From Bacteroidales bacterium (GTDB taxonomy: Bacteria > Bacteroidota > Bacteroidia > Bacteroidales > Marinilabiliaceae): 64,000 nt of DNA. Shown here piece by piece: positions 1 through 64,000 of this stretch. Position 1 is the first letter of the stretch; the number at the start of each line of letters is the position of its first letter. The DNA lies in assembly GCA_017539645.1 (NCBI GenBank), contig JAFYCM010000042.1, forward strand, positions 29,159-93,158, read 5' to 3'. Under the pieces are notes generated by a model, which made no database searches, was not told where the DNA came from, and worked only from the letters and a program-made list of their open reading frames with translations. A program made the position numbers and the translations under genes.

Positions 1-993
1 TTAGCTGTAGCTGGCGTAGGGTTTATCATCAACGCCATTGGCATAGAGGCTGCCATCGAGGCTCAAGCGAACGTATATGTAGTATTCTTGCTATGTATGT
101 GCATAGTAGCTATGGGCGTGGTGATGCTGCAAAATGTGGTGAATCCTTACGTCATGGCACTCGGCGATAAGAGACATGGAGCTTTCCGCATGACGCTCAG
201 CCAAGCGCTCTATTCCGTAGCCACTACCCTCGCCCCAATATTCATCACATACGCAATAATAGGTGATAAAACGCCTGCTCCTGAGCATGTTCCAGCGCCA
301 TTCATCGGACTGGGAATATTTACATTGCTCGTCTGCATAACACTCGCTTTCCTTAGACTTCCGCAAATCAACGAAGCACAACAAAGCGCTACAGAGGCCA
401 TGCAGCATACGTACAAAAAGAGCATTTTCAACTATCCGCATGTATGGTTATGCGCGTTGGGGCTATTTATGTATTTGGGCCTCGAAGTTGGCGTGCCTTC
501 TATGCTGCCAGCGCGTTTTCGCATACTATTTCCCGACATGACAGATAGCGAAATAACACGCCTCGTGACCTCGTATCTCACCTTCTATTGGGGCGCTATG
601 ATGATTGGAAGGTTCATTGGCGCTGGCATACTTACACGAATGAATCCACGCACAGTGCTTGGCGTTTGTCTCGGTGCAGGAGCGCTATGCATAGCAATGT
701 CGCTAACAATGTCGAACATGATGATAGGCATCTGGTTTATGCTTGCAGCCGGACTCTTCCACTCGGTGATGTGGCCACTCATCTTCAACCTCGGATTGAA
801 GGACCTCGGACCTCACACCAAGACAGCATCGGGTGTGATAAACACAGGCGTGATAGGTGGCGCTATACTTATGCCTATCATGGGTAGCATGGTGGATGCG
901 GCTGGAGTCGTTGCAGCTATGAGTGTGATGTTCGTATTCTATGCATACATACTCTGGTTCTGCATAAAAGGCAGCAAAATAGGTGTAGAATAA
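1..993 (+). CDS. FucP-type sugar MFS transporter, C-terminal part
   Basis: The reading frame is open from base 1, so the gene starts before the window; about 330 residues are visible. They form at least eight hydrophobic membrane segments. The NPYVMALG string near visible residue 45 matches the conserved NP-x3-LG region of the fucose/glucose/galactose:H+ symporter branch (FucP/GluP) of the major facilitator superfamily. The role is probably inner-membrane uptake of a monosaccharide by proton symport; the substrate cannot be read from the sequence. The fucosidase at 18951 makes fucose a possibility, but the two genes are 18 kb apart. The frame ends in TAA and no strong terminator follows it. 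Confidence 0.85.
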   Translation, partial: LAVAGVGFIINAIGIEAAIEAQANVYVVFLLCMCIVAMGVVMLQNVVNPYVMALGDKRHGAFRMTLSQALYSVATTLAPIFITYAIIGDKTPAPEHVPAPFIGLGIFTLLVCITLAFLRLPQINEAQQSATEAMQHTYKKSIFNYPHVWLCALGLFMYLGLEVGVPSMLPARFRILFPDMTDSEITRLVTSYLTFYWGAMMIGRFIGAGILTRMNPRTVLGVCLGAGALCIAMSLTMSNMMIGIWFMLAAGLFHSVMWPLIFNLGLKDLGPHTKTASGVINTGVIGGAILMPIMGSMVDAAGVVAAMSVMFVFYAYILWFCIKGSKIGVE

Positions 994-1095
994 ATTTCTG
1001 CCGTTTATTATATCAACAGAACGAGGAGTTTTCATATTTATATACATTTGTAACTATCTAAAATTTAGTCCATAACCACAAAAAAGTATTGTATT

Positions 1096-1719
1096 ATGAA
1101 AAAAACTTTCCTTTTCGGCGCTGCATTTGCGCTATTGTCATTGATAAGCTGCACAAACGGCAATGAGTGCACTCAAAAGCCATCATCACCATCGTTCGAC
1201 GAGGTTTTGGCGTCACGCAGAAGCATACGTAGCTACGATGCCACAAAGAAAATCTCCGAGAACGAAGTACGCGAACTACTAAAGGCTACACAAGAGGCTC
1301 CATCGTGGGCAAATATGCAGCCTACTAAATATTATGTGGCCATAAGCGAAGAGAAAGTCGCAGCTGTGCAAGATATGGTTGGCGGCAACAAAGAACGCAT
1401 CAAAAATGCGCCAGTACTTATTGTTTCTACTTTCGAGCAAGGCAAGTCGGGCTTCTTCAATGGCGAGGCAACCAACGAAATTGGCGAAGGTTGGGGTGCA
1501 TACGATAACGGCCTGAGCAACTGCTACTTAATTATGAAAGCGCGTGCTATGGGCTTCGATACGCTTATTATGGGTATGCGCGATTCGGAGAAACTCAGAA
1601 ATTGCTTCAATATTCCTGAAAATGAAACTATTATGGCAGTTATAGCATTAGGCTACCGCGCAGCAGAACCTAATCAGCCTATACATAGAGAATTTGACGA
1701 GATTGTGAAATTCTTCTAA
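1096..1719 (+). CDS. Nitroreductase-family lipoprotein
   Basis: This 207-residue protein begins with a lipoprotein signal peptide (hydrophobic stretch ending LISC, Cys19 the likely lipidation site), so it is probably exported and membrane anchored. The mature part is a nitroreductase fold: the FMN phosphate-binding RRSIRSYD at about residues 42-49, the ASWANMQP segment at about 70-77 that matches the family's SWNLQP region, and the GMRDSE/IALGY region near the C-terminus. Family members reduce nitro compounds, quinones or flavins with NAD(P)H. A lipoprotein version outside the cytoplasm is unusual but recurs in Bacteroidetes. The gene stands alone and has its own terminator. The substrate is unknown. 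Confidence 0.8.
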   Translation: MKKTFLFGAAFALLSLISCTNGNECTQKPSSPSFDEVLASRRSIRSYDATKKISENEVRELLKATQEAPSWANMQPTKYYVAISEEKVAAVQDMVGGNKERIKNAPVLIVSTFEQGKSGFFNGEATNEIGEGWGAYDNGLSNCYLIMKARAMGFDTLIMGMRDSEKLRNCFNIPENETIMAVIALGYRAAEPNQPIHREFDEIVKFF

Positions 1720-1742
1720 GCTTCACAGAGCGAAATAGAATA

Positions 1743-1784
1743 GAGCGGCACAACCTTTTGACGGATTGCGCCGCTCTTTTTTTA
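1743..1784 (+). terminator. Intrinsic terminator after the nitroreductase gene
   Basis: GAGCGGC at 1743-1749 pairs with GCCGCTC at 1770-1776 and is followed by a run of T. The core GCGGCACAACC...GATTGCGCCGC recurs almost unchanged at 8543-8571. Confidence 0.8.
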
Positions 1785-1894
1785 TTTATACTAAGAACAC
1801 CAGTTCGAAATGATAGTGCACTTTATTGTTGCATTTACTCACTTTTAGGTATTGTTTACCTATTTATGACCTGATAAAATTGCAGAAACAAAAA

Positions 1895-1907
1895 CGAACT
1901 TTGTTCA
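1895..1907. promoter_or_regulatory. Putative TetR operator at the regulator's own start
   Basis: GAACTTTGTTC is an inverted repeat (GAAC, 3-nt spacer, GTTC) ending just before the ATG at 1911. The same GAAC-N3-GTT pattern occurs twice upstream of the export operon at 2790-2810, which suggests one regulator binds both places. This is inference from matching sequence. Confidence 0.45.
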
Positions 1908-1910
1908 TAT

Positions 1911-2561
1911 ATGCAATTTCAGAAAGACAATATTAGAGACGAGATACTGCGAGTGTCGCAAGAGTTGTTTTTGAGCGCTGGTTATCAAAAAGCCTCCGTG
2001 CGCGACATAGCCGAACGTGTAGACATTAGTGTAAGCAATCTTTATAACTATTTTCGCAACAAAGACGCCATTTTCTGCACTATTGTTGAGCCTGTCGTTA
2101 TTCACTTCAACAACACACTTGAGGAGTATCACGGCAACACGGGGCATAACAGCAACGAAAGCATCGACAACATTTCGCCCGAACAAGTTCTCGACGTCAT
2201 GACAGAGCGCTACGCCGATATTCTGCGCAAATACCGTCCACAACTACGTCTGCTGCTGTTTCAGTCGCAAGGCACATCGCTCGAGCACTTCAAAGACGAA
2301 TTCACCGACCGCAGTACCTACATGGTGCAAGAATGGTTTGCACGCCTCAAACGCCGCGTGCCCGAAGCCAAAACAGAAATAAGCGACTTCTTTGTACACA
2401 TCAACACCGTATGGCTCTTTACCGTGATTGAAGAAATTATCAGCCACAACATATCCGACGACGATGCCAAACGCATTTTTCATGAATATGGCATGTTTCA
2501 GATGCTTGGTTGGGGCACAATGCTAAATGTAGACCCACGATGGTTTATGACGAGAGTGTGA
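1911..2561 (+). CDS. TetR/AcrR-family transcriptional regulator
   Basis: A 216-residue protein with an N-terminal TetR helix-turn-helix (residues about 9-57; the pattern ELFLSAGYQKASVRDIAE followed by NLYNYFRNKDAIF is diagnostic) and a helical C-terminal ligand-binding domain with no recognised subfamily. TetR proteins usually repress a neighbouring export or metabolic operon and let go on ligand binding. The next genes in the same direction are an MMPL/RND exporter operon, the probable target. A terminator at 2749-2789 separates the regulator from the operon, so they are transcribed separately. Matching inverted repeats lie at both starts. Confidence 0.88.
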   Translation: MQFQKDNIRDEILRVSQELFLSAGYQKASVRDIAERVDISVSNLYNYFRNKDAIFCTIVEPVVIHFNNTLEEYHGNTGHNSNESIDNISPEQVLDVMTERYADILRKYRPQLRLLLFQSQGTSLEHFKDEFTDRSTYMVQEWFARLKRRVPEAKTEISDFFVHINTVWLFTVIEEIISHNISDDDAKRIFHEYGMFQMLGWGTMLNVDPRWFMTRV

Positions 2562-2748
2562 AAGAACACTACTACTTGCTCTTTCAGCCAAAATGGAATA
2601 GTCATTTTTAGGTATTGCTTGCACGTTCTTCACCATATAATTTTGCCATCATAAAAAGATTTTATGACTGCACATATAAAAAACATACTAAAAAATTGCG
2701 ATGGTTTATTGTAGATACATAAACGTTACCGCCTACTATTTATCAGAT

Positions 2749-2789
2749 ATGTGGGAATTGCCCGAAAGCAGTTCCCACATATTTTTTTT
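2749..2789 (+). terminator. Terminator between the TetR gene and the export operon
   Basis: ATGTGGGAA at 2749-2757 pairs with TTCCCACAT at 2772-2780, followed by eight T. It would end the TetR transcript and sits just ahead of the operon's operator region. Confidence 0.75.
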
Positions 2790-2810
2790 GAACAAAGTTG
2801 AACAATGTTC
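2790..2810. promoter_or_regulatory. Putative tandem TetR operator of the export operon
   Basis: GAACAAAGTTG (2790-2800) and GAACAATGTTC (2800-2810) are two GAAC-N3-GTT sites 10 bp apart, that is, one helical turn. They resemble the site at 1895-1907. They lie 50-70 bp before the RND start codon, where a repressor would cover the promoter. Confidence 0.45.
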
Positions 2811-2859
2811 GTTTTTACACTTTCGCATTAACAGATAACAACTATAAACAATAAAAAAT

Positions 2860-5193
2860 ATGCAATTAGAGAGAATCAACGAAAAATTTGGCTCATGCGC
2901 CAAAATGTTAATTAAACGCCGATGGTTAGCTATCGCCGCGTTTATCGTAGTTATGGTCGTCTCGTTCCACGCCATGCAGAGTATGGTGATGGAGAGTTCG
3001 TTCGACGACTATTTTATGGAGGACGACCCCGTGCTGAAGATGACCGACGAGTTCAAGTCGCATTTCGGCAACGACTATTTCGTGGGCGTGCTTACGCAGT
3101 GCGACAACCATTTCACGCACGACAATCTGCAACTGCTGCGCAAGCTCTGCAACGAGCTGATGGACAGCTTGTCGTATGCCGAGAAAATCACGTCGCTCAC
3201 CGACATCGAGTTCATGGTAGGCAGCGAAGATGGCATGACGATTGAGCAGATTGTGCCCGACGAGATTCCGACATCGCAGTCGGCGCTCGACTCGGTGCGT
3301 ATGCGGGCCTACAGCAAACCCAACGTGGCGCGCAAACTCGTTTCGGCCGATGGCAAACTGTCGTGGATATTGGTCAAACTGCGCACATTTCCCGAAGATT
3401 CTGTGTGGAAACAGACCTCCAACATTGCGCCCGACATGATTACTGGCGCCGAAACGCACCGCATCATCACCAAACCCGAATATGCCTCGCTTCATCCATT
3501 GGCCACGGGCATGCCCTACACTTCGCAGCAAAAGGTGGAATACATCAACCATGCTATGGGCAAACTGATGATTATGGCACTGATTATCTGCGTCGTGGTG
3601 ATGCTCATCATGACGCGTTCGCTACGTGGCGTGGTGGCTCCTATCATAGCCATTGTGGGCGGGCTGTTCATGATGTTCGGCCTATCGACCAAGATTTTCG
3701 ACTACGTGGATATGACCACAACCATGGTGCCCGTCATCTTGGCGTTTGCCGTGGCGATAGCCTACAACATCCACTTCTTCACCTACTTCAATTCGCGTAT
3801 GCGCATACACGGATGCCGGTTGAAGGCTGTAGTAGAGACGGTGAGCGAGATTGGCTGGTCGGTCTGTTTCTGCGGACTCACCACCATCGTGTCGCTGCTA
3901 TCGTTCCTCGCCATCAGCATAAAACCGATGCAGAATCTGGGCATCATGTGTTCGTTGAGCGTGCTGTTTATCTTGCTCATAACCATAACAATTACGCCCG
4001 TTTTGCTCTCGTTCGGCAAAGACAAGAAGGTGCTGTTGGCCGATGATTCTCCACGCGAGAGCCGGATGTCGCGGCTGATGGTCGGTTTGGGCGATTTCAA
4101 CATGCGCCATTCGCGTGTGCTATGCAGCTGTTTCGCAGCCGTTTGCGTAGTGCTGTGCATAGGTATGTTCAAGATTGAGCCAGCATTCGACGTTGAACGC
4201 ACAATGGGCATCGAAGTCGATTATGTAAGCAAGTTGATGCAGGTCGGGCGCTCGGAAATCGGCTCGCTCTACTCCTACGACCTCATGATAGAGTTTCCCG
4301 ACAACGACGAGGCCAAGCAGCCGCAAAACCTCAAGGCATTGGAAGAGATGGAGAGGGTGGCTCGCGGATATAAACAGACCAAGCGCACTACGTCGATTCT
4401 CGACATTCTGAAAGACCTCAACCAGACGATCAACGCGGGCGACACTGCATTCTACGCCATTCCGCAAACCGAAGAGGAGATTGCGCAACTGCTTATGCTC
4501 TATGAGAATGCTGGCGGTTCCGAAGCCGAATATTGGGTCGATTACGACTATCGCCGCCTGCGTCTGATGATTGAAATATCGAACTACAACTCAGCCGATT
4601 CGGAGTACGAGATGGCCGACATACAGGCCCAGGCGCACAAGCTGTTTCCATCGGCGCAAGTGACCGTTGTGGGCAATCTGCCTCAATTCACCACCATGAT
4701 GCAGTATTTGGTGCGCGGACAGATGCAGTCGTTTTTCATCTCCATACTCATCATAGGTATAATTATGATGATAGCCTTCCAGAGCATTCGTCTCGGACTT
4801 TTGGGCATGATTCCTAATGTTATGCCAGCCATTTTTGTGGGCGGCTACATGGGTTGGGCAGGCATTCCGCTCGACATGATGACGGCTACCATCATACCTA
4901 TGATGCTCGGCTTGGCGGTGGACGACACCATTCACTTCTTCAACCACTCGAAACTCGAATACGACCGCACTGGCGACTACGACGAGAGTTCGCGCCGCAC
5001 ATTCCGCGTGGTGGGCGTGGCCATCGTTTCGACAAGCATCATCACATCGGCGGTGTTCGGCACGTTCATCACCGACCAATGTCTCAACATTCTCTATTTC
5101 GGATTGTTGGCCATAATCGGTATTCTGTCAGCTCTCGCTGCCGACCTCATCATCACTCCAGCATTGATGAAGTATTTCAAGGTTTTTCATTGA
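2860..5193 (+). CDS. MMPL/RND-family inner-membrane transporter
   Basis: A 777-residue membrane protein with the RND/MMPL architecture: one membrane helix at about 25-45, a large periplasmic loop, a block of about five helices at about 225-400, a second periplasmic loop (about 435-620) and a second block of helices at about 630-775 containing GLAVDDTIHFF, the family's conserved TM4-like motif. This smaller type (hopanoid/lipid exporter-like) moves lipids or hydrophobic molecules with proton motive force. It is followed by a LolA-like periplasmic protein and an outer-membrane barrel, so the operon could span the whole envelope. Likely repressed by the upstream TetR protein. Confidence 0.85.
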   Translation: MQLERINEKFGSCAKMLIKRRWLAIAAFIVVMVVSFHAMQSMVMESSFDDYFMEDDPVLKMTDEFKSHFGNDYFVGVLTQCDNHFTHDNLQLLRKLCNELMDSLSYAEKITSLTDIEFMVGSEDGMTIEQIVPDEIPTSQSALDSVRMRAYSKPNVARKLVSADGKLSWILVKLRTFPEDSVWKQTSNIAPDMITGAETHRIITKPEYASLHPLATGMPYTSQQKVEYINHAMGKLMIMALIICVVVMLIMTRSLRGVVAPIIAIVGGLFMMFGLSTKIFDYVDMTTTMVPVILAFAVAIAYNIHFFTYFNSRMRIHGCRLKAVVETVSEIGWSVCFCGLTTIVSLLSFLAISIKPMQNLGIMCSLSVLFILLITITITPVLLSFGKDKKVLLADDSPRESRMSRLMVGLGDFNMRHSRVLCSCFAAVCVVLCIGMFKIEPAFDVERTMGIEVDYVSKLMQVGRSEIGSLYSYDLMIEFPDNDEAKQPQNLKALEEMERVARGYKQTKRTTSILDILKDLNQTINAGDTAFYAIPQTEEEIAQLLMLYENAGGSEAEYWVDYDYRRLRLMIEISNYNSADSEYEMADIQAQAHKLFPSAQVTVVGNLPQFTTMMQYLVRGQMQSFFISILIIGIIMMIAFQSIRLGLLGMIPNVMPAIFVGGYMGWAGIPLDMMTATIIPMMLGLAVDDTIHFFNHSKLEYDRTGDYDESSRRTFRVVGVAIVSTSIITSAVFGTFITDQCLNILYFGLLAIIGILSALAADLIITPALMKYFKVFH

Positions 5194-5194
5194 G

Positions 5195-5266
5195 AATTGA
5201 CAATTGAGAATGTCATCCTGAGCGTAGCGAAGGATCTCATAATTCGTAATTAGTAACTCGTAAATA
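5195..5266. repeat. Intergenic repeat cluster (GTCATCCTGAGCG type and AATTGAGAATTG type)
   Basis: Between the RND gene and the next CDS lie AATTGACAATTGAGAATG, then GTCATCCTGAGCGTAGCGAA plus GGATCTC (5211-5237), then TAATTCGTAATTAGTAACTC. The second string is, to my knowledge, a widespread interspersed intergenic repeat in many phyla. The first and third belong to an AT-rich family seen again at 37.7, 54.6, 55.1 and 57.9 kb in this window. Confidence 0.6.
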
Positions 5267-5269
5267 ACT

Positions 5270-6046
5270 ATGAAACAGATAATTATTTTAGCAATAGCAA
5301 TGACAATCAGCCTCGGCTCTGAGGCACAAACGCTTGACGGCCGAGCAATAGTGCAAATGGTGAAAGAACGTGCCGATGGCGACACACGCAGCTCCGACAT
5401 GGAACTGACGCTCGTAAAGAAAAACGGCTCGACTCGACAGCGCAAACTCACGTCGTGGGCTATGGACGAAGGCAAGGACACGAAGAAAATCATGTTCTTC
5501 ACCTATCCAGGCGATGTGAAGGGTACGGGCTTCCTCACATGGGACTACGACAATCCGCAAAAAGACGATGACAAATGGCTCTACCTGCCGGCAATGAAGA
5601 AGACGCGCCGCATAAGTGGTTCGTCGTCGAAAACAGACTACTTCATGGGCACCGACTTCACCTACGACGACATGGGCAGCCGCAACGTCGATGAAGACAC
5701 GCACACGCTGTTACGCGAGGAGGTTCGCGACGGACAGAAATGCTGGGTCGTGGAGTCGCGACCTATCGATAAGCGCGAGATTTACAGCCGCAAGGTGATG
5801 TGGATTCGTCAGGACTGCCACACGACAATATACGTTGAATATTACGACAAACTCGACAAGCTGCATCGCGTCTTTTCGGTCGGCGACATCAAGCAGGTGC
5901 AGGGCTTCTGGACTGTTATGCGCATGGAGATGAAGAACGTACAGACGGGACATAGCACCATCATCGAGATGAAGAATCCGCAATACAACGTGGGCGGAGT
6001 GGACAAGAATATGTTCACCGTGTCGAAACTCGAAAAAGGTCTATGA
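5270..6046 (+). CDS. LolA-like outer-membrane lipoprotein-sorting family protein
   Basis: A 258-residue protein with a cleavable signal peptide (cut near residue 20, after EAQ). The body matches the periplasmic family annotated outer membrane lipoprotein-sorting protein, which has a LolA-like half-barrel fold; recognisable parts are [14 protein letters not shown] near 36-49, the [16 protein letters not shown] segment near 103-118 and the [10 protein letters not shown] segment near 126-135. Such proteins sit beside MMPL/RND transporters and probably carry a lipid across the periplasm. It overlaps the next CDS by 4 bp, so translation is probably coupled. Confidence 0.8.
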
Positions 6047-7266
6047 AACTCGTCGCATCATTGGCCATAGCCATATTTATATGCACCGATATTTATGCAC
6101 AAACGTCGGATTGGAGCGTGGGCGTAAAGGGCTTCGTGGATACGTATCACGCCATGCGCACCGAAAATCCGAACGACCTTATGGCGTCGCGTAGTCGTGT
6201 GCGAGGCGAACTGACCATGAAGCACGGGAACGTGGGGGCATTCGCATCGGCCAACCTCGTCTATAATGCCTTGCTGAACAAAGAATCGGGTCTGCACATG
6301 CGCGAGTGCTTCGTTACGTATGCCGACGACAATTGGGATATTCGTGCCGGACGACAAATCATCACGTGGGGTGTGGCCGATGCCTTGCGCCTCACCGACA
6401 TCGTCTCGCCCATGGAATACACCGAATTTCTTGCCGACGACTACGACGACATTCGTGTGCCTGTCGGCGGATTGCGAGTGCGCTACAGCCGCAGCGCATG
6501 GAGTGCCGAAGTGGTGGCGTTGCCCGTAAGTTCGTTCTACATATTGCCCACCGACGCCGACAATCCGTGGTCGATAAACCTGCCCGATGCCACTTTGCCC
6601 TACATCATCAACACGGGCGACGAACCGCAGAAAAAGATTGTGAACGGCGAAATCGGCGGGCGGCTCATGTTCTTCCTGAGTGGCATCGACTTCTCATTGT
6701 CGGCACTACGTACGTGGAACAAGATGCCTGTGTTTACCACAAGCATTCTGTCCGATACTATTAGGCTCGATGGTAATTATAGACGCCAGACAATGCTCGG
6801 GGTCGATATGTCGGTGCCCGTGGGAAAGTTTGTCGTCAGAGCCGAAGTGGCAGAATACATTGGCGAAGCGCAGACGCCCGTTTTTGGCTTCGACGTTCAA
6901 TGCGCCAACTCGTTGAACGCCCTCATCGGCATCGACTGGTATGCAGGCAACGACTGGAGTTTGTCGGCTCAGTACGCGCATAAAAGCATTGCAAGCCATA
7001 GCGCGCTTATCAGTACTTATAAAAACAGCGGAACCGCCACCGTGCGCATAGCCAAAGAGCTGCTCAACAACACACTCAGCGTGCAGACATTCGCCTACAT
7101 CGACGTCACGTGCGGCGGCATCTACAACCGCCTTTCGGCCGACTATTCCGTAACCGACCAGCTGCATTGCATCGTCGGCTACGACCTTTTCAGCGCCGAC
7201 AGCGGCATGTTCGCTATGTATGCCGACAATTCGGAAGTGTGGCTGAGGTTGAAGTATAATTTTTAG
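6043..7266 (+). CDS. Outer-membrane beta-barrel protein of the export operon
   Basis: A 407-residue protein with a signal peptide (residues 1-19, ending IYAQ), followed by alternating polar/hydrophobic strands typical of a barrel and a C-terminal aromatic residue (LRLKYNF) as used for Bam insertion. An [10 protein letters not shown]-like segment near residue 100 resembles the DUF1302/porin-like group found with MMPL transporters. ATG overlaps the previous stop. With the RND protein and LolA-like protein it would form an inner-membrane to outer-membrane route. The substrate is unknown. Confidence 0.7.
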
Positions 7267-7282
7267 TATTCATAGAATAATT

Positions 7283-8431
7283 ATGAAACAGTTTTTTTCA
7301 GTCGTAGGGCTTGTATTGCTCTTTTTCGTGGCATCGTTCGCATGCTGCTGTCTTGGATTTTTCCACCCCTTCTTGTGGGTCTATTCGTCGCTCACATCGG
7401 CCGTGTTGTGCGCATGGCCATACTGCCGTTTGGTCGATAGGCATCCGCGCTTCGGCATGGCATTTCTGGTTGTCGCCGTCACTACGTTGCTCTATTGGGC
7501 TATGGGCGAGGGCGATGGACTCTTTCTCGGCATTGCAGCCGTCATTGCTGTTGCGGCGGAGTTGGTCAGACTAATCAGCCAATATAAATCACTGACAAGC
7601 AAGGTGTTGAGCTATGTCATAGTTACACTCTTGCCATTTGCCAACACTTTACGTATGTGGGTTTGGCCGGAGCAGTCGATGGCACAGACCATAGAGGAGA
7701 TGGGCGACGGATATACTGCACAGATGCCCGGAGTTCTCTCGCCGTGGCTATTGGCCGCAATGATTGTTGCATCGGCACTATTGGCCATAATCATGGCGTT
7801 GGTATGCTATCGGAAATCCGCCTACCAGACTATGCTCGACACCTGTGCCCGTCCCGCAAACAACTGGTTTGGCACCCTGATGCTCAAGTGGGGCATGAAC
7901 ATCGGCCACAGACCATTGTCGCGCTATGCGTTCGGCTTGTTGGCGTTCACGGGCAACGAACAGAAGTTGCTCGACATCGGTTGTGGTGGTGGCTACAACA
8001 TCGGCCAAATGCTCGCCATGTCGCCGCAAGCAACAGTTTACGGGCTCGACTATTCGGAGAAGAGCGTGGCTCTATCGAAGCAGGTGAATGCCAAGGCCGT
8101 TGAGGCAGGCCGATGCATCGTCAGTCAGGGCGATGTGGTCGATTTGCCGTTCGAGACCGACAGTTTCGACGTAGTGACCGCCTTCGAGACCATCTATTTC
8201 TGGCCCGACATCCAGCAGTGTTTCAACGGCGTATGCCGCATTGTGAAACCTGACGGACGCTTCATGGTGGCTGGCGACAGCACACAGATGGCAAGCAAAT
8301 GGGCCAACGGCCACAGCATCATGAATGTATATACCTCACAGCAAATTGCTGACATGATGAAAGCCGCCGGTTTCCGCGAAGTCATCGTCAACGACAACGG
8401 CATGGCGATGTGCGTCATTGGCAAGAAGTAG
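7283..8431 (+). CDS. Membrane protein fused to a SAM methyltransferase
   Basis: A 382-residue protein in two parts. Residues 1-180 are membrane-embedded (about five helices) and resemble the MptD/Trep_Strep family of putative ECF-transporter S components: a KP/HPxxG-like spot (HPRFGM), an acidic GEGDG segment, and a long loop with YTAQMPGVLSPW. Residues 190-382 are a class I SAM-dependent methyltransferase: motif I LDIGCGGGYNIG at about 232-243, then GLDYSEKSV, motif II-like GDVVDLPFETDSFDVV and post-motif RIVKPDGRFMV. It is the last gene of the TetR-linked operon. The methyltransferase call is firm; the ECF-S assignment is a pattern match. It may modify the molecule the operon exports. Confidence 0.75.
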   Translation: MKQFFSVVGLVLLFFVASFACCCLGFFHPFLWVYSSLTSAVLCAWPYCRLVDRHPRFGMAFLVVAVTTLLYWAMGEGDGLFLGIAAVIAVAAELVRLISQYKSLTSKVLSYVIVTLLPFANTLRMWVWPEQSMAQTIEEMGDGYTAQMPGVLSPWLLAAMIVASALLAIIMALVCYRKSAYQTMLDTCARPANNWFGTLMLKWGMNIGHRPLSRYAFGLLAFTGNEQKLLDIGCGGGYNIGQMLAMSPQATVYGLDYSEKSVALSKQVNAKAVEAGRCIVSQGDVVDLPFETDSFDVVTAFETIYFWPDIQQCFNGVCRIVKPDGRFMVAGDSTQMASKWANGHSIMNVYTSQQIADMMKAAGFREVIVNDNGMAMCVIGKK

Positions 8432-8456
8432 ATTAGGTCAGAGGAAATAATTCTAT

Positions 8457-8495
8457 TAGGAGATAAGCACAAGGCCCGTGTTTATCTCCTTTTTT
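8457..8495 (+). terminator. Terminator of the export operon
   Basis: AGGAGATAA (8458-8466) pairs with TTATCTCCT (8482-8490), followed by five more T. Confidence 0.8.
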
Positions 8496-8530
8496 GCTCG
8501 GTATAAATGAGATAAATATCGACCAATAAT

Positions 8531-8571
8531 TCAAAAAAAATAAGCGGCACAACCATATCAGATTGCGCCGC
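8531..8571 (-). terminator. Terminator of the threonine aldolase transcript
   Basis: Read leftward, GCGGCGCAATC pairs with GGTTGTGCCGC, followed by TTATTTTTTTT. The stem-loop is nearly identical to the one at 1745-1775, used there in the other direction. Confidence 0.65.
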
Positions 8572-8607
8572 AATTATCTTGTTTATACTAAGAGAAGTAT
8601 GAATTGA

Positions 8608-8726
8608 TTATTTTTCTGCAGCCTCTATTTCAGCAATGATTTTTGCTACATCATCTGAAGTGCGAGTGTACTCTTCGGTGTAAGAGAAAGGACCTTCTGT
8701 GTAGGTATTACAGCAATTTCTGCAAT
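8608..8726 (-). pseudogene. Possible C-terminal gene remnant after threonine aldolase
   Basis: Directly downstream of the ltaE stop, in a different frame, about 38 codons read as coding-like sequence (ending EYTRTSDDVAKIIAEIEAAE-K, stop at 8608-8610). It has no start of its own. It could be the tail of a deleted gene or chance. No family recognised. Confidence 0.25.
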
Positions 8727-9733
8727 GCTTTGATATTCTCTTCGCTTGTTGCCCAACTTGTGGCAAATCGAGTTACAGCTCGTCCATCGTCGAGACGTTG
8801 CCATATTTCAAACGACACTTTGCCTTCAAGGCGTTTCATCTGCTCAGCAGTAAGTATCGGAAATTGCTGATTGGTAGGCGATTCTATAAAAAATGGTATA
8901 GCTTTCTCTCTAAATATTGCCTGCAATTTCATAGCCAAATCGATAGCATTATGGCTTATGCGCATATAGAGATTGTCGGTGAAGAGCGTATCGAACTGAA
9001 TGCCGAGCAGACGACCTTTTGCCAACAATGCTCCATGCTGTTTCACAATAGTAAAGAAGTTACGTGGTGCATTACCACGAGGAAACACAACAGCCTCGCC
9101 ACAGAGCGCGCCAACTTTAGTGCCGCCTATGTAGAACACGTCGCACAAACGCGCCAACGTAGGCAAATCAATATCAGCAGCTGGACTTGCTAAGCCGTAA
9201 CCCAAACGCGCACCATCGACAAAAAGCGGCATCTCATACTCCTGACAAACGCTATGAATACCAGCAAGTTCTTGTTCTGTATATATAGTGCCATACTCGG
9301 TAGGAAACGAAATATAGACCATGCCAGGATTTGCCATGTGAGGCCAAGTAGAATCGGCATAGAAGTCGGATAGATATTTACGCAAATCGGCAGCGAGCAT
9401 CTTACCTTCGTGCGCAGGAATTGTAATAACCTTATGGCCTGCATGTTCCACAGCTCCAGATTCGTGAGCAGCTATATGCCCCGTTTCAGTAGCAACAACG
9501 GCTCCATAATGTGGCAACACGGCATCGATAACCGTCGCGTTGGTCTGCGTGCCACCAACAAGTAAGGTAATATCGGCATCGGGACACTGAATGGCCTGAC
9601 GAATTTTTTCTTTAGCTGATATAGTAAACTTGTCGTCGCCATAGCCTGGCTCCTGTTCTAAGTTTGTCTGCATCAATCGGCGCAAGATTTCAGGATGCGC
9701 GCCTTCGTTGTAGTCACAATTGAATGAAATCAT
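8708..9733 (-). CDS. ltaE: Low-specificity L-threonine aldolase
   Basis: A 341-residue fold-type I PLP enzyme of the usual length for threonine aldolases, which split L-threonine or allo-threonine into glycine and acetaldehyde in the cytoplasm. Visible family marks: the N-terminal FNCDYNEGAHPEILRRL, the G-G-T-Q-T-N segment near 60 that holds the PLP phosphate, VDGARLGYGLA (Asp/Arg contacting PLP) and YIGGTKVGALCGEAVVF, whose Lys is the expected PLP Schiff-base residue (about residue 205). The C-terminus VTRFATSWATSEENI is the standard end, so the protein is complete. It stands alone on the minus strand. Confidence 0.92.
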   Translation of the reverse strand: MISFNCDYNEGAHPEILRRLMQTNLEQEPGYGDDKFTISAKEKIRQAIQCPDADITLLVGGTQTNATVIDAVLPHYGAVVATETGHIAAHESGAVEHAGHKVITIPAHEGKMLAADLRKYLSDFYADSTWPHMANPGMVYISFPTEYGTIYTEQELAGIHSVCQEYEMPLFVDGARLGYGLASPAADIDLPTLARLCDVFYIGGTKVGALCGEAVVFPRGNAPRNFFTIVKQHGALLAKGRLLGIQFDTLFTDNLYMRISHNAIDLAMKLQAIFREKAIPFFIESPTNQQFPILTAEQMKRLEGKVSFEIWQRLDDGRAVTRFATSWATSEENIKALQKLL

Positions 9734-9748
9734 AAATATTTATTTGTT

Positions 9749-10432
9749 TTAATTGTCCTTATTCCAAATCTTGGATGTTATTACCGATTCTGTTATCGGT
9801 TGATAAAATTTATCCTCTTTCCAATTATTAGGATTATTGTGTATATATTTTTCTATTCTATTCAACGCATAGTTATTGCGAACAATATTGTCATAGAACC
9901 TTGATTGCCATGAAAAATCGTATCCCAATCGGTGGGCATGCCTTGAAACCGCCGATTTGTACGCCCCTACAATGGAGGATAATGTTTTAGAACCCTGGTG
10001 TTGAAAACGTTTTTGTCCGATGGTTGTGGACGATGATGGTGATGATGATGATTGTGGTGACAATTGTAGAGACAATGCATACCGTAGAGACAACGCATGC
10101 GTTGTCTCTACGGTATGCATTGTTTCCCCATTGTTCCCGTTGCCACCATCATTATTAATTGCGATAATACCATGAATATGATTAGGCATAACCACAAACG
10201 CATCCAATTCAATATTATCGAAATGGTTCCTTAATTCGTACCACAAAACGTCGGCAATTGCACCGATTGGCGATAATTTCATTTCGCCATTATCGATTTC
10301 GCCGAAATAATGAATTCTGTCTTTTGTGCAAATGGTTACAAAATAGATGGCCTCCCACCCATAATCCCAATTCTGCAATCGGGTTGATGGTATGCGGTAT
10401 TTATTTTTGTATTTATTGTTATTCAATCCCAT
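9749..10432 (-). CDS. REP-associated tyrosine transposase (RAYT, Y1 family)
   Basis: A 227-residue Y1-type single-strand transposase related to IS200/IS605 TnpA. The HUH motif is MPNHIHGIIAI at about residues 82-92; the nucleophilic Tyr lies in the region YKSAVSRHAH...WQSRFYDNIVRN. RAYTs are domesticated transposases that move or maintain short REP palindromes and carry no terminal repeats of their own. The linker after the HUH motif (about residues 97-135) is low-complexity and contains a 52-bp perfect palindrome in frame, so the gene seems to have taken up its own type of repeat. Candidate REPs of the same GTAGAGAC family lie at 57961-58009 in the prophage. Confidence 0.88.
   Translation of the reverse strand: MGLNNNKYKNKYRIPSTRLQNWDYGWEAIYFVTICTKDRIHYFGEIDNGEMKLSPIGAIADVLWYELRNHFDNIELDAFVVMPNHIHGIIAINNDGGNGNNGETMHTVETTHALSLRYALSLQLSPQSSSSPSSSTTIGQKRFQHQGSKTLSSIVGAYKSAVSRHAHRLGYDFSWQSRFYDNIVRNNYALNRIEKYIHNNPNNWKEDKFYQPITESVITSKIWNKDN
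10072..10123. repeat. 52-bp perfect palindrome inside the RAYT gene
   Basis: The two 26-base halves are exact reverse complements, centred between 10097 and 10098. The inner arms read GTAGAGACAACGCA, and GTAGAGACAATGCAT is repeated directly just before (10066-10080). It is in frame and encodes roughly residues 103-120 of the transposase. Confidence 0.9.
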
Positions 10433-10626
10433 TGTACATATTCATATTTAAGTCGAATGGGGCATTTTTTTCGATAGGAAAAATATTATATAGTGGATTT
10501 TATCCATTTGTTTCATTGTTGTAAAACAACAATACATACAGAAGCAAATGTAAATATTTATTGGCTCATATAATGGGGATTGGCGCTTACATAAGCCAAC
10601 ATTTTCATAGCCAGACAAAAAACATC

Positions 10627-10659
10627 AAGCCCCAAAAAACACATTGTCTTTCAGGGCTT
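10627..10659 (-). terminator. Probable terminator of the broken secreted-protein gene
   Basis: Read leftward, AAGCCCT pairs with GGGGCTT across a 19-nt loop, followed by GATGTTTTTT. Between here and the RAYT start a second small hairpin (ATTGTTGT-AAA-ACAACAAT, 10517-10535) is seen; the rest of 10433-10626 shows no gene. Confidence 0.5.
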
Positions 10660-10683
10660 TATTACAATTACAGAAGGATATTT

Positions 10684-11426
10684 TTACTGACAACCGTTCT
10701 TTATAAAGTCTTCGAGCACGTTGAGATTACGCTCATCGAAATAACTAATATTATGGTATTCAGCTATGCCATACAAAGCTTCATTATCTTCTTTAGTACG
10801 GCTTTTTTCATATTCCTTATTCTCCATTTTCTGCTGGATGCGTGGGCAATCAGCAAAATCTTTTTTAGTGAGATGGTCAATCATTTCTGGTTTTTCCATT
10901 CCCTCACGATAATATGCGAGGTGAGGATTTTTGAATATTTCAGTCATTTCTGCTTCGTATGCACCTTCACCAGTATAAACAATACTTGGTGTATTATAAT
11001 GCAAATAAAAAGTTACAGGCCCATTAACCTTTATTTGTCTCATAAACATATTTCGAGGAATCATATTGAAGCCAACAGCAGAACTATCGGCATATCGGCG
11101 GACGTCGAACGTTTCATTTTCATAAGTAAAACCTTGACAGTTCTTAGGTGTGTAGGTCGTATACATTTTCCTCTTTATCTTTTCGGTATTCTCGAATGTA
11201 GACTTGTCGATAAATTTTATCGATTTTTGTAACGAGTAGTACGCAATATGAGTTTTTTCGGCAAAAGTGACCTCATCTTTCTGATATAGCCTTCAATAGT
11301 CTCACCATTGACTGTAATTGTACCACGAACAACTCCCTCTTCTTGCATTTTTTCTTCGTACTGCGCAAAAGCTACCGACGACACACACATAATTAGGGCG
11401 GCAGCAATAATAACTTTCAATTCCAT
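10684..11426 (-). pseudogene. Secreted hypothetical protein broken by a -1 frameshift
   Basis: The start ATG at 11426 begins a clear signal peptide (MELKVIIAAALIMC...AFAQ) followed by GTITVNGETIEGYIRK. That frame stops at 11217. A frame one base off continues without a stop as DEVTFAEKTHIAYYSLQKSI...ENTEKIKRKMYTTYTPKNCQ to the stop at 10684. The two halves join smoothly at about 11285, in AGAAAGATG, where one extra A would restore a single protein of about 247 residues. It resembles Bacteroidetes secreted proteins of unknown function. Either a real mutation or a homopolymer sequencing error. Confidence 0.65.
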
Positions 11427-11552
11427 CTTTACTTTTTTATAAATATTTATAATAAATAGAATTATGGGGCGGTAAAACCTCAAGCATAAAATTAAGTTAA
11501 TTTTTGTTTATTATTATATATACATAAAGAAAAGCTGCGGTTATAAACAACA

Positions 11553-11580
11553 AAAGAGCCCCTGTACTGTGGAGCTCTTT
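11553..11580 (-). terminator. Terminator of the GH43 gene
   Basis: Read leftward, AAAGAGCTCC pairs with GGGGCTCTTT across ACAGTACA, followed by a T-rich stretch (TGTTGTTT). Confidence 0.7.
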
Positions 11581-11623
11581 AGATTTTATAATTATGTAGT
11601 ATGCTAACTTTGGGTAGATAAGG

Positions 11624-13603
11624 CTATTCGGTTTTCACAACCAACTTGTCACCACTCAAATCGACTTCGAAGAAGTGAGGCGTGCGTACGGTGCGGCCGT
11701 TGGCGTCGTGGGCATGACTATGAACCGACATCATCCATTGACCGTCGAAACGCTGGAAGAGCATCGAGTGGCCGAAGTTGGGCGGTGTGATAGGTTCAGG
11801 CTCTTGAATCCATGGGCCATCGAGCGTACCGCTCTCGCTGTAGGCAACGCCCTGTGTATAGTCGCCAAACACCCACGAAGTCCAGAGCATTCCAAGTCGG
11901 CCAGTGCCTGTATGGAAAAGCCAAGGTCCATCGGTGACTTTGTTCCAAGTGACATTGCCCTTGTCGTCCTTCTCGCGACTCCAAGGTGAATCACTGGCGC
12001 GGAAGAGGACTTGTGGTTCGCCAACGGTGCCGCTGAGGGCGGGCTTGAGTTCGATTTTTTCCATTGTGCCGTTCCAGTTCTGAAGCCATTCGCCGCAGAA
12101 GACCATATAGGGCTTGCCGTCGGTGTCGCGCCAGAAAGTGCCGTCGAGCGTCGGACGGTCGGCTGGAAGGTAAGTTGAATCGCCGAAAGCGCGATAGGGT
12201 CCCATAGGATTGTCGGCACGGAGCACCTGACTTGCACGGCGTTCGATTACGTTGCCGCGCACAGTGTCGATTTTCACAGCGCTATTGGTGAAGGTGGCGA
12301 AATAGTAATAATAATTATCGCCCGGATTGCGATGAAGCTCGGCAGCCCAAATCATCGGATGCGCGCCCATCCACGAGTCGGAGTCGAACTCGGTGACGCG
12401 GAAAGGTCCATCCCATAGTTTCAAGTCGGAGCTGCGCCACATCAAGCCGCTTGTGCCGGTCATATAATATGTATGCGAAGCCGAATCGGCCAAGATAGCT
12501 GGGTCGCTTAGGCGGATGGAATCGGTAGGAACGTTGTAGCGGGCAAATCGGCTGCAATATTTTTCGTTCCAATAATTCTCCATACGTTTAGCCTCATCGA
12601 GTGTGATATGTATGACGCTGCCATGCTTAGGCGAGGTGAAATTTTTCATCTTCATCACACCTTCGTTGAAACGGCCAAGAGGGGTGAACGTCTTGAAATC
12701 GCAGGTTTCCACAAAGCCGAAGTTGTGCGGATTTACACTATAAATATCGTACATAATCACCCACTTATTTTCGCCAATGCGCTTCCAAACGTTAGGCGCC
12801 TCGCAGCCGCGGTTTTCGCCATCGATCTGCTCATCGACATAGGCGTCATAGTGGTTAATCTGGTCGGAAATCATATATTTTATGCCACCAGGATTTTCCT
12901 GAGCCACATACGACATGAAGTAACGGCCGTCGGGCATCGGGCAAATATCGGCATCGAGCACCTGAATGGTGGTGTCGGGATATTCAAAAAGGAGCTGAGG
13001 TTCGGTCTCGAGTGTGGTGAACGCCTCATCTGCATAACTATAATATAGCTTTGTACGTCCGCCAGGGTTCTGACGAATGGTGAAATAGACCATCGGCTTG
13101 CCTGCCTTCGGATCCCAGATGGTCTGTGGAGCCCACGCGCAACCGAGTTCGCCGAATTTTTCGGGGAATAGTTGGTCAATGCGAGCCTCGTTGTGAGTCC
13201 AATGTATGAGGTCGTCGCTTGCCATAAGTACAAGACCACGATTGTTGCCCCAACCATATTTATCGGGACGTTCCCATTGAGTGTCGCGCAAACCTTTTTC
13301 CTTACCAAAGACGTGGAGATCGGTCATAGCTATGTAGAACTTGCCGTTTGGCGAGCGGTAGATATGCGGATCGCGGATGCCTCGTTGGTCGGCAATGGAA
13401 TCGCCGCCGATAATAGGTTCGCCGCCGTTCAAGGGCGTGAATGTATAGCCATCGTAGCTGATGGCCATAAAGAGCGAGTGCGTAGGGTCGCTGAAGTAGG
13501 TGAACAGGTAAGCGCCCATGTCCTCCTCGGTGAGCTGGTGCTGCGTATTGCACGAAGCGAGGAGCATTGGCATGGCAGCCAATAACAACAATAGTTTCTT
13601 CAT
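11624..13603 (-). CDS. Secreted lipoprotein with two GH43-type modules
   Basis: A 659-residue lipoprotein (signal peptide MKKLLLLLAAMPMLLAS, lipidated Cys18). Two five-bladed beta-propeller modules follow: module 1 (about 28-330) with RDPHIYRSPNGKFYI and CAWAPQTIWDP, module 2 (about 345-650) with LSDPAILADSASHTYYM, MIWAAELH and RPTLDGTFWRDTDGKPYMVFC. RDP/SDP supplies the catalytic Asp and the later acidic residues the pair of the GH43 active site. GH43 enzymes are arabinofuranosidases, xylosidases, arabinanases or galactosidases. Tandem GH43 lipoproteins act on the outer membrane in plant-glycan use; there is no SusCD pair here. The exact substrate is open. Confidence 0.85.
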   Translation of the reverse strand: MKKLLLLLAAMPMLLASCNTQHQLTEEDMGAYLFTYFSDPTHSLFMAISYDGYTFTPLNGGEPIIGGDSIADQRGIRDPHIYRSPNGKFYIAMTDLHVFGKEKGLRDTQWERPDKYGWGNNRGLVLMASDDLIHWTHNEARIDQLFPEKFGELGCAWAPQTIWDPKAGKPMVYFTIRQNPGGRTKLYYSYADEAFTTLETEPQLLFEYPDTTIQVLDADICPMPDGRYFMSYVAQENPGGIKYMISDQINHYDAYVDEQIDGENRGCEAPNVWKRIGENKWVIMYDIYSVNPHNFGFVETCDFKTFTPLGRFNEGVMKMKNFTSPKHGSVIHITLDEAKRMENYWNEKYCSRFARYNVPTDSIRLSDPAILADSASHTYYMTGTSGLMWRSSDLKLWDGPFRVTEFDSDSWMGAHPMIWAAELHRNPGDNYYYYFATFTNSAVKIDTVRGNVIERRASQVLRADNPMGPYRAFGDSTYLPADRPTLDGTFWRDTDGKPYMVFCGEWLQNWNGTMEKIELKPALSGTVGEPQVLFRASDSPWSREKDDKGNVTWNKVTDGPWLFHTGTGRLGMLWTSWVFGDYTQGVAYSESGTLDGPWIQEPEPITPPNFGHSMLFQRFDGQWMMSVHSHAHDANGRTVRTPHFFEVDLSGDKLVVKTE

Positions 13604-13842
13604 AATTATCTATAAATAACGTTTTTATAACGTGCAAATATATGATGTTACATATGTATCGAAGGTTGCCGGATTGGTCAATAGACATACACAATTCTGC
13701 ATTTTTTATATTTCGCAAGTATCGTGCTTGGAATTCTGAGCAATGGCTAAGATATACCTACAAGCGAAGAAACTCGGTCGATTTTTTCGTTTCATTCGGT
13801 GATGTTGTAACTTCGCGGCTCGTAAGCGGAGATTAGCTAAAT

Positions 13843-14316
13843 ATGCGCAAAAGAAAAGCAATAATAACGGCCTCATTCATAGGCACTTTATTGTTCATAA
13901 TTATCATGTCGGCTTGTAATAGTGCCGATTCTGCCCTCTTGTCCTACCAGCATACCGTGCAGGTGGGGCTCTACTCGTGTCATACGCAGAACGACACGAC
14001 TCTCACCAACGTGCAAGTGCGCGGCGTGGGTGTCGATTCGCTGCTATACGACGAAGAGGAACTCGGCGAGTTTTTTCTAAATATAAATATGAACGCCGAC
14101 GAGACGCAGTTCATACTACGCACGCAAACGCTTCAAGATGAGATGACTATCCGATACACCAAGTCGCTCGAATCGGTGGGCGGCTCGGGCATAGCTATGG
14201 AGTTGCGCATAGATAGCATTGGCAACACCAACACGTTCATCGACTCCGTTTCGATTGTAAATAAATATATCCGCTACAACGAAAGCTCTGAAAATGTCCA
14301 GATTTTTATCTATTAG
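13843..14316 (+). CDS. Lipoprotein of unknown function (DUF6452-like)
   Basis: A 157-residue protein with a lipoprotein signal (hydrophobic segment ending IIIMSAC, Cys25). The remainder is a beta-rich single domain with no catalytic motif I recognise. It resembles the short Bacteroidetes lipoproteins (DUF6452 type) that are found directly before a DUF6048-type outer-membrane protein, as here: the next CDS overlaps it by 23 bp. The family name is from memory of the neighbourhood and needs a profile search. Probably an envelope protein working with its neighbour. Confidence 0.7.
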   Translation: MRKRKAIITASFIGTLLFIIIMSACNSADSALLSYQHTVQVGLYSCHTQNDTTLTNVQVRGVGVDSLLYDEEELGEFFLNINMNADETQFILRTQTLQDEMTIRYTKSLESVGGSGIAMELRIDSIGNTNTFIDSVSIVNKYIRYNESSENVQIFIY

Positions 14317-15064
14317 CATAGCTATACTTATAAGCATCGCGGCGGCAGCACAGAGCTCGCGAATATCGTCGATGACGTCGGCTGTGTCGTCAAACTCCAA
14401 CAACGCCAACGGTCAGCAGGAAGAAGATGACGATACGCCACAAAAACCTAAAATCATTGTGGTGAAGGACCAAGGCATCTCTGTGGGTGTCGACATTGCA
14501 CCACTCATTATGCGTATCATCGACGACGACCGCGTAGGCATTGGATTCGTGGGACGCTACGGTTTTGCCAATCGTTGGTATGCCAACGCTGAACTTGGCT
14601 ACGAGAACGCCAACTACTCCAATAAAGATTTTTCGTACAAGTCGAATGGCTCATACATACGAATCGGTGCGGACTACGACCTCTTTGAATCGGAAGATTT
14701 TCCTACCAACGACAACATCTTCGTAGGTATGCGCTATTGCTACGCTTGGCAGAGCCACGAGAGTGAATATTTCCGCATAGTAGATAGCTATTGGGGCGAC
14801 TACGAAGGCAGCATAGGCAATTCGTCGGTCAACTCACACTCGCTCGACATATTGTTTGGCTTACGCTGTGAGGTGCTTCGCAACATCTATTTCGGTTGGA
14901 CGTTTCGCGGACGCTTTATGCTCCATTCGGCTCACGACGATGTGCTTGCTCCATACGCCGTTGCTGGTTATGGTAAGTATGCCAACAAAGTGACGCTCGG
15001 CTTTACGTATACTGTTGAATATCAGCTTCCTTTCAATAGGAAGAAAAAACAAGCTTTGAAATGA
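14294..15064 (+). CDS. Outer-membrane barrel protein of unknown function (DUF6048-like)
   Basis: A 256-residue protein with a signal peptide (ends AAAAQ, about residue 20), a low-complexity Ser/Asn/Asp/Glu segment to about 50, then eight or so amphipathic strands (for example YANAELGYENANYSNKDF and LRNIYFGWTFRGRFML) as in a small beta-barrel. It overlaps the preceding lipoprotein gene and the following LOG gene, so the three are probably one transcript. The barrel is clear; the function is unknown. Confidence 0.7.
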   Translation: MSRFLSISIAILISIAAAAQSSRISSMTSAVSSNSNNANGQQEEDDDTPQKPKIIVVKDQGISVGVDIAPLIMRIIDDDRVGIGFVGRYGFANRWYANAELGYENANYSNKDFSYKSNGSYIRIGADYDLFESEDFPTNDNIFVGMRYCYAWQSHESEYFRIVDSYWGDYEGSIGNSSVNSHSLDILFGLRCEVLRNIYFGWTFRGRFMLHSAHDDVLAPYAVAGYGKYANKVTLGFTYTVEYQLPFNRKKKQALK

Positions 15065-15633
15065 AACGAATATGCATATTCTGCGCATCGAGTCCGCGCA
15101 TACCACAAATATATTTCGACGACGCACGCCGCTTGGCAGAGCTTATGGCAGAGCGCAACTTTGAAATGGTATACGGCGGTGGCGGCGTAGGCTTGATGGG
15201 CACTATGGCCGACGTGATGCTCGAACGCGGCGCAGGCGTGATTGGTGTGATACCAAAATTTATGGTCGAAGTGGAGTGGCAACACAAAGGCGTGAAAGAG
15301 ATGCACTTGACCGAAACAATGTCGGAGCGCAAGCAGATGATGATAAAGATGTCCGACGCCATAATTACGCTACCAGGTAGCACCGGCACACTCGACGAAC
15401 TTTTCGAAGCTGCGAGCGACAAAAAACTCGGACTGATAAACAAACCGCTCGTAATACTTAACACTAACGGCTTCTACGACAACCAAATAAAGCAACTGCA
15501 ACGTATGGTGGATGAAAATTTTATGGCAGATGTGCATTTACGTAAAATTTCCGTTGCCAATACACCCGAAGAAGCTATAAACTTGTGTTGCAAAACCGAA
15601 GAACCTACTTCGCTAAGCGACGCACAACTATAA
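15061..15633 (+). CDS. LOG-family protein (TIGR00730), nucleotide phosphoribohydrolase
   Basis: A 190-residue Rossmann-fold protein. The family motif PGGxGTxxE appears as PGSTGTLDE at about residues 101-109, one Gly replaced by Ser but the Glu kept; the N-terminal CIFCASSPRIP and MVYGGGGVGLMGTMAD are typical. LOG proteins split nucleoside 5'-monophosphates such as AMP or cytokinin riboside monophosphate to base and ribose 5-phosphate in the cytoplasm. The ATG overlaps the previous stop by 4 bp. The bacterial role is mostly uncharacterised. Confidence 0.88.
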   Translation: MKRICIFCASSPRIPQIYFDDARRLAELMAERNFEMVYGGGGVGLMGTMADVMLERGAGVIGVIPKFMVEVEWQHKGVKEMHLTETMSERKQMMIKMSDAIITLPGSTGTLDELFEAASDKKLGLINKPLVILNTNGFYDNQIKQLQRMVDENFMADVHLRKISVANTPEEAINLCCKTEEPTSLSDAQL

Positions 15634-15643
15634 CACGCTGAAT

Positions 15644-16636
15644 ATGTTGCAAATAGCAGAACAAACAACCGCACCCGTTGCGCAAACCACAACACCAACC
15701 GACACCACAGCAAAGCCGGTTGCACCACGACGCTCGGTAGTAGTTGCACCTGCTAAGCACCTCTCAGCCTCCGACTCGGTTTTCTTCGGTCTTACGGCCG
15801 ATGGCAATACATATTTCGACACCAATCATTTCGTGCGTGACGTGCAAATGCGTAATCTTCAAGGCATTGAGCCCGCCGCCATCGATAGTACATACTTATA
15901 TAGTAACGCAGCAGCGCACACCACGCAATCGCCTGTTGAGTTGCAATATCATCCGCGAGCAATAGCGCCATTGGCTGCTGACGTTCAGTGGATTACGATA
16001 CTTTTAGTGGGCGTAACTATTATGCTTGGCGTGGTAAAAGCTATCTCCAACGACTACATATCGCGCGTAATGACGCTCACTTACAGCGACTTCAACTGGA
16101 ATAGCATAATAGAATCCATCGAAGTGCGCAACTTCTGGTCGAGCCGCCTGCTGCTATTGGCATCGCAAGTGACATTTTCGATATTACTCTACGAAATAGC
16201 AATAGGCAGTGGATCAATCACTTACATACCATTGCACGGACCTATGCTATTGCTACTGATATGGGCTGGCGTACTTGCCTACCACATATTCAAAATATCG
16301 ATGCACAAACTTATTGGCTACACATTCGACATAAAAGAGCGCACGAGCTACGTCATCAGTCGCAGATTTTTGGAGCACAGCATACGTGGAATACTTATAC
16401 TGCCAGTGGTTATATTGTTTCCATTTGTACCCTCAGCCACCTATCCGATACTAAGCAAAGTGGCCGTAATCATTGTGATAATGATGTACTTATGGCGAGT
16501 GCTGCGCTCTATAAGAATAAATTTAGACAACATCTTTTCACTTTTCTACGTTGTTTTGTACCTTTGCGCCGTTGAATTGATGCCGCTGATATGTCTATTC
16601 AAAGTGGCCGTTTTGGTGGTATCGCAGCAACAGTAG
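15644..16636 (+). CDS. DUF4271 membrane protein
   Basis: A 330-residue protein: a Thr/Pro-rich N-terminal part (residues about 5-40), a soluble segment to about 110, then about six membrane helices to the C-terminus. This matches DUF4271, a Bacteroidetes family almost always found directly before the uroporphyrinogen-III synthase gene, as here (30 bp upstream of hemD). No reaction is known; the fixed pairing suggests an envelope role linked to haem synthesis or simple co-transcription. Confidence 0.8.
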   Translation: MLQIAEQTTAPVAQTTTPTDTTAKPVAPRRSVVVAPAKHLSASDSVFFGLTADGNTYFDTNHFVRDVQMRNLQGIEPAAIDSTYLYSNAAAHTTQSPVELQYHPRAIAPLAADVQWITILLVGVTIMLGVVKAISNDYISRVMTLTYSDFNWNSIIESIEVRNFWSSRLLLLASQVTFSILLYEIAIGSGSITYIPLHGPMLLLLIWAGVLAYHIFKISMHKLIGYTFDIKERTSYVISRRFLEHSIRGILILPVVILFPFVPSATYPILSKVAVIIVIMMYLWRVLRSIRINLDNIFSLFYVVLYLCAVELMPLICLFKVAVLVVSQQQ

Positions 16637-16666
16637 TATAGATTCTTACACATAACAATAGTAACA

Positions 16667-17422
16667 TTGAAGATCAAGAGGATATTGGTTTCGCAACCAA
16701 AACCAGTTGACAGCAAGTCGCCATACTACGAGATGGCCGAAGCAAACAATGTCAAGTTGGAATTCCGCCCATTCATTCATGTTGAGGGCGTTACAGCAAA
16801 AGATTTCCGCAAACAACGCGTAGATATATTGGCGCACACAGGAGTTGTCTTTACAAGCAAAGTAGCTATCGATCATTATTTCCGTCTTTGTGAGGAACTT
16901 CGCGTCTCAGTGCCCGATACTATGCACTATTTCTGCATTTCGGAACAGGTTGCACTTTACTTGCAGAAGTTTATAGTATACCGCAAGCGCAAGATTTTCC
17001 ATGGTACGGGTAAATTTCCAGAATTGCTCGAGTTGCTCAAGAAGCACAAAGAGGAGAAATTCCTCCTTCCGCTCAGCAATATCCATAAGCAAGAAAACCT
17101 CGACGCGCTCGACGCTAATGGCTTGACCTACACGAAAGCATTCTTCTACAACACCGTAAGTAGCGATCTTTCGGACATCAACACCGACGATTTTGATGCG
17201 TTCATCTTCTTCAGCCCGCAAGGAATTGCATCGCTTGGCGAGAATTTCCCGAACTTCGTTCAAGGCGAGAAGATTATCGGTTGCTTCGGTGCCACCACCG
17301 CACAAGCCGTTCACGATGCTGGTCTTCGTCTCGATATTGAAGCTCCATCGCCTACTGCACCTTCGATGCCAATGGCAATAGATCAATTCGTAAAGAAGTA
17401 CAACAAAGAGCATAAGAGCTAA
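16667..17422 (+). CDS. hemD: Uroporphyrinogen-III synthase
   Basis: A 251-residue HemD-type protein that closes hydroxymethylbilane to uroporphyrinogen III with inversion of ring D, in the tetrapyrrole pathway. The Bacteroidetes HemD pattern is visible: KRILVSQPKP near the start, FTSKVAIDHYF, ALYLQKFI, and in the second half FDAFIFFSPQGIASL and IGCFGATTAQAVHDAGL (conserved SP-G and G-TTA spots). The start is TTG at 16667; no in-frame ATG precedes the conserved first strand, so a TTG start is the best reading. Follows DUF4271. Confidence 0.88.
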   Translation: MKIKRILVSQPKPVDSKSPYYEMAEANNVKLEFRPFIHVEGVTAKDFRKQRVDILAHTGVVFTSKVAIDHYFRLCEELRVSVPDTMHYFCISEQVALYLQKFIVYRKRKIFHGTGKFPELLELLKKHKEEKFLLPLSNIHKQENLDALDANGLTYTKAFFYNTVSSDLSDINTDDFDAFIFFSPQGIASLGENFPNFVQGEKIIGCFGATTAQAVHDAGLRLDIEAPSPTAPSMPMAIDQFVKKYNKEHKS

Positions 17423-17450
17423 CACGCTCTACTAAAGCATAAAACCCAAG

Positions 17451-17488
17451 CGACAGCCTCAGCGAAATGTTGGGGCTGTCGTTTTTTT
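17451..17488 (+). terminator. Terminator after hemD
   Basis: CGACAGCCTC (17451-17460) pairs with GGGGCTGTCG (17472-17481), followed by seven T. Confidence 0.85.
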
Positions 17489-17548
17489 ATTACGCCATAT
17501 AGGTACGTGCTTCATATTGGCAAAACTGCATCGAAAGCAATGTGAAAA

Positions 17549-17662
17549 TAAAAAGTTGCATCGAACCCCCATTTTAGTCTAATTTGCGCCTCGTAAATAA
17601 GCATAATATATATAATAGACTCCTAACAACCGTTGCCGTTCTGACCATCACACAGCACAGCC
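17549..17662 (+). pseudogene. Decayed duplicate of the fucosidase promoter and signal-peptide region
   Basis: AAAAAGTTGCATCG...ATTTTAGTCTAATTTGCG...TAAATAAG...ATAGACT-CTAACAACC...TTGCC-TTCT repeats the sequence at 18896-19021, upstream of and inside the GH29 gene, at high identity. In this copy both start codons are gone (ATG to GCA/ATA) and the frame stops soon. So it is the remnant of a second gene of the same kind. The rest of 17663-17779 shows no clear gene. Confidence 0.7.
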
Positions 17663-17779
17663 CATGGTGAGCGACAAAATCCGCTACGACCTTTTGGTGA
17701 TGGATTAGAGTATGTATGATAGGAAAGCGCCACATTGATAGAGAATAAATATTTATCTTGCATGCAAAAAATATTTACA

Positions 17780-18850
17780 ATGAAACGTCTTTCCACTCTT
17801 GCTATCATTCTTTGTGCAACAGTTTTGCAAGCGCAAGCATCTGTAGTAGTCGCTAAAACCGACACAAGCATAACATTCGTTGTGGACGAGGATTTGCCTG
17901 CACCACAGGAAAAATATTACGACTCAAGCAGACAAGATGTCTTGTACTATTGCTGCGTTAGTGCTTATGCCGACCATCATCCACTCGTGTTGTCGCCCGA
18001 CATGATATGGATTACCATTTGTCAAGGTTTTTCTAAGTATGTAAATGCACATGCTGAGGAGTTGCGCAGCCGTTTCGTCGAACATGAAGGGAAAGCGACG
18101 TTGAAAATAGAATTGAAAGAGCAATTGAATCCCAAACAATATAATTGGGCGGCAATGGTCGACACTTTTTCTACAATGATTAAGCGCAACACAAAAAACG
18201 GCATTGCCGATATTATAACTGCCGATTTCTCAACCACCACAAAAAACGCGCGAATAGCATCAGAAGCCACGTTGATGGATTGCGTGAAAGCGTATTTCGA
18301 TTATGAACTATTCTATGCGGCCTGTGGAATTCCAAGCATAACACTACAAGGCACAGCTGACGATTGGAGACATCTACTTGAGAAGGCAAAGCAATTGGCA
18401 AAATTCGGAATGGAAGATTGGATAGACGAGTTAGAACCCATACTTACGCAATTTATCAAGGCAGCAGAAGGCAAACCCAAGCAACGTTTCTGGAAGAGCA
18501 TAGTTAGAAAATGGGAAACTGACGAATGGCGCGGTCCAAGTTGCGCTCGATTTGGTTCGAGACCAACAGAGGTTAATGGCTGGATATTGAAATTCTTTCC
18601 AGATAAGAATGGGAAAACCATCAAACATCAAGCTTGGACTTTGTCAGTATCACCAAGCCAAGTTTGCGTACCTATAAAATACGTAGAAATTTTGCTAAAC
18701 GGCGTAGTGAATGAGTATGATTATGAGCTCATTGCAGGCATAATCGATGTAGATGCCGATGTCGCAACAGGAACCTTTACGCCACAAATAGGTTGGTATG
18801 TCCGCGAAAAAGAGGAAGAGACTTTGAATGATTTCGGCCAGCCATTGTAG
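17780..18850 (+). CDS. Secreted DUF4419 protein
   Basis: About 356 residues from the ATG at 17780, chosen because it begins a proper signal peptide (MKRLSTLAIILCATVLQAQA); an ATG at 17735 would add 15 residues without a signal function. The body matches DUF4419 in my reading: HPLVLSPDMIWITICQGFSKYVN, the segment ASEATLMDCVKAYFDY-ELFYAACGIPSITLQGT, and DDWRHLLEKAKQLAKF followed by W-x-D-x-L-x-PIL. The family occurs in fungi and Bacteroidetes and has no proven activity. It lies between the decayed and the intact copy of the GH29 upstream region, so it may have arrived with the duplication. Confidence 0.75.
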   Translation: MKRLSTLAIILCATVLQAQASVVVAKTDTSITFVVDEDLPAPQEKYYDSSRQDVLYYCCVSAYADHHPLVLSPDMIWITICQGFSKYVNAHAEELRSRFVEHEGKATLKIELKEQLNPKQYNWAAMVDTFSTMIKRNTKNGIADIITADFSTTTKNARIASEATLMDCVKAYFDYELFYAACGIPSITLQGTADDWRHLLEKAKQLAKFGMEDWIDELEPILTQFIKAAEGKPKQRFWKSIVRKWETDEWRGPSCARFGSRPTEVNGWILKFFPDKNGKTIKHQAWTLSVSPSQVCVPIKYVEILLNGVVNEYDYELIAGIIDVDADVATGTFTPQIGWYVREKEEETLNDFGQPL

Positions 18851-18895
18851 ATAAAGTATTGAACCTCATCTTACGCGAAGGGTGGCGAGCGGCAG

Positions 18896-19021
18896 AAAAA
18901 AAGTTGCATCGGAAGTCCATTTTAGTCTAATTTGCGTCTCATAAATAAGTATGACATATATGAATAGACTACTAACAACCATTGCCATTCTAACCATAAC
19001 GGCGACTGCCAACGCACAGCT
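18896..19021 (+). promoter_or_regulatory. Promoter/leader of the fucosidase gene, duplicated at 17549
   Basis: Contains a TTG at 18904-18906 and TAATTTG about 20 bp on (18928-18934), close to the Bacteroidetes -33/-7 pattern (TTTG and TAnnTTTG). The same bases are kept in the upstream duplicate, so the promoter was copied too. Confidence 0.45.
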
Positions 19022-20717
19022 GAAGGCGGGCAAAGAGCTACCAGCCGTTCCTACTATTCCCGAAGTAGATAGCCCAAAACCTATAGCCAGTGTTCCGTTG
19101 GCCGACGTGAATACATTCAAAGACATTCAGCTCGACATACCTATATGCGACGGACCTTTCCGACCGTCGTGGGAGAGCATCGAGCAAAACTACCCCGGCA
19201 CGCCTGAATGGCTGCGCGAAGCAAAATTTGGCATTTGGGTACACTTCGGACCTCAGTCGGCAGGCGAAAGTGGCGACTGGTATGCGCGTAATCTCTATAA
19301 AGAGGATCATCATGCATATAAAAACCACGTGAATCGCTACGGACACCCATCAGAAGTGGGCTACAAAGAGGTTTTGCGCGACTGGAAACCCGACAAACTC
19401 GACCCAGAATACCTGACGAAACTCTATTTGAAGGCTGGTGCGCGTTTCTTACTCATTCAAGGTGTTCATCACGATAACTACGACTTATGGAATTCACAAT
19501 ATCAGCCTTGGAACTCGGTGAACATTGGTCCGAAGCGCGACTTCTTGCGCGAATGGGCCGACGCTTGCCATAAATATGGGATGCGCTATGGCGTAACATT
19601 CCATCACGAATACACATGGTGGTGGTGGCAAACAGCTTTTGGCGCCGACAAGAGTGGCGACAAGGCTGGCATTCCCTACGATGGTCATTTAACATTGGCC
19701 GATGGCAAAGACAAATGGTGGGAAGGTTACGACCCACGCTTGCTCTACGGCATAGATTTGCGTGAATATGAAGACGTTGATGAAAAGGCACATACGCCAT
19801 GGTCGCCACCAAAAGACGGAATTATCTGGCAGCACCTCGACTATGCCAAATGGTATGCAACGCAATGGACGCTACGCATGATGGACGTCACGGCAAACTA
19901 TGAGCCCGATTTTATTTATACTGATGGCACAATGGAAGGTCCGTTCTGCGGCAATGGCACAGGCACATTCTACAAATGCAACGCAATGCCTTTGGTGATG
20001 GCCGACTTCTACAACCGCACATTGAAGCAGCGCGGCGAGGTGAACACATTCAGCATAGTTAAGTTCCGCCACCCGACCAATGGCACCGTAAATACCGAAG
20101 AATTTGGTTGGCCCGACAGCATCAACACAGCTCAACCGTGGATGCGCGAAGGCCCTGTTGGCGACTGGTTCTACGCGCCGGGGTTCGTCTACGATTCGGG
20201 CAGCGTGATTCGCTATATTATAGAGAGCATCTGTCGCGACGGTTGCGCAGCTCTGAACATACCTATGCTTCCAGATGGCAGTATTGATGCGGCTTGCGAG
20301 CGTATGCTCGAAGAGGTCGGAAGTTGGATGGAAGTCAATGGTGAGGCAGTATACGGCAGCAAAGCTTGGACTACTTATGGCGAAGGTCAGCTCGACAAAG
20401 ATGGACATCTGCGCAAATTGCCAGGCCACGCATTAGGCAAACACCACGCCGAATTTCCATTCACAGCGCAAGACATTCGTTTCACCGTGGGCAAAAACGG
20501 CAACCTCTACGCCTTCTGCATGAAGTCGCCCGAAGCCAACCAAACCATCACCATAAAGACGATGGGCAAGAGCGCCGGCAATATTGCTAAAATCAAAAAA
20601 GTGTCGCTGCTCGGCTACAACGGCAAACTAAAATGGCGACAAACGGCTGATGCTCTTGAAATTACCGCACCAACGATGATACCTTTTGCTACTTGCGTGG
20701 TTTTTAGAGTAGAATAA
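18951..20717 (+). CDS. Secreted GH29 alpha-L-fucosidase
   Basis: A 588-residue exo-glycosidase releasing alpha-linked L-fucose from host or plant glycans. The signal peptide begins at the second ATG (18960: MNRLLTTIAILTITATANAQ), so translation may start there. GH29 features: AKFGIWVHFGPQSAGESGDWYAR (about 84-105), GARFLLIQGVHHDNYDLW (the HHD/F triad that binds fucose), FHHEYTWWWW, and PDFIYTDG with Asp at about 325 as the likely nucleophile. A C-terminal beta domain follows. Mature enzymes act in the periplasm or outside. No SusCD pair is near. Confidence 0.9.
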   Translation: MTYMNRLLTTIAILTITATANAQLKAGKELPAVPTIPEVDSPKPIASVPLADVNTFKDIQLDIPICDGPFRPSWESIEQNYPGTPEWLREAKFGIWVHFGPQSAGESGDWYARNLYKEDHHAYKNHVNRYGHPSEVGYKEVLRDWKPDKLDPEYLTKLYLKAGARFLLIQGVHHDNYDLWNSQYQPWNSVNIGPKRDFLREWADACHKYGMRYGVTFHHEYTWWWWQTAFGADKSGDKAGIPYDGHLTLADGKDKWWEGYDPRLLYGIDLREYEDVDEKAHTPWSPPKDGIIWQHLDYAKWYATQWTLRMMDVTANYEPDFIYTDGTMEGPFCGNGTGTFYKCNAMPLVMADFYNRTLKQRGEVNTFSIVKFRHPTNGTVNTEEFGWPDSINTAQPWMREGPVGDWFYAPGFVYDSGSVIRYIIESICRDGCAALNIPMLPDGSIDAACERMLEEVGSWMEVNGEAVYGSKAWTTYGEGQLDKDGHLRKLPGHALGKHHAEFPFTAQDIRFTVGKNGNLYAFCMKSPEANQTITIKTMGKSAGNIAKIKKVSLLGYNGKLKWRQTADALEITAPTMIPFATCVVFRVE

Positions 20718-20729
20718 GATTCACGAGGA

Positions 20730-20760
20730 AGATTTGCAACTTAATTGCAAATCTTCTTTC
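20730..20760 (+). terminator. Terminator of the fucosidase gene
   Basis: AGATTTGCAA (20730-20739) pairs exactly with TTGCAAATCT (20745-20754) over a five-base loop, followed by TCTTTC. A TATTTTTG box (TAnnTTTG, 20762-20769) follows at once and may serve the next gene. Confidence 0.7.
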
Positions 20761-20777
20761 GTATTTTTGCTGTCGAT

Positions 20778-21146
20778 ATGAGACAAGTGAGGCGCATATT
20801 ATTATCCGTGTTGATGCTAATGGCTTTTATGGTCACGAGCCACGGCGTGGATATGGTTAGATGCAGTTGCACGGGAGCTGTGAATGTTGTGCCGTGCGGC
20901 GTTGCTGTCGACGATGAGGCTTGTCCGCCTGATGACGATTGCCACACGTTGATGCATTTCGACCTCTCGCCGTCTGATATTGTCTGCACTTACTCATTTG
21001 TAGCTATGCCGTGTATGTTGGCATTGCCGCAAATTCTATCCAAGAGTGTTTCGCTCATAAGTAATAAAAATGCGGATTATCACGATGTTGTAATATGCAG
21101 TCCGCCACGCAGTTATCTCTCATTCATACGCATACTGATTATTTGA
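20778..21146 (+). CDS. Small Cys-rich exported protein next to the TonB receptor
   Basis: About 122 residues from the ATG at 20778, chosen because a signal peptide or anchor follows (RRILLSVLMLMAFMVTSHG). The exported part has a CSC pair, CPPDDDCH and further cysteines (CTYSFVAMPC). Small proteins of this kind stand next to TonB receptor plus HMA-domain genes in Bacteroidetes (some are named HYC_CC_PP), and I suspect this is one. The Cys/His pattern suggests metal handling; function is not established. Confidence 0.55.
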   Translation: MRQVRRILLSVLMLMAFMVTSHGVDMVRCSCTGAVNVVPCGVAVDDEACPPDDDCHTLMHFDLSPSDIVCTYSFVAMPCMLALPQILSKSVSLISNKNADYHDVVICSPPRSYLSFIRILII

Positions 21147-21224
21147 ACCTTTCTGCCTCCGACGATGGCAGCTTGCTTCGTCATTCCCATAAGCAAGAAA
21201 TAAATTTCAATAATCAGTAAATCA

Positions 21225-23243
21225 ATGAAATACATAATAATATTATTATGCTCAGTTGCGTCGGTTGAATTATTGGCGCAAGTGCAGCAGCCTCACATAT
21301 TCAAAGCCGACACCATCATCGAGCAAGAGCTTGACGAGATGCAAGTTACGGCTCGCAAGGCTGGAACAAAACGCCTTATTGGTGCCGAAAATGGCATTCA
21401 GATAAATAGAGAAGAACTCTTCAAAGCAGCGTGCTGCAATTTGGGCGAGAGTTTCACCACAAACCCATCGGTCGACGTTAGTTATAGCGATGCAGCCACA
21501 GGCGCTAAGCAGATAAAACTATTGGGGTTGAGTGGAACTTACGTGCAGATGCTCACAGAAAACATGCCCAACTTTCGCGGCGTGGCTGCTCCGTATGCAC
21601 TCGACTATGTACCAGGTCCGTGGCTTAGCGGCATTCAGGTGTCGAAGGGTAGCTAGTCGGTGCGCAATGGCTATGAGAGCATTACGGGACAGATTGACGT
21701 TGAATACTTGAAGCCCGACGACGAAGAAGGCCTGACAATAAACGTTTATGGCAATAGCAAAAGCCGCATAGAAGCTAATGCCGATGGCAACATACATATA
21801 GGTAAAATTGGCACGGAGATTCTCGCTCATTATCAGAATGATTTGGGTAACCATGATGAAAATAACGATGGTTTTCTCGACCAACCCAATGTGCGCCAAT
21901 ACAACGTGCAAAACCGATGGCACGGCAGCGTTGGCAACTACATCATGCATGCAGGTGTTGGCTATGTGAAAGAGAATCGCGATGGCGGACAAAACTCCCA
22001 CACTGCGCACCATGTGACGAATCCGTTCACTATTGCGCTTGCTACCGACCGCATCGAGGGTTATATGAAACACGCTTTCATTATCGACCGCGAACATGGC
22101 ACAAACATCGCTTTGCTCGGCAACGCATCGCTGCACAAACTCGATGCTACATTGGGCAAAAAACTCTACAATGCCGATGAGCGCAATATATATGCACAAC
22201 TGCTTTTTGAAACTGATTTCGATTCGCCCAACGATGCCGAACACAAGATAGCCACGGGTCTGTCGCTCAACTACGACGACATAGCTCAAAACTTACAAAA
22301 TGCCAACCTCATAGCTAATGATGAACGCGAAACTACGAGTGGAGCATACGCACAATATACCTACAATTACCACGGCAAACTGACTCTTATGGCAGGCGTG
22401 CGTGTCGACCATAGTTCGCAGTATGGCACTTTCGTAACACCGCGTTTTCACGTCAAATTTGTGCCTGGACAAATAGCTACAGTGCGCATTTCGGCAGGCA
22501 AAGGCTATCGCACGGCGCACGCGTTGGCAGAGAATAACAATCTGCTTGCAAGTGGTCGTCAGCTGATTATCGACGATTTGGAGCAAGAACAGGCGTGGAA
22601 CTACGGCATTAGTAGTTCGTTCTACATACCTATATTCAATAAGACGCTGAAACTCAACACCGAATATTATCGCACGCAGTTCAAATCGCAAACCGTCATC
22701 GACTACGACACCGACCCCACGCAGCTACATATAGCCAACCTCGATGGACGTTCGTATTCCAACACGTTTCAAGTCGACGCTTCGTATAACGTGGTTGGCG
22801 GATTGGAACTTACGGCAGCCTATCGCATCAACGACGTGAAGTGTACGTATGCCGGAAGTCTTCGTCAGAAACCACTTACAAGTCTCTACAAAGCCTTAGC
22901 CACGCTTAGCTACAAGACGCCGCTCGGATTGTGGCAAGCCGATGCTACACTTCAGCTCAACGGAGGCGGACGATTGCCACGTTCGTACACACGCCCCGAC
23001 GGCAGCGAAGCGTGGGAGAGCAATTTCGGTAGTTATGAGCAACTATCTGCTCAAGTGACGCGTTGGTTCCGCCATTTTTCTATCTACATAGGTGGCGAAA
23101 ACCTGACCAATTTCCGCCAAAAGCAGACCATCATCGACGCCGAAAATCCGTGGAGTTCAACTTTTGAGCCTACTATGGTTTGGGGACCAGTGCACGGCGC
23201 TACGTTCTACGCCGGTGTGAGAGTGAATATTGGAAGATTGTAA
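21225..23243 (+). pseudogene. TonB-dependent receptor with an internal amber codon
   Basis: One frame of about 672 codons encodes an outer-membrane receptor with signal peptide, plug domain (AAC-CNLGESFTTNPSVDV...KQIKLLGLSGTYVQ) and barrel ending in VRVNIGRL, but a TAG at 21654-21656 interrupts it. The bases around it read VSKGS-stop-SVRNGYESITGQIDVE; relatives have a Ser/Thr/Ala at this place, so a single change (for example TCG to TAG) explains it. TAG is used as a normal stop elsewhere here, so recoding is unlikely. No carboxypeptidase-like N-domain precedes the plug. With the HMA protein after it, copper or another metal complex is the likely cargo. A sequencing error is possible. Confidence 0.75.
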
Positions 23244-23266
23244 TTTTGTAATAAATATTTATCACG

Positions 23267-23578
23267 ATGAAAAAGAGAATATTTACAACACTGCTGACCG
23301 TGTTGGTTGCCGCAGTAAGTTATGCCAAAGACATAAAAACGGTAGTTGTAACCACCACACCGCAGATGCACTGCGAGAGTTGCGAAAACAAGATAAAAGG
23401 CAACCTCCGCTTCGAACGCGGTGTGAAAAAGATAGAGACAAACATCGACAACCAAACCGTAACCATCACTTACGATGCCGACAAAACCACGGTGCAAAAA
23501 CTCATCGAAGGCTTTGCAAAATTTGGCTACACCGCCAAAGAGGTGAAGAAGAACGAGAGCGAAACCGAGAAAAAATAA
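23267..23578 (+). CDS. Exported heavy-metal-associated (HMA) domain protein
   Basis: A 103-residue protein with a signal peptide (ends SYAKD, about residue 20) and one ferredoxin-like HMA domain: PQMHCESCENKIKGNL carries the MxCxxC metal site at about residues 34-39, and YDADKTTVQKLIEGFAKFGYTAKEV is the standard second half. Such domains bind Cu(I) or similar soft ions. It begins 24 bp after the TonB receptor, so it may take metal from it in the periplasm. A charged Lys/Glu tail follows the domain. Confidence 0.85.
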   Translation: MKKRIFTTLLTVLVAAVSYAKDIKTVVVTTTPQMHCESCENKIKGNLRFERGVKKIETNIDNQTVTITYDADKTTVQKLIEGFAKFGYTAKEVKKNESETEKK

Positions 23579-23597
23579 CGCACGAAAAAAGGTTGCT

Positions 23598-23643
23598 CAC
23601 AGATAATACGGATTGAAAAAAATAAAAATCTGTATTATCTGTG
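23598..23643. repeat. 17-bp stem hairpin of the CACAGAT-type repeat
   Basis: CACAGATAATACGGATT pairs with AATCTGTATTATCTGTG (one G.T pair) over a 12-base A-rich loop. The same opening (CACAGATAACACTGATTATG) occurs at 39720-39739. It may also end transcription after the HMA gene, though no T-run follows. Confidence 0.6.
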
Positions 23644-23682
23644 CTTTCATGATTTAGAGTTACGTATAAATTTGTCATTGCT

Positions 23683-24636
23683 ATGATAGTATATGACGTC
23701 TTCGTAATTATAACGGCAATTCTGCAAATCACAGCCGCCGTTGTGGCCATAATGCTGATGAAGTACACGAAATTCAACATCTCGTGGGTGCTATTCAGCG
23801 TGGGTTTGGTATTCATATCTATACGCAGAGTAATAGATTTCGTAGGTCTCTTTTATCCCGATTTTGGTTTCGATTCGCCGGAATTCTACTCGTGGGGCGG
23901 CATCTTCGTATCGTTCTGCTTCGCCATAGGTATATTTATGCTCCGACGCATATTTAGGCTACAACGCGCCGCCGAAATCAAGTTGCGCGAATACGAAAAG
24001 AGACTTCTTCAGTCGGTCATACACGCAGAAGAGAACGAACGCCGCCGCTTTGCTTCGGAACTTCACGACGGTCTCGGTCCGCTGCTGTCGTCGGTGAAGA
24101 TGGGCGTTTCGGCAATTAGTGACGACATTCAAGACACAGAAATAAGAAAGAACCTCGAAGACGCTGTAAATGAAGCCATTACTACAACGCGCGAAATTTC
24201 CAACAACATATCGCCACATATATTGTCGAGCTTCGGCCTCGAGAGTGCGGTGAAGAGATTCGTGTCGAGCCTCACACTCAATAACTTAGAGCCAAAATTC
24301 GACCTCGACATATCTATAAAAAACAAACGCTATCCAGAAACCATTGAGATAGTGGCATATAGAGTGATTTGCGAATTGATAAACAACACCATACGCCACG
24401 CTCATGCACACAACGTGCAACTGGAGATAAAGGACGAAAACAACACTTTGCTAATAAACTATTCCGACGATGGAATTGGCTTCGACTTCAACAAAGCCTT
24501 GAAGTATTCTAAGCACGGAATGGGTTACTATAATATGAAATCGCGCGTTACATCGCTAAAAGGAACCATAGAATTTAGCAATGAAAACGGGCATGGAATG
24601 AAAGCATTTATAAAAATACCTACCTATGACTTCTGA
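23683..24636 (+). CDS. Sensor histidine kinase, NarL-system type
   Basis: A 317-residue kinase. Three or so membrane helices in residues 1-88 form the sensor part; no extracellular domain of note. The HisKA_3 dimerisation helix ENERRRFASELHDGLGPLLSSVK carries the phospho-acceptor His128; the ATPase domain shows the N box ELINNTIRHAHA and the G box DDGIGFDF, then GMGYYNMKSRV. It overlaps the response-regulator gene by 11 bp, so the two are a co-translated pair. The signal is unknown. Confidence 0.88.
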   Translation: MIVYDVFVIITAILQITAAVVAIMLMKYTKFNISWVLFSVGLVFISIRRVIDFVGLFYPDFGFDSPEFYSWGGIFVSFCFAIGIFMLRRIFRLQRAAEIKLREYEKRLLQSVIHAEENERRRFASELHDGLGPLLSSVKMGVSAISDDIQDTEIRKNLEDAVNEAITTTREISNNISPHILSSFGLESAVKRFVSSLTLNNLEPKFDLDISIKNKRYPETIEIVAYRVICELINNTIRHAHAHNVQLEIKDENNTLLINYSDDGIGFDFNKALKYSKHGMGYYNMKSRVTSLKGTIEFSNENGHGMKAFIKIPTYDF

Positions 24637-25261
24637 CAAGAATTTATCAGTATGGATTGTTGACGACCACCAACTTTTCCGCGTTGGTTTCCGCACGCTG
24701 CTCAACCGCATCAAAGGCGTGAAGGTAACCTTCGAAGCCGACAATGGCCAAGCATTTATCGATCAACTGAAAAACGAGCATCCTAACATCGTATTTCTCG
24801 ATATAGCTATGCCCGAACTAAATGGCATAACCGCCACTCAGCAAGCAATGCGCATATTCCCGAAGATCAACATCATTATTCTATCGATGTTCGGCGACAA
24901 GGAATACTACGATCAACTTGTAGATTTGGGCATAAAGGGTTTCTTGCTAAAGAGTTGTGATTTTCAGGAAGTTGTGCGCGCCATCGAAGCCGTTTCTACT
25001 GGCGATTTCTACTTCTCGAAGGAGCTTTTGGACCAACTGAGCAAAGCCAATAGCAAAGAAAACAACATATTCTCCGATCGCGAGAAAGAGATTTTGACCA
25101 AGATTTGCGAGGGTAAATCGAACCAAGAGATTGGTGATGAGCTATTTATAAGCAAACGCACCGTAGAGAAGCACCGCGCCAACCTGATGGTGAAGACGGG
25201 CTGCTCGAACACAGCTTCGCTTGTAGTTTATGCCGTGAAGACGGGTAAATACAAGGTTTAG
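24626..25261 (+). CDS. NarL/FixJ-family response regulator
   Basis: A 211-residue regulator: receiver domain (about 8-123) with acidic pocket VDD at 12-14, phospho-acceptor Asp59 in VFLDIAMP, and Lys near 109 (LLKS); then a LuxR-type helix-turn-helix (about 148-205) with LTKICEGKSNQEIGDELFISKRTVEKHRANLM. It acts as a DNA-binding output for the kinase encoded just upstream. Target genes cannot be told from this window. Confidence 0.9.
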   Translation: MTSDKNLSVWIVDDHQLFRVGFRTLLNRIKGVKVTFEADNGQAFIDQLKNEHPNIVFLDIAMPELNGITATQQAMRIFPKINIIILSMFGDKEYYDQLVDLGIKGFLLKSCDFQEVVRAIEAVSTGDFYFSKELLDQLSKANSKENNIFSDREKEILTKICEGKSNQEIGDELFISKRTVEKHRANLMVKTGCSNTASLVVYAVKTGKYKV

Positions 25262-25307
25262 CAAATAGAGAGTTGATGGGGAAATGCAGTGTGTAGCTAC
25301 GTAGAAA

Positions 25308-26468
25308 CTACATCTCTGCATACCCGAAAGCTCCGAAACTTCTATTCACACCCAACGCAGAAAGGCGGAAAAAGCCGCTAACTATCTTACCATTCTCTAT
25401 CACAAGCGGATGCTTTGCGCTCTCTGCACAGGCAAAGTTATTCCACTCATTTTCAGCACAATAACTACCGATCTGCCACCAAGCACACGTATTAGGCGCA
25501 AAGAATTTACTAACGCCAATATTTACATTGCCCATCGTCATACGTAGGTTGCACTCTACGCACGGGCGGAATTTCAGCGCGCCAGTTTCGTCGCGGAAGA
25601 GCATACTATCGAAGCCTAAATAGCCACGATATTTTTTATTTATACCGCTGTTTATTAGCGCATTAGCATGTACGTCGACTATTTGTTGAATGTAGTTCGA
25701 AAGCCATTCGGAAAGCGATTTGTCATATTGATGAATTAGTTCGCGACCAAAGCGGCCAGCCGAGTCGGAGGCGAAGACGTTATAGCCTAAGAATGAAACA
25801 GTTGCATCATCATCGATATAATATAGAAATGCCACGTCGCTTACTTTGCTAAGCAATGGCTCTACTACGAAAGCTCCATCTGCACGGAGGCGAGCAGCCG
25901 CCCAACGTTCATAATATTCGTGCTCAGGGAAAGAGTCGGTCTTCACAACTCCCCTACCCGACGAACTCCACAGACTCTTGACCACAAATTGCCCAGAAAA
26001 CATTTCTTGTGCTCTCGCGAAGTCGCCCATACTTCTAATTATCTGCGGATTAGCATTTACAAAAAAAGCGTCGTCTGATATGCAGTGACGCTCAATCTCA
26101 ACCGACGAAAGGCGCGAATGGAGCATACGCTGCGCATCACCAAAATCATTATCGACACCATACGTATGAAAAACACTCTTGCTACTTCCCCACGGCTGCA
26201 ACGTGTAATTGCCGCTGCGAAGCATCTGCCGCGCCTGCTCTTGCGACATAAATTGCGGCATCGGTGCGCTGAGTGTCGTAAGTACACTAACAAGTTCATC
26301 GTCAAGTGGTTCAGCGACAACAGCGTCACCTTGTTCGGCGGCAAACATAAGTAGCGACGCAAGCTCCGACTCGAAAACTTGCAAGCGCTTGGGCGGGCAA
26401 TAGCCAGCTAAGCCATTAGCAACAGCCATCTCGCACGTAGGATTGTAGACGAATATTCGGTTTGTCAT
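25308..26468 (-). CDS. ATP-grasp-like protein of unknown function
   Basis: About 386 residues from the ATG at 26468 (MTNRIFVYNPTCEMAVANG); a longer frame upstream has no conserved content. The middle looks like an ATP-grasp enzyme: FVVKSLWSSSGRGVVK is a typical glycine-rich nucleotide loop with Lys, and GYLGFDSMLFRD...FRPCVECNLRMTMGN fits the metal-binding acidic/Asn strand. ATP-grasp enzymes join a carboxylate to an amine or thiol. I do not recognise the subfamily. It is divergent from trkH and ends before a region with no terminator of note. Confidence 0.5.
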   Translation of the reverse strand: MTNRIFVYNPTCEMAVANGLAGYCPPKRLQVFESELASLLMFAAEQGDAVVAEPLDDELVSVLTTLSAPMPQFMSQEQARQMLRSGNYTLQPWGSSKSVFHTYGVDNDFGDAQRMLHSRLSSVEIERHCISDDAFFVNANPQIIRSMGDFARAQEMFSGQFVVKSLWSSSGRGVVKTDSFPEHEYYERWAAARLRADGAFVVEPLLSKVSDVAFLYYIDDDATVSFLGYNVFASDSAGRFGRELIHQYDKSLSEWLSNYIQQIVDVHANALINSGINKKYRGYLGFDSMLFRDETGALKFRPCVECNLRMTMGNVNIGVSKFFAPNTCAWWQIGSYCAENEWNNFACAESAKHPLVIENGKIVSGFFRLSALGVNRSFGAFGYAEM

Positions 26469-26585
26469 ACGTATAAATTCTGATGCAAAAATCACCAAAT
26501 TGAACGAAAATAAAACGAAGTCACAATCAATTAGTAAAAGTTTAGTTGTAGCGAATAACACAATCTATACTTACAAAACTTGCGC

Positions 26586-26593
26586 TATATTTG
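26586..26593 (+). promoter_or_regulatory. -7 promoter box for trkH
   Basis: TATATTTG fits TAnnTTTG exactly and ends 18 bp before the ATG at 26612. No clear -33 box is seen. Confidence 0.45.
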
Positions 26594-26611
26594 CCGCTCA
26601 TTTCTGAAAAG

Positions 26612-28051
26612 ATGGTAATATACGTATTGAGTTTGTTGCTACTTGGCGAAGGCGCATTTATGCTGCTTCCAGCCTTAGTCTCAGCCATTTACGGAGATGG
26701 CGACGCAACAAGTTTTCTCTTGAGCGCACTGATTTGCAGCGTACTGGGAGGCGTAGGAGCATTACTGACGCGCAAAAATCGTTTCCACATGACCAAGAAA
26801 GAGAGCTACATAATAGTGGCTTTCACGTGGATTGTGTTCTCCATTTTTGGCATGTTGCCATACCTATTCAGCGGTTTCATGCCTTCGACAATTGACGCCT
26901 TTTTTGAGACCGTTTCGGGCTTCACCACCACGGGCGCGACACTCATAGCCGACATCGAGAGTTCGTCGCACGGCGTGCTGCTGTGGCGTAGTCTATCGCA
27001 GTGGATTGGCGGTATGGGTATCATCACACTATCAATGGTGCTTCTGCCGACACTCGAACTTGGCGGCATGAACCTCTTCTCCGCCGAAGCAACGCTCACC
27101 CGCGCCGACAAGATGAAAGCCAAAATCACCGAGATGGCGCGCTACACTTGGTGTTTCTACATTGTACTTACTGCGCTCAATGCCGTTCTACTCGCCTTGG
27201 GTGGCATGTCTGCGTTCGACTCCATCTGCCACGCGCTTTCTACACTATCCACAGGCGGTTTCTCTACGCGTAGCCTAAGTATGGGTGCATTCGAAAGCAC
27301 TTATTTTGAGTACGTTACAATAGTATTTATGTACTTAGGCGGCATAAACTTCACGCTTTATTATGTGATGCTTATTGGCAAATTCTCGCGCATAGCTGCC
27401 GACGACGAGCTAAAATACTACACAATGACCGTTGTTTGCGCTTCGCTCGTAATAGCGCTATCACTTTATCTGACAGGAACTTACGACACAATAGAAAATT
27501 CGCTTCGCAAAGCCTTTTTCCACGTAATAGCCGTAACGACAAGTTCTGGTTTCACCACGGCCGACTACACACTTTGGCCTTCGTCCACCATAACTATTTT
27601 GGCAATACTTATGCTTCTCGGCACATGTACAGGTTCAACGAGTGGTGGTTTGAAGTTTATGCGACTAACCATAGTTATGCGCAACGTGCTAAATGAGTTC
27701 CGCCGCGCCATTCACCCAACAGCCATTGTACCAGTAAAATACAACGGGCACAGCATCTCAAGCACCGACGTTTCGAGTGTACTGTCGTTCGTCACGCTAT
27801 ACATAACAGTATTCACAGCCGGAATGGTGGCCATATCGCTCTTTGGATTCACGCTTGAAGACTCTTACGGATTGGCAGCCAGCAGTTTAGGCAACGTAGG
27901 TATAGCTATCGGGCACTTCGGTCCATTGGCATCGCTCGCTTCACTACCCGACACCGTGAAACTGATAATGACAGCGCTAATGATTATGGGTCGTTTGGAA
28001 CTCTACACGTTCCTAATAGTACTTACGCCTTCGTTTTGGAAAGAGAGATGA
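26612..28051 (+). CDS. trkH: TrkH-family potassium uptake protein
   Basis: About 479 residues with ten or more membrane helices in four M1-P-M2 repeats. The four pore loops are visible: SGFTTTGATLI, STGGFSTRSLS, SSGFTTADYTL and NVGIAIGHFG; the central Gly of each lines the K+ filter. Start at 26612 is chosen for position and promoter; a TTG at 26591 lies inside the -7 box. TrkH normally works with a cytoplasmic TrkA gating subunit, not in this window. Its stop overlaps the next gene. Confidence 0.9.
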   Translation: MVIYVLSLLLLGEGAFMLLPALVSAIYGDGDATSFLLSALICSVLGGVGALLTRKNRFHMTKKESYIIVAFTWIVFSIFGMLPYLFSGFMPSTIDAFFETVSGFTTTGATLIADIESSSHGVLLWRSLSQWIGGMGIITLSMVLLPTLELGGMNLFSAEATLTRADKMKAKITEMARYTWCFYIVLTALNAVLLALGGMSAFDSICHALSTLSTGGFSTRSLSMGAFESTYFEYVTIVFMYLGGINFTLYYVMLIGKFSRIAADDELKYYTMTVVCASLVIALSLYLTGTYDTIENSLRKAFFHVIAVTTSSGFTTADYTLWPSSTITILAILMLLGTCTGSTSGGLKFMRLTIVMRNVLNEFRRAIHPTAIVPVKYNGHSISSTDVSSVLSFVTLYITVFTAGMVAISLFGFTLEDSYGLAASSLGNVGIAIGHFGPLASLASLPDTVKLIMTALMIMGRLELYTFLIVLTPSFWKER

Positions 28052-29019
28052 AACGTTTGCAACAAATTTCGGCGTGGCTAAGTCGCTATACGTCACTATT
28101 TATAATACTTATAGCCATACTTACACTCCTTGTGCCCGAAATTTTCGCGTGGGTGAGGGGCTACACACAAGTCAGCATTTTAGGCTTCATAATGCTCACA
28201 ATGGGACTCACGCTCACCGCCGACGACCTGAAAATATTGGTTTCGCGCCCATTCGACATTTTGCTTGGCACGCTTTCGCAATTCACCATCATGCCGCTCG
28301 TTGCCTACACGCTGACGCGCATCTTCAACCTCGACGCATCGCTATCCATAGGTATAATATTGGTCGGTTGCTGTCCGGGCGGCGTGTCGTCGAACATCAT
28401 GAGTTTTCTCTGTAAAGGCGATGTGGCCTTCTCGGTAGGCATGACAACCGTCTCGACGCTCTTCGCGCCTTTCGTAACGCCGCTACTCGTACTTATGCTT
28501 GCCGACAAAAGTGTCGACGTCGACGCTGTGGGCATGTTCATCAACATACTTATAGTCACCATAATACCAGTATTGATAGGTTTTGCGCTAAACATGAAGT
28601 TTGGTAAAACAGCTCAGTTTCAGCAAGTTCGCAGCATCATGCCGGGCTTCTCGGTGATTGGTTTGGCATGTATAGTTGGCGGCGTAATTTCGAGCGTACA
28701 TAGTTCACTGATTGAGAATGGATTAGCACTATTTATACTTACGTTCGCCGTAGTATTTTGCCACAATACTATTGGTTATGCGCTTGGCTACGTGGTGGCG
28801 CATGTGGCTAAGTTCAATAAAGCCAAAAGTCGCACGTTGTCTATAGAGATAGGTATGCAGAACGCAGGTTTGGCAACGTCGCTGGCAGCTACGTTTTTTA
28901 TGGCTACTAATCCGCTTTCCATTGTGCCGTGCGCTATCTCGTGTGCTTGGCATTCCATTTCGGGCACTATCTTAGCAGGACTTTTCAACCGCTGGGAAGA
29001 GCATAAAAATCAGCATTAA
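28036..29019 (+). CDS. Bile acid:sodium symporter (BASS) family transporter
   Basis: A 327-residue protein with about nine to ten helices. The BASS pattern is clear: LGFIMLTMGLTLTADDL near 50-66, VGCCPGGVSSNIMSFLCKGDVAFSVGMTTVST (the crossing region with the Na+ site) near 110-141, and IEIGMQNAGLATSLAATFF near 272-290. Bacterial members carry pantoate, keto acids or bile acids with Na+; the substrate here is unknown. It overlaps trkH by 16 bp. Confidence 0.88.
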   Translation: MEREMKRLQQISAWLSRYTSLFIILIAILTLLVPEIFAWVRGYTQVSILGFIMLTMGLTLTADDLKILVSRPFDILLGTLSQFTIMPLVAYTLTRIFNLDASLSIGIILVGCCPGGVSSNIMSFLCKGDVAFSVGMTTVSTLFAPFVTPLLVLMLADKSVDVDAVGMFINILIVTIIPVLIGFALNMKFGKTAQFQQVRSIMPGFSVIGLACIVGGVISSVHSSLIENGLALFILTFAVVFCHNTIGYALGYVVAHVAKFNKAKSRTLSIEIGMQNAGLATSLAATFFMATNPLSIVPCAISCAWHSISGTILAGLFNRWEEHKNQH

Positions 29020-29020
29020 T

Positions 29021-29233
29021 ATGGACGAAAAAATTCTCTACGAGCTTGCCAACATGAAAATGCCGTTCGGACGTTACAAAGGCGTTGTGCTCTACAAATT
29101 ACCCGAGACGTACGTGCTGTGGTTCAAGCAAAAAGGCTTTCCTGCTGGGCGTTTGGGTGTGCTGCTTGCAACGCTCTACGAGATAAAACTCAATGGTTTG
29201 GAATATTTACTGAAACCCTTTGAACAACAATAA
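29021..29233 (+). CDS. DUF3820 small protein
   Basis: A 70-residue protein with the DUF3820 pattern MPFGRYKGVVLYKLPETYVLWF...FPAGRLGVLLATLYEIKLNGL. It begins two bases after the BASS stop, so it is in the same operon. The family is of unknown function and is sometimes fused to or placed with exonuclease genes. Confidence 0.85.
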   Translation: MDEKILYELANMKMPFGRYKGVVLYKLPETYVLWFKQKGFPAGRLGVLLATLYEIKLNGLEYLLKPFEQQ

Positions 29234-29262
29234 TTCATACTTATTCAAAAATTGACATTCGC

Positions 29263-30657
29263 ATGAACAAACTCAAACACAGCGCTTTAGCAGCAATGCT
29301 GATTATTGGCACAGCAGCCGCAAGCGCACAATCACTTACAACGGATTTTACAGACAAGCTCCGCGCCGAATACAAAGAGACGCCAGCCGAACGCGCCATT
29401 CGCAACGCTATTGGCAGCAACGAGATAAAAAAACTTGCTGTAAATCAAGAAAACAACAAACCCGTCGATGACCACTTCAGCGTGGAAGTAAAGACGAAAG
29501 GTATCACCGACCAAAATAGCTCAGGTCGTTGCTGGCTATTCACTGGTCTTAACGTACTAAGAGCTAAGGCGATAGACAAATTCGACCTCGGTTCGTTCCA
29601 ATTCTCGCAGTCGTACGTATTCTTCTACGACCAATTCGAGAAGTCGAATCTCTTCCTTCAAGCCATCATCGACACGCGCAAATTACCTATTGACGACCGC
29701 AAAGTTGACTGGCTCTTCAGCAATCCGCTAAGCGATGGCGGCACGTTCGCTGGCGTTGCCGACCTCGTAACTAAGTATGGTCTTGTGCCATCTTCGGTGA
29801 TGCCCGAATCGCACTCGGCAAACAACACAAGCCGCATGGCTGCTCTTATCAAAGAGAAACTACGCGAACAAGGTATCGAACTCCGCGAAGCAGCAGAGAA
29901 GGGCGCTAACGAGAAATCACTCATAGCTAAGAAAGAGCAAATGCTCGGCGTAATATACAAAATGCTGGTAATCAACCTTGGTATGCCTCCAAAAGAGTTC
30001 TCTTGGGCACAGTACAACTCGAAGGGCGAACTCGTATCGAACGAAACTTACACGCCGCTCTCTTTCGCTAAAAAATATGCCGACAATCCTATTCTCACCG
30101 ATTTCGTGATGCTTATGAACGACCCTGCTCGCGAATACTATAAGGTGTACGAAATTGAGTACGACCGCCATACATACGATGGCCACAACTGGGTGTACGT
30201 AAACTTGCCTATCGAGGATATTAAGCCTATTGCCATTGCATCGCTCAAAGATTCTACGGCTATGTATTTCTCGTGCGACGTATCTAAGCAGCTCGACTCA
30301 AATCGCGGTTTGCTCGACCTCAATAACTACGATTACGCATCGCTTATGGGTACAACGTTCAATATGAACAAACGCCAACGCGTACTGACACATCAGAGCG
30401 GTTCGTCGCACGCCATGACGCTCGAAGCTGTTGACCTCGACAAAGATGGCAAGCCAACAAAATGGAAAGTAGAAAACAGCTGGGGCGCAACAAGCGGCCA
30501 CAATGGCTTCCTCATCATGACTGACGAGTGGTTCAACGAGTACATGTTCCGCCTCGTGGTAGAAAAGAAATACGTATCGGAGAAAATCATCAATCTCTTG
30601 AAGCAAAAGCCAATCCAACTCCCCGCTTGGGACCCAATGTTCGCACCGGAGATGTAA
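29263..30657 (+). CDS. pepC: Exported aminopeptidase C (bleomycin hydrolase family)
   Basis: A 464-residue papain-fold C1 peptidase that removes N-terminal residues from peptides. Catalytic Cys90 is in NSSGRCWLF, His in SSHAMTLEAV (about 386), and Asn in VENSWGA (about 408). The C-terminal tail that limits it to aminopeptidase action is present. Unlike the cytoplasmic PepC of Gram-positives, it has a signal peptide (residues 1-23, ending ASAQS), as Bacteroidales members often do, so it acts in the periplasm or outside. Confidence 0.92.
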   Translation: MNKLKHSALAAMLIIGTAAASAQSLTTDFTDKLRAEYKETPAERAIRNAIGSNEIKKLAVNQENNKPVDDHFSVEVKTKGITDQNSSGRCWLFTGLNVLRAKAIDKFDLGSFQFSQSYVFFYDQFEKSNLFLQAIIDTRKLPIDDRKVDWLFSNPLSDGGTFAGVADLVTKYGLVPSSVMPESHSANNTSRMAALIKEKLREQGIELREAAEKGANEKSLIAKKEQMLGVIYKMLVINLGMPPKEFSWAQYNSKGELVSNETYTPLSFAKKYADNPILTDFVMLMNDPAREYYKVYEIEYDRHTYDGHNWVYVNLPIEDIKPIAIASLKDSTAMYFSCDVSKQLDSNRGLLDLNNYDYASLMGTTFNMNKRQRVLTHQSGSSHAMTLEAVDLDKDGKPTKWKVENSWGATSGHNGFLIMTDEWFNEYMFRLVVEKKYVSEKIINLLKQKPIQLPAWDPMFAPEM

Positions 30658-30680
30658 GGTTTATGTATTTGCAAAATATT

Positions 30681-30714
30681 ATGAGACGCCACGTTGTGAC
30701 GTCTCATTTTTATT
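30681..30714 (+). terminator. Terminator after pepC
   Basis: ATGAGACG (30681-30688) pairs with CGTCTCAT (30700-30707), then a T-rich tail. Confidence 0.8.
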
Positions 30715-30737
30715 TATAACCACTTTCAATTAGGTCT

Positions 30738-30774
30738 GAAAATAAAAGAAGAGGTTGCCAAACCGGACAACCTC
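30738..30774 (-). terminator. Terminator of the YD-repeat-like gene
   Basis: Read leftward, GAGGTTG pairs with CAACCTC, followed by TTCTTTTATTTT. Confidence 0.75.
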
Positions 30775-30805
30775 CTCACATATGATAAAAAGCACAAATC
30801 GATTT

Positions 30806-31603
30806 CTAATTATAAGAATACTCGTACCTATCGGAATCGATCCACGAAGAGGTCAACTCATCGTATTTATAGGCCGAATATGAAGTGCGATTGCCATCTT
30901 CGCCATAGGTACATACATACTTATTTGAACCTACCCACGAAGAATTTCCCTCATCATATTTATACGATACAAACGATGTGCGATTACCCGATTCGTCGTA
31001 GGTGTACTCCTCTTTGCTCGAATTAACCCACGCATTCGCCATTGGATTGTATTTATATGATGCATACATCGTGCGATTGCCGGCAGCATCGTACGTAAAC
31101 TCGCCGCGACTCGAATAGACCCACGATGACGTATTTACGCTATAGCAGCAATACACATACGTTGTGCGGTTGCCCAGCTCGTTGTAGGTAAACTCTTGCT
31201 TGTTGTATCCTACCCACTTCGAGTTGTTGTAATCGTAGTTATACATCACCTCTGACGTGCGATTACCATTTGCATCGTAGGTATAGCACTCCTTGCTCAC
31301 ATAGTACCACGAAGCACTTTCGGGAATATATCCATACTTGATTTTTGAGGTGATATTGCCAGCATCGTCAAATACATACTCCTCTTTGCTCGAATATGTA
31401 CCTTGCTGTTTTTCCGAATCGTATTTATACGAAACGGTTGAGGTAGTGTGTCCTTCATCTCCTACTGTGTGGTTTTTCTTGAAAAATGGTATCGCAACAA
31501 CCGACACCAACAATACAAGAATTACTAAGCGTGCGTTGAAGGTCAACTTATTACAACCTCCCTTCCCCCAACGAGAGGTTTCTTTGTTCCAATGTGTTAA
31601 CAT
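30806..31603 (-). CDS. Membrane-anchored repeat protein (YD/RHS-like repeats)
   Basis: A 265-residue protein: a short basic N-terminus, one membrane helix (LVILVLLVSVVAIPFF, about 27-42), then six to seven tandem repeats of about 27 residues with the consensus W-V-x-S-x-x-E-x-TYDE-x-GNRTS-x-x-x-YKYD. The DxxGNRT core resembles YD repeats of RHS proteins and DUF3836-type Bacteroidetes repeats. It is probably an extracytoplasmic beta-structure for binding. No enzyme motif. It ends inside a repeat (YEYSYN), so the last unit may be cut short. Confidence 0.65.
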   Translation of the reverse strand: MLTHWNKETSRWGKGGCNKLTFNARLVILVLLVSVVAIPFFKKNHTVGDEGHTTSTVSYKYDSEKQQGTYSSKEEYVFDDAGNITSKIKYGYIPESASWYYVSKECYTYDANGNRTSEVMYNYDYNNSKWVGYNKQEFTYNELGNRTTYVYCCYSVNTSSWVYSSRGEFTYDAAGNRTMYASYKYNPMANAWVNSSKEEYTYDESGNRTSFVSYKYDEGNSSWVGSNKYVCTYGEDGNRTSYSAYKYDELTSSWIDSDRYEYSYN

Positions 31604-31729
31604 TTGTTCGTTGATAATTGATAAGTTTGCGCGAATATAAACATATTTTTTTATTCTCCAAGAGTATTTATACGAACATTAACATACATCATTATTCAAA
31701 CAAACGATACTCTTTTAGAGTATATATAC

Positions 31730-31761
31730 AAAAAAAGGGCGGTCACTAATGACCACCCTTT
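31730..31761 (-). terminator. Terminator of the GH3 gene
   Basis: Read leftward, AAAGGGTGGTCA pairs with TGACCGCCCTTT (one mismatch pair), then a T-run. Confidence 0.8.
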
Positions 31762-31805
31762 AGCTTAGGCTAACATGGTATGACAACCAAGCATATTCTC
31801 AATAA

Positions 31806-34424
31806 TTATAAAATGACGTCAACTTCCACGCTTTTCAGCGTCTTTGCATCCGACGACGCGCCATAATAGATAGTGTATTTACCTGGTTTAGCCACAAGTT
31901 CACCCGATTCTGCATCGAAGGTTTGGAATGTTTCCTGCGTAAGTTCGAAGGTTACATTTTCGGTTGCTCCAGCCTTAATATTTACGCGGCGGAAATCGCG
32001 CAATGTCAAGCGCGGACCTTCGGAGTCGTCATTTCGGCGTATGTACACTTGAACAACCTCATCGCCATCGAGTTTCCCGATGTTTTTCACGGGAATAGTT
32101 ATGGTAGCTTTCGTGCTTATATTCAACATATTAGCATTCTGATTTAGAGAAGCTTTGCTATATTCAAATTGCGTATAGCTCAAGCCATAGCCGAAGCAGA
32201 AGAGCGGTTCACCCTGCATATAACGATAGGTATGATTCTTCATATTATAATCGTCGAATGCAGGCAACTGAGCCGCTGATTTATAGAACGTTACTGGCAA
32301 ACGACCGGCAGGATTGTACTTACCGAAAAGCACATCGGCAACGGCATTTCCGGCCTGCTGACCGCCATACCACGCTTGAAGAATGGCATCGCACGAAGCA
32401 ACCTCAGGCACAAGACCAACAGCCGAACCAGACATATTCACAAAAATCACCTTGTGACCAGCATCGTGCAGCGCTTTCAATGTACGACGTTGAACTGCTG
32501 GAAGCTCAATATCTGTGCGGTCGCCACCACTAAAACCGGCGTAATTTACCTTCATCTCCTCGCCTTCGAGCATTGGCGAAATACCACCTACGTAGATAAC
32601 ATAGTCGGCATCTTTCACCTCCGAAACAATCTCTGGAATAGAGGTCGGCGAAAGCACACCAAAGTTGAAATTAAGCTGCGCATCATCTTGACTATAAGCA
32701 AAATAGAGACGAATATTGTAAGTCTTACCAGCTTCGAATTTCTTCTGCGCAGTATGCTTCTGCGCGCCATGCCAAGTCTGGAATTTCGCTATAGTATCAT
32801 TATCGACAACCAAAATACCTTTGCCACACACATACATATCGAACGTAACAGTCTCATTTTTAGTCGATTTATATTTAGCCGTATATACTGCTGAAAAATT
32901 CTTCAGCGGCACATTGGGCGCAAAAACGGTAGCACCGGAAGTGCAGAAGTTGAAGGGCGTTGGCAAATTTTGTTTAGCGATAGGCTCGCCAGCGAACTTA
33001 GTGCCATTGTAATATACAGCACTAAAACCCTGTCCATCATCACTCTTGCACTCACCATAACGACTAATGAAATTGACCGAATCGACCCAATGCGAACAAG
33101 CGTTGTAGATAATCTTATCCGTTGGGCGGAGAATATTCTTTATAGCGCTGAGCACAGTAGACGAGCGTCGCGGCGTACCATTGTAATTACCAAGAATAGA
33201 GAGCGAATCGTTGGCATTTGGGCCGAGAACAGCCACCGTCACTGGGCGATTGGGCAATTGGATAGGCAGCGAACCTTTGTTTTGCAAAAGCGTCATTGAT
33301 TGGAGTGCAAGTTTACGCGCCAAAGCATCTGATGCTTCTGTTGCCAAATCGGCTTCCGAGACATTCGCCCAAGGGACAATCTCGTCTGAATCCATCTCGC
33401 CAAGGCGGAAACGCGCAATAAGTATGCGACGAACCGATTTATCTATATCAGTCTCAGCGAGATAATCATTTTTTACTGCATCGACCAAGGCGGTGTATGA
33501 ACTACCGCAATTTATGTCTGTTCCAGCTACTACGGCCGCCGCCGATGCTGCCTGCGGATTCTCGTGAGTGGCATGTCCACGAGGTTCTGGAGTGAAGAAG
33601 TCTCGAATGGCGCCACAGTCGCTCACAACCAAGCCGTTGAAGCCCCATTCGTTGCGGAGTTTTTGCGTAAGTAGCGTCTTGCTGCCGCAGCAAGGTTCGC
33701 CTTCAAATCTATTATAAGCACACATAACTTCCTGAACATCAGTCTTACAGATCGCATTTTTGAATGCATATAAATATGTCTCAGCCAAGTCGCGAGCCGA
33801 AATGTTGCGCGCATCGAAATTGTGGCGCGTCGATTCGGGTCCGCTGTGCACGGCATAATGCTTGAGGCACGCGTGGAGTTTGTCGTAGCCATTTTGCGGT
33901 TTATCCTGCAAACCATTAACCACAGCCACACCCATACGCATAGTTAGATATGGGTCTTCGCCATAGGTTTCCTGACCTCTTCCCCATCGCGGGTCGCGGA
34001 AGATATTTATGTTGGGCGTCCATACGGTCAAACCGTGGTAACGTGTGATAGGCAAACCAGCACGACGCATGGTGTGAAACTTAATACGTTGTTCGGTAGA
34101 TGCCACGCCAAACGCCTGACGCACATCTGTATCGGAGAATGTAGCCGCCATACCTATAGCTTGCGGAAACACCGTAGCCAAGCCAGCACGCGCACAACCG
34201 TGAAGGCTCTCGTTCCACCACTGATAACCCGCAATGTCGAGGCGAGGAATGGCCCCCGACACATCGAGCATGAGAGAAGTCTTCTCTTCGAGCGTGAGGC
34301 GACTCAATAAATCGTCGGCACGCTGTTCGGGCGTAAGTTTCGGATTTTTGTAGGGCGGTTCAGCATTTTGCGCCACTACCGTCGTAGCCACAAACAAGGC
34401 TACCAAAAGTGTTTTCGTTCTCAT
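31806..34424 (-). CDS. Secreted GH3 beta-glycosidase with PA14 insert
   Basis: About 872 residues from the ATG at 34424, chosen for its signal peptide (MRTKTLLVALFVATTVVAQ). Domain order: GH3 N-domain (about 20-350) with WWNESLHG, KHYAVHSGPESTRH and the nucleophile Asp in VVSDCGAI; GH3 C-domain; an inserted PA14-like beta domain (about 460-600, starting FSAVYYNG) and a C-terminal fibronectin-type III-like domain. This layout fits xylan 1,4-beta-xylosidases and beta-glucosidases; WNESLHG favours xylosidase/glucosidase. Acts outside the cytoplasm in plant-glycan breakdown. Confidence 0.9.
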   Translation of the reverse strand: MRTKTLLVALFVATTVVAQNAEPPYKNPKLTPEQRADDLLSRLTLEEKTSLMLDVSGAIPRLDIAGYQWWNESLHGCARAGLATVFPQAIGMAATFSDTDVRQAFGVASTEQRIKFHTMRRAGLPITRYHGLTVWTPNINIFRDPRWGRGQETYGEDPYLTMRMGVAVVNGLQDKPQNGYDKLHACLKHYAVHSGPESTRHNFDARNISARDLAETYLYAFKNAICKTDVQEVMCAYNRFEGEPCCGSKTLLTQKLRNEWGFNGLVVSDCGAIRDFFTPEPRGHATHENPQAASAAAVVAGTDINCGSSYTALVDAVKNDYLAETDIDKSVRRILIARFRLGEMDSDEIVPWANVSEADLATEASDALARKLALQSMTLLQNKGSLPIQLPNRPVTVAVLGPNANDSLSILGNYNGTPRRSSTVLSAIKNILRPTDKIIYNACSHWVDSVNFISRYGECKSDDGQGFSAVYYNGTKFAGEPIAKQNLPTPFNFCTSGATVFAPNVPLKNFSAVYTAKYKSTKNETVTFDMYVCGKGILVVDNDTIAKFQTWHGAQKHTAQKKFEAGKTYNIRLYFAYSQDDAQLNFNFGVLSPTSIPEIVSEVKDADYVIYVGGISPMLEGEEMKVNYAGFSGGDRTDIELPAVQRRTLKALHDAGHKVIFVNMSGSAVGLVPEVASCDAILQAWYGGQQAGNAVADVLFGKYNPAGRLPVTFYKSAAQLPAFDDYNMKNHTYRYMQGEPLFCFGYGLSYTQFEYSKASLNQNANMLNISTKATITIPVKNIGKLDGDEVVQVYIRRNDDSEGPRLTLRDFRRVNIKAGATENVTFELTQETFQTFDAESGELVAKPGKYTIYYGASSDAKTLKSVEVDVIL

Positions 34425-34441
34425 AATTATTATCGGTAGCA

Positions 34442-34486
34442 TAAAAATACGCCACATCGCTACCGTTGAAAGCGACATGGCGTATT
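34442..34486 (-). terminator. Terminator of nhaD
   Basis: Read leftward, AATACGCCA pairs with TGGCGTATT, and inner CGCT/AGCG pairs extend it; five T follow. Confidence 0.75.
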
Positions 34487-34514
34487 CATAACATATTTAT
34501 AAATCAAACATTGA

Positions 34515-35951
34515 TCACTGAAACATTGGCAGAATAACCAATTCTTGCAATACGAAATAGAGAGCGCCCACCAAGTAACCAATGAGTGCAAGCCAAGATA
34601 TTTTACGTATGTACCAGAAGAAGTCGACCTTCTCCAAGCCCATAACTACAACGCCTGCAGCCGAGCCAATGATAAGCATTGAGCCACCTACACCAGCGCA
34701 GTAGGCAAGAAAGAGCCAGAATGGGCTGTCGGGCGTATATACACCATCGTACATACCCATAGCGCCTGCTACAAGCGGCACATTGTCGACTATCGACGAT
34801 AGCATACCTATGATGACGTTGATGATATAGATATTACCTATCGACTCGTCCAAGAATACCGAAAGTTGGTGCAAAATGCCTGCGCACTGCAATGCAGCTA
34901 CCGCCATCAATATGCCAAGGAAGAACATGATTGTAGACAAATCGATGCGGCTCAACACATTGTTGATACGTCCTTGAAGATTGGTAGGCACGGTATGTTT
35001 GCGCAGATACATAATATCAGTATAGGTCCACAAAACGCCTACACCGAGCAAAATGCCAATAAACGGCGGCAAGTGCGTGATTGACTTGAAGATAGGCACA
35101 AAAATCAGCGAACCAACGCCCATGAAGAATATCATGTTGCGCTCTTTTACGTTGACGTAATTTGCCGTCTTATCCGAACTGCCATCGGCTACATCGGTGC
35201 AAGGAGCAACTTCGCCTTTGAGCATGAAACTAATGATGATGAGCGGCACTACAACCGATAGTAGTGACGGAATAATTATGCTTGGTATTACACAACCAGT
35301 GGTGATGTTGCCACGCACCCAAAGCATGATGGTAGTTACATCGCCAATTGGCGAGAATGCGCCACCACTATTTGCAGCCAAAATCACCATACAAGCGAAG
35401 AGCCAACGTTCCTTGCTGTCGCTGATGAGTTTGCGCAGAAGCATTACCATTACTATAGTGGTGGTGAGGTTGTCGAGGATAGCCGAGAGGCAGAAGGTGA
35501 TTGCAGCTATAATCCAAAGGAGTTTTCTTTTTCTCTTAGTGGTTATGTGGTCGGTGATTATAGAGAAGCCTCCGTGCATATCTATGAGCTCCACAATGGT
35601 CATCGCGCCCATAAGAAAGAAGAGCGTCGATGCTGTGTCGCCTAAGTGTTCAATAATTTGGTTGCCCGTCACATACGATATGCAGCGTTCGTGCAAGTCG
35701 GGCAATGTAGGCAGCGTGTGGTTCACAAAGTTGTCCCAGCCCTCCATCGATGGGCTGATGTTGAACGATTTTCCTACAAAATGCTGAAATTCTGGCGACA
35801 GTACCAATATCGACTCGGCATTTATTACATACAATGTCCAAAGCAATACTGCCATTATCAGTGCGGGAGCTGCTTTGTTTACGTGTGTTGTGTGTTCCAA
35901 TGCTATGCACATATAGCCTATAAGGAACAATACAATCATTAATAGAATCAT
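34515..35951 (-). CDS. nhaD: Sodium:proton antiporter NhaD
   Basis: A 478-residue protein with about 12 helices. NhaD features: GAMTIVELIDMHGGF, ILDNLTTTIVMVMLLRKLI (charged residue in a helix) and LAANSGGAFSPIGDVTTIMLW, and in the second half LSSIVDNVPLVAGAMGMY and GVGGSMLIIGSAAGVVVMG. It exports Na+ or Li+ in exchange for H+ at the inner membrane. It stands alone. Upstream (35952-36030) only a short AT-rich gap is seen. Confidence 0.9.
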   Translation of the reverse strand: MILLMIVLFLIGYMCIALEHTTHVNKAAPALIMAVLLWTLYVINAESILVLSPEFQHFVGKSFNISPSMEGWDNFVNHTLPTLPDLHERCISYVTGNQIIEHLGDTASTLFFLMGAMTIVELIDMHGGFSIITDHITTKRKRKLLWIIAAITFCLSAILDNLTTTIVMVMLLRKLISDSKERWLFACMVILAANSGGAFSPIGDVTTIMLWVRGNITTGCVIPSIIIPSLLSVVVPLIIISFMLKGEVAPCTDVADGSSDKTANYVNVKERNMIFFMGVGSLIFVPIFKSITHLPPFIGILLGVGVLWTYTDIMYLRKHTVPTNLQGRINNVLSRIDLSTIMFFLGILMAVAALQCAGILHQLSVFLDESIGNIYIINVIIGMLSSIVDNVPLVAGAMGMYDGVYTPDSPFWLFLAYCAGVGGSMLIIGSAAGVVVMGLEKVDFFWYIRKISWLALIGYLVGALYFVLQELVILPMFQ

Positions 35952-36030
35952 ACTGATAAGTATTTATTAGGATTTAAGTTCTTATAACAAAAATGCATAA
36001 AATAAAGTCATAAGCAAAAGAAAGAGCCCA

Positions 36031-36069
36031 CAAAAAAAGGCCGCTGCGAATTTTCGTTCGCAACAGCCT
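36031..36069 (-). terminator. Terminator of the FadL-like gene
   Basis: Read leftward, TTGCGAA and TTCGCAG arms with AGGC/GCCT ends form a 13-bp stem (36038-36069), followed by seven T. Confidence 0.8.
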
Positions 36070-36097
36070 GATTTCTATACCTTTTTATTTTTATGCT

Positions 36098-37636
36098 CTA
36101 AAAACGGAATCCGAGCGTAAACATAAATTTATGCGTCTTCGACTCGCCTTTGGCTGGTTCGTTATCTGCATATAAATATGTATTAGGACCATCGTTTGGC
36201 AAAACCCAATAGTCGTATTGATTGAGCGTATTTACGTATGTCAAATCCACAAAGAAATTGTTTGAGCGATAGCCAATACCGCCAGAAACTGAGCGATGTA
36301 TATAATCATACTTAGTTACGCTATCGTCGTAAGGCGAATTTTGCATTTTATAGCCTGCACGAATTGCCAATGATTCAATAGGCTTAACCTCTGCACCAAT
36401 GCGCAACGTGTGCGACGCCCCATAGGTATCTTTTATCTGATTGTTTATCTCATCGTAGCCCCAAGTGTCGCTAGACAAATCGTCATCGTGCTCCTTGAAC
36501 TTGCCACGCTCATAATTAGAGTATTCGTAGTCTACACTCACTATACCATAATTACCAATAACACCAGCTACACTCAAATCCAAACGTCCTGGCGTGTAAT
36601 AACGATATTCATACTCATATTCCCCAGACGACGCATGTTTGCTGTATGCGTTACCCTCAAAAGAGGTCAGGTCAGCCGAATAGCTCTCTTCTATATGGAA
36701 GAATGTTGGCGAATGTATGGCAGCTCCTAATCGAATATATTGAATTGGACGTGCTATTACACCAAATGAGAAGTTTACACCTGCACCATCTTGGTCGAGA
36801 TACGTAGCATAGTTGATATTGTCATAATAATAGCCATCTATTGTGAGTGGATCGTAATCTCTAAAACTCTCATGAAGCAGCGTTTTCTCTCGGCGTGTTA
36901 ATGATTGCACACCTATCGATGCTCCCAAATAGAGTTTTGGCGAAATATTAATTGCATATGAGAAATCTATCTCACCTTTGCTTCCTCGTTCTTTCACATA
37001 TTTTTCGTGATCTATTAGGCCACCATTAGCATCAGCACGAGCATCTTGATCAACTTTATTTTTCCCTATAGGAATTTCCCACACATTGTGAATACAATCT
37101 ACAAGATTGCCTTCGTTATCTTTATAGCTATCGGCCAAGACGCCTGCCTTAAACCCCAAATCGCCCAAGAACGCATTATCGGGGTATATGCACATATAAT
37201 CGAGTATCGAATTATTCTTGTTTCTATCATAATACAACGATGTACGATTGTAGTCCGCCATACGCGTGTAGTTGATAGAAAAGGCATGACTAAACGAGTT
37301 TTCGCTGCCCCATGCATAGCTAACGCCCATCTGGTCGAGACTAGCAGAGAGTTTATTGTCTTCGTGGCGGAAGCCGAAGTTATCAGTATTTGTATTAGTA
37401 GAGTTTACGCCTACCGAAAATGCAAATTCCGTAGCTCTGTAACTTGCCAAACCTGCAGGGTTAATCGTTTGTGACGAAAGGTCGGCACCAAGAGCGCCAA
37501 AAGCGCCACCCATTGCTTGCAAACGCGCCGTTCCCTCGTAATCGTTACGATTGAATAATATAGCGTCCGAAGCTACTTGTGCCATTGTAGATGAAGCTAC
37601 AAACGCCATTATTGCTGATATAACTGTTTTTTTCAT
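36098..37636 (-). CDS. OmpP1/FadL-family outer-membrane protein
   Basis: About 513 residues from the ATG at 37636, chosen for its signal peptide (MKKTVISAIMAFVASSTMAQ). The N-terminus of the mature protein carries the FadL/TodX hatch signature: RLQAMGGAFGALGADLSSQTINPAGLASY. The rest is a 14-strand-type barrel ending in FMFTLGFRF. FadL-type channels let hydrophobic compounds such as long-chain fatty acids or aromatics through the outer membrane. Substrate unknown. Confidence 0.88.
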   Translation of the reverse strand: MKKTVISAIMAFVASSTMAQVASDAILFNRNDYEGTARLQAMGGAFGALGADLSSQTINPAGLASYRATEFAFSVGVNSTNTNTDNFGFRHEDNKLSASLDQMGVSYAWGSENSFSHAFSINYTRMADYNRTSLYYDRNKNNSILDYMCIYPDNAFLGDLGFKAGVLADSYKDNEGNLVDCIHNVWEIPIGKNKVDQDARADANGGLIDHEKYVKERGSKGEIDFSYAINISPKLYLGASIGVQSLTRREKTLLHESFRDYDPLTIDGYYYDNINYATYLDQDGAGVNFSFGVIARPIQYIRLGAAIHSPTFFHIEESYSADLTSFEGNAYSKHASSGEYEYEYRYYTPGRLDLSVAGVIGNYGIVSVDYEYSNYERGKFKEHDDDLSSDTWGYDEINNQIKDTYGASHTLRIGAEVKPIESLAIRAGYKMQNSPYDDSVTKYDYIHRSVSGGIGYRSNNFFVDLTYVNTLNQYDYWVLPNDGPNTYLYADNEPAKGESKTHKFMFTLGFRF

Positions 37637-37679
37637 TGCTGTTTGTATAAGTTTAATTCCAAATTCCGAGTTCTCAATT

Positions 37680-37757
37680 CCCAAATTCCAAATCATGAAT
37701 TATGAATTTCAATAACGTTCAACACACTCGTAACTCGTAATTCATAATTCATAATTA
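37680..37757. repeat. AT-rich TAATTCATAATTCA-type intergenic repeat
   Basis: Upstream of the FadL gene: CATGAATTATGAATTTC, then ACTCGTAACTCGTAATTCAT-AATTCATAATTA. The arms are self-complementary. The same words occur at 5195, 54567, 55107 and 57936. Confidence 0.55.
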
Positions 37758-39230
37758 TTATCGACGTCCTCCACTGCGACCTCCAGAACTGCTTCCGCTC
37801 GAACGGCTGCCACCACTATAGCTGCTCGATGAACGGCTGCCACCACTATAGCTGCTCGATGAACGGCTGCCGCCACTGTAGCTGCTCGATGAACGGCTGC
37901 CGCCACTGTAGCTGCTCGATGAGCGGCTTGAGCCAACTGATGAACTGCGCGAAGGCGAATAGCTTGAACTGCTTGAGCGCGAAGAGCGAGAAACAGACGA
38001 CGAAGATGACGATGAAGATCGCGAACTGCCGTATGATGATGACGAACGCACTGCCGAAGATGAACGTGACGAACGCGGCGTGTATGATGATGACGCATTC
38101 GACGACGAACGTTGCGACGATGAAGATGAACTTACTGCCGTGCTTCGTCTTGTTGTGCTCGACGATGTGCCAGACGTCGTTGCTGCGCTTCTGCTCGACG
38201 AGGCTTGCGAAACACTGCGTGACGAACTGCTTGATGTAGATACGGCTGTTCTGCTTGTGCTAACTGGGCGTGTATAGTTGCCAGCCGAACTGCTTACGTA
38301 GCGGCCGCTCGAAGTGGCGCGCGATGAACTGACTGCGCTACGACTGCTGGTTGCACGCGAAACTGATGTTGCTCGGCCTGAAGTGCTCACTGTATTTGCT
38401 GAGCGCGACGAGGTGTAGCCGCCGTTGCCAATGCGAGCCGTACGACCACTGACGTGACCGCGGTGATAATATCCACCATTCCAACCATAATCATAATAAT
38501 GATGATGATGGTGGTGGTAGTACGGGCTGCCATACCAATAATGGTGACGATAGCCCCACGAATAGTATGGATAACCATAATATCCATAATAATATGGAGA
38601 ATAGTAGCTCCAGCCCCATGAGCCCCAGCCATAGCCAAATGCCCAGGCACGGTGCGCACGACGCCATCCCCAATAGTCCCAACCGTAATAGAAGTCGTCA
38701 TAATAAGGATTGCTCCACGTAGGCACGAGGTAAGTGCTATAGCCATCTACATAGATATTCCAATCGCCCGAATAATAGGCGGTAGTAACTACAGGCGAAT
38801 AGTAGCTAATTGTAGTAAATGGACCATGGAAACGTATAATACGCTCAGCATAGCTCTGGTCGTACGACGAACCATTGAATCCGCCATACCAATAACCCGA
38901 CTCTTCTTGGGCAGTAGTTATGGTATCTAGCTCGCTGTTGAGCGAAGCCGATTTATTGCCCGAGGTGGGATAATATTGCTGAACGTCGGAATAGTCGCGC
39001 GAACTTACGTTTTGCGTTGAGTAGTTGCTAACCCTTTGGCGATATGAAGCTACATCGCTATCGGTGATATAGCCATCGGCAGATTGCACAGAAGCGGAGG
39101 CCACTTTAGGTTGCGATGGTGAGTAATATAAGTCATCGTTTGATACAGAACTACTAACCAAACCAGAAGAAGCACAGCCACTTAGAAGCAGCGATGCCGA
39201 AAGTGCAGATAATAGATAATGGGGTTTCAT
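37758..39230 (-). CDS. Ser/Tyr/Arg-rich low-complexity lipoprotein
   Basis: A 490-residue protein. Lipoprotein signal MKPHYLLSALSASLLLSGC (Cys19). Residues about 100-270 are extremely rich in Tyr, Trp and Gly (for example a run of six His followed by YYDYGW); residues 285-490 are almost only Ser, Arg, Thr, Tyr and Gly, ending in four 10-residue repeats (SSSYSGGSRS). It looks like a surface or periplasmic unstructured polymer-like protein; Bacteroidetes have relatives labelled vitellogenin-like or only hypothetical. Function not known. The repeat part may vary in length between strains. Confidence 0.7.
   Translation of the reverse strand: MKPHYLLSALSASLLLSGCASSGLVSSSVSNDDLYYSPSQPKVASASVQSADGYITDSDVASYRQRVSNYSTQNVSSRDYSDVQQYYPTSGNKSASLNSELDTITTAQEESGYWYGGFNGSSYDQSYAERIIRFHGPFTTISYYSPVVTTAYYSGDWNIYVDGYSTYLVPTWSNPYYDDFYYGWDYWGWRRAHRAWAFGYGWGSWGWSYYSPYYYGYYGYPYYSWGYRHHYWYGSPYYHHHHHHYYDYGWNGGYYHRGHVSGRTARIGNGGYTSSRSANTVSTSGRATSVSRATSSRSAVSSSRATSSGRYVSSSAGNYTRPVSTSRTAVSTSSSSSRSVSQASSSRSAATTSGTSSSTTRRSTAVSSSSSSQRSSSNASSSYTPRSSRSSSAVRSSSSYGSSRSSSSSSSSVSRSSRSSSSSYSPSRSSSVGSSRSSSSYSGGSRSSSSYSGGSRSSSSYSGGSRSSSSYSGGSRSSGSSSGGRSGGRR
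37801..37920. repeat. Four exact-length 30-bp tandem repeats in the lipoprotein gene
   Basis: Units 1 and 2 are identical and units 3 and 4 are identical; the two pairs differ at two positions. This suggests recent pairwise duplication by slippage. Each unit encodes ten residues, so copy-number change keeps frame. Confidence 0.95.
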
Positions 39231-39772
39231 TGCAGTAGTTTTTTAGTTGTTTCGTGTAATCTTAACAATTATCGTACCATTGAATATCTTTTCACAATTC
39301 AATTTGGCCTCTAATATTTAGTATTTATGTATTAGAAGTATCACAAAAATAAGACTACAAATTGAATAATTGTTATACGCCAAAAATAATCTTGCTTCGC
39401 TCCAAAACCAACTTCAGAGACCAACCCTACCCCGCCATGGTGTATGTCGAGAAGGTCATCTGCGAGTAGCCGATGTGCAGTTTTATCCACTTGTACGATG
39501 GCGTGAGCGCAAAGCGGTTGAATGGATATGTGATTGTTGAGCTCAGTTTGTTGTTGGTGTATGCGAACGATATTGGCACACTGACCACGCCAAAGTTTCA
39601 TTATCGGTTCTTTTCTATCAGTCTGACTGGGGTTTTATATTTTTCTATTTGTTCGGGCATAGACACTACCAACGTCTGAGCTAAAAGCAAGGCTCCTGCC
39701 TTGCGCGCACAAATTGCTCGCACAGATAACACTGATTATGCTGATTGATAGTATTTTATAGAATTGGATCAT
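39231..39772. other. 540-bp stretch without a clear gene
   Basis: Two overlapping opposite frames of 86 and 68 codons (39341-39601 minus, 39473-39679 plus) have no start context or recognisable domain. The plus frame (YRFFSISLTGVLYFSI) faintly resembles the end of an outer-membrane protein, so it could be decayed coding sequence. Near the right end lie one copy of the GCAAGGC hairpin repeat (39687-39704) and a CACAGAT-type repeat (39720). Confidence 0.4.
39664..39712 (-). repeat. Hairpin repeat copy A (GCAAGGC-TCCT-GCCTTGC)
   Basis: The 18-bp hairpin core is at 39687-39704, preceded by TCTGAGCTAAAA. Same family as copies at 40640, 40745, 41730 and 44322. This one is not inside a likely gene. 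Confidence 0.75.
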
Positions 39773-40318
39773 TTATTCTTTTTGCTTTTTAGGCTCAAAA
39801 GGAACTCCATCTTTATACTTCTGAATTTCTTCGTGAGTTGGGAAGTAATTATTTATCATATAGTCACTTACATTTTTATTAGAATGCACTATAAGAATTG
39901 TATCACCAATATTTAGTGCATTGTATATCTCCTTGTATAGGCAATGATCAACTCTTCTAAGTAGTATATTGGTTCGTGACAGATAATGAATATCTAATCT
40001 ATAATTGTCACCTTTATAGTTCGATTTACTATCAATTATTGCAATAGTTTTCCATCCGCCATAAGTTAAGAAATCTTTTCTTCTTTCTTTTTTGTCAAAA
40101 TACATTTCTATTAATAGAAAAACTATTATTAAACCTAATGCAGCGAAGAAAGAACGTTCTCCTAACTCAGTATTTGCCTTCAACATTTGATGTAAAATGA
40201 TGCCAAAACTAACCAAACACAAAAGGTCTATCCCTGATGAAAAATAATGGTATCCTATTATAGAAGCTATTATTCCAATGACATATAGACAATTATATAA
40301 GAGTTTACTTTTATCCAT
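39773..40318 (-). CDS. Small membrane protein of unknown function
   Basis: A 181-residue protein with three membrane helices in residues 8-75 and a soluble C-terminal domain (about 80-181) with beta-strand pattern GGWKTIAIIDSKSNYKGDNYRLDIHY and IGDTILIVHSN. The layout (helices plus a small beta domain) resembles DUF3592-type proteins, but I do not assign it. It is very AT-rich. The next gene upstream on the same strand starts 8 bp away, so the two are likely cotranscribed. Confidence 0.6.
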   Translation of the reverse strand: MDKSKLLYNCLYVIGIIASIIGYHYFSSGIDLLCLVSFGIILHQMLKANTELGERSFFAALGLIIVFLLIEMYFDKKERRKDFLTYGGWKTIAIIDSKSNYKGDNYRLDIHYLSRTNILLRRVDHCLYKEIYNALNIGDTILIVHSNKNVSDYMINNYFPTHEEIQKYKDGVPFEPKKQKE

Positions 40319-40326
40319 TATTACTA

Positions 40327-40728
40327 TTATTCTTTGTATAAATAATCAAGTGCTTTATTAGTCATATCTACAATTATCCTACATTCAGCATCATATAACT
40401 TATTAGTAATCACATCTATGGCAATAACTACTCCAGTGCCATTTTGTGCAATCTTATAGAGATACATAATTCCGTTGTCTTCACCATGATAATATGATAC
40501 CAATTCATCGGAATAATCTATTAAGAATTCTTGGGCGCACATAGTTTTAGAACCTATTGTTATTGTTTTGTCGAACAATTTTTTATCAACAATAATATTC
40601 ATTGCTTTTAGATATTGTTCGGCAGTGCTTCCAGAATGCCCCCGTTTGGCGTATGCTGCGCCTACGTCCGAGCTAAAAGCAAGACTCCTGCCTTGCACAT
40701 TTGCTATATCGTTTTGTTGCACTTTCAT
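40327..40728 (-). CDS. Hypothetical protein whose N-terminus is made by the hairpin repeat
   Basis: A 133-residue frame. The first 30 residues (ending VQGRSLAFSSDVGAAYAKRG) come from the repeat copy B and look foreign; the remaining 100 residues (from EQYLKAMNIIVDKKLFDKTI) form a compact alpha/beta domain with no known motif. Either the repeat replaced the original start, or the true start is inside (Met at about residue 43) and the repeat is upstream. No family recognised. Confidence 0.5.
   Translation of the reverse strand: MKVQQNDIANVQGRSLAFSSDVGAAYAKRGHSGSTAEQYLKAMNIIVDKKLFDKTITIGSKTMCAQEFLIDYSDELVSYYHGEDNGIMYLYKIAQNGTGVVIAIDVITNKLYDAECRIIVDMTNKALDYLYKE
40640..40700 (-). repeat. Hairpin repeat copy B
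   Basis: Core 40679-40696 with one mismatch in the stem. Read leftward: GCAAGGCAGGAGTCTTGC, then TTTTAGCTCGGACGTAGG, CGCAGCATACGCC. It covers the first codons of the 40327-40728 frame. Confidence 0.75.
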
Positions 40729-40744
40729 TCTTTTCTGTTTTTAG

Positions 40745-40803
40745 TTATGCGCATGGCTGGAGCCTTGTCTTTGGGGCTACGTAGCGAGACGCCGAACGAG
40801 GAA
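40745..40803 (+). repeat. Hairpin repeat copy D, opposite orientation and diverged
   Basis: GCGCATGGCTGGAGCCTTGT (40749-40768), then CTTTGGGGCTACGTAGCGAG, matches the leftward form of copies B and C with several changes. It faces copy B 50 bp away, so the two make a long imperfect inverted repeat. Confidence 0.5.
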
Positions 40804-40814
40804 GCAAAGTAATA

Positions 40815-41690
40815 TCATCTTATTCGACTTATATGTACAAAACCTCCTTTACGAACGAATTCGCCATCTATCCAGATGATTTCAGCCCAATTACTTTGTG
40901 ATGCTTTGAAGTACATAATCTTTGTTGAATTGGGAATTTGGTATAATATTTTTGATTTTGCTGTCGGCTCGCATCTGACATTAACGTACCCATCTATATC
41001 TGAAATTACCCCCTTTGAATATGAAATGCCTAAATATGATTCATCTACCTCCAAAGAACCATCAGAAGCAATACGATAAACATAGTGTTCTACATACGGA
41101 GTTCCGTCAGTTCCTTCATATTCCTCATACGAACTAATGCGCATATCATCGTAAAGTATTGTAAGAGGACCATCATGTGATAAACAAAATGCAGATGTAA
41201 ACTTCTGAGTTGATTTATTAAGTATATATGCGTCTACTGCAAAGTCGAATACATCGTTATAGTATTTATAGCCGATAACAAACATAGACACATTGCTATT
41301 TATATCAACCATTGCTATTGGATACAATTTGCTAAATTCTCCACTTCTAATCCAATCTTCTTGTTTCTCATCATATTGCCATCCTTCTGTGATAGCAAAG
41401 ACACCTAAATATGCTCCATAATATGTTTTTGTAGTTTTGTCTTTTAATCGTATTTGGCTTGGATGATTTCCATACCAAATCAATTCATTAGCCCTTTCTA
41501 TAGAAAGAGTATCACAACTATCCATATCATTCAAATTCAAGTTTTGTATCGAGTCTAAATCACTCCACGTTCGCTTTGGAAATTTGTTCACAAACTCTGT
41601 TAATTTTACTTGCTTTGATGAGTTTTGTGCACATACCGAACAAGAAATTATACATACGCTCAATATGATAGTTATTATAACACCTTTCAT
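40815..41690 (-). CDS. Secreted protein with C-terminal SH3-like domain
   Basis: A 291-residue protein with a signal peptide (residues 1-21, ending SVCAQ; CSVC could instead give a lipoprotein). Residues 25-215 form a beta-rich domain without known motif. The last 65 residues are an SH3b domain: DGYVNVRCEPTAKSKILYQIPNSTKI...SNWAEIIW. SH3b domains bind peptidoglycan or peptides. It is flanked by hairpin repeats on both sides. Confidence 0.65.
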   Translation of the reverse strand: MKGVIITIILSVCIISCSVCAQNSSKQVKLTEFVNKFPKRTWSDLDSIQNLNLNDMDSCDTLSIERANELIWYGNHPSQIRLKDKTTKTYYGAYLGVFAITEGWQYDEKQEDWIRSGEFSKLYPIAMVDINSNVSMFVIGYKYYNDVFDFAVDAYILNKSTQKFTSAFCLSHDGPLTILYDDMRISSYEEYEGTDGTPYVEHYVYRIASDGSLEVDESYLGISYSKGVISDIDGYVNVRCEPTAKSKILYQIPNSTKIMYFKASQSNWAEIIWIDGEFVRKGGFVHISRIR

Positions 41691-41729
41691 AATACTACTC
41701 TTTATCGAATATCATATATATTTTTATTA

Positions 41730-41800
41730 CTGCACATCTCCGTTTGTCGTCGGCTCTGCCTACATCCGAGCTAAAAGCAAGGCTCCTGCCTTGCGCAAAA
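41730..41800 (-). repeat. Hairpin repeat copy C
   Basis: Perfect 18-bp hairpin GCAAGGCTCCTGCCTTGC at 41777-41794. Read leftward it would encode FAQGRSLAFSSDVG, as in copy B. A 70-codon frame over it (41695-41907) is probably not a gene. Confidence 0.85.
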
Positions 41801-41869
41801 ATTACTGTATTACCTTTTCTATTTTTATGGTCATTGATGAACACCAAAACAAACATTAATAGACGAATT

Positions 41870-43069
41870 CTACTCTGCAATAAATGCCCAATGAATATCA
41901 ACAACAATTCTATCTTTCACCAAGAGTTCTGGCGGTCCAAGGCGTTCATTGTTAATAATTGACCTAACAAATATTTCATCATTAACTCGATAGTACACGC
42001 GATTACTATCCACCAATAATATTTGACTGTCTCCTTCGTTTGTAACCAAGTCAATTCTATGTCCACTTATAGTGTTGTATAGGTACATAATGCCTGGACT
42101 ATATATGCCATTATCTCTAAAACAATCATCTACGGTGTATCCTCGCAATCCGTAGTTGGGTGCTTCTGGGAATTCGTAGCGTTCTGTTGTAGAATACCAA
42201 TCATTATTCCATAGCGACGCTCGTGTTTCTTCGCCAGCACTGACTTTATGTCCATTGGTTTCTTTATCTGAATAATAGACATTGCCTACCAACCAAGTTC
42301 CGAATGCATTTATCGAAGATAATTGTCCTTGGACTGAAAATTCGCCCAATGAATTGGTAACGTAACTATAATAGGCAAATTGCTTGCTATTATACAGTGT
42401 ATCTGGATTGCTATATACTATTTGGTTCTTGTCTATAATATATGCGCGTATTTGTCTATATGGGCATAATTCGCAATTGGAAAAATACTTATAAAATGAA
42501 GCATTGGGAATGAGACAATAATCGTTGTAATAGAAATACGAATCACCTCCACATTGTATTTTTGAGTTTGCGTTGGGTTCTATAATAGAATCAGTTAGAG
42601 TGATTAGGTTTTTAGCGATTAGTGTATTTTTATCTTCTGTAGAGATCACCTTATATAAAGCATTACCTACTAAATATACGCCATCACTATTGTAATCACC
42701 CTCAAATTTCATCTCCGAAAGGCAAATCCTTTGAGGAAAGGTAATTATAGAAATACTTTCCTTATCAAAAAGATGTTCTGGCAATTGATTATCACACCCT
42801 TTCTTCACAATTTTTATCACTCCGCAATTATAATTATTGGATATACCTAAAATCTGAAAATTGGTAGAGCATATATCTTGTACAAATTGCAGAGTATTAG
42901 ATTCAAGTCTTAGTATTTGGGCAGAATCTCTCTTGTACGACTCTATTTCATCTGGTATCGGCCGTGCTTTTATAAAATAAATATGTTTCTGCGCACACAC
43001 TATTTGCGTCAGCAGTAATAAGCATATTATCAGTAGCCGTTGAACTAAATTTGTAATGCGTTTCTTCAT
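41870..43069 (-). CDS. Secreted hypothetical protein
   Basis: About 399 residues from the Met at 43069, which begins a good signal peptide (MKKRITNLVQRLLIICLLLLTQIVCAQ); an ATG at 43123 would overlap the LRR gene. The mature protein is beta-rich with scattered Tyr/Asn and repeated short phrases (GVYLVGNALYKV, GTWLVGNVYYSD, GIMYLYN, NRVYYRVND) that suggest propeller-like blades. No catalytic motif or family recognised. Phrases such as IMYLYKI/IMYLYN occur also in the 40327-40728 protein, so the two may be related in part. Confidence 0.55.
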   Translation of the reverse strand: MKKRITNLVQRLLIICLLLLTQIVCAQKHIYFIKARPIPDEIESYKRDSAQILRLESNTLQFVQDICSTNFQILGISNNYNCGVIKIVKKGCDNQLPEHLFDKESISIITFPQRICLSEMKFEGDYNSDGVYLVGNALYKVISTEDKNTLIAKNLITLTDSIIEPNANSKIQCGGDSYFYYNDYCLIPNASFYKYFSNCELCPYRQIRAYIIDKNQIVYSNPDTLYNSKQFAYYSYVTNSLGEFSVQGQLSSINAFGTWLVGNVYYSDKETNGHKVSAGEETRASLWNNDWYSTTERYEFPEAPNYGLRGYTVDDCFRDNGIYSPGIMYLYNTISGHRIDLVTNEGDSQILLVDSNRVYYRVNDEIFVRSIINNERLGPPELLVKDRIVVDIHWAFIAE

Positions 43070-43109
43070 CTCTTGTGGCATAACTATCACGTTGAACGAA
43101 ACATAGGTT

Positions 43110-44402
43110 TTATTTCCAAACAACCATTCCGCCTTTATATGGTTTATCTATTGTCCATTTGTCATAATCTTCCGTTCTCGAGCCCTCATTCCAATTCTCA
43201 TCCCAATTACTAGGCTTTGTCTCAGCATCGCACTCTATAATTGCATTTGTGCAACCGAAGAAAGCACCTTTTTCTATGTATTCTACCGAATTGGGTATGT
43301 TTACATTAGTCAAAGAATCGCATTTGAGGAAAGCTTCAAAACCTATTATGTCTACAGAATTAGGAATAAAAACAGACGTCAGTTTATTACAATTTGCAAA
43401 TGCTTGTTCTGCAATGCATGTAACAGACGATGGAATGGTATATGAGCCCATTTTCGCATCTGGACAATACACCAGAACCGATAGGTCTTTGCTAAAAAGG
43501 ACTCCGTCTATAGATGCATAATATCCATTATCGCTTGCTACACTTATTTCTATCATTTTACTACAGTCCACAAATGCTTGTTCGCCAATGCTTTTTACCG
43601 ATTTAGGAATTGTAATAGATGTCAAATTTATACATCCTTCAAAAGCAGCGCTTCCTATTGTTTCTACGCCATCTGAAATGATTATAGACTTTAGTTCTCT
43701 ACAACCAACAAATGCCCCTCTACCGATGTTTGTAACATTTTTAGGAATAACAATTGACGTAAGAGCATAGCAAAGACTAAACGCATAATCACCAATTCCG
43801 CTAACAGAATTTGGAACTATTACGGACGTCAGACTTTTACATTCACTAAATGTGTGTGAGGGAATATCGACTAGTAAATTGGATAGAGTTATTGACTTTA
43901 GGCTTTTGCAACCATAGAAAACATCACTACCAATGAAGTTTATCGAATTAGGCAGATTTATAGATTGCAATCTGTCACAATACTTAAACGCCCACTTTCC
44001 AATACTTCTAACCGAATTAGGCAGTATAACAGATGTAAGACTATAACAACCGCAAAAGGCAAAACCACCAATACTATCAATCGTATTACAGATGTCTATT
44101 GAAGCTAAATACCTACAATCGATGAATGCACGTTCGCCAATTGCCACAACACCATCATCGAGCACAATTTTCTTTATTGTATCACGAATAGAATGCCATG
44201 GATATTCTTCTTCATCTTTATAGCTAAAATCACCCGATACTGTCAGTGTACCTTCACTGTCAATAGTCCATTGGAGTCGCGTTTCTTTTCTTGATTCACC
44301 GCACGCTCTATCTTTTGCAGCAGCAGAGTTCCTTCCTTGCGCAAAAACTCTAGCTAATAAGTCTGAAAATAGCTCTGCGATAGTCTGTTTTATCCTCAGC
44401 AT
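43110..44402 (-). CDS. BspA-type leucine-rich-repeat protein
   Basis: A 430-residue protein of about 12 LRR_5 repeats of 23 residues (consensus LTSVIIPNSVTSIGEYAFxxCxS), from about residue 90 to 400. BspA-like proteins are surface or secreted adhesins in Bacteroidetes and protists. Oddly, the N-terminus (LRIKQTIAELFSDLLARVFAQGRNSAAAKDRACG) is no classical signal peptide, and the AQGR segment comes from a diverged hairpin repeat. So either the signal was replaced or export is by another path. The C-terminus has no Por or LPXTG-like sorting signal. Confidence 0.85.
   Translation of the reverse strand: MLRIKQTIAELFSDLLARVFAQGRNSAAAKDRACGESRKETRLQWTIDSEGTLTVSGDFSYKDEEEYPWHSIRDTIKKIVLDDGVVAIGERAFIDCRYLASIDICNTIDSIGGFAFCGCYSLTSVILPNSVRSIGKWAFKYCDRLQSINLPNSINFIGSDVFYGCKSLKSITLSNLLVDIPSHTFSECKSLTSVIVPNSVSGIGDYAFSLCYALTSIVIPKNVTNIGRGAFVGCRELKSIIISDGVETIGSAAFEGCINLTSITIPKSVKSIGEQAFVDCSKMIEISVASDNGYYASIDGVLFSKDLSVLVYCPDAKMGSYTIPSSVTCIAEQAFANCNKLTSVFIPNSVDIIGFEAFLKCDSLTNVNIPNSVEYIEKGAFFGCTNAIIECDAETKPSNWDENWNEGSRTEDYDKWTIDKPYKGGMVVWK
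44322..44350 (-). repeat. Diverged hairpin repeat copy E in the LRR gene
   Basis: GCAGAGTTCCTTCCTTGCGC followed by AAAAA matches copy C (GCAAGGCTCCTGCCTTGCGC, AAAAA) at 20 of 25 positions; the hairpin is no longer perfect. Confidence 0.45.
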
Positions 44403-44651
44403 CGTCGTTCTACATAATTATTTTAATACCAAAAATAAACTTTATACAAAACATTTGCTGCACATCGTGTAAGCACATCCTAAGCCTCGCGTAAGCCCCT
44501 CGCCGTCATTTCGCCGCATAAAAGCCATATAGTGCATTATGTCGCGTTTTATTGCATCTCAGCGCACATAAGCACATCTTTTGGCGTTTTTTGGCGCCTT
44601 AGCGCATTTTATCGCGTGCGAAAGCGTTTTCGCGGTTATCCTAAATAAGTG
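44403..44651. other. Intergenic stretch with irregular repeats of GCGC/TTTT words
   Basis: No gene. The sequence alternates words such as AAGCACATC, CTCGCGTAAGC, TTTCGCCGC, TTTTGGCGTTTTTTGGCGCC and TTATCGCG. A similar style (TTTTCGCC words) is found at 60918-61030. Meaning unknown; it may form weak hairpins ahead of the surE promoter. Confidence 0.35.
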
Positions 44652-44659
44652 TAATTTTG
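44652..44659 (+). promoter_or_regulatory. -7 promoter box for surE
   Basis: TAATTTTG fits TAnnTTTG; a TTTTCG about 19 bp before could be the -33 box. The ATG is 17 bp downstream. Confidence 0.5.
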
Positions 44660-44675
44660 CAAGAAAATAAACAAG

Positions 44676-45452
44676 ATGAATACAGAAGCGAAAGCTCCCC
44701 TAATAATGATAACCAACGACGACGGCATCAGTGCCGAAGGAATTAAGTTGTTGGCGCACATAGCAAAACGTTTTGGCGATGTGATTGTTGTTGCTCCAGA
44801 TAGCGCAAACTCGGGCAAAAGCCACTCCATCACTGTTTGTCAGCCACTAAAAGTTTCGGAGACTAATCATATTCAAGGCGTGCAATGCTACGCTGTTAGC
44901 GGCACGCCCGTCGACTGCGTTAAGATTGGTGTACATACGCTTTTGTCTCGCAAACCAGACATCATACTTTCGGGCATCAACCATGGTGGTAACTACTCGT
45001 CGTCGGTGCACTATTCGGGAACACTTGGTGCTACGCGCGAGGCGGCCATGTTAGGCATCCTCGGCATCGGCTTCTCATATTGCGACTACGATCGTCACAT
45101 CGACCTCGGCGCTTCGGAGGCTATTATCGAGCGCGTGCTCGAATATGCACTATCTACCGAGGTTTCACGCAACACGTTCTATAGTGTAAACATACCTATA
45201 GGTGTGGTGAAAGGTCTGAAAAAGTGTCGCATAGCTAATGGGCATTGGAACGAGGCGTCGGTAAGTTTTGAAGATCCTTACGGACAGAAATATTATTGGC
45301 TCGAGGGTACATATATAAACGACGAAGAGAACGCTACGGACACCGATATGTATTGGCTTTCAAAAGGTTATGCAACGCTCAGCCCAGTCACACTCGACAC
45401 CACCGACTACAAAAATTTAGACAAGAACTATTTCAAAGATTTCGATATATAA
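44676..45452 (+). CDS. surE: 5'/3'-nucleotidase SurE
   Basis: A 258-residue metal-dependent phosphatase of usual length that removes phosphate from nucleoside monophosphates and short polyphosphates. ITNDDGISAEGI holds the Asp-Asp metal ligands (about 13-14), PDSANSGKSHSIT the Ser/Asn ligand, SGTPVDCVKIG and LSGINHGGNYSSSVHYSGTLGATREAAM the rest of the active site. It heads a surE - small membrane protein - lpxB group that is conserved in Bacteroidetes. Confidence 0.95.
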   Translation: MNTEAKAPLIMITNDDGISAEGIKLLAHIAKRFGDVIVVAPDSANSGKSHSITVCQPLKVSETNHIQGVQCYAVSGTPVDCVKIGVHTLLSRKPDIILSGINHGGNYSSSVHYSGTLGATREAAMLGILGIGFSYCDYDRHIDLGASEAIIERVLEYALSTEVSRNTFYSVNIPIGVVKGLKKCRIANGHWNEASVSFEDPYGQKYYWLEGTYINDEENATDTDMYWLSKGYATLSPVTLDTTDYKNLDKNYFKDFDI

Positions 45453-45465
45453 AAAACGCATAGTT

Positions 45466-45759
45466 ATGAGTATAGACAAGACATACATTGGTGCAGCGCT
45501 TGGCCTCACACTACCAGCATTGACGTCGTTGGCACTTTGGCGATTTGCCTACCGCGGTCAGCAAGTATTTTTGGATTTCGTTTGGTCGCTCGCCTCGCTC
45601 GACAGCGCATCAACATTGATTGCCGTATGCTCGTTGCCCAACTTGGCTCTATTCATACTATTCGTCAACTTCAATAAGGTGAAGTTCGCACGCGGTGTGT
45701 TTCTTACCACGTTGCTCTATGCGCTTTTATTGGTGATATTCAAATTCGGCATACAATGA
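45466..45759 (+). CDS. Small membrane protein between surE and lpxB
   Basis: A 97-residue protein with three membrane helices (about 10-28, 45-66, 73-95). Found in this place in other Bacteroidales as far as I recall. The stop overlaps the lpxB start by 4 bp. No known function. Confidence 0.75.
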   Translation: MSIDKTYIGAALGLTLPALTSLALWRFAYRGQQVFLDFVWSLASLDSASTLIAVCSLPNLALFILFVNFNKVKFARGVFLTTLLYALLLVIFKFGIQ

Positions 45760-46883
45760 GATATTACTTGATAGCAGGCGAGCCTTCGGGCGATTTGCAC
45801 GCGTCGAATTTGATGCGCGAATTGGCTACTCTCGACAGTGAAGCCGAGTTCCGTTTTTGGGGCGGCGATCTTATGGAAGCCGTTGGTGGTACGCTTGTGC
45901 GCCACTACAAAGAGACAGCCGTGATGGGCGTTGTGGACGTAGTTACACACCTTGGCAAGATTATGCGCAACTTCCGCGAATGCCGCGCCGACATTCTCAA
46001 CTATCGCCCTGATGCGCTCATACTTATCGACTATCCAGGTTTCAACCTCAAGATGGCCGAGTTCGCACATAAACATCACATAAAAGTTCTATACTACATA
46101 TCGCCAAAAGTCTGGGCATCAAAGGAATACCGCATAAAGTCAATGCGTAAGAATATTGATAGGCTTTACACCATTCTGCCATTCGAAGTGCCATATTTCC
46201 AAAGCAAGTCGGTGGATGCCTACTATTGTGGCAATCCCGTTATGGACGCCATTGCCAATAGAAAAGATGCCGACGAGACTTTCCACGCCTTCTGCAAGCG
46301 CAACAACCTCGACGAGCGTCCCAAGATAGCCCTCGTGGCTGGTAGCCGCAAGTCGGAGCTGCACTATTGCCTTCCCGAAATGCTAAAAGCGATAAAAGAT
46401 TTTCCTGAATTTCAATTCGTTATAGCAGGAGCGCCATCGTTTACTATGGCAGATTATTCGCCATACATAGAAAACTACGACGTAGAAGTGGTCTTTGGGC
46501 AGACGTATCAGCTTATGAGTCAGGCACGTGCAGCACTCGTAACGTCGGGTACGGCAACGCTCGAAACGGCTATTCTCAACTGCCCGCAGGTGATTATCTA
46601 CCTCATGTGGGGCGGACGTTTGGCAGACTTCATTGCACATCTATTTATAAAAGTGAAGTGGATTGGGCTCGTAAACCTCATCCTCGGTCGCGACTCGGTG
46701 GACGAGCTATTCCAGTGTAAGTATAGCTACGAAAAGATGATTTCCGACCTACGCGACCTCGTCGACGACACGCCCGAACGTGCTCAGATGCTGCAAGACT
46801 ACGACGAACTTCGTAAGATTGTTGGCGGACCGGGTTGCAGCCGTCGCGCCGCTTCCGATATGATTGATTTTCTCAATAAGTAG
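45756..46883 (+). CDS. lpxB: Lipid-A-disaccharide synthase
   Basis: A 375-residue GT19 glycosyltransferase that joins UDP-2,3-diacylglucosamine and lipid X into the lipid A disaccharide at the inner membrane. Family marks: YLIAGEPSGDLHASNLMREL at the start, GVVDVVTHLGKIMRN, LIDYPGFNLKMAEFA, YYISPKVWASKEYRIKSM, PFEVPYF, GNPVMDA, LVAGSRKSE and TSGTATLETAIL. Complete. The following gldFG gene starts 4 bp after the stop. Confidence 0.95.
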   Translation: MRYYLIAGEPSGDLHASNLMRELATLDSEAEFRFWGGDLMEAVGGTLVRHYKETAVMGVVDVVTHLGKIMRNFRECRADILNYRPDALILIDYPGFNLKMAEFAHKHHIKVLYYISPKVWASKEYRIKSMRKNIDRLYTILPFEVPYFQSKSVDAYYCGNPVMDAIANRKDADETFHAFCKRNNLDERPKIALVAGSRKSELHYCLPEMLKAIKDFPEFQFVIAGAPSFTMADYSPYIENYDVEVVFGQTYQLMSQARAALVTSGTATLETAILNCPQVIIYLMWGGRLADFIAHLFIKVKWIGLVNLILGRDSVDELFQCKYSYEKMISDLRDLVDDTPERAQMLQDYDELRKIVGGPGCSRRAASDMIDFLNK

Positions 46884-46886
46884 ACA

Positions 46887-49316
46887 ATGTTTTCCTTATA
46901 CCGAAAAGAGCTTTCTGCATTTTTTGCATCAGCTACGGGCTACATCGTAACAGCCATCTTTCTCATCACCACAAGCCTATTTCTGTGGATTGTTCCAAGT
47001 GAATTCAACATCTTCTACGGCGGCTACGCCTCACTTGAGTCGTTTTTCTATTTAGCGCCGTGGCTTTTCCTCTTCCTTGCGCCAGCCATCACCATGCGCT
47101 TGATAGCCGAAGAGCGTCGCGCCGGCACAATGGAGTTGCTACTTATTCGCCCACTCTCATCGCTACAAATTGCGCTCGCAAAATATCTCGCAGGCCTTAC
47201 GCTCGTTGCCATAGCGATAGTTCCTACGTTTATATACGTAGTATTTATATACAACCTCGGCGAACCTGTTGGCAATATCGACATGGGCGCAACAATGGGC
47301 TCATACATAGGACTTTTGCTACTTGGCGCAATATACATAGCTATTGGCATCTGCTGTTCGTCGTTCACCGATAATCAGATAGTTGCATTCATAGTAGCTA
47401 CTGCAACGAGTTTCGTGTTCTATCAGGGTTTCGATGCGCTTGCAGGCATTCCGGCGCTGAAGAGTATTTCTGGCATCATCAGCGCAGCAGGCATAGACGC
47501 GCATTACTCGTCGCTGAGTCGTGGCGTGATAGATAGTCGCGATGTGGCATATTTCCTCTGCGTGGCGGCCATTTTCATATTTATTACGGCACTAATTATC
47601 GAACGCCGCAAAAACATTCGCAAGGCTCTTATTGCTATAGGTATAACTATATGTATAACAATCATTTGCAACTTCATACATATACGTATAGACCTCACGC
47701 AAGAGCATCGCTACACACTTGCCAACGTGACGCGTACATTTCTACAAAAGCAAGAGAATGAGGCAGTTGTAAATATTTACTTAGATGGCAACATCAACCC
47801 TGGTTTTCGTCGATTGAAACGCGCCACCATGGATATGCTCGACGAACTGAACCGCGAATCGGCAATGGGCGTGACAACAATAGATGTAAATATAAATGAC
47901 CTCAAAGGCGATGCCGCCAAAGCTTTCCGCGACGAACTCGAAGGCATCGGTTGGGGCGGCATATCGGTGTACGAGACCAAGGAGGACGGGCAGAAAATCC
48001 GCTCTGTGGTATATCCATACGCCGAGGTCTCGGTGGGCGAAAACTACACTTGGGTCAATCTGCTCGAAAATGTACAAGGATTGTCGGGCGAAGAGAATCT
48101 CAACAAATCCATCGAAAGCCTTGAATATAAACTTGTTGACGCCATTCGCCGCGTAACTAATACCGAAAAACAACGTGTAGCATTTCTCGAAGGTCATGGC
48201 GAACTCGATGAAATCGACGTTGTGGAGGCTACCGATGCGTTGTCGTCGCACTTCGCTGTAGACCGTGGCAAGATTGGCAACGATGCTTCTATTCTCGACC
48301 CTTACAAGGTCATAATTATTGCCAAACCAACGCAGCAATTTTCGGAGAAAGACAAGTTCGTGCTCGACCAATACTTGATGCGCGGCGGCCGCTTGCTCTA
48401 CCTCGTCGACGCTGTAACTATGACGCTCGACTCGCTACGCAACCTACCAAGCACCATAGGCCTCTATGCCGACTTCAATATCGAAGATCAACTTTTCGTC
48501 TACGGATTCCGCATAAATCACGAAGTTATTGAGGATGTAAACAGTTCAATGATAGCCGTTAGCGTGGCACAAGATGGCGGTTCGCAACTCGTGCCAATGC
48601 CTTGGCGATTTGGGGCGCTTCTTGCTACAAATTCTAAACACGCAGTCACGCGCAACATCAATCCCGTGCGTGCCGACTTCGCAAGCTACATCGACACCGT
48701 GGGCGAGAATCTGAAGATTGTACGTACGCCGCTGCTAACAACGTCGAACTTCACCAAAGTGCACCCAACGCCCGTGTTTGCCTCACTGCAAGACATCGGT
48801 CGCAAACCGATAAAGGAGGAGTTCTCGCGTCATCATCTGCCAGTTGCAATGGCTGCCGAAGGCGTTTTCCCATCGATTTTTGCGCATCGCAAAGCGCCCG
48901 CAGGACTCAAGAACGCTACTACCATCGCCAAAGAGAGCAAACCCACGCGCATGATAGTTGTTGCCGATGGCGATATTATCCGCAACGACGTGCGTCTGCG
49001 CCATTCGGAGCAGCCCAACATCATTCCGCTTGGCTACGATGAACTCTCACGCCAAACATTCGGCAATCGCGATTTCATCGTAAACGCCGTACAATACTTA
49101 GCCGACGACGAAGGTTGGTCTACCCTCCGCAACAGAACCATCACGCTGCGCCTACTCAACAAGCACCAACTAACCGAAGGTACAACTATTTATAAGATTC
49201 TTTCTATTGCCATACCGTTGGTGATGCTCGCCATTGCAGCATTAGCAGTATTCTATATACGTAGATATAAATACAGAATCTCGCGGACTTTAGACCCTCA
49301 CACAAAAGATAATTAG
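46887..49316 (+). CDS. GldF-GldG fusion: ABC-2 permease plus auxiliary domain
   Basis: An 809-residue protein. Residues 1-250 are a six-helix ABC-2 permease like GldF (SEFNIFYGGYASLESFFYLAPWLFLFLAPAITMRLIAEERRAGTMELLLIRPLS is the typical region). Residues about 255-790 are GldG-like: one helix, then the periplasmic ABC_transp_aux domain (EHRYTLANVTRTFL...VNIYLDG, EGHGELDE, DQYLMRGGRLLYLVDAV), and a last helix with a basic tail. In Flavobacterium GldF, GldG and the ATPase GldA are needed for gliding. Non-gliding Bacteroidales keep the fused form. No ATPase gene follows here. Confidence 0.88.
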   Translation: MFSLYRKELSAFFASATGYIVTAIFLITTSLFLWIVPSEFNIFYGGYASLESFFYLAPWLFLFLAPAITMRLIAEERRAGTMELLLIRPLSSLQIALAKYLAGLTLVAIAIVPTFIYVVFIYNLGEPVGNIDMGATMGSYIGLLLLGAIYIAIGICCSSFTDNQIVAFIVATATSFVFYQGFDALAGIPALKSISGIISAAGIDAHYSSLSRGVIDSRDVAYFLCVAAIFIFITALIIERRKNIRKALIAIGITICITIICNFIHIRIDLTQEHRYTLANVTRTFLQKQENEAVVNIYLDGNINPGFRRLKRATMDMLDELNRESAMGVTTIDVNINDLKGDAAKAFRDELEGIGWGGISVYETKEDGQKIRSVVYPYAEVSVGENYTWVNLLENVQGLSGEENLNKSIESLEYKLVDAIRRVTNTEKQRVAFLEGHGELDEIDVVEATDALSSHFAVDRGKIGNDASILDPYKVIIIAKPTQQFSEKDKFVLDQYLMRGGRLLYLVDAVTMTLDSLRNLPSTIGLYADFNIEDQLFVYGFRINHEVIEDVNSSMIAVSVAQDGGSQLVPMPWRFGALLATNSKHAVTRNINPVRADFASYIDTVGENLKIVRTPLLTTSNFTKVHPTPVFASLQDIGRKPIKEEFSRHHLPVAMAAEGVFPSIFAHRKAPAGLKNATTIAKESKPTRMIVVADGDIIRNDVRLRHSEQPNIIPLGYDELSRQTFGNRDFIVNAVQYLADDEGWSTLRNRTITLRLLNKHQLTEGTTIYKILSIAIPLVMLAIAALAVFYIRRYKYRISRTLDPHTKDN

Positions 49317-49364
49317 AATAAGAGGTTTGCTAAACGAAATCTTATCCTTAGACGAATAAACAAA

Positions 49365-49388
49365 AGCCCTCGGCAATTGTCGGGGGCT
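49365..49388 (+). terminator. Hairpin after gldFG
   Basis: AGCCCTCGGC pairs with GTCGGGGGCT over AATT. The T-run after it is weak (AATTTAG), so termination may be partial. Confidence 0.5.
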
Positions 49389-49416
49389 AATTTAGCAACT
49401 ATAAAATACAATAGGC

Positions 49417-49728
49417 ATGGAATATTATGGTAAAAAGGTAGCCGACGTAGAACGCTACAAAGAGAGCCGAAAGGGCGCAATACTATACAAAGACTTAGCT
49501 CTGATGCTACAATTTGAAGAGCTGGACAAAATCATAAACGTAAGCAAGTTCAGTAAGCGGTTTATGCACAAATCGCAATCATGGTTTGCACAACGCACAA
49601 GCGGAATGACAATAAACGGCGAAAAAGTAAAATTCAAGCCCGACGAATACGCACGCATTGCCGAAAGTTTCCGCGAACTTGCACGGCAACTAAACCAGTA
49701 CGCCGATGAAATTGATGCGGCAGAATAA
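49417..49728 (+). CDS. DUF5053 protein
   Basis: A 103-residue helical protein that matches DUF5053 in my memory of the family (LQFEELDKIINVSKFSKRFMHKSQSWFAQR...FKPDEYARIAESFRELARQLNQYADEID). The family is Bacteroidetes-specific, common in mobile DNA and of unknown function. It lies between the chromosome genes and the leftward integrase and has its own terminator, so it could be the outermost prophage gene or a host gene at the junction. Confidence 0.7.
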   Translation: MEYYGKKVADVERYKESRKGAILYKDLALMLQFEELDKIINVSKFSKRFMHKSQSWFAQRTSGMTINGEKVKFKPDEYARIAESFRELARQLNQYADEIDAAE

Positions 49729-49737
49729 AACGATTGC

Positions 49738-49770
49738 AAGCCGTCCTTTTTTCTTGGGCGGCTTTTTTAT
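49738..49770 (+). terminator. Terminator after the DUF5053 gene
   Basis: AAGCCGTCC pairs with GGGCGGCTT (one G.T), followed by six T. Confidence 0.85.
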
Positions 49771-49862
49771 TTAGTCTGATATATACAAAAGAAAACGGAA
49801 CTAATCTTGTTTGATTAATAATTCCGTCTAACTAAGCGGAGAGACAGGCTCTTTTTGTGTGG

Positions 49863-49888
49863 TGTGACACTATGTGACATTGTGACAC
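49863..49888. repeat. Three TGTGACA direct repeats beside the integrase
   Basis: TGTGACAC (49863), TGTGACAT (49873) and TGTGACAC (49881), spaced 10 and 8 bp. Located in the gene-free stretch 49771-50014 between DUF5053 and the integrase 3' end, where an attachment site with integrase arm sites is expected. The rest of this stretch shows nothing I can name. Confidence 0.4.
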
Positions 49889-50014
49889 GAAAAACTACCA
49901 TATTATTATGCTTTACGTCGTTAGCTATCGGCTATCGATGTTTGAAGGCGGTGCGAAGTTGACGCGATGGGCGAACAATTGACGCTGTTTAGTCCCGCTT
50001 TTTGTACCGTTGGG

Positions 50015-51259
50015 TTATTTGTTGAAGAGCGACATGGCTTGTTTCTTTGCGCTGTCGGCTATCGCGATGTATGGTTTCATCGATGAATAGTCGGCGTGAC
50101 CAGTCCACTTCATAACTATCTCGGGCGGTATACCAAGCATGAGAGCGTTGCAGATGAACGTACGGCGTCCGCAATGCGTGCCAATGAGTTCGTATTTCGG
50201 GTGAACCTCTTCTATGCGTTTGTTACCTTTATAGTATACGATGGTCGTTGGTGTGTCGATGTCGCAGAGGCGCATAACATCTTTGAGCGCGGCGTTCATC
50301 TTTTGGTTGCTTATCACTGGCAAGCATCTGCCATCGGGCAAATCTGCATTGCGGTATCGGTTGAGTATGGCGCGGCTATGGTCGTTGAGGTCTATGTTGA
50401 GGCTGTCGTTGGTCTTTATTGTAGTAATACTTATGTAGTCGTCGAAAACGTTGCTCCACTTGAGGTTTGCCACGTCGGAGTAACGCAGCGAAGTGAAGCA
50501 GCAAAAGCAGAACACATCGCGCACTTGTCGGAGGTGAAGCGTTGGCAGCTCTGCCGATTCTACGCGCATCAGTTCGTCCCATTCGAGGAAAATCACCTTC
50601 TTTTCGCTCGATTTGAGTTTTGGTGCGAACGTCTCGAAGTCGTCCACGTTGAGATATTTATTGCGTTTTGCCCAGCGGAGAAACCACTTGAGGAAACTCA
50701 GTTGCTTGGCTATTGTAGCGTTGCGTAGGTCGCTGGTGATGCGAAGCGATTCCACGAAGTCCGATAGTCGGTCGGTGGTGAAGTCGTTTATATGTAGATT
50801 CTTGTCGAAGGCGAGAAGGTGGTTACGTAGAGCGTTGAACTTTGTATAGCTGGCATCAGACCAGTTGTTGAGTTTACCTTGGTGCGACACGAATTCATCG
50901 AGCAATTTATATACATCGTGCGCTTGCTGCTGGTTGTCGGTGGTGCGACCTATAAGTTTGTTCACCTCGGCGCGTATGGCATCGGGCGAAGCGGATGGTG
51001 TGAGGTTCTCGAAAGCCGATTCTATGGCATCGAGGTAGCGTTCTATTTCGCGGTTAATCTTAGCAGCTGGTATCTCTGCTTTGCCATGGTTGGTGTTGCG
51101 TTTGCAGCGTTGCGCCGTACGATCCCATTTATCAGGGTTGACGCGATAGCCAACGAGGAAAGCAATGTTTTTGCCACGATAGCGCACACGAATGCGCACA
51201 CGGGCATCGTCTTTGCCAGCTTCGCGGTCGGGGAATACACAAGTGGAATAATCTTTCAT
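50015..51259 (-). CDS. int: Tyrosine site-specific integrase
   Basis: A 414-residue phage integrase. N-terminal arm-binding domain (about 1-100), SAM-like core-binding domain (about 110-210), catalytic domain (about 225-410). Active-site residues: Arg259 in TSLRYSD, Lys likely near 282 (TIKTND), His362/Arg365 in THCGRRTF, His388 in TGHAD and nucleophile Tyr397 in KPYIAI. It would integrate and excise the phage between attP and attB. Placed leftward next to the repressor, as in many temperate phages. Confidence 0.93.
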   Translation of the reverse strand: MKDYSTCVFPDREAGKDDARVRIRVRYRGKNIAFLVGYRVNPDKWDRTAQRCKRNTNHGKAEIPAAKINREIERYLDAIESAFENLTPSASPDAIRAEVNKLIGRTTDNQQQAHDVYKLLDEFVSHQGKLNNWSDASYTKFNALRNHLLAFDKNLHINDFTTDRLSDFVESLRITSDLRNATIAKQLSFLKWFLRWAKRNKYLNVDDFETFAPKLKSSEKKVIFLEWDELMRVESAELPTLHLRQVRDVFCFCCFTSLRYSDVANLKWSNVFDDYISITTIKTNDSLNIDLNDHSRAILNRYRNADLPDGRCLPVISNQKMNAALKDVMRLCDIDTPTTIVYYKGNKRIEEVHPKYELIGTHCGRRTFICNALMLGIPPEIVMKWTGHADYSSMKPYIAIADSAKKQAMSLFNK

Positions 51260-51268
51260 CGGTTTCTT

Positions 51269-51937
51269 TTATCCTAAAGAGCTAATCACGCCCACCACCA
51301 TAGCTATATGTCGGACGGTGGCTAATGGTATGGTGAAGTCGGTATAGCGTTCGTTGAGCGAGTGACATATTATAGAGCCCTCTTCGGGTGCTCTGTTTAT
51401 CTCCTTCATTATTATGCCGCCAGTGGTATCGAGTACGTATATATGCCCCCATTGCAGGAATTGCGGCTCCGACACTTTGCGACATGCCACAATATCGCCA
51501 TTCTGGAATTTTGGCGACATGCTGTCTCCGTTTATCTGAATAAGGAAATCGGCGCTTATGTTAGAGAATAGAGGTACGACGTATTGTTCGCATTCGGAGA
51601 GTTTCACGCCCTCTTCGTCGAAGCCGCTGAGGAAACCCGCCGCCGCGCGTAGTGGTATGAGTGGAAGCGATTGTTGTGGCTTCTCGGTTGGCTTCTCTTG
51701 CACTGGCTGCGTTTTGAGCATTGCGCCTTCGCCATTTAGTAGCCACTCTTCATTTATATCTATGTAATGTCTAAGTATTTGTGTGATGAGTTTGTGACTA
51801 ATGTCGCGTTGCTCATCATTCTTGTACTTACCTATCGCACCATTACCCCATTCCAAATCCTTTTCAGCCCTATAATTACTGATTCTCTTGTAGTTGGTAT
51901 ACTCAAGAAACCTGTCTATAACTCTCGTCTTGCCCAT
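51269..51937 (-). CDS. Phage repressor, LexA/CI-like with S24 peptidase domain
   Basis: A 222-residue protein. N-terminal DNA-binding part (about 1-65; a short helical domain with VIDRFLEYTN and NGAIGKYKN resembling phage CI-type HTH), linker rich in Pro/Glu/Gln (about 75-92), and an S24 peptidase domain. The self-cleavage site is Ala100-Gly101 (RAAAGFLSG), Ser139 is in NGDSMSPKF and Lys178 in GGIIMKEI. So induction by RecA-stimulated cleavage is expected. It is divergent from the early genes and should bind the intergenic operator region. Confidence 0.88.
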   Translation of the reverse strand: MGKTRVIDRFLEYTNYKRISNYRAEKDLEWGNGAIGKYKNDEQRDISHKLITQILRHYIDINEEWLLNGEGAMLKTQPVQEKPTEKPQQSLPLIPLRAAAGFLSGFDEEGVKLSECEQYVVPLFSNISADFLIQINGDSMSPKFQNGDIVACRKVSEPQFLQWGHIYVLDTTGGIIMKEINRAPEEGSIICHSLNERYTDFTIPLATVRHIAMVVGVISSLG

Positions 51938-52088
51938 AGTCGTATTATTTAGAATTAGTATAAATTGCTAATATTTTTCTATATATCTAATATCGGTCTA
52001 TTATTTGTCTATATATTTGCATCATCGACTTCACCGCAATAGCGAAGTAAGTAAAGAGAAAAACCGACAAAGTAAAAAAATAAACACG
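51938..52088. promoter_or_regulatory. Divergent control region with early promoter and candidate operators
   Basis: TATATTTG at 52014-52021 fits TAnnTTTG and would drive the rightward early genes. TCTATATAT occurs at 51980 and 52010 and TCTATTATT at 51998, spaced by 18 and 12 bp, candidates for repressor binding. The leftward promoter is not clear. Confidence 0.5.
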
Positions 52089-52427
52089 ATGAATGCAACG
52101 ATAAACAGAGCGGTGACATACAGCTACGCCGAGCAAGAGCAGGCGAGCGGAATACGCTACGTAGCCATGGTGACAATGCCTAAGCCACGTATGGTAGACG
52201 AACCCCAAGAGGCTCGCAGCGAAGAGATTAAGGGTGTGCAAGTGAATGTATTGAACGCATTCCTCGACGCCCGCGAACTTGCCGAGGTGCTCAAGTGCTC
52301 GTATCGCACAATTATGCGCTACAACGAGAAGGGACTATTCGAGAAAGCACGTTACCGCGTTGGTGGTAAGTACTTCTACAAAACCGCAAAAGTTCTTGAG
52401 GTGCTCGACAAAATCAATAAAGCATAG
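52089..52427 (+). CDS. Excisionase-like HTH_17 DNA-binding protein
   Basis: About 112 residues from the ATG at 52089 (a TTG start at 52005 would lie inside the promoter box). The C-terminal 60 residues are a winged helix of the excisionase/MerR type: FLDARELAEVLKCSYRTIMRYNEKGLFEKARYRVGGKYFYKTAKVLEVL. First gene rightward of the repressor, the place for an Xis or Cro-like function. Which of the two cannot be told. Confidence 0.75.
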   Translation: MNATINRAVTYSYAEQEQASGIRYVAMVTMPKPRMVDEPQEARSEEIKGVQVNVLNAFLDARELAEVLKCSYRTIMRYNEKGLFEKARYRVGGKYFYKTAKVLEVLDKINKA

Positions 52428-52460
52428 AAATAACAATCAGTATACGCAAAAGACGGAGTT

Positions 52461-52775
52461 ATGGTTACAACAGAAACAAAAAACAGAATTGTTGGCGGCT
52501 TGAACAAAGTGAACATGTTTAGTCACTACACATTCACCGTTGAAGAAGAAGAGCTTCAAAACGGCGAGTCTACATGGCGGATTCTTGCCAAAGTGGCATC
52601 AAAAACGGCAGATGGTATACCACTCAATTATATCCACGATGATACTATGAAGTGGCTTCTTGCCATAGGCGAAGCACAACGCGCCTTAGTAGACACCGAC
52701 CAGCCTTGCTGGTTTATGTCCTTCAATATCATCGTTGACCCAATCGACGGCTTGATGACAATCGACATTCATTAG
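52461..52775 (+). CDS. Phage early protein of unknown function
   Basis: A 104-residue protein, mixed alpha/beta, no motif recognised (HYTFTVEEEELQNGESTWRI, then SFNIIVDPIDGLMTIDIH at the end). It lies between the HTH gene and the recombination genes, in the same direction with short gaps. Confidence 0.6.
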   Translation: MVTTETKNRIVGGLNKVNMFSHYTFTVEEEELQNGESTWRILAKVASKTADGIPLNYIHDDTMKWLLAIGEAQRALVDTDQPCWFMSFNIIVDPIDGLMTIDIH

Positions 52776-52801
52776 AACAACTTCTAAAAATCATCATAGA
52801 T

Positions 52802-53629
52802 ATGGAACAAAATCAACTCGAAGTGCAGAGCGTCAGCTCAGCCGAAATGCTTCAGGCCATCGACCGCGCGGAAATCGATGTGCAGATAGCAACAGCCAAG
52901 AAGTATCCGCGCAACATCAACGAGGTGCTCAACGCCATACGTACCTACGCACAGATGGATATTGAGACGGCGCAAGAGTGCTTCTACAGCCTATCGCGTG
53001 CTGGCAACACCATCGAGGGTGTGAGTGTACGCTTCGCTGAGATAGTAGCTGGCGCATGGGGTAACCTACGCGTTGCTACACGCATCATCGGCAACGATGG
53101 CAAGACCATCACCGCTCAAGGCGTTTGCCACGACCTACAAACCAACGTAGCAGTGAGCGTAGAGGTTAAGCGCCGCATCACTGGCAAAGATGGTAGGACC
53201 TTCTCAGAAGATATGCAGGTGGTAACGGGTAACGCTGCCAGTGCAATAGCATTCCGCAATGCCGTTATGAAAGTTGTACCGAAAGCCATCACAAAGAAGG
53301 TAACCGACGAAGTGAAAGCCGTTGCCATAGGTACGACGAAGGACATCGAGACGCGCCGCAAAGCACTCATCGACTACGTGAAGAAATTCAGCGTAACAGA
53401 AGAGCAAGTGTTGTTCTACTGCAACGTCAAGACCATCGAGGAAATCGACAATCAGATGCTCTTCGACCTTCGCGGTGCTATCAACGCCATCAACGAAGGC
53501 TCTACAACCGTTGAAGAGGTTTTTGTAACGCCTATGAAAGAAGCACAGAAAGCAGCCATAGCAGCCAAGAAAGCCGAGGGTGCGCAAGACAAAGCAAAAG
53601 CCGCAATGGCACAAACAGTAAAGCAGTAG
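52802..53629 (+). CDS. Putative phage single-strand annealing/recombination protein
   Basis: A 275-residue protein that pairs with the YqaJ exonuclease gene starting 4 bp later. It has the recurrent phage pattern ATAKKYPRNINEVLN...ECFYSLSRAGNTIEGVSVRFAEIVAGAWGNLRVATRII, and ITAQGVCHDLQTNVAVSVEVKRRIT, then a helical Lys/Ala-rich tail (EAQKAAIAAKKAEGAQDKAK). Proteins with this pattern are common next to YqaJ exonucleases in phages, where an annealing protein is needed, but I cannot place it firmly in RecT, Erf or Rad52 families. Role inferred from context. Confidence 0.6.
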   Translation: MEQNQLEVQSVSSAEMLQAIDRAEIDVQIATAKKYPRNINEVLNAIRTYAQMDIETAQECFYSLSRAGNTIEGVSVRFAEIVAGAWGNLRVATRIIGNDGKTITAQGVCHDLQTNVAVSVEVKRRITGKDGRTFSEDMQVVTGNAASAIAFRNAVMKVVPKAITKKVTDEVKAVAIGTTKDIETRRKALIDYVKKFSVTEEQVLFYCNVKTIEEIDNQMLFDLRGAINAINEGSTTVEEVFVTPMKEAQKAAIAAKKAEGAQDKAKAAMAQTVKQ

Positions 53630-53633
53630 AGCC

Positions 53634-54566
53634 ATGAGAACGAGACTACAATTCAAGAATCGTGAGGAGTGGCTCGAAGCCCGTACGCAAGGCATCGGTG
53701 CAAGTGAGGTGGCAACCATCGTAGGACTCAACCCCTACGAGACACCTTACCAGCTGTGGCGTAGAAAAATGGGAATGGATGCACCCAAACAAGAGACATT
53801 CGCAATGAAGGCAGGACACTACATGGAGGAAGCCGTGGCGCGTTTCTTTGCCGATGAAAGCGGGGTAAAAGTGATTGATAGTACAGCGCCCGACTTCATG
53901 TTCATCGACAAAAACAAACCATTCCTCCGTGTGTCGCCCGACCGCCTCTATTGGCTGCCAAACATGCCTAAGAACGACGACAATAAGGGCATACTTGAGT
54001 GCAAGACCACCCAAAAGCAAATCGACCCCGACGACCTACCAAAGACCTGGTTCTGCCAAGTACAGATGAATCTCGGTGTGGCTCACTACGAACACGGTGC
54101 GCTTGCATGGCTCACAGCTGGACGCGAATTCGGCTACGTGAATATCGACTTCGCCCCCGACTTTTTCGAGTGGCTATCGGGCGAGGTTGAGAAGTTCTGG
54201 GTAGATAACATTCTCGGCAAGCAAGAGCCCGATATTGTCAACGTAGACGATGTACTAAAGAAGTTCGCACGCCCCACCGACGGCAAAGCCATAGAAGCCG
54301 ATAGCGAGATAATAGCTCACATCCTGAAGCTACGCGATGCACGCAAAGCCATTGCCCAGCTCGAAGAACAAGCCAAGCTAAGCGAGGATGCCATAAAGCT
54401 ATTCCTTGCCGATGCCGAAACACTGACACAAGCAGGTGAGACCCTTGCCACATGGAAGAGCACCACCAGCGCACGCCTCGACACCAAGGCGCTCAAAGCC
54501 GATATGCCCGACATATACGCCAAGTATGCCAAAGAGAGCATATCGAGACGATTCTTACTCAAGTAA
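53634..54566 (+). CDS. YqaJ-family phage exonuclease
   Basis: A 310-residue protein of the lambda-exonuclease-like PD-(D/E)xK group (YqaJ). The opening NREEWLEARTQGIGASEVATIVGLNPYETPYQLWRRKMG is diagnostic; the catalytic core is GHYMEEAVARFFADE, then ILECKTTQKQ (E-x-K) near 122-131 and WFCQVQMNLGV. The C-terminal third is helical. It would chew 5' ends to make single strands for the neighbouring annealing protein. Confidence 0.88.
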   Translation: MRTRLQFKNREEWLEARTQGIGASEVATIVGLNPYETPYQLWRRKMGMDAPKQETFAMKAGHYMEEAVARFFADESGVKVIDSTAPDFMFIDKNKPFLRVSPDRLYWLPNMPKNDDNKGILECKTTQKQIDPDDLPKTWFCQVQMNLGVAHYEHGALAWLTAGREFGYVNIDFAPDFFEWLSGEVEKFWVDNILGKQEPDIVNVDDVLKKFARPTDGKAIEADSEIIAHILKLRDARKAIAQLEEQAKLSEDAIKLFLADAETLTQAGETLATWKSTTSARLDTKALKADMPDIYAKYAKESISRRFLLK

Positions 54567-54646
54567 TTACGAATTGAGAGTTACGAGTTACGAGCAACCA
54601 GCAGACACAGCTCGTAATTCATAACTCAAAACTAAAAACTAAGAAA
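54567..54646. repeat. TTACGAATTGAGAGTTACGAG-type intergenic repeat in the prophage
   Basis: TAATTACGAATTGAGAGTTA, CGAGTTACGAGC ... CTCGTAATTCATAACTCAAA form inverted arms. It is made of the same words as the chromosomal repeats at 5195 and 37680. Confidence 0.6.
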
Positions 54647-55102
54647 ATGACACAGATAGAATTCGACCGTGAGATGGCGCGACTCAGCATACTACGCGCC
54701 GAGGAAATAAACAAAGCAGAACGCGCCTACAACGAAGCACGCGGCAAAGCTATTCAACTTATGCAAGATGCCGACAAAGCATTGCGCGAACGTCTTGCAA
54801 GCGCCGAAACAACACGCGAAGAACTACAAAAAGAACTCGATACCGTTGTTATAGAGACGGGTAACAAAGATTGTCCACGCGGCGTGCAAGCTATGGCACA
54901 GATACGCCAGCAAAAGCTGTTGATAAGCAACATAAACCGCGAAATCGGAGCCCTCAAGCGCAACCATCGCACGACGCTCGACGAGTTGACACAAGACTAT
55001 CATTACCTATGCCGCGAAGCTAACCTAAGCTACTCGAAAGCCAAGATTGACCTTGAGACCGATAAGGACTCAATAGTGTTTCATGTAAAAGAAAGCGTGT
55101 AG
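54647..55102 (+). CDS. Coiled-coil phage protein
   Basis: A 151-residue, strongly helical and charged protein (EEINKAERAYNEARGKAIQL...ALRERLASAETTREELQKEL), with a likely coiled coil over residues 5-65 and a second helix pair later. No family recognised. Lies after the exonuclease gene; could be a structural partner in recombination or replication. Confidence 0.6.
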   Translation: MTQIEFDREMARLSILRAEEINKAERAYNEARGKAIQLMQDADKALRERLASAETTREELQKELDTVVIETGNKDCPRGVQAMAQIRQQKLLISNINREIGALKRNHRTTLDELTQDYHYLCREANLSYSKAKIDLETDKDSIVFHVKESV

Positions 55103-55106
55103 GTAG

Positions 55107-55165
55107 TTACGAATTCCTAATTACGAGTTAGGAGCTGGGAGTTACACATACCAACGGAATCGGCA
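55107..55165. repeat. Second TTACGAATTCCTAATTACGAG-type repeat in the prophage
   Basis: AGTTACGAATTCCTAATTAC, GAGTTAGGAGCTGGGAGTTA. Same word family as 54567-54646, 540 bp away. Confidence 0.55.
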
Positions 55166-55210
55166 AAGAAGGGACATAACGCCGTAACTGGTTGCTTTCT
55201 GAAAGGTCAC

Positions 55211-55573
55211 GTGCCATTCAATAAGGGCAAGAAATGGAATGAGTGGATGAGCAAACGCGGACAAAGGAAAGTAGCCAAAGGGTGGAAAAATCTTGAAAAA
55301 TACCGACCAACGTCACGCCCTGACAATGCTGGACGTTGCCGCAAAAAGGTGATAGCAATAGCCGATAACGGGCGATGGTGTTGTTTCGACTACTTTGGCG
55401 AAGCCGCCGAGCGTATGAAGTGCAACCGCGAAAATATTCGCCGATGTTGCCAGTGTAACCAAGCGCGACACGTTGACAAACGAAACGGCAAAGTAAACAC
55501 CGACCACAAGTATAAAGGCTTCAGGTGGTATTACGAGACCGACAACATCTGGACTTCTAAAATCGCGCAATAG
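55211..55573 (+). CDS. Orphan NUMOD-type DNA-binding protein
   Basis: A 120-residue protein. Residues about 45-115 (KKVIAIADNGRWCCFDYFGEAAERMKCNRENIRRCCQCNQ, then TDHKYKGFRWYYETD) match the NUMOD1/intron-encoded-endonuclease repeat tail of homing HNH and GIY-YIG enzymes; MPFNKGKKWNEW at the start is NUMOD3-like. No HNH or other nuclease motif is present. So it is a DNA-binding remnant of a homing endonuclease or a stand-alone regulator. The start used is the ATG-like GTG/ATG at 55211 with no alternative inside the domain. Confidence 0.6.
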   Translation: MPFNKGKKWNEWMSKRGQRKVAKGWKNLEKYRPTSRPDNAGRCRKKVIAIADNGRWCCFDYFGEAAERMKCNRENIRRCCQCNQARHVDKRNGKVNTDHKYKGFRWYYETDNIWTSKIAQ

Positions 55574-55597
55574 TTACGTTCTACCTACCACAGTCCG

Positions 55598-55684
55598 TCT
55601 GAGTAAGTATGCGATAGTTGGAAAGCCGCATAAGGAGTAAAAGCCACGGAGACGCTTTGCGAGGTTCGATTCCTCGCCTCAGAT
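55598..55684 (+). ncRNA. tRNA-like element with a T-arm and acceptor stem
   Basis: CGAGG-TTCGATT-CCTCG (55660-55676) is a textbook tRNA T-arm, and CCTCAGA after it can pair with TCTGAGT at 55598-55604 (six of seven). An ATGCG...CGCAT arm with GG in its loop looks like a D-arm. But the middle gives no normal 7-base anticodon loop, and CCA is not encoded. So it may be a decayed phage tRNA or a tRNA mimic. It is in a 140-bp gap between two genes. Confidence 0.35.
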
Positions 55685-55714
55685 CAAGCAATAACCGAAA
55701 AAAAAATTAGAGCT

Positions 55715-55879
55715 ATGTACGAAGAAGAATACGACGAAAAAGCCGAGTTCTACGCCGAAGAGCGCAGAGCCGAAGCAAGAGAAGAAAATTGCCACGAAGA
55801 AGACCTTAGCGACTTCGAGGCATACAGAGAACACCTCGCAGAGCAATACCGCAGAGGTAGACGTTGGTTTGGAAGATGA
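55715..55879 (+). CDS. 54-residue acidic/charged small protein
   Basis: ATG at 55715 to TGA at 55877-55879. MYEEEYDEKAEFYAEERRAE and so on, ending GRRWFGR: very rich in Glu, Arg and Tyr, helical, no known motif. It fills the gap before the replication gene, follows the same direction and ends 6 bp before the next ATG, so it is likely translated. Confidence 0.55.
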   Translation: MYEEEYDEKAEFYAEERRAEAREENCHEEDLSDFEAYREHLAEQYRRGRRWFGR

Positions 55880-55885
55880 TGAGCC

Positions 55886-56575
55886 ATGAGTAAAGCATTT
55901 ATCATACATATGGAAAGCGTAGACCTCATCGAAGAACTTACGATGGAAGAGAGAGGTGAAGTATTCACGGCTCTTATTCATAAGTGTTTCGATGGCAAAG
56001 AGCCTGAACTATCGCGCGTACCTATGATGGCTTATCGTGTTCTATTAACTCGTGCCAACATGTCACTGGAAGCATACGAGAAGCGTAAAGAAAAAGACCG
56101 TCAACGCATAGAACGTTGGCGCAAAAAGCAGAATGTAACGTTACGTAACGTTACAGAACGTAGCGACACGTTACGTACGCGTATAGATATAGATATAGAT
56201 AAGGATATAGATAAGGATAAGGATAGGTACATAGATAGCAAGCTATCTATAAGTACTAATTCTAATAAAGAAATACTCACTAACGTGAGTAAAGAAAGCG
56301 CGCCCGAAAAAACGAAAAGCGAAGTCAAAAGATTTATCAAGCCAACGCTCGAAGAGGTGAAGAAACGCATAACCGAGAAAGGCTACATGGTAGACGCTGA
56401 GCAGTGGTATAGCTATTACGAGAGCAACGGCTGGATGGTTGGACGCTACAAGATGAAGAGCTGGCAAGCATCCTTAGCATACTGGAATAGCAAAGGCATG
56501 GGCAACCGACGCAGTGGCGCATACCGTCACCCAACGGCGCTCGACACGTCGCAAATCGAATACAAGCAATTCTAA
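55886..56575 (+). CDS. Phage replication organizer-like protein (DUF6291-like)
   Basis: A 229-residue protein. The N-terminal part (about 1-75: SKAFIIHMESVDLIEELTMEERGEVFTALIHKCFDG...AYRVLLTRANMSLEAYEKRKEKDRQRIERWRKKQ) matches DUF6291 as I know it. A linker made of a DNA microsatellite (RIDIDIDKDIDKDKDRYID) follows, then a C-terminal helical domain (about 150-215) of the type that ends phage replisome organizers (WYSYYESNGWMVGRYKMKSWQASLAYW). With the DnaC-like gene next to it, it probably starts phage DNA replication. Confidence 0.7.
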   Translation: MSKAFIIHMESVDLIEELTMEERGEVFTALIHKCFDGKEPELSRVPMMAYRVLLTRANMSLEAYEKRKEKDRQRIERWRKKQNVTLRNVTERSDTLRTRIDIDIDKDIDKDKDRYIDSKLSISTNSNKEILTNVSKESAPEKTKSEVKRFIKPTLEEVKKRITEKGYMVDAEQWYSYYESNGWMVGRYKMKSWQASLAYWNSKGMGNRRSGAYRHPTALDTSQIEYKQF

Positions 56576-56586
56576 ACCCTTGAGAT

Positions 56587-57237
56587 ATGAAGCTAACAAG
56601 AACTCAATTGAACGACATCTACGCCAATCGCACCGACGTAAGCAAGCTATTCAATAGCGGAAACTTCAGCGCACCGAAGCGCGGCATCTGTTGGCAAGCC
56701 ACCGCGAGCCTCACCGATGTGAAGCGTGTTATGTGGAATGTGCTTTGTCACGCAATATTCCGCGAGAGCAATGGCGAGAAGCAGCCAGTAGTGATGAAAG
56801 AGCAATTCAGCGCCATAGCCGAATGGCTTCACCACAACGACGGCAAAGGTTTACTCCTCTATGGCAGCTGTGGTCAGGGCAAAACGCTACTTGCTAAGTA
56901 TGTGATACCAGCTTGTCTTGAGATTATACACCACAAGATAGCGCACTACTACGACGCAGCAGAGCTACAAGACAACCGCGACGAGATGAAGATGGCGCTG
57001 TGGTATGGCATAACCGTTATCGATGACGTAGGAGCAGAGGCAACATCGATGTTCAAAGAGCAAGCCTTTTCGCGCCTAATAGACAATGCCGACAAGAACG
57101 GCAAGATAGTCATTGCCACAACCAACTACAGCGAAAAAGAGCTACAAGAGCGCTACGGAGCACGTGTCGTTGACCGCATCAAAGGCAACATGGTTCGCGT
57201 TATGTTCGACGGCAAAGAATCGCTACGCACAAAATAG
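56587..57237 (+). CDS. DnaC-like AAA+ helicase loader
   Basis: A 216-residue ATPase. Walker A GSCGQGKT at 93-100, Walker B ITVIDDVGAE with Asp146/Asp147, sensor-1-like IVIATTNYSEKELQERYGARVVDRI. This is the DnaC/IstB group that loads replicative DnaB helicase. It follows the replication-organizer gene by 11 bp, so it should bring host DnaB to the phage origin. Confidence 0.88.
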   Translation: MKLTRTQLNDIYANRTDVSKLFNSGNFSAPKRGICWQATASLTDVKRVMWNVLCHAIFRESNGEKQPVVMKEQFSAIAEWLHHNDGKGLLLYGSCGQGKTLLAKYVIPACLEIIHHKIAHYYDAAELQDNRDEMKMALWYGITVIDDVGAEATSMFKEQAFSRLIDNADKNGKIVIATTNYSEKELQERYGARVVDRIKGNMVRVMFDGKESLRTK

Positions 57238-57245
57238 CCTCAAAT

Positions 57246-57273
57246 TTCGATTATCTTTTCAAAGATAATCGAA
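57246..57273. repeat. 28-bp near-perfect palindrome after the DnaC-like gene
   Basis: TTCGATTATCTTT (57246-57258) and AAAGATAATCGAA (57261-57273) are exact reverse complements with only TC between. No T-run follows, so it may be a protein-binding site or RNA stability hairpin, not a terminator. Confidence 0.7.
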
Positions 57274-57293
57274 CCACCAAGTAAGCAGAGAAA

Positions 57294-57761
57294 ATGAAAA
57301 ATAATGATACAAAAAGCACCAAAATGAACGCAATAGAGAAAGAATATCAAATGAAAGTTGACATACGCGCCCAAGCAAAGGAGCGTGTGGTACGTCAAAT
57401 AGTAAAAGAATTCAACCGCCAAACGGCAATGAACGGCTTTTTGTCGCGCTCGCAAATCATAATGCGCATAGCCTACAAACTTGGCTGCTCTACAACCTTC
57501 GTACGTTCAAAACTTTTGGAGTGCAACTGCATTCAGAAGGTGACCACGTACAGCTACAAGCTAAACCGCGAAGCCGACAAAGAGAAGTTCACCGAGCAAT
57601 ACGAGAAACTCACCGCCGAACACCCAGAACTAAGCTACTACGACAAGACGCAAGAGGTAGCCAAAATGAACGGACGCGGTGGTACGTATGTACGCAAGTT
57701 GCTCAACGAATCGGGCATCTACTCTTTACGTCAAACCAAAGAGATGGAAGCCGATGAGTGA
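57294..57761 (+). CDS. Phage protein of unknown function
   Basis: A 155-residue basic protein, two similar helical halves: SQIIMRIAYKLGCSTTFVRSKLLECN and YYDKTQEVAKMNGRGGTYVRKLLNESGIYSLRQ, each resembling a small DNA-binding helix-turn-helix. So a DNA-binding role is plausible. No family recognised. Its stop overlaps the next small gene. Confidence 0.6.
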   Translation: MKNNDTKSTKMNAIEKEYQMKVDIRAQAKERVVRQIVKEFNRQTAMNGFLSRSQIIMRIAYKLGCSTTFVRSKLLECNCIQKVTTYSYKLNREADKEKFTEQYEKLTAEHPELSYYDKTQEVAKMNGRGGTYVRKLLNESGIYSLRQTKEMEADE

Positions 57762-57936
57762 TAAACAGAAAGAACGTTGGGCAGTAGCCACGGTGATAAG
57801 CTTCATTGTGGCATTCGCTTGCCTGATATTGATGCTATTCCGTGCTTTTGCACATGCCGACGTGGTGATGCTCGTAGCCTTTGGCGCGTTTGCCGTATGT
57901 ATGGCTGTTGTGCAACGTATGGACGGTGAAAATTGA
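57754..57936 (+). CDS. Small two-helix membrane protein
   Basis: About 60 residues from the ATG at 57754, which overlaps the previous stop (ATGAGTGA), so translation is coupled. Two membrane helices (about 10-30 and 37-53). Could be a superinfection-exclusion or holin-like small protein, but nothing shows which. Confidence 0.55.
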   Translation: MSDKQKERWAVATVISFIVAFACLILMLFRAFAHADVVMLVAFGAFAVCMAVVQRMDGEN

Positions 57937-58010
57937 AAATTGAGAATTGAAAATCTGTACAGACGCGATTCATCGCGTCTCCTGGAATAAGACGCAATCA
58001 ATTGCGTCTC
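57936..58010. repeat. REP-like double hairpin of the GTAGAGAC family
   Basis: AGACGCGAT-TC-ATCGCGTCT (57961-57980) and AGACGCAAT-CA-ATTGCGTCT (57990-58009), each a perfect 9-bp stem, in the common arrangement of a paired REP. Read leftward it starts GTAGAGACGCAAT, sharing GTAGAGAC with the palindrome inside the RAYT gene. It is preceded by AAAATTGAGAATTGAAAATC, an AATTGAGAATTG-type repeat. Confidence 0.8.
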
Positions 58011-58044
58011 TACCTATCACTTCAAAACTTACAACTGAAAAAAA

Positions 58045-58458
58045 ATGAGAAAGAAAGACGCGGCAAGACAGCTCGGTGTGAGCGACACAATGTTCACGAC
58101 CTACTTAGTGGCAGCTGGTGGCGAATTCAAACGCACCATCGACGGGAAATACATCATGGATAGCCACGATTTGCAACACCTCAAGGAGATAATACTTGAG
58201 CTACGCAAAGAAGGTAAACGCATCTGCGCAAGGTCGATAGCCGACAAACACGCCGAGAAAGAGAAAGCCGATCCATACCAAGGCTTAACTGCCGACGAAA
58301 TGATTGAAGCACTCAAACGCGAAAGCATACGCCGCAACCACCTCGAATGTAAAGCCTTCTATTCCCGCTCATCGCACAGCGGACAAGACTGGAAACGTTG
58401 CGGTGCAGTGTCATATCACATCAACACGAATATTAACAGCAACAATCACAGAAAATGA
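58045..58458 (+). CDS. Phage HTH-containing protein of unknown function
   Basis: A 137-residue protein. RKKDAARQLGVSDTMFTTYLVAAGGEFKRTIDGKYIMDSHDLQHLKE near the start looks like a small DNA-binding domain of the MerR/HTH_17 kind. The tail is low-complexity (HINTNINSNNHRK). No family call. Overlaps the next gene by 4 bp. Confidence 0.55.
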   Translation: MRKKDAARQLGVSDTMFTTYLVAAGGEFKRTIDGKYIMDSHDLQHLKEIILELRKEGKRICARSIADKHAEKEKADPYQGLTADEMIEALKRESIRRNHLECKAFYSRSSHSGQDWKRCGAVSYHINTNINSNNHRK

Positions 58459-59009
58459 AAAAACTTACAAACCGCGAAAGACAGATTCGCAACAAGAGCT
58501 TAGTAGACCGCATGTGGGCTGATCCGAATGTATTCTACAGAGTGCAACAGAACTTCGAGGCAATGGTAAACCTTGTTTCGATGCTCGATATATGTGTGCA
58601 AGACATCGACGACGATGCGCCATTCCTATTCCACAACAAGGCGCACTGCTTCAAAGACCTCAGCAAAGCGTTAGACGCTTGCATGGAATGGCTACGCAAA
58701 GACCCGATGCTCTTCGGACGCGAAAAGAACGATGATAAATTCTTCGACCAAGTAGTATTCAGCAACGACCTACTCAAGGTGTTCAAAAACATCTTGCTGC
58801 GCGTTGGTACGCAAAACGGACTCGTAGAAGTGGATAGCGTAGTGAAGCTACACCTCGTAAACCCCAACATCGAAAAATACGACCGCTGGCGCATAGCACA
58901 TGAGACGCTTCGCCGCCATCGATACGAATTCCCGATAGAATATCTACGCACATGGGAAGAATACGAGAAGGCAAACTACACAGAAGGTCATGGAGAAGAA
59001 AAGCAGTAG
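58455..59009 (+). CDS. Phage protein of unknown function
   Basis: A 184-residue mostly helical protein (NRERQIRNKSLVDRMWADPNVFYRVQQNFEAMVNLV...FKDLSKALDACMEWLRKDPML). No motif recognised. Its end overlaps the next frame by 20 bp. Confidence 0.6.
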   Translation: MKKLTNRERQIRNKSLVDRMWADPNVFYRVQQNFEAMVNLVSMLDICVQDIDDDAPFLFHNKAHCFKDLSKALDACMEWLRKDPMLFGREKNDDKFFDQVVFSNDLLKVFKNILLRVGTQNGLVEVDSVVKLHLVNPNIEKYDRWRIAHETLRRHRYEFPIEYLRTWEEYEKANYTEGHGEEKQ

Positions 59010-59391
59010 TATGCGCGGCGATGGCATATTACTACAACTATCGCTATTTGGTAGCCACATCAACACTTTCGGCACCATGCTCACCGATGACCAGCTCCGC
59101 GACTACTATCGCTATTGTAACCAATTCATTGCCGAGGCTCAACGAATACAAAAGCAGATAGTAGCCACACACGAGAAGAACAAACAAAAGAAACGTTTAT
59201 CCGCTTCGCCCAGCTTCACACGTTCGCGATACCTTGCCACCGTAGCACGAACGATGGCTTTCACCTCTTCGGCTACACCTTCGGGCACCGAAAAGGTGAT
59301 TGTGCATTTAGGCTCATTGTCGATTTTCTTGCGTCCAGCACCCAATCGAGCGCCGCCGCGTTTTGTTGTCGTTTTCTGTTCCATTGTGTAA
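58990..59391 (+). CDS. Short phage protein running into an antisense gene
   Basis: The first 65 or so residues (GDGILLQLSLFGSHINTFGTMLTDDQLRDYYRYCNQFIAEAQRIQKQI) look like a real small protein. From about residue 70 on, the sequence is only the complement of the minus-strand gene at 59139-59384. So the natural C-terminus may have been lost when the two were joined, or this gene simply reads through to 59391. Confidence 0.45.
   Translation: MEKKSSSMRGDGILLQLSLFGSHINTFGTMLTDDQLRDYYRYCNQFIAEAQRIQKQIVATHEKNKQKKRLSASPSFTRSRYLATVARTMAFTSSATPSGTEKVIVHLGSLSIFLRPAPNRAPPRFVVVFCSIV
59139..59384 (-). CDS. Small basic phage protein with GGARLGAGRKK motif
   Basis: An 81-residue protein; the N-terminal KRGGARLGAGRKKIDNEPKCTITFSVPEGVAEEVKAIVRATVARY is a motif found in many small phage and plasmid proteins, likely DNA-binding. 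The last 15 residues (FFCLFFSCVATICFC) come from the antisense of the neighbouring gene and look unnatural. It is the only leftward gene between 52 and 64 kb. Confidence 0.5.
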   Translation of the reverse strand: MEQKTTTKRGGARLGAGRKKIDNEPKCTITFSVPEGVAEEVKAIVRATVARYRERVKLGEADKRFFCLFFSCVATICFCIR

Positions 59392-59752
59392 AGGTTTTTA
59401 GTTATGTTTGTACAAACAAATCAAAAGTGGGAAGGCTTTCGCCCTCCCGAAAGTTCAGCGTCTGAAGATTAGTTTTACGCTCCACTTTCCAATCTTGAAT
59501 GAAATTTCGATCCTCATCTTCGATTGCTTTTGATTTGTTTTTCCTACTCTCTTCGAGGTTTTCGGATTCCCCTTGCAACCGCTATTTGATTGCACTACTA
59601 AGATAGTATTTATATTTGAATTTACAAAGAAAAAATCAAAGAAAAGCTGAATTTTGTATAAAAAATACAGCCACTAAAGCGAATATTTGAATTATTTGGG
59701 CAATAATTATTTTCTTGTACGTATTTTTGCATTCAAAACAAAACCAATAAAC
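59392..59752. other. Gene-free stretch with promoter ahead of the TAC cassette
   Basis: 360 bp without a gene. Words such as GTTTGTACAAAC (59408-59419, palindrome) near the left end may be the control site of the leftward small gene. At the right end TTTG (59695-59698) and TATTTTTG (59722-59729) form a -33/-7 pair with 23-bp spacing, ahead of the ATG at 59753. So the cassette has its own promoter. Confidence 0.45.
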
Positions 59753-59959
59753 ATGAGCGCAGAGGAGTTGATATTAGCACAATTAGATGAACTTTCTCGT
59801 ACGTTAAGCGAAGCAGAAATAAGTGAGATTGTTGGCAACGCAAGGAGAAAAGAGACTGATGTTGACGATGTCAATGCTGACATCTATAGGCAGTTTCTTG
59901 CTGATGAAATATACAAATCAGAATACTATTCTACAGAAGAATATAGCCACGCTGCATAA
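59753..59959 (+). CDS. Candidate antitoxin of a TAC cassette
   Basis: A 68-residue acidic protein from the ATG at 59753 (a longer frame from 59687 overlaps the promoter). Helical N-terminal half (AEELILAQLDELSRTLSEAEISEIVGNARRK), then a Tyr-rich flexible tail (YRQFLADEIYKSEYYSTEEYSHAA). TAC antitoxins have such a C-terminal tail (the chaperone-addiction segment) that a SecB-like chaperone holds; aromatic tails fit SecB binding. Its stop shares a base with the next ATG, so it is co-translated with the chaperone gene. No known antitoxin family is recognised; the role is inferred from context. Confidence 0.5.
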   Translation: MSAEELILAQLDELSRTLSEAEISEIVGNARRKETDVDDVNADIYRQFLADEIYKSEYYSTEEYSHAA

Positions 59960-60363
59960 TGGAAATTGCAAGATTCAGATTAGTCGATTACAAATTTACG
60001 CGCGCTTCGTTCGACTTTGTGTCTTTGAATAAAGAGGGCGCGTGGAATATTAACATAGAGCCATCAGGTATATACGACGAAGCGCATCACACCTACAAGC
60101 TCACTTTTGACTTTGACGCAAAAATTGGAGAGCAAACATCTTTGTCGGTTAAGTGTGTGGCTAACTATGAATTCGAGCGAAGTTTGGAAAATAACGAAAT
60201 ACCTGAATACTTCTACGCCAATAGTATAGCAATAGTATTCCCATATATTAGAGCATTCATAAGCACTATAACACTGCAAGCCAACATGCCAGCTCTCGTA
60301 ATGCCTACATACAACTTATCATCACTAAAGGAAAAGCTAAGGGACAATACGAGGACCATTTGA
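59959..60363 (+). CDS. SecB-like chaperone of a TAC cassette
   Basis: A 134-residue protein of SecB type. The SecB signature region is clear: EYFYANSIAIVFPYIRAFISTITLQANMPALVMPTYNL at residues 83-120, where SecB has the FPYAR-like segment, the long first helix and the P-x-L-x-L/M-P-x-x-(F/Y)-x-x-L closing strand. Upstream is the four-stranded beta sheet (KLTFDFDAKIG...SLSVKCVANYEFERSL). It is too short and diverged for the housekeeping export chaperone, and lies in a prophage between two small genes, as the chaperones of toxin-antitoxin-chaperone systems do. Confidence 0.8.
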   Translation: MEIARFRLVDYKFTRASFDFVSLNKEGAWNINIEPSGIYDEAHHTYKLTFDFDAKIGEQTSLSVKCVANYEFERSLENNEIPEYFYANSIAIVFPYIRAFISTITLQANMPALVMPTYNLSSLKEKLRDNTRTI

Positions 60364-60379
60364 GGCTAATAGTACGGCT

Positions 60380-60916
60380 ATGTTGGATGTCCTATATCAT
60401 ACTTCACAAGGGGAAGGGAAAATTTCGGAAGTAGTAAAATCAGCTCCGTTTCGAAGCGAAAATGATGGTTGGCTAAGCCAAGGTTATTACTTCTGGGAAG
60501 GCTTTATAGAACATGCGCATTATTGGGGCAAAACTCATTACCACGGCTCATACTACATATTCAAAGCAAAAGCCGTAAACAATATATGTGTATTCAGTTT
60601 ATTAGAACCGATTCACTTGAAAATATTCAATAAGACATGTGACTTAATTGGCAAAAACAGAAACGATATAACCGTACGAGACGTCATCAACTTCTTACGA
60701 GATAAAACTAAATTTAGCTTCGATGCAATAAAAGCGTATACATCTTTCGGTTCAATACGTGAAAAATGGATTCCATACGTAGAGAGCAACACGCGTCAAT
60801 TGCCAACGATGCCAGCTGTACAAATTTGTATTTTCGACAAACGCTCCATAGCAAGAATTGAATTCGTATATAGTAGTCTTGAAAACGATTGCTCAGAAGA
60901 TTTTATAATGGTGTAA
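60380..60916 (+). CDS. Candidate ADP-ribosyltransferase toxin of a TAC cassette
   Basis: A 178-residue protein. It follows the pattern of small ADP-ribosyltransferase-like proteins of the DUF3990 type: VLYHTSQG (His7), a loop, then GWLSQGYYFWEGFIEHAHYWG (Gly35, Tyr36/Tyr37, Ala46, Trp49), YYIFKAKAV, and near the end AVQICIFDKRSIARIEF with Gln148, giving an H-Y-Q arrangement. In CmdTAC the toxin CmdT is an ADP-ribosyltransferase that modifies mRNA. Here the gene is 16 bp after the SecB-like gene and is last. The assignment is by pattern, not by a database search. Confidence 0.55.
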   Translation: MLDVLYHTSQGEGKISEVVKSAPFRSENDGWLSQGYYFWEGFIEHAHYWGKTHYHGSYYIFKAKAVNNICVFSLLEPIHLKIFNKTCDLIGKNRNDITVRDVINFLRDKTKFSFDAIKAYTSFGSIREKWIPYVESNTRQLPTMPAVQICIFDKRSIARIEFVYSSLENDCSEDFIMV

Positions 60917-61033
60917 TTGTTGTCCAATTCATTATTTCGCCCTCTTTTCGTCCGCTTTTCTCAATTTTTCGCCGTTTTTTATTGCTTTACGCCGTGACTG
61001 CTCTACTTTTCGCCCAAACATCAAGAGCAGCAC

Positions 61034-61609
61034 ATGTCAGCAGAAAGCCGTGATATTTCCATTCGCAAGCTCCGTATCAATACGGGACAAATAACAGGAC
61101 TGCCAAAGAACCCGCGTTTCATCCGCGGCAATCGTTTTGAGGCTCTCAAGCGCTCTATTCAAGATGCGCCCGAGATGCTTGCGCTGCGTGAACTCATTGT
61201 TTATCCTTACGACAAAGAGTACATCGTTATTGGTGGTAATATGCGCCTTCGCGCTTGCTCCGACCTCGGCTATAAAGAGCTACCATGTAAGGTGCTGCCA
61301 GCTGATACGCCCGTAGAGAAACTACGCGAATATGCCGTGAAGGATAATCTCGCTTTCGGCTCTGATGATTGGGACATCTTAGCCAACGAATGGGACGAAG
61401 ATGAACTATCCGATTGGGGTATGGAATTGCCGCAAGACTGGAATGCTAACGAACCCGATGACGAAGAAACAGAAACAAACGAACTAAGCGGTAAATCGTG
61501 CGTCAAAATTGCTTTCCAAAGCGACGATGACCTACTGCAATTTCTCGATATGTACACCTCCGAAATTGAGGGGCGTTTTACTTGCAAAATAACTTCAAGT
61601 GCAAAGTGA
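61034..61609 (+). CDS. ParB/Srx-like N-terminal domain protein
   Basis: A 191-residue protein. Residues about 8-110 are the ParB N-terminal (nuclease/CTPase-like) domain: ISIRKLRINTGQITGLPKNPRFIRGNRFEALKRSIQDAPEM, LRELIVYPYDKEYIVIGGNMRLRACSDLGYKELPCKVLP. The C-terminal part is acidic (DWDILANEWDEDELSDWGMELPQDW) as in phage ParB-like proteins placed next to DNA methylases and terminases. It lacks the HTH part of a plasmid ParB. Role unclear, perhaps DNA nicking or regulation before packaging. The 117 bp before it hold no gene, only TTTTCGCC-like words. Confidence 0.82.
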   Translation: MSAESRDISIRKLRINTGQITGLPKNPRFIRGNRFEALKRSIQDAPEMLALRELIVYPYDKEYIVIGGNMRLRACSDLGYKELPCKVLPADTPVEKLREYAVKDNLAFGSDDWDILANEWDEDELSDWGMELPQDWNANEPDDEETETNELSGKSCVKIAFQSDDDLLQFLDMYTSEIEGRFTCKITSSAK

Positions 61610-61631
61610 TAACTATCTAATTTAGTGTACT

Positions 61632-62042
61632 ATGAACGAGCAAAATTTGAAGTCTTTCGATAGTAACCAAAGCCGAGAAGAAGCCAAGAAAAACGGCGCT
61701 AAAGGCGGCATAGCAAGTGGCAAGGCTCGACGCGCCTACAAAAACCAACGTGCAACGCTCGAATGGCTACTAAGTAGGCCGTACCAAAAGAAGGGCGAAG
61801 ATGTAATCTCACCCATTACTGGCAAACCTATTACGATAGGCGAAGGGCTAACCACAGCCCAACTAAAGAAGGCTCTCACGGGCGATACTAAGTCGTATGT
61901 TGCTCTGCTCGATGTGCTTGGCGAACGTATACAAAACATCAACCAAGAGATAACCATCAAGAAGGATAAGTACGACGAGATGAGCGAAGAAGAGCTACGC
62001 GCCGAGGCTGAACGACTAACAAAGAGCATGGAGCAACAATAA
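61632..62042 (+). CDS. Probable terminase small subunit
   Basis: A 136-residue protein: a basic N-terminus (REEAKKNGAKGGIASGKARR), a helical middle with TLEWLLSRPY...LTTAQLKKALTGDTKSYVALLDVLGERI, and a charged C-terminal helix (EELRAEAERLTKSMEQQ). Helical DNA-binding proteins of this size sit directly before terL; here the gap is 1 bp. DUF5681-type phage proteins share the KNGxKGG opening. The call is by position and general shape. Confidence 0.65.
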   Translation: MNEQNLKSFDSNQSREEAKKNGAKGGIASGKARRAYKNQRATLEWLLSRPYQKKGEDVISPITGKPITIGEGLTTAQLKKALTGDTKSYVALLDVLGERIQNINQEITIKKDKYDEMSEEELRAEAERLTKSMEQQ

Positions 62043-62043
62043 G

Positions 62044-64000
62044 ATGGCAAAAGGATTGGCAGATAACGTGCGTAGGCTCGCAGATATTAAGCGGAGATTG
62101 GCGCAAATGCGATTCGCCGATTTCCTCGACTACATTACGCCTACATACGACCGCCAATGGTTTCATACCATCATCGCAAACAAATGTCAAGCACTCATTG
62201 AGGGCACGCTCGGCACAAATAGGCTTATGGTGTTCGTTCCGCCGCAACATGGCAAAGCCTTGCCTATTGATACGCCAGTGTTTACGACAAAAGGATGGAA
62301 GAATCATGGCGATTTGAACGATGGCGATTACGTATTTGGCGCAGATGGCAAGCCCAAAGCGGTAATCGCGAATAGTGGAGCATACGAATGGAATGTGCAG
62401 ACAATGTCGTTTCAGTGTGGTTATTCGATTGAGTGCGCGAAAGAGCATTTGTGGAAATTGAGCGTTGAATATGATGACCACAAAGGACGCAGAGAAGTAG
62501 TACAAGAAGCTGGCGAGATATACAAGCGTAAGCATCGACGCAGTCCAGCAATAGAGTGCGCTCCAGCACTACAGACAGAAGAACGACAACTACCAATCGA
62601 CCCATATATATTGGGCGTTTGGCTTGGCGATGGATTGAAAGGACAAGGTGTATTTGTAGAAGGCGAAGACATAGAGTATTGGTCGCAATTCGGCGAAACG
62701 AGACGCGTCAAACCTACGTATTATCGAATAAAGGTTGATGGTCTGTATAAAGCCTTGCGAGAATCAGGTATACTCCGATATAAACACATACCGATAGACT
62801 ACCTTCTATCAAGCGTAGAGCAGCGAACAGCATTGCTTTGTGGTATTATGGATACCGATGGCACAGTAGGACGCGACAACGGAAACTGCGAATTTTGTCA
62901 GAAAGAAGGACAATTAGCTGAAGATGTTTACACGCTCATTCGCTCACTTGGTTATAAGGCGCGTCGTAATACATACGATATGAAGCTAAATGGTCGTATC
63001 GTAGGCAAGAAGGTGCGCATATTGTTCAATCCAGATAAAGATGCTGAGATTTTCCGTTTGCCTCGTAAAAAGGTTCGACTAATTGACAAAACGAAAGGCG
63101 ATAGAGGTGATAAAAATAAGTTCTTTATTACGTCGTATGGGAGCAAACCTCGCACTACTATGGTTAATTGCATACAAGTTGAAGGCGGTATGTATTTGGC
63201 TGGGCGCGACTTAATACCTACCCACAATAGCCAAATTGTATCGCGCTCGTTTCCAGCGTGGTATTTGGGTAAAAATCCGAAAGCAAAGATTGTCGGTTGC
63301 TCCTACTCCGCAGAACTCGCACAGCAATTTTCGCGAGCCATACAACGCACCATCGACAGCGAAGAGTATAGCGCTGCTTTCCCAAAGACATATCTAAACT
63401 CGCCTAACGTAAGTACAGATGCTCGCAAAGGCTACCTACGCAACATAGATATATTTGAGACCGTTGGCTATGGCGGTTTCTATAAGGCAGTAGGCGTAGG
63501 CGGTTCGCTCACGGGTACGCCAGTAGACCTTGGCATCATCGACGACCCAGTGAAGGACGCGATGGAAGCTAATTCGCAGACCTATCGCGATCGCGTTTGG
63601 GCGTGGTATACCGACGTATTTCTCACCCGATTGCACAACGAGAGTAAGCAAATATTCATTATGACGCGTTGGCACGAAGATGACCTTGCTGGGCGACTAC
63701 TCAAACAAGAGCCTGACAAGTGGACGGTCGTAAAATTTCCAGCTCTCAAAGAAGATGACACTAACCCCGAAGACCCGCGACAGATTGGCGAAGCACTTTG
63801 GGAAGCACGTCACAGCCGCGAGCGCTTGTTAGAGGTTGAAGCACGCAGCCCACGAACCTTTGCTTCGCTCTACCAACAACGACCAGTTATCATTGGCGGT
63901 AACATCGTAAAGCGCGAATGGTTTCAGCTTATGCCACTTGCTGAGTTCAATCGAATACACAACGGCGAACCTATCATATTCTTCATCGATACAGCCTACA
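62044..64000 (+). CDS. terL: Terminase large subunit with intein (3' end outside window)
   Basis: The frame is open from 62044 to the window end (652 codons). Residues 1-71 are the terminase N-terminus, ending FVPPQHGK, the first part of Walker A. An intein (62257-63228) follows. The host protein resumes at SQIVSRSFPAWYLG, so after splicing Walker A reads PPQHGKS. Further on: IVGCSYSAELAQQFSRAIQ, Walker B LGIIDDPVKDA, motif III-like IFIMTRWHEDDLAGRLL (coupling) and the start of the nuclease domain (PIIFFIDTAY, first Asp). TerL powers DNA packaging and cuts the concatemer. Confidence 0.93.
   Translation, partial: MAKGLADNVRRLADIKRRLAQMRFADFLDYITPTYDRQWFHTIIANKCQALIEGTLGTNRLMVFVPPQHGKALPIDTPVFTTKGWKNHGDLNDGDYVFGADGKPKAVIANSGAYEWNVQTMSFQCGYSIECAKEHLWKLSVEYDDHKGRREVVQEAGEIYKRKHRRSPAIECAPALQTEERQLPIDPYILGVWLGDGLKGQGVFVEGEDIEYWSQFGETRRVKPTYYRIKVDGLYKALRESGILRYKHIPIDYLLSSVEQRTALLCGIMDTDGTVGRDNGNCEFCQKEGQLAEDVYTLIRSLGYKARRNTYDMKLNGRIVGKKVRILFNPDKDAEIFRLPRKKVRLIDKTKGDRGDKNKFFITSYGSKPRTTMVNCIQVEGGMYLAGRDLIPTHNSQIVSRSFPAWYLGKNPKAKIVGCSYSAELAQQFSRAIQRTIDSEEYSAAFPKTYLNSPNVSTDARKGYLRNIDIFETVGYGGFYKAVGVGGSLTGTPVDLGIIDDPVKDAMEANSQTYRDRVWAWYTDVFLTRLHNESKQIFIMTRWHEDDLAGRLLKQEPDKWTVVKFPALKEDDTNPEDPRQIGEALWEARHSRERLLEVEARSPRTFASLYQQRPVIIGGNIVKREWFQLMPLAEFNRIHNGEPIIFFIDTAY
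62257..63228 (+). other. Class 3 intein with LAGLIDADG homing endonuclease in terL
   Basis: 324 residues, beginning Ala (ALPIDTPVFTTKGW, block A) and ending THN before Ser+1. Block B has ECAKEHLWKL with His64 and Trp66. The endonuclease motifs are YILGVWLGDG (block C) and LLCGIMDTDG (block E). Block F is VNCIQVEGGMYLAGRD and block G IPTHN. Non-Cys residue 1, Trp in block B, Cys in block F and Thr in block G are the WCT hallmark of class 3 inteins, which start splicing from the block F Cys. The insertion is between the Lys and Ser of Walker A, so the ATPase works only after splicing. Confidence 0.9.

What the first reader, a model, noticed from the sequence alone, without database searches (positions are those of the whole stretch)
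59753..60916. Prophage-borne toxin-antitoxin-chaperone cassette with a SecB-like chaperone and an ART-like toxin
Three rightward genes, the first two sharing a base and the third 16 bp later, have a private promoter (TATTTTTG, 59722). Gene 2 has the SecB signature (residues 83-120). Gene 3 shows the His / Gly-x-Tyr-Phe / Gln pattern of a small ADP-ribosyltransferase. Gene 1 is a 68-aa acidic protein with an aromatic tail, as expected for an antitoxin whose end is held by the chaperone. CmdTAC of E. coli has the same three roles (ART toxin against mRNA, antitoxin, SecB-like chaperone) and guards against phages. Here the order is antitoxin, chaperone, toxin, in a Bacteroidota prophage, with proteins that I do not recognise as described members. 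It sits between early and packaging genes like a superinfection-defence moron.
Basis: partly seen in the sequence, partly recalled or inferred. Interest (0 to 1): 0.92.

Follow-up and report, generated by a model that had tools for sequence, protein, structure and literature searches.

The report
Prophage CmdTAC-family defence cassette, genes permuted
A dormant virus in a Bacteroidota bacterium carries a three-gene toxin, antitoxin and chaperone cassette of the known CmdTAC anti-phage family, but with the genes in a different order that turns out to be common in this phylum.

Summary
In detail: three coupled rightward genes (59753-60916) lie in a prophage between DnaC-like and ParB/terminase genes. 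Models give a SecB fold for gene 2 and only a weak ART-type match for gene 3 (PARP and RES, E about 0.005, TM about 0.4). Gene 1 is antitoxin by position, size, acidity and AA tail only; a profile of 60 related antitoxins does not find it.
New is the architecture. Of 94 nonredundant loci, from searches seeded mostly with A-C-T proteins, 69 have chaperone then toxin and 25 toxin first. Named A-C-T loci are Bacteroidota but for one. A-C-T toxins mostly have Gln instead of His in the ART triad (64 of 67 readable); the window's keeps His. Order needs 2-3 changes on the trees; one origin is neither shown nor rejected. Low G+C and two promoter-like sites suggest prophage cargo. Defence is inferred, not shown.

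The parts
59585..59618 (+). promoter-like site, TTTG-N22-TAnnTTTG
   Evidence: consensus match only, Bacteroidota consensus recalled
59695..59729 (+). promoter-like site TTTG-N23-TATTTTTG just upstream of gene 1
   Evidence: consensus match only
59753..59959 (+). gene 1, presumed antitoxin (CmdA position), 68 aa, net charge -11, tail EYSHAA
   Evidence: no family match; profile of 60 A-C-T antitoxins does not detect it
59959..60363 (+). gene 2, SecB-like TAC chaperone (CmdC)
   Evidence: PADLOC PD-T4-9_C 1.2e-43; Pfam SecB 2.2e-5, just under cut-off; profile of 42 relatives to PDB SecB 4.6e-7; AF2 pLDDT 92.2 with SecB and Rv1957 as best folds
60380..60916 (+). gene 3, ART-like toxin (CmdT), H7-Y37-Q148
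   Evidence: PADLOC PD-T4-9_A 1.6e-33; AF2 pLDDT 91.4; Foldseek RES and PARP, best E 0.0047
50015..51259 (-). prophage integrase (context)
   Evidence: phrog_1 9.2e-39
51269..51937 (-). CI-like repressor (context)
   Evidence: phrog_4 4e-26
53634..54566 (+). RecE-like exonuclease (context)
   Evidence: phrog_434 3.1e-82
56587..57237 (+). DnaC-like helicase loader (context)
   Evidence: phrog_3277 3e-22
61034..61609 (+). ParB-like gene directly downstream (context)
   Evidence: phrog_17622 5.5e-58, of unknown function; phrog_620 ParB-like 1.1e-9
61632..62042 (+). phrog_2412 protein in the small-terminase position (context; role inferred from position)
   Evidence: phrog_2412 1.7e-16, unknown function
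62044..63999 (+). large terminase with LAGLIDADG insert, runs off the contig end (context)
   Evidence: Terminase_6N 2.5e-12, LAGLIDADG_3 3.1e-5

Best explanation
The three genes are a prophage-borne member of the CmdTAC (PD-T4-9) toxin-antitoxin-chaperone family, of a Bacteroidota type whose operon is permuted to antitoxin-chaperone-toxin. Most likely working (inferred from E. coli CmdTAC): gene 1 helps fold and then neutralises the ART toxin (gene 3); its AA tail is a ClpXP-type degron that the SecB-like chaperone (gene 2) keeps covered. A superinfecting phage makes a structural protein, in E. coli the capsid protein, that draws the chaperone away; gene 1 is degraded, gene 3 is freed and ADP-ribosylates RNA, translation stops and the phage does not multiply. 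The private promoter would keep the cassette on in the lysogen, and making antitoxin and chaperone before toxin would keep it silent. Shown here: family membership of genes 2 and 3, SecB fold, gene order and its recurrence, prophage location, signs of cargo. Supported weakly: ART fold. Inferred: antitoxin role of gene 1, degron, trigger, RNA target, defence.
For: PADLOC PD-T4-9_A and _C hits; 47 of 47 aligned toxins match PD-T4-9_A (partly circular, some of these loci were found with that model); Pfam SecB in 39 of 42 aligned chaperones; SecB fold with the Rv1957-ChAD complex as rank 2; RES and PARP fold neighbours; Pfam PARP in 2 of 47 toxins, best 6.6e-4; Tyr37 in 47 of 47, Gln148 in 44 of 47; toxin on the same strand within 1500 bases of the chaperone in 103 of 123 loci with a chaperone hit; antitoxin candidates end in AA in 37 of 90 loci, but 0 of 94 chaperones and 0 of 94 toxins do; the host tmRNA tag is GENSYALAA; the A-C-T antitoxin profile scores 6 of 24 toxin-first antitoxins and the annotated PD-T4-9_B of L165 above the best of 1300 shuffles, one of them only just; mechanism of CmdTAC from PMC11618068.
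Against: Gene 1 is not recognised by the antitoxin profile (46 of its 200 shuffles score higher) nor convincingly by pairwise alignment (89 tried; best 0 of 200 shuffles for one toxin-first antitoxin, L027, about what so many tests may give). Foldseek for gene 3 has no match below E 0.001 and TM about 0.4, and no solved structure is found by sequence. Codon scores of genes 1 and 3 are low. The prophage would face its own capsid on induction, which the capsid-trigger model must explain. The contig ends in the terminase, so the prophage cannot be shown to be whole.
Confidence: 0.82

Rival explanations
1. Same family and anatomy, but the cassette serves mainly the prophage's own maintenance: loss of the prophage leads to loss of chaperone and antitoxin and to toxin release (addiction), with no role against other phages.
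For: Signs of prophage cargo with own promoter-like sites; AA-tailed, probably labile antitoxins; TA modules are known for addiction (recalled).
Against: The characterised relative is a defence system (PMC11618068); an integrated prophage is already stably inherited; L003 lies between ORFs that look like an epimerase and a glycosyltransferase (read by eye), not among phage genes.
Confidence: 0.2
2. The toxin is a NAD+-degrading enzyme like the RES toxins rather than an RNA ADP-ribosyltransferase; the rest of the TAC logic is the same.
For: The best Foldseek match is a RES toxin, 9r35; in A-C-T loci the first triad residue is usually Gln (64 of 67 readable), so the chemistry may differ.
Against: The PADLOC family is that of CmdT, which modifies RNA (PMC11618068); PARP catalytic domains match about as well; the window's toxin keeps His7.
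Confidence: 0.12
3. Gene 2 is a phage-encoded SecB homologue for folding phage proteins and genes 1 and 3 are unrelated neighbours.
For: SecB-like genes are reported in certain phages (abstract of PMC4257090).
Against: Chaperone and toxin homologues are adjacent in 103 of 123 loci with a chaperone hit, in A-C-T loci with a median start-minus-end difference of 4; genes 1 and 2 share a base.
Confidence: 0.02

Closest known systems
CmdTAC / PD-T4-9 (E. coli ECOR22; PMC9519451, PMC11618068)
   Same: Toxin and chaperone belong to PADLOC's PD-T4-9_A and _C families; H-Y-Q triad of the HY-[E,D,Q] type; tripartite; antitoxin with an AA end like the LAA end of CmdA.
   Different: Order A-C-T instead of T-A-C; antitoxin not recognisable by sequence; Bacteroidota prophage; trigger and target untested. 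The E. coli sequences themselves were not at hand to align.
PD-T4-9 of Vibrio phage 10N.286.54.F9_PE001 (PQ189358)
   Same: Phage-borne cassette annotated PD-T4-9 A, B, C, next to replication gene A on one side and antirepressor, late-control and portal genes on the other; antitoxin ends FAA.
   Different: T-A-C order, Vibrio; toxin 26% identical to the window's.
HigBAC / TAC of Mycobacterium tuberculosis (Rv1957 chaperone)
   Same: SecB-like chaperone protecting an antitoxin tail (PMC6377645 passages); Rv1957 is among the nearest solved folds to gene 2.
   Different: Ribonuclease toxin HigB and antitoxin HigA, unrelated to genes 3 and 1 (PMC9098466 abstract start in listing; RelE type recalled).
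RES toxins (Xre-RES TA)
   Same: Best fold neighbour of gene 3.
   Different: No chaperone and NAD+ degradation (both recalled); not among the sequence matches.

Membership tests
CmdTAC / PD-T4-9 | CmdT-family toxin | tested here: met
   PADLOC PD-T4-9_A 1.6e-33 and 6.4e-16
CmdTAC / PD-T4-9 | SecB-like CmdC chaperone next to the toxin | tested here: met
   PADLOC PD-T4-9_C 1.2e-43; 16 bases apart
CmdTAC / PD-T4-9 | third small gene acting as antitoxin | tested here: inconclusive
   gene present and coupled, AA tail; no sequence match. 9 other antitoxins scanned also gave no PD-T4-9 match. The authors leave CmdA out of calling because it varies (PMC11618068 section 34)
CmdTAC / PD-T4-9 | catalytic HY-[E,D,Q] triad | tested here: met
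   H7, Y37, Q148 by alignment; not aligned to E. coli CmdT itself
CmdTAC / PD-T4-9 | gene order toxin-antitoxin-chaperone | tested here: not met
   order is A-C-T here and in 68 other nonredundant loci. The 2022 homologue search required toxin first (PMC9519451 passage), the 2024 calling rule only CmdT and CmdC within two proteins, so I treat order as a variant, not as a bar
CmdTAC / PD-T4-9 | ART fold of the toxin | tested here: inconclusive
   model pLDDT 91.4; the listed Foldseek matches are nearly all RES and PARP but E 0.005 to 0.03 and TM about 0.4
CmdTAC / PD-T4-9 | phage defence by RNA ADP-ribosylation | not testable with these tools
   needs experiment
SecB | SecB fold and profile | tested here: met
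   the Pfam score of the single protein, 24.8, is just under the gathering score 26
SecB | canonical protein-export SecB (NCBIfam equivalogs) | tested here: not met
   best equivalog match 21.3 bits against a cut-off of 181

The most novel reading that the evidence does not exclude
The A-C-T loci form a distinct Bacteroidota branch of CmdTAC in which operon order and the first ART triad residue (Gln for His) changed together, and which temperate phages repeatedly carry as superinfection-defence cargo; making antitoxin and chaperone before toxin may be what allows a phage to bring the cassette into a naive cell without killing it, and the His-to-Gln change may alter the chemistry or the target.
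Probability: 0.3. Interest if true: 0.62.

Novelty: new variant of a known kind. Interest (0 to 1): 0.45.

Why it matters
CmdTAC is reported as an mRNA-ADP-ribosylating defence system. A permuted form that recurs in Bacteroidota, often with a changed triad residue and sometimes carried by phages, gives natural variants to ask which parts of the mechanism are essential: does order matter for silent establishment, does Gln serve in place of His, how does a prophage avoid being shut down by its own capsid. A search rule that requires toxin-first order would miss these loci.

Tried and rejected
Rejected or empty: gene 2 as a canonical SecB; a solved structure found by sequence for gene 3 (none convincing); homology of gene 1 to the other antitoxins (not detected); relatives of gene 2 in viral contigs by single-sequence search (none confirmed; the alignment search found 21); gene 2 among phage records by tblastn (one 40-residue match, E 7e-3); near DNA relatives of the prophage among phage records (none). 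The H/Q and order association rests on at most 2 independent contrasts on the chaperone tree, on which H/Q needs 5 changes, so it is not shown to be independent of ancestry. One clade of A-C-T is neither shown nor rejected: p-AU 0.263 and 0.492, but 0% of 200 bootstrap trees in either set have it as one side of a branch, and starred branches of the chaperone tree force 2 changes, with long branches in play. The genome-contig scan was seeded with an alignment in which 4 of 5 rows are A-C-T, so 69 against 25 is not a census.

Counts and drops: 128 loci held; 5 without chaperone, 20 with a chaperone but no toxin on its strand within 1500 bases, 103 with both; 9 duplicates dropped, 94 kept; near-identical pairs such as L045 and L062 remain. 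In 9 of 69 A-C-T loci the toxin piece is shorter than 140 aa (truncated, split or at a contig edge); they were counted for order, and those under the length limits were left out of trees. L103, L128, L098 and L016 (long branches) were left out; other long rows were kept. L028 is the one named A-C-T locus outside Bacteroidota (Lachnospiraceae MAG, 6.2 kb contig), possibly misbinned.

Papers: PMC11618068 abstract, outline, sections 6, 12, 34, first part of 41 and passages; PMC9519451, PMC4257090 and PMC6377645 passages only; all others search listings with the start of the abstract only. In the listings and passages that I saw from the searches I met no description of the A-C-T order; most listed papers were not opened and figures are not held, so Fig. 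5a of PMC9519451 and Extended Data Fig. 1b of PMC11618068, which show homologues in context, were not seen.

Full report
What is there. Genes 1, 2 and 3 are at 59753-59959, 59959-60363 and 60380-60916. The window is the right end of contig C14 of a 3.4-Mb, 101-contig genome; the window end is the contig end. Left of the integrase lie chromosomal genes (SurE, LpxB, ABC transporter). The prophage starts near the integrase and CI-like repressor (50015-51937, minus strand) and runs rightward through RecE-like, DnaC-like, the cassette, a ParB-like gene, a phrog_2412 protein and a large terminase cut by the contig end.

Family. PADLOC names gene 3 PD-T4-9_A (1.6e-33, 6.4e-16) and gene 2 PD-T4-9_C (1.2e-43, 4.9e-14); gene 1 matches nothing. 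PD-T4-9 was renamed CmdTAC (PMC9519451 passages). Pfam gives SecB for gene 2 at 2.2e-5, 24.8 bits against a gathering score of 26; NCBIfam's export-SecB equivalogs match far below their cut-offs. Of 42 aligned relatives 39 match Pfam SecB, and their profile finds three SecB sequences in the PDB at 4.6e-7 to 3.8e-6. Models: gene 2 pLDDT 92.2, with SecB and Rv1957-ChAD as best folds, TM about 0.65; gene 3 pLDDT 91.4, with RES toxin and PARP1/2 catalytic domains making up 49 of the 50 listed matches, but E 0.005 to 0.03 and TM about 0.4. That RES and PARP are ART-type folds is recalled. So the SecB fold is firm, and the ART fold is supported but weakly by structure; the family match carries it.

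Order. Twelve of 61 genomes (the window's own and 60 relatives) have a chaperone match: three have A-C-T order (L001 the window, L002, L003; in L003 the toxin reads as two overlapping pieces), one is an A-C fragment at a contig edge (L011), two are toxin-first (L010, L012) and six belong to another kind of TAC (L004-L009, below). With 12 more loci, one of them the window again, from a toxin-family search of 395 genomes, 80 from genome contigs and 24 from viral contigs, 128 loci were classified: 77 chaperone-then-toxin, 26 toxin-then-chaperone, 20 without adjacent toxin, 5 without chaperone; after removing duplicates 69 against 25. In A-C-T loci the toxin start minus chaperone end has a median of 4; it is 17 in the window. 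Named A-C-T loci are Bacteroidota except L028; named toxin-first loci are Bacillota, Planctomycetota and Bacteroidota, and Pseudomonadota or a phage of it in two annotated records. On careful trees order needs 2 changes (chaperone, 80 rows) and 3 (toxin, 81 rows), against shuffled means near 19. One clade of A-C-T is not rejected by the AU test (p 0.263, 0.492), but no bootstrap tree of 200 has it in either set.

Active site. The first triad residue, read by pattern, is Gln in 64, His in 3 and undetermined in 2 of 69 A-C-T toxins, and His in 22, Gln in 1, undetermined in 2 of 25 toxin-first ones. The window's toxin is one of the three A-C-T toxins with His. On the chaperone tree this residue needs 5 changes and there are only 2 independent contrasts with order. 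In alignment A5 Tyr37 is invariant in 47 of 47 and Gln148 kept in 44 of 47. CmdT's inferred catalytic residue is Y41 (PMC11618068 section 6); I did not have its sequence to align.

Antitoxin. In 90 of 94 loci a small ORF of 50-170 aa ends next to the chaperone; 24 of 66 A-C-T and 13 of 24 toxin-first ones end in AA, against 0 of 94 chaperones and 0 of 94 toxins. The longest candidate was taken, which makes some of these doubtful, notably those overlapping the chaperone by 27 or more bases. The host's tmRNA tag ends YALAA, and E. coli CmdA ends LAA and is degraded by ClpP. Many A-C-T antitoxins instead end in aromatic, hydrophobic tails such as ASDFFLI. The A-C-T antitoxin profile (60 sequences) scores L014, L026, L027, L104, L092, L106 (6 of 24 toxin-first antitoxins; L106 only just) and the annotated PD-T4-9_B of L165 above the best of 1300 shuffles, so an antitoxin domain is shared by both orders: the same kinds of parts were reordered. 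The window's gene 1 is not found by it (1.9 bits; 46 of its 200 shuffles score higher), so its role rests on position, coupling, acidity and tail.

Cargo. The cassette has 38.2% G+C against 47.2% and 45.2% around it, and two full promoter-like sites just upstream. In a same-genus genome (L130, L155) the homologue of 58455 (28% identity) is followed by one 182-aa ORF of no Pfam family and then the ParB-like gene, with no cassette between; a 30-residue match to gene 1 at E 0.006 lies some 6 kb away and was not followed up. Of 22 viral-contig loci with the ParB relative none gave a tblastn match to any of the three genes at 1e-3; two of them (L140, L152) hold under 400 bases upstream of that gene. 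Seven viral-contig A-C-T loci were checked with one or two chosen proteins each; all seven have a phage-type gene within about 5 kb: integrase (L025, L112), tape measure (L108, L113), neck protein (L110), small terminase (L114), capsid (L113, L116), endolysin (L112); that collection is viral by selection. A public Vibrio phage carries a toxin-first cassette annotated PD-T4-9, and an Acinetobacter plasmid a toxin-first triad with annotated SecB and an antitoxin ending FAA.

Mechanism. By analogy with CmdTAC (abstract and sections 6, 12 of PMC11618068): the chaperone leaves for a phage capsid protein, the antitoxin is degraded, the toxin modifies GA in single-stranded RNA, translation stops. None of this is tested here for the window's genes. 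A prophage has the extra problem that its own capsid could trigger it on induction; the structural genes are beyond the contig end, so this could not be examined.

Verdict. A real cassette, correctly seen, belonging to a known family; the permuted order recurs widely in Bacteroidota, and I met no description of it in the listings and passages that I saw (most papers were not opened, figures not seen). Interest moderate.

Noticed in passing
L004 636-1827; L005 709-1902; L006 688-1905; L007 702-1902; L009 701-1908: A different TAC-like triad: HEPN domain protein (Pfam HEPN above cut-off in all five), a ~125-aa protein ending much like the tmRNA tag (TNYALAA, NNYALAA, TYALAA, SYAIAA, YLAIAA), then a SecB-like chaperone. 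L008 shows the last two genes only. The listing of the search HEPN+SecB+antitoxin (titles and abstract starts only) showed no paper that describes it.
   Followed up: partly
window 62044-63999: Large terminase interrupted by an intein-like LAGLIDADG insert right after a PPQHGK Walker-A-like stretch (Terminase_6N and LAGLIDADG_3); the insert seems to begin with Ala and end with HN before Ser. The intein reading is inference.
   Followed up: partly
L130 837-1385: 182-aa ORF of no Pfam family occupying the place of the cassette in a same-genus genome, so this spot may be a variable cargo slot (one comparison).
   Followed up: partly
L002 1232-1468; L025 1458-1694; L048 5731-5973; L060 3973-4209: Second tail class in A-C-T antitoxin candidates, hydrophobic and aromatic (DFFLI, GFFLF, DFFYFSI, DFFLV) without AA, suggesting another way of chaperone hold or degradation.
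   Followed up: no
L020-L024: Toxin-family hits without a chaperone in the locus; in L020, L023 and L024 the protein is 210-219 aa ('FHGCD...WLGHG') and is preceded by a 57-60-aa ORF; perhaps another ART-like TA group.
   Followed up: no
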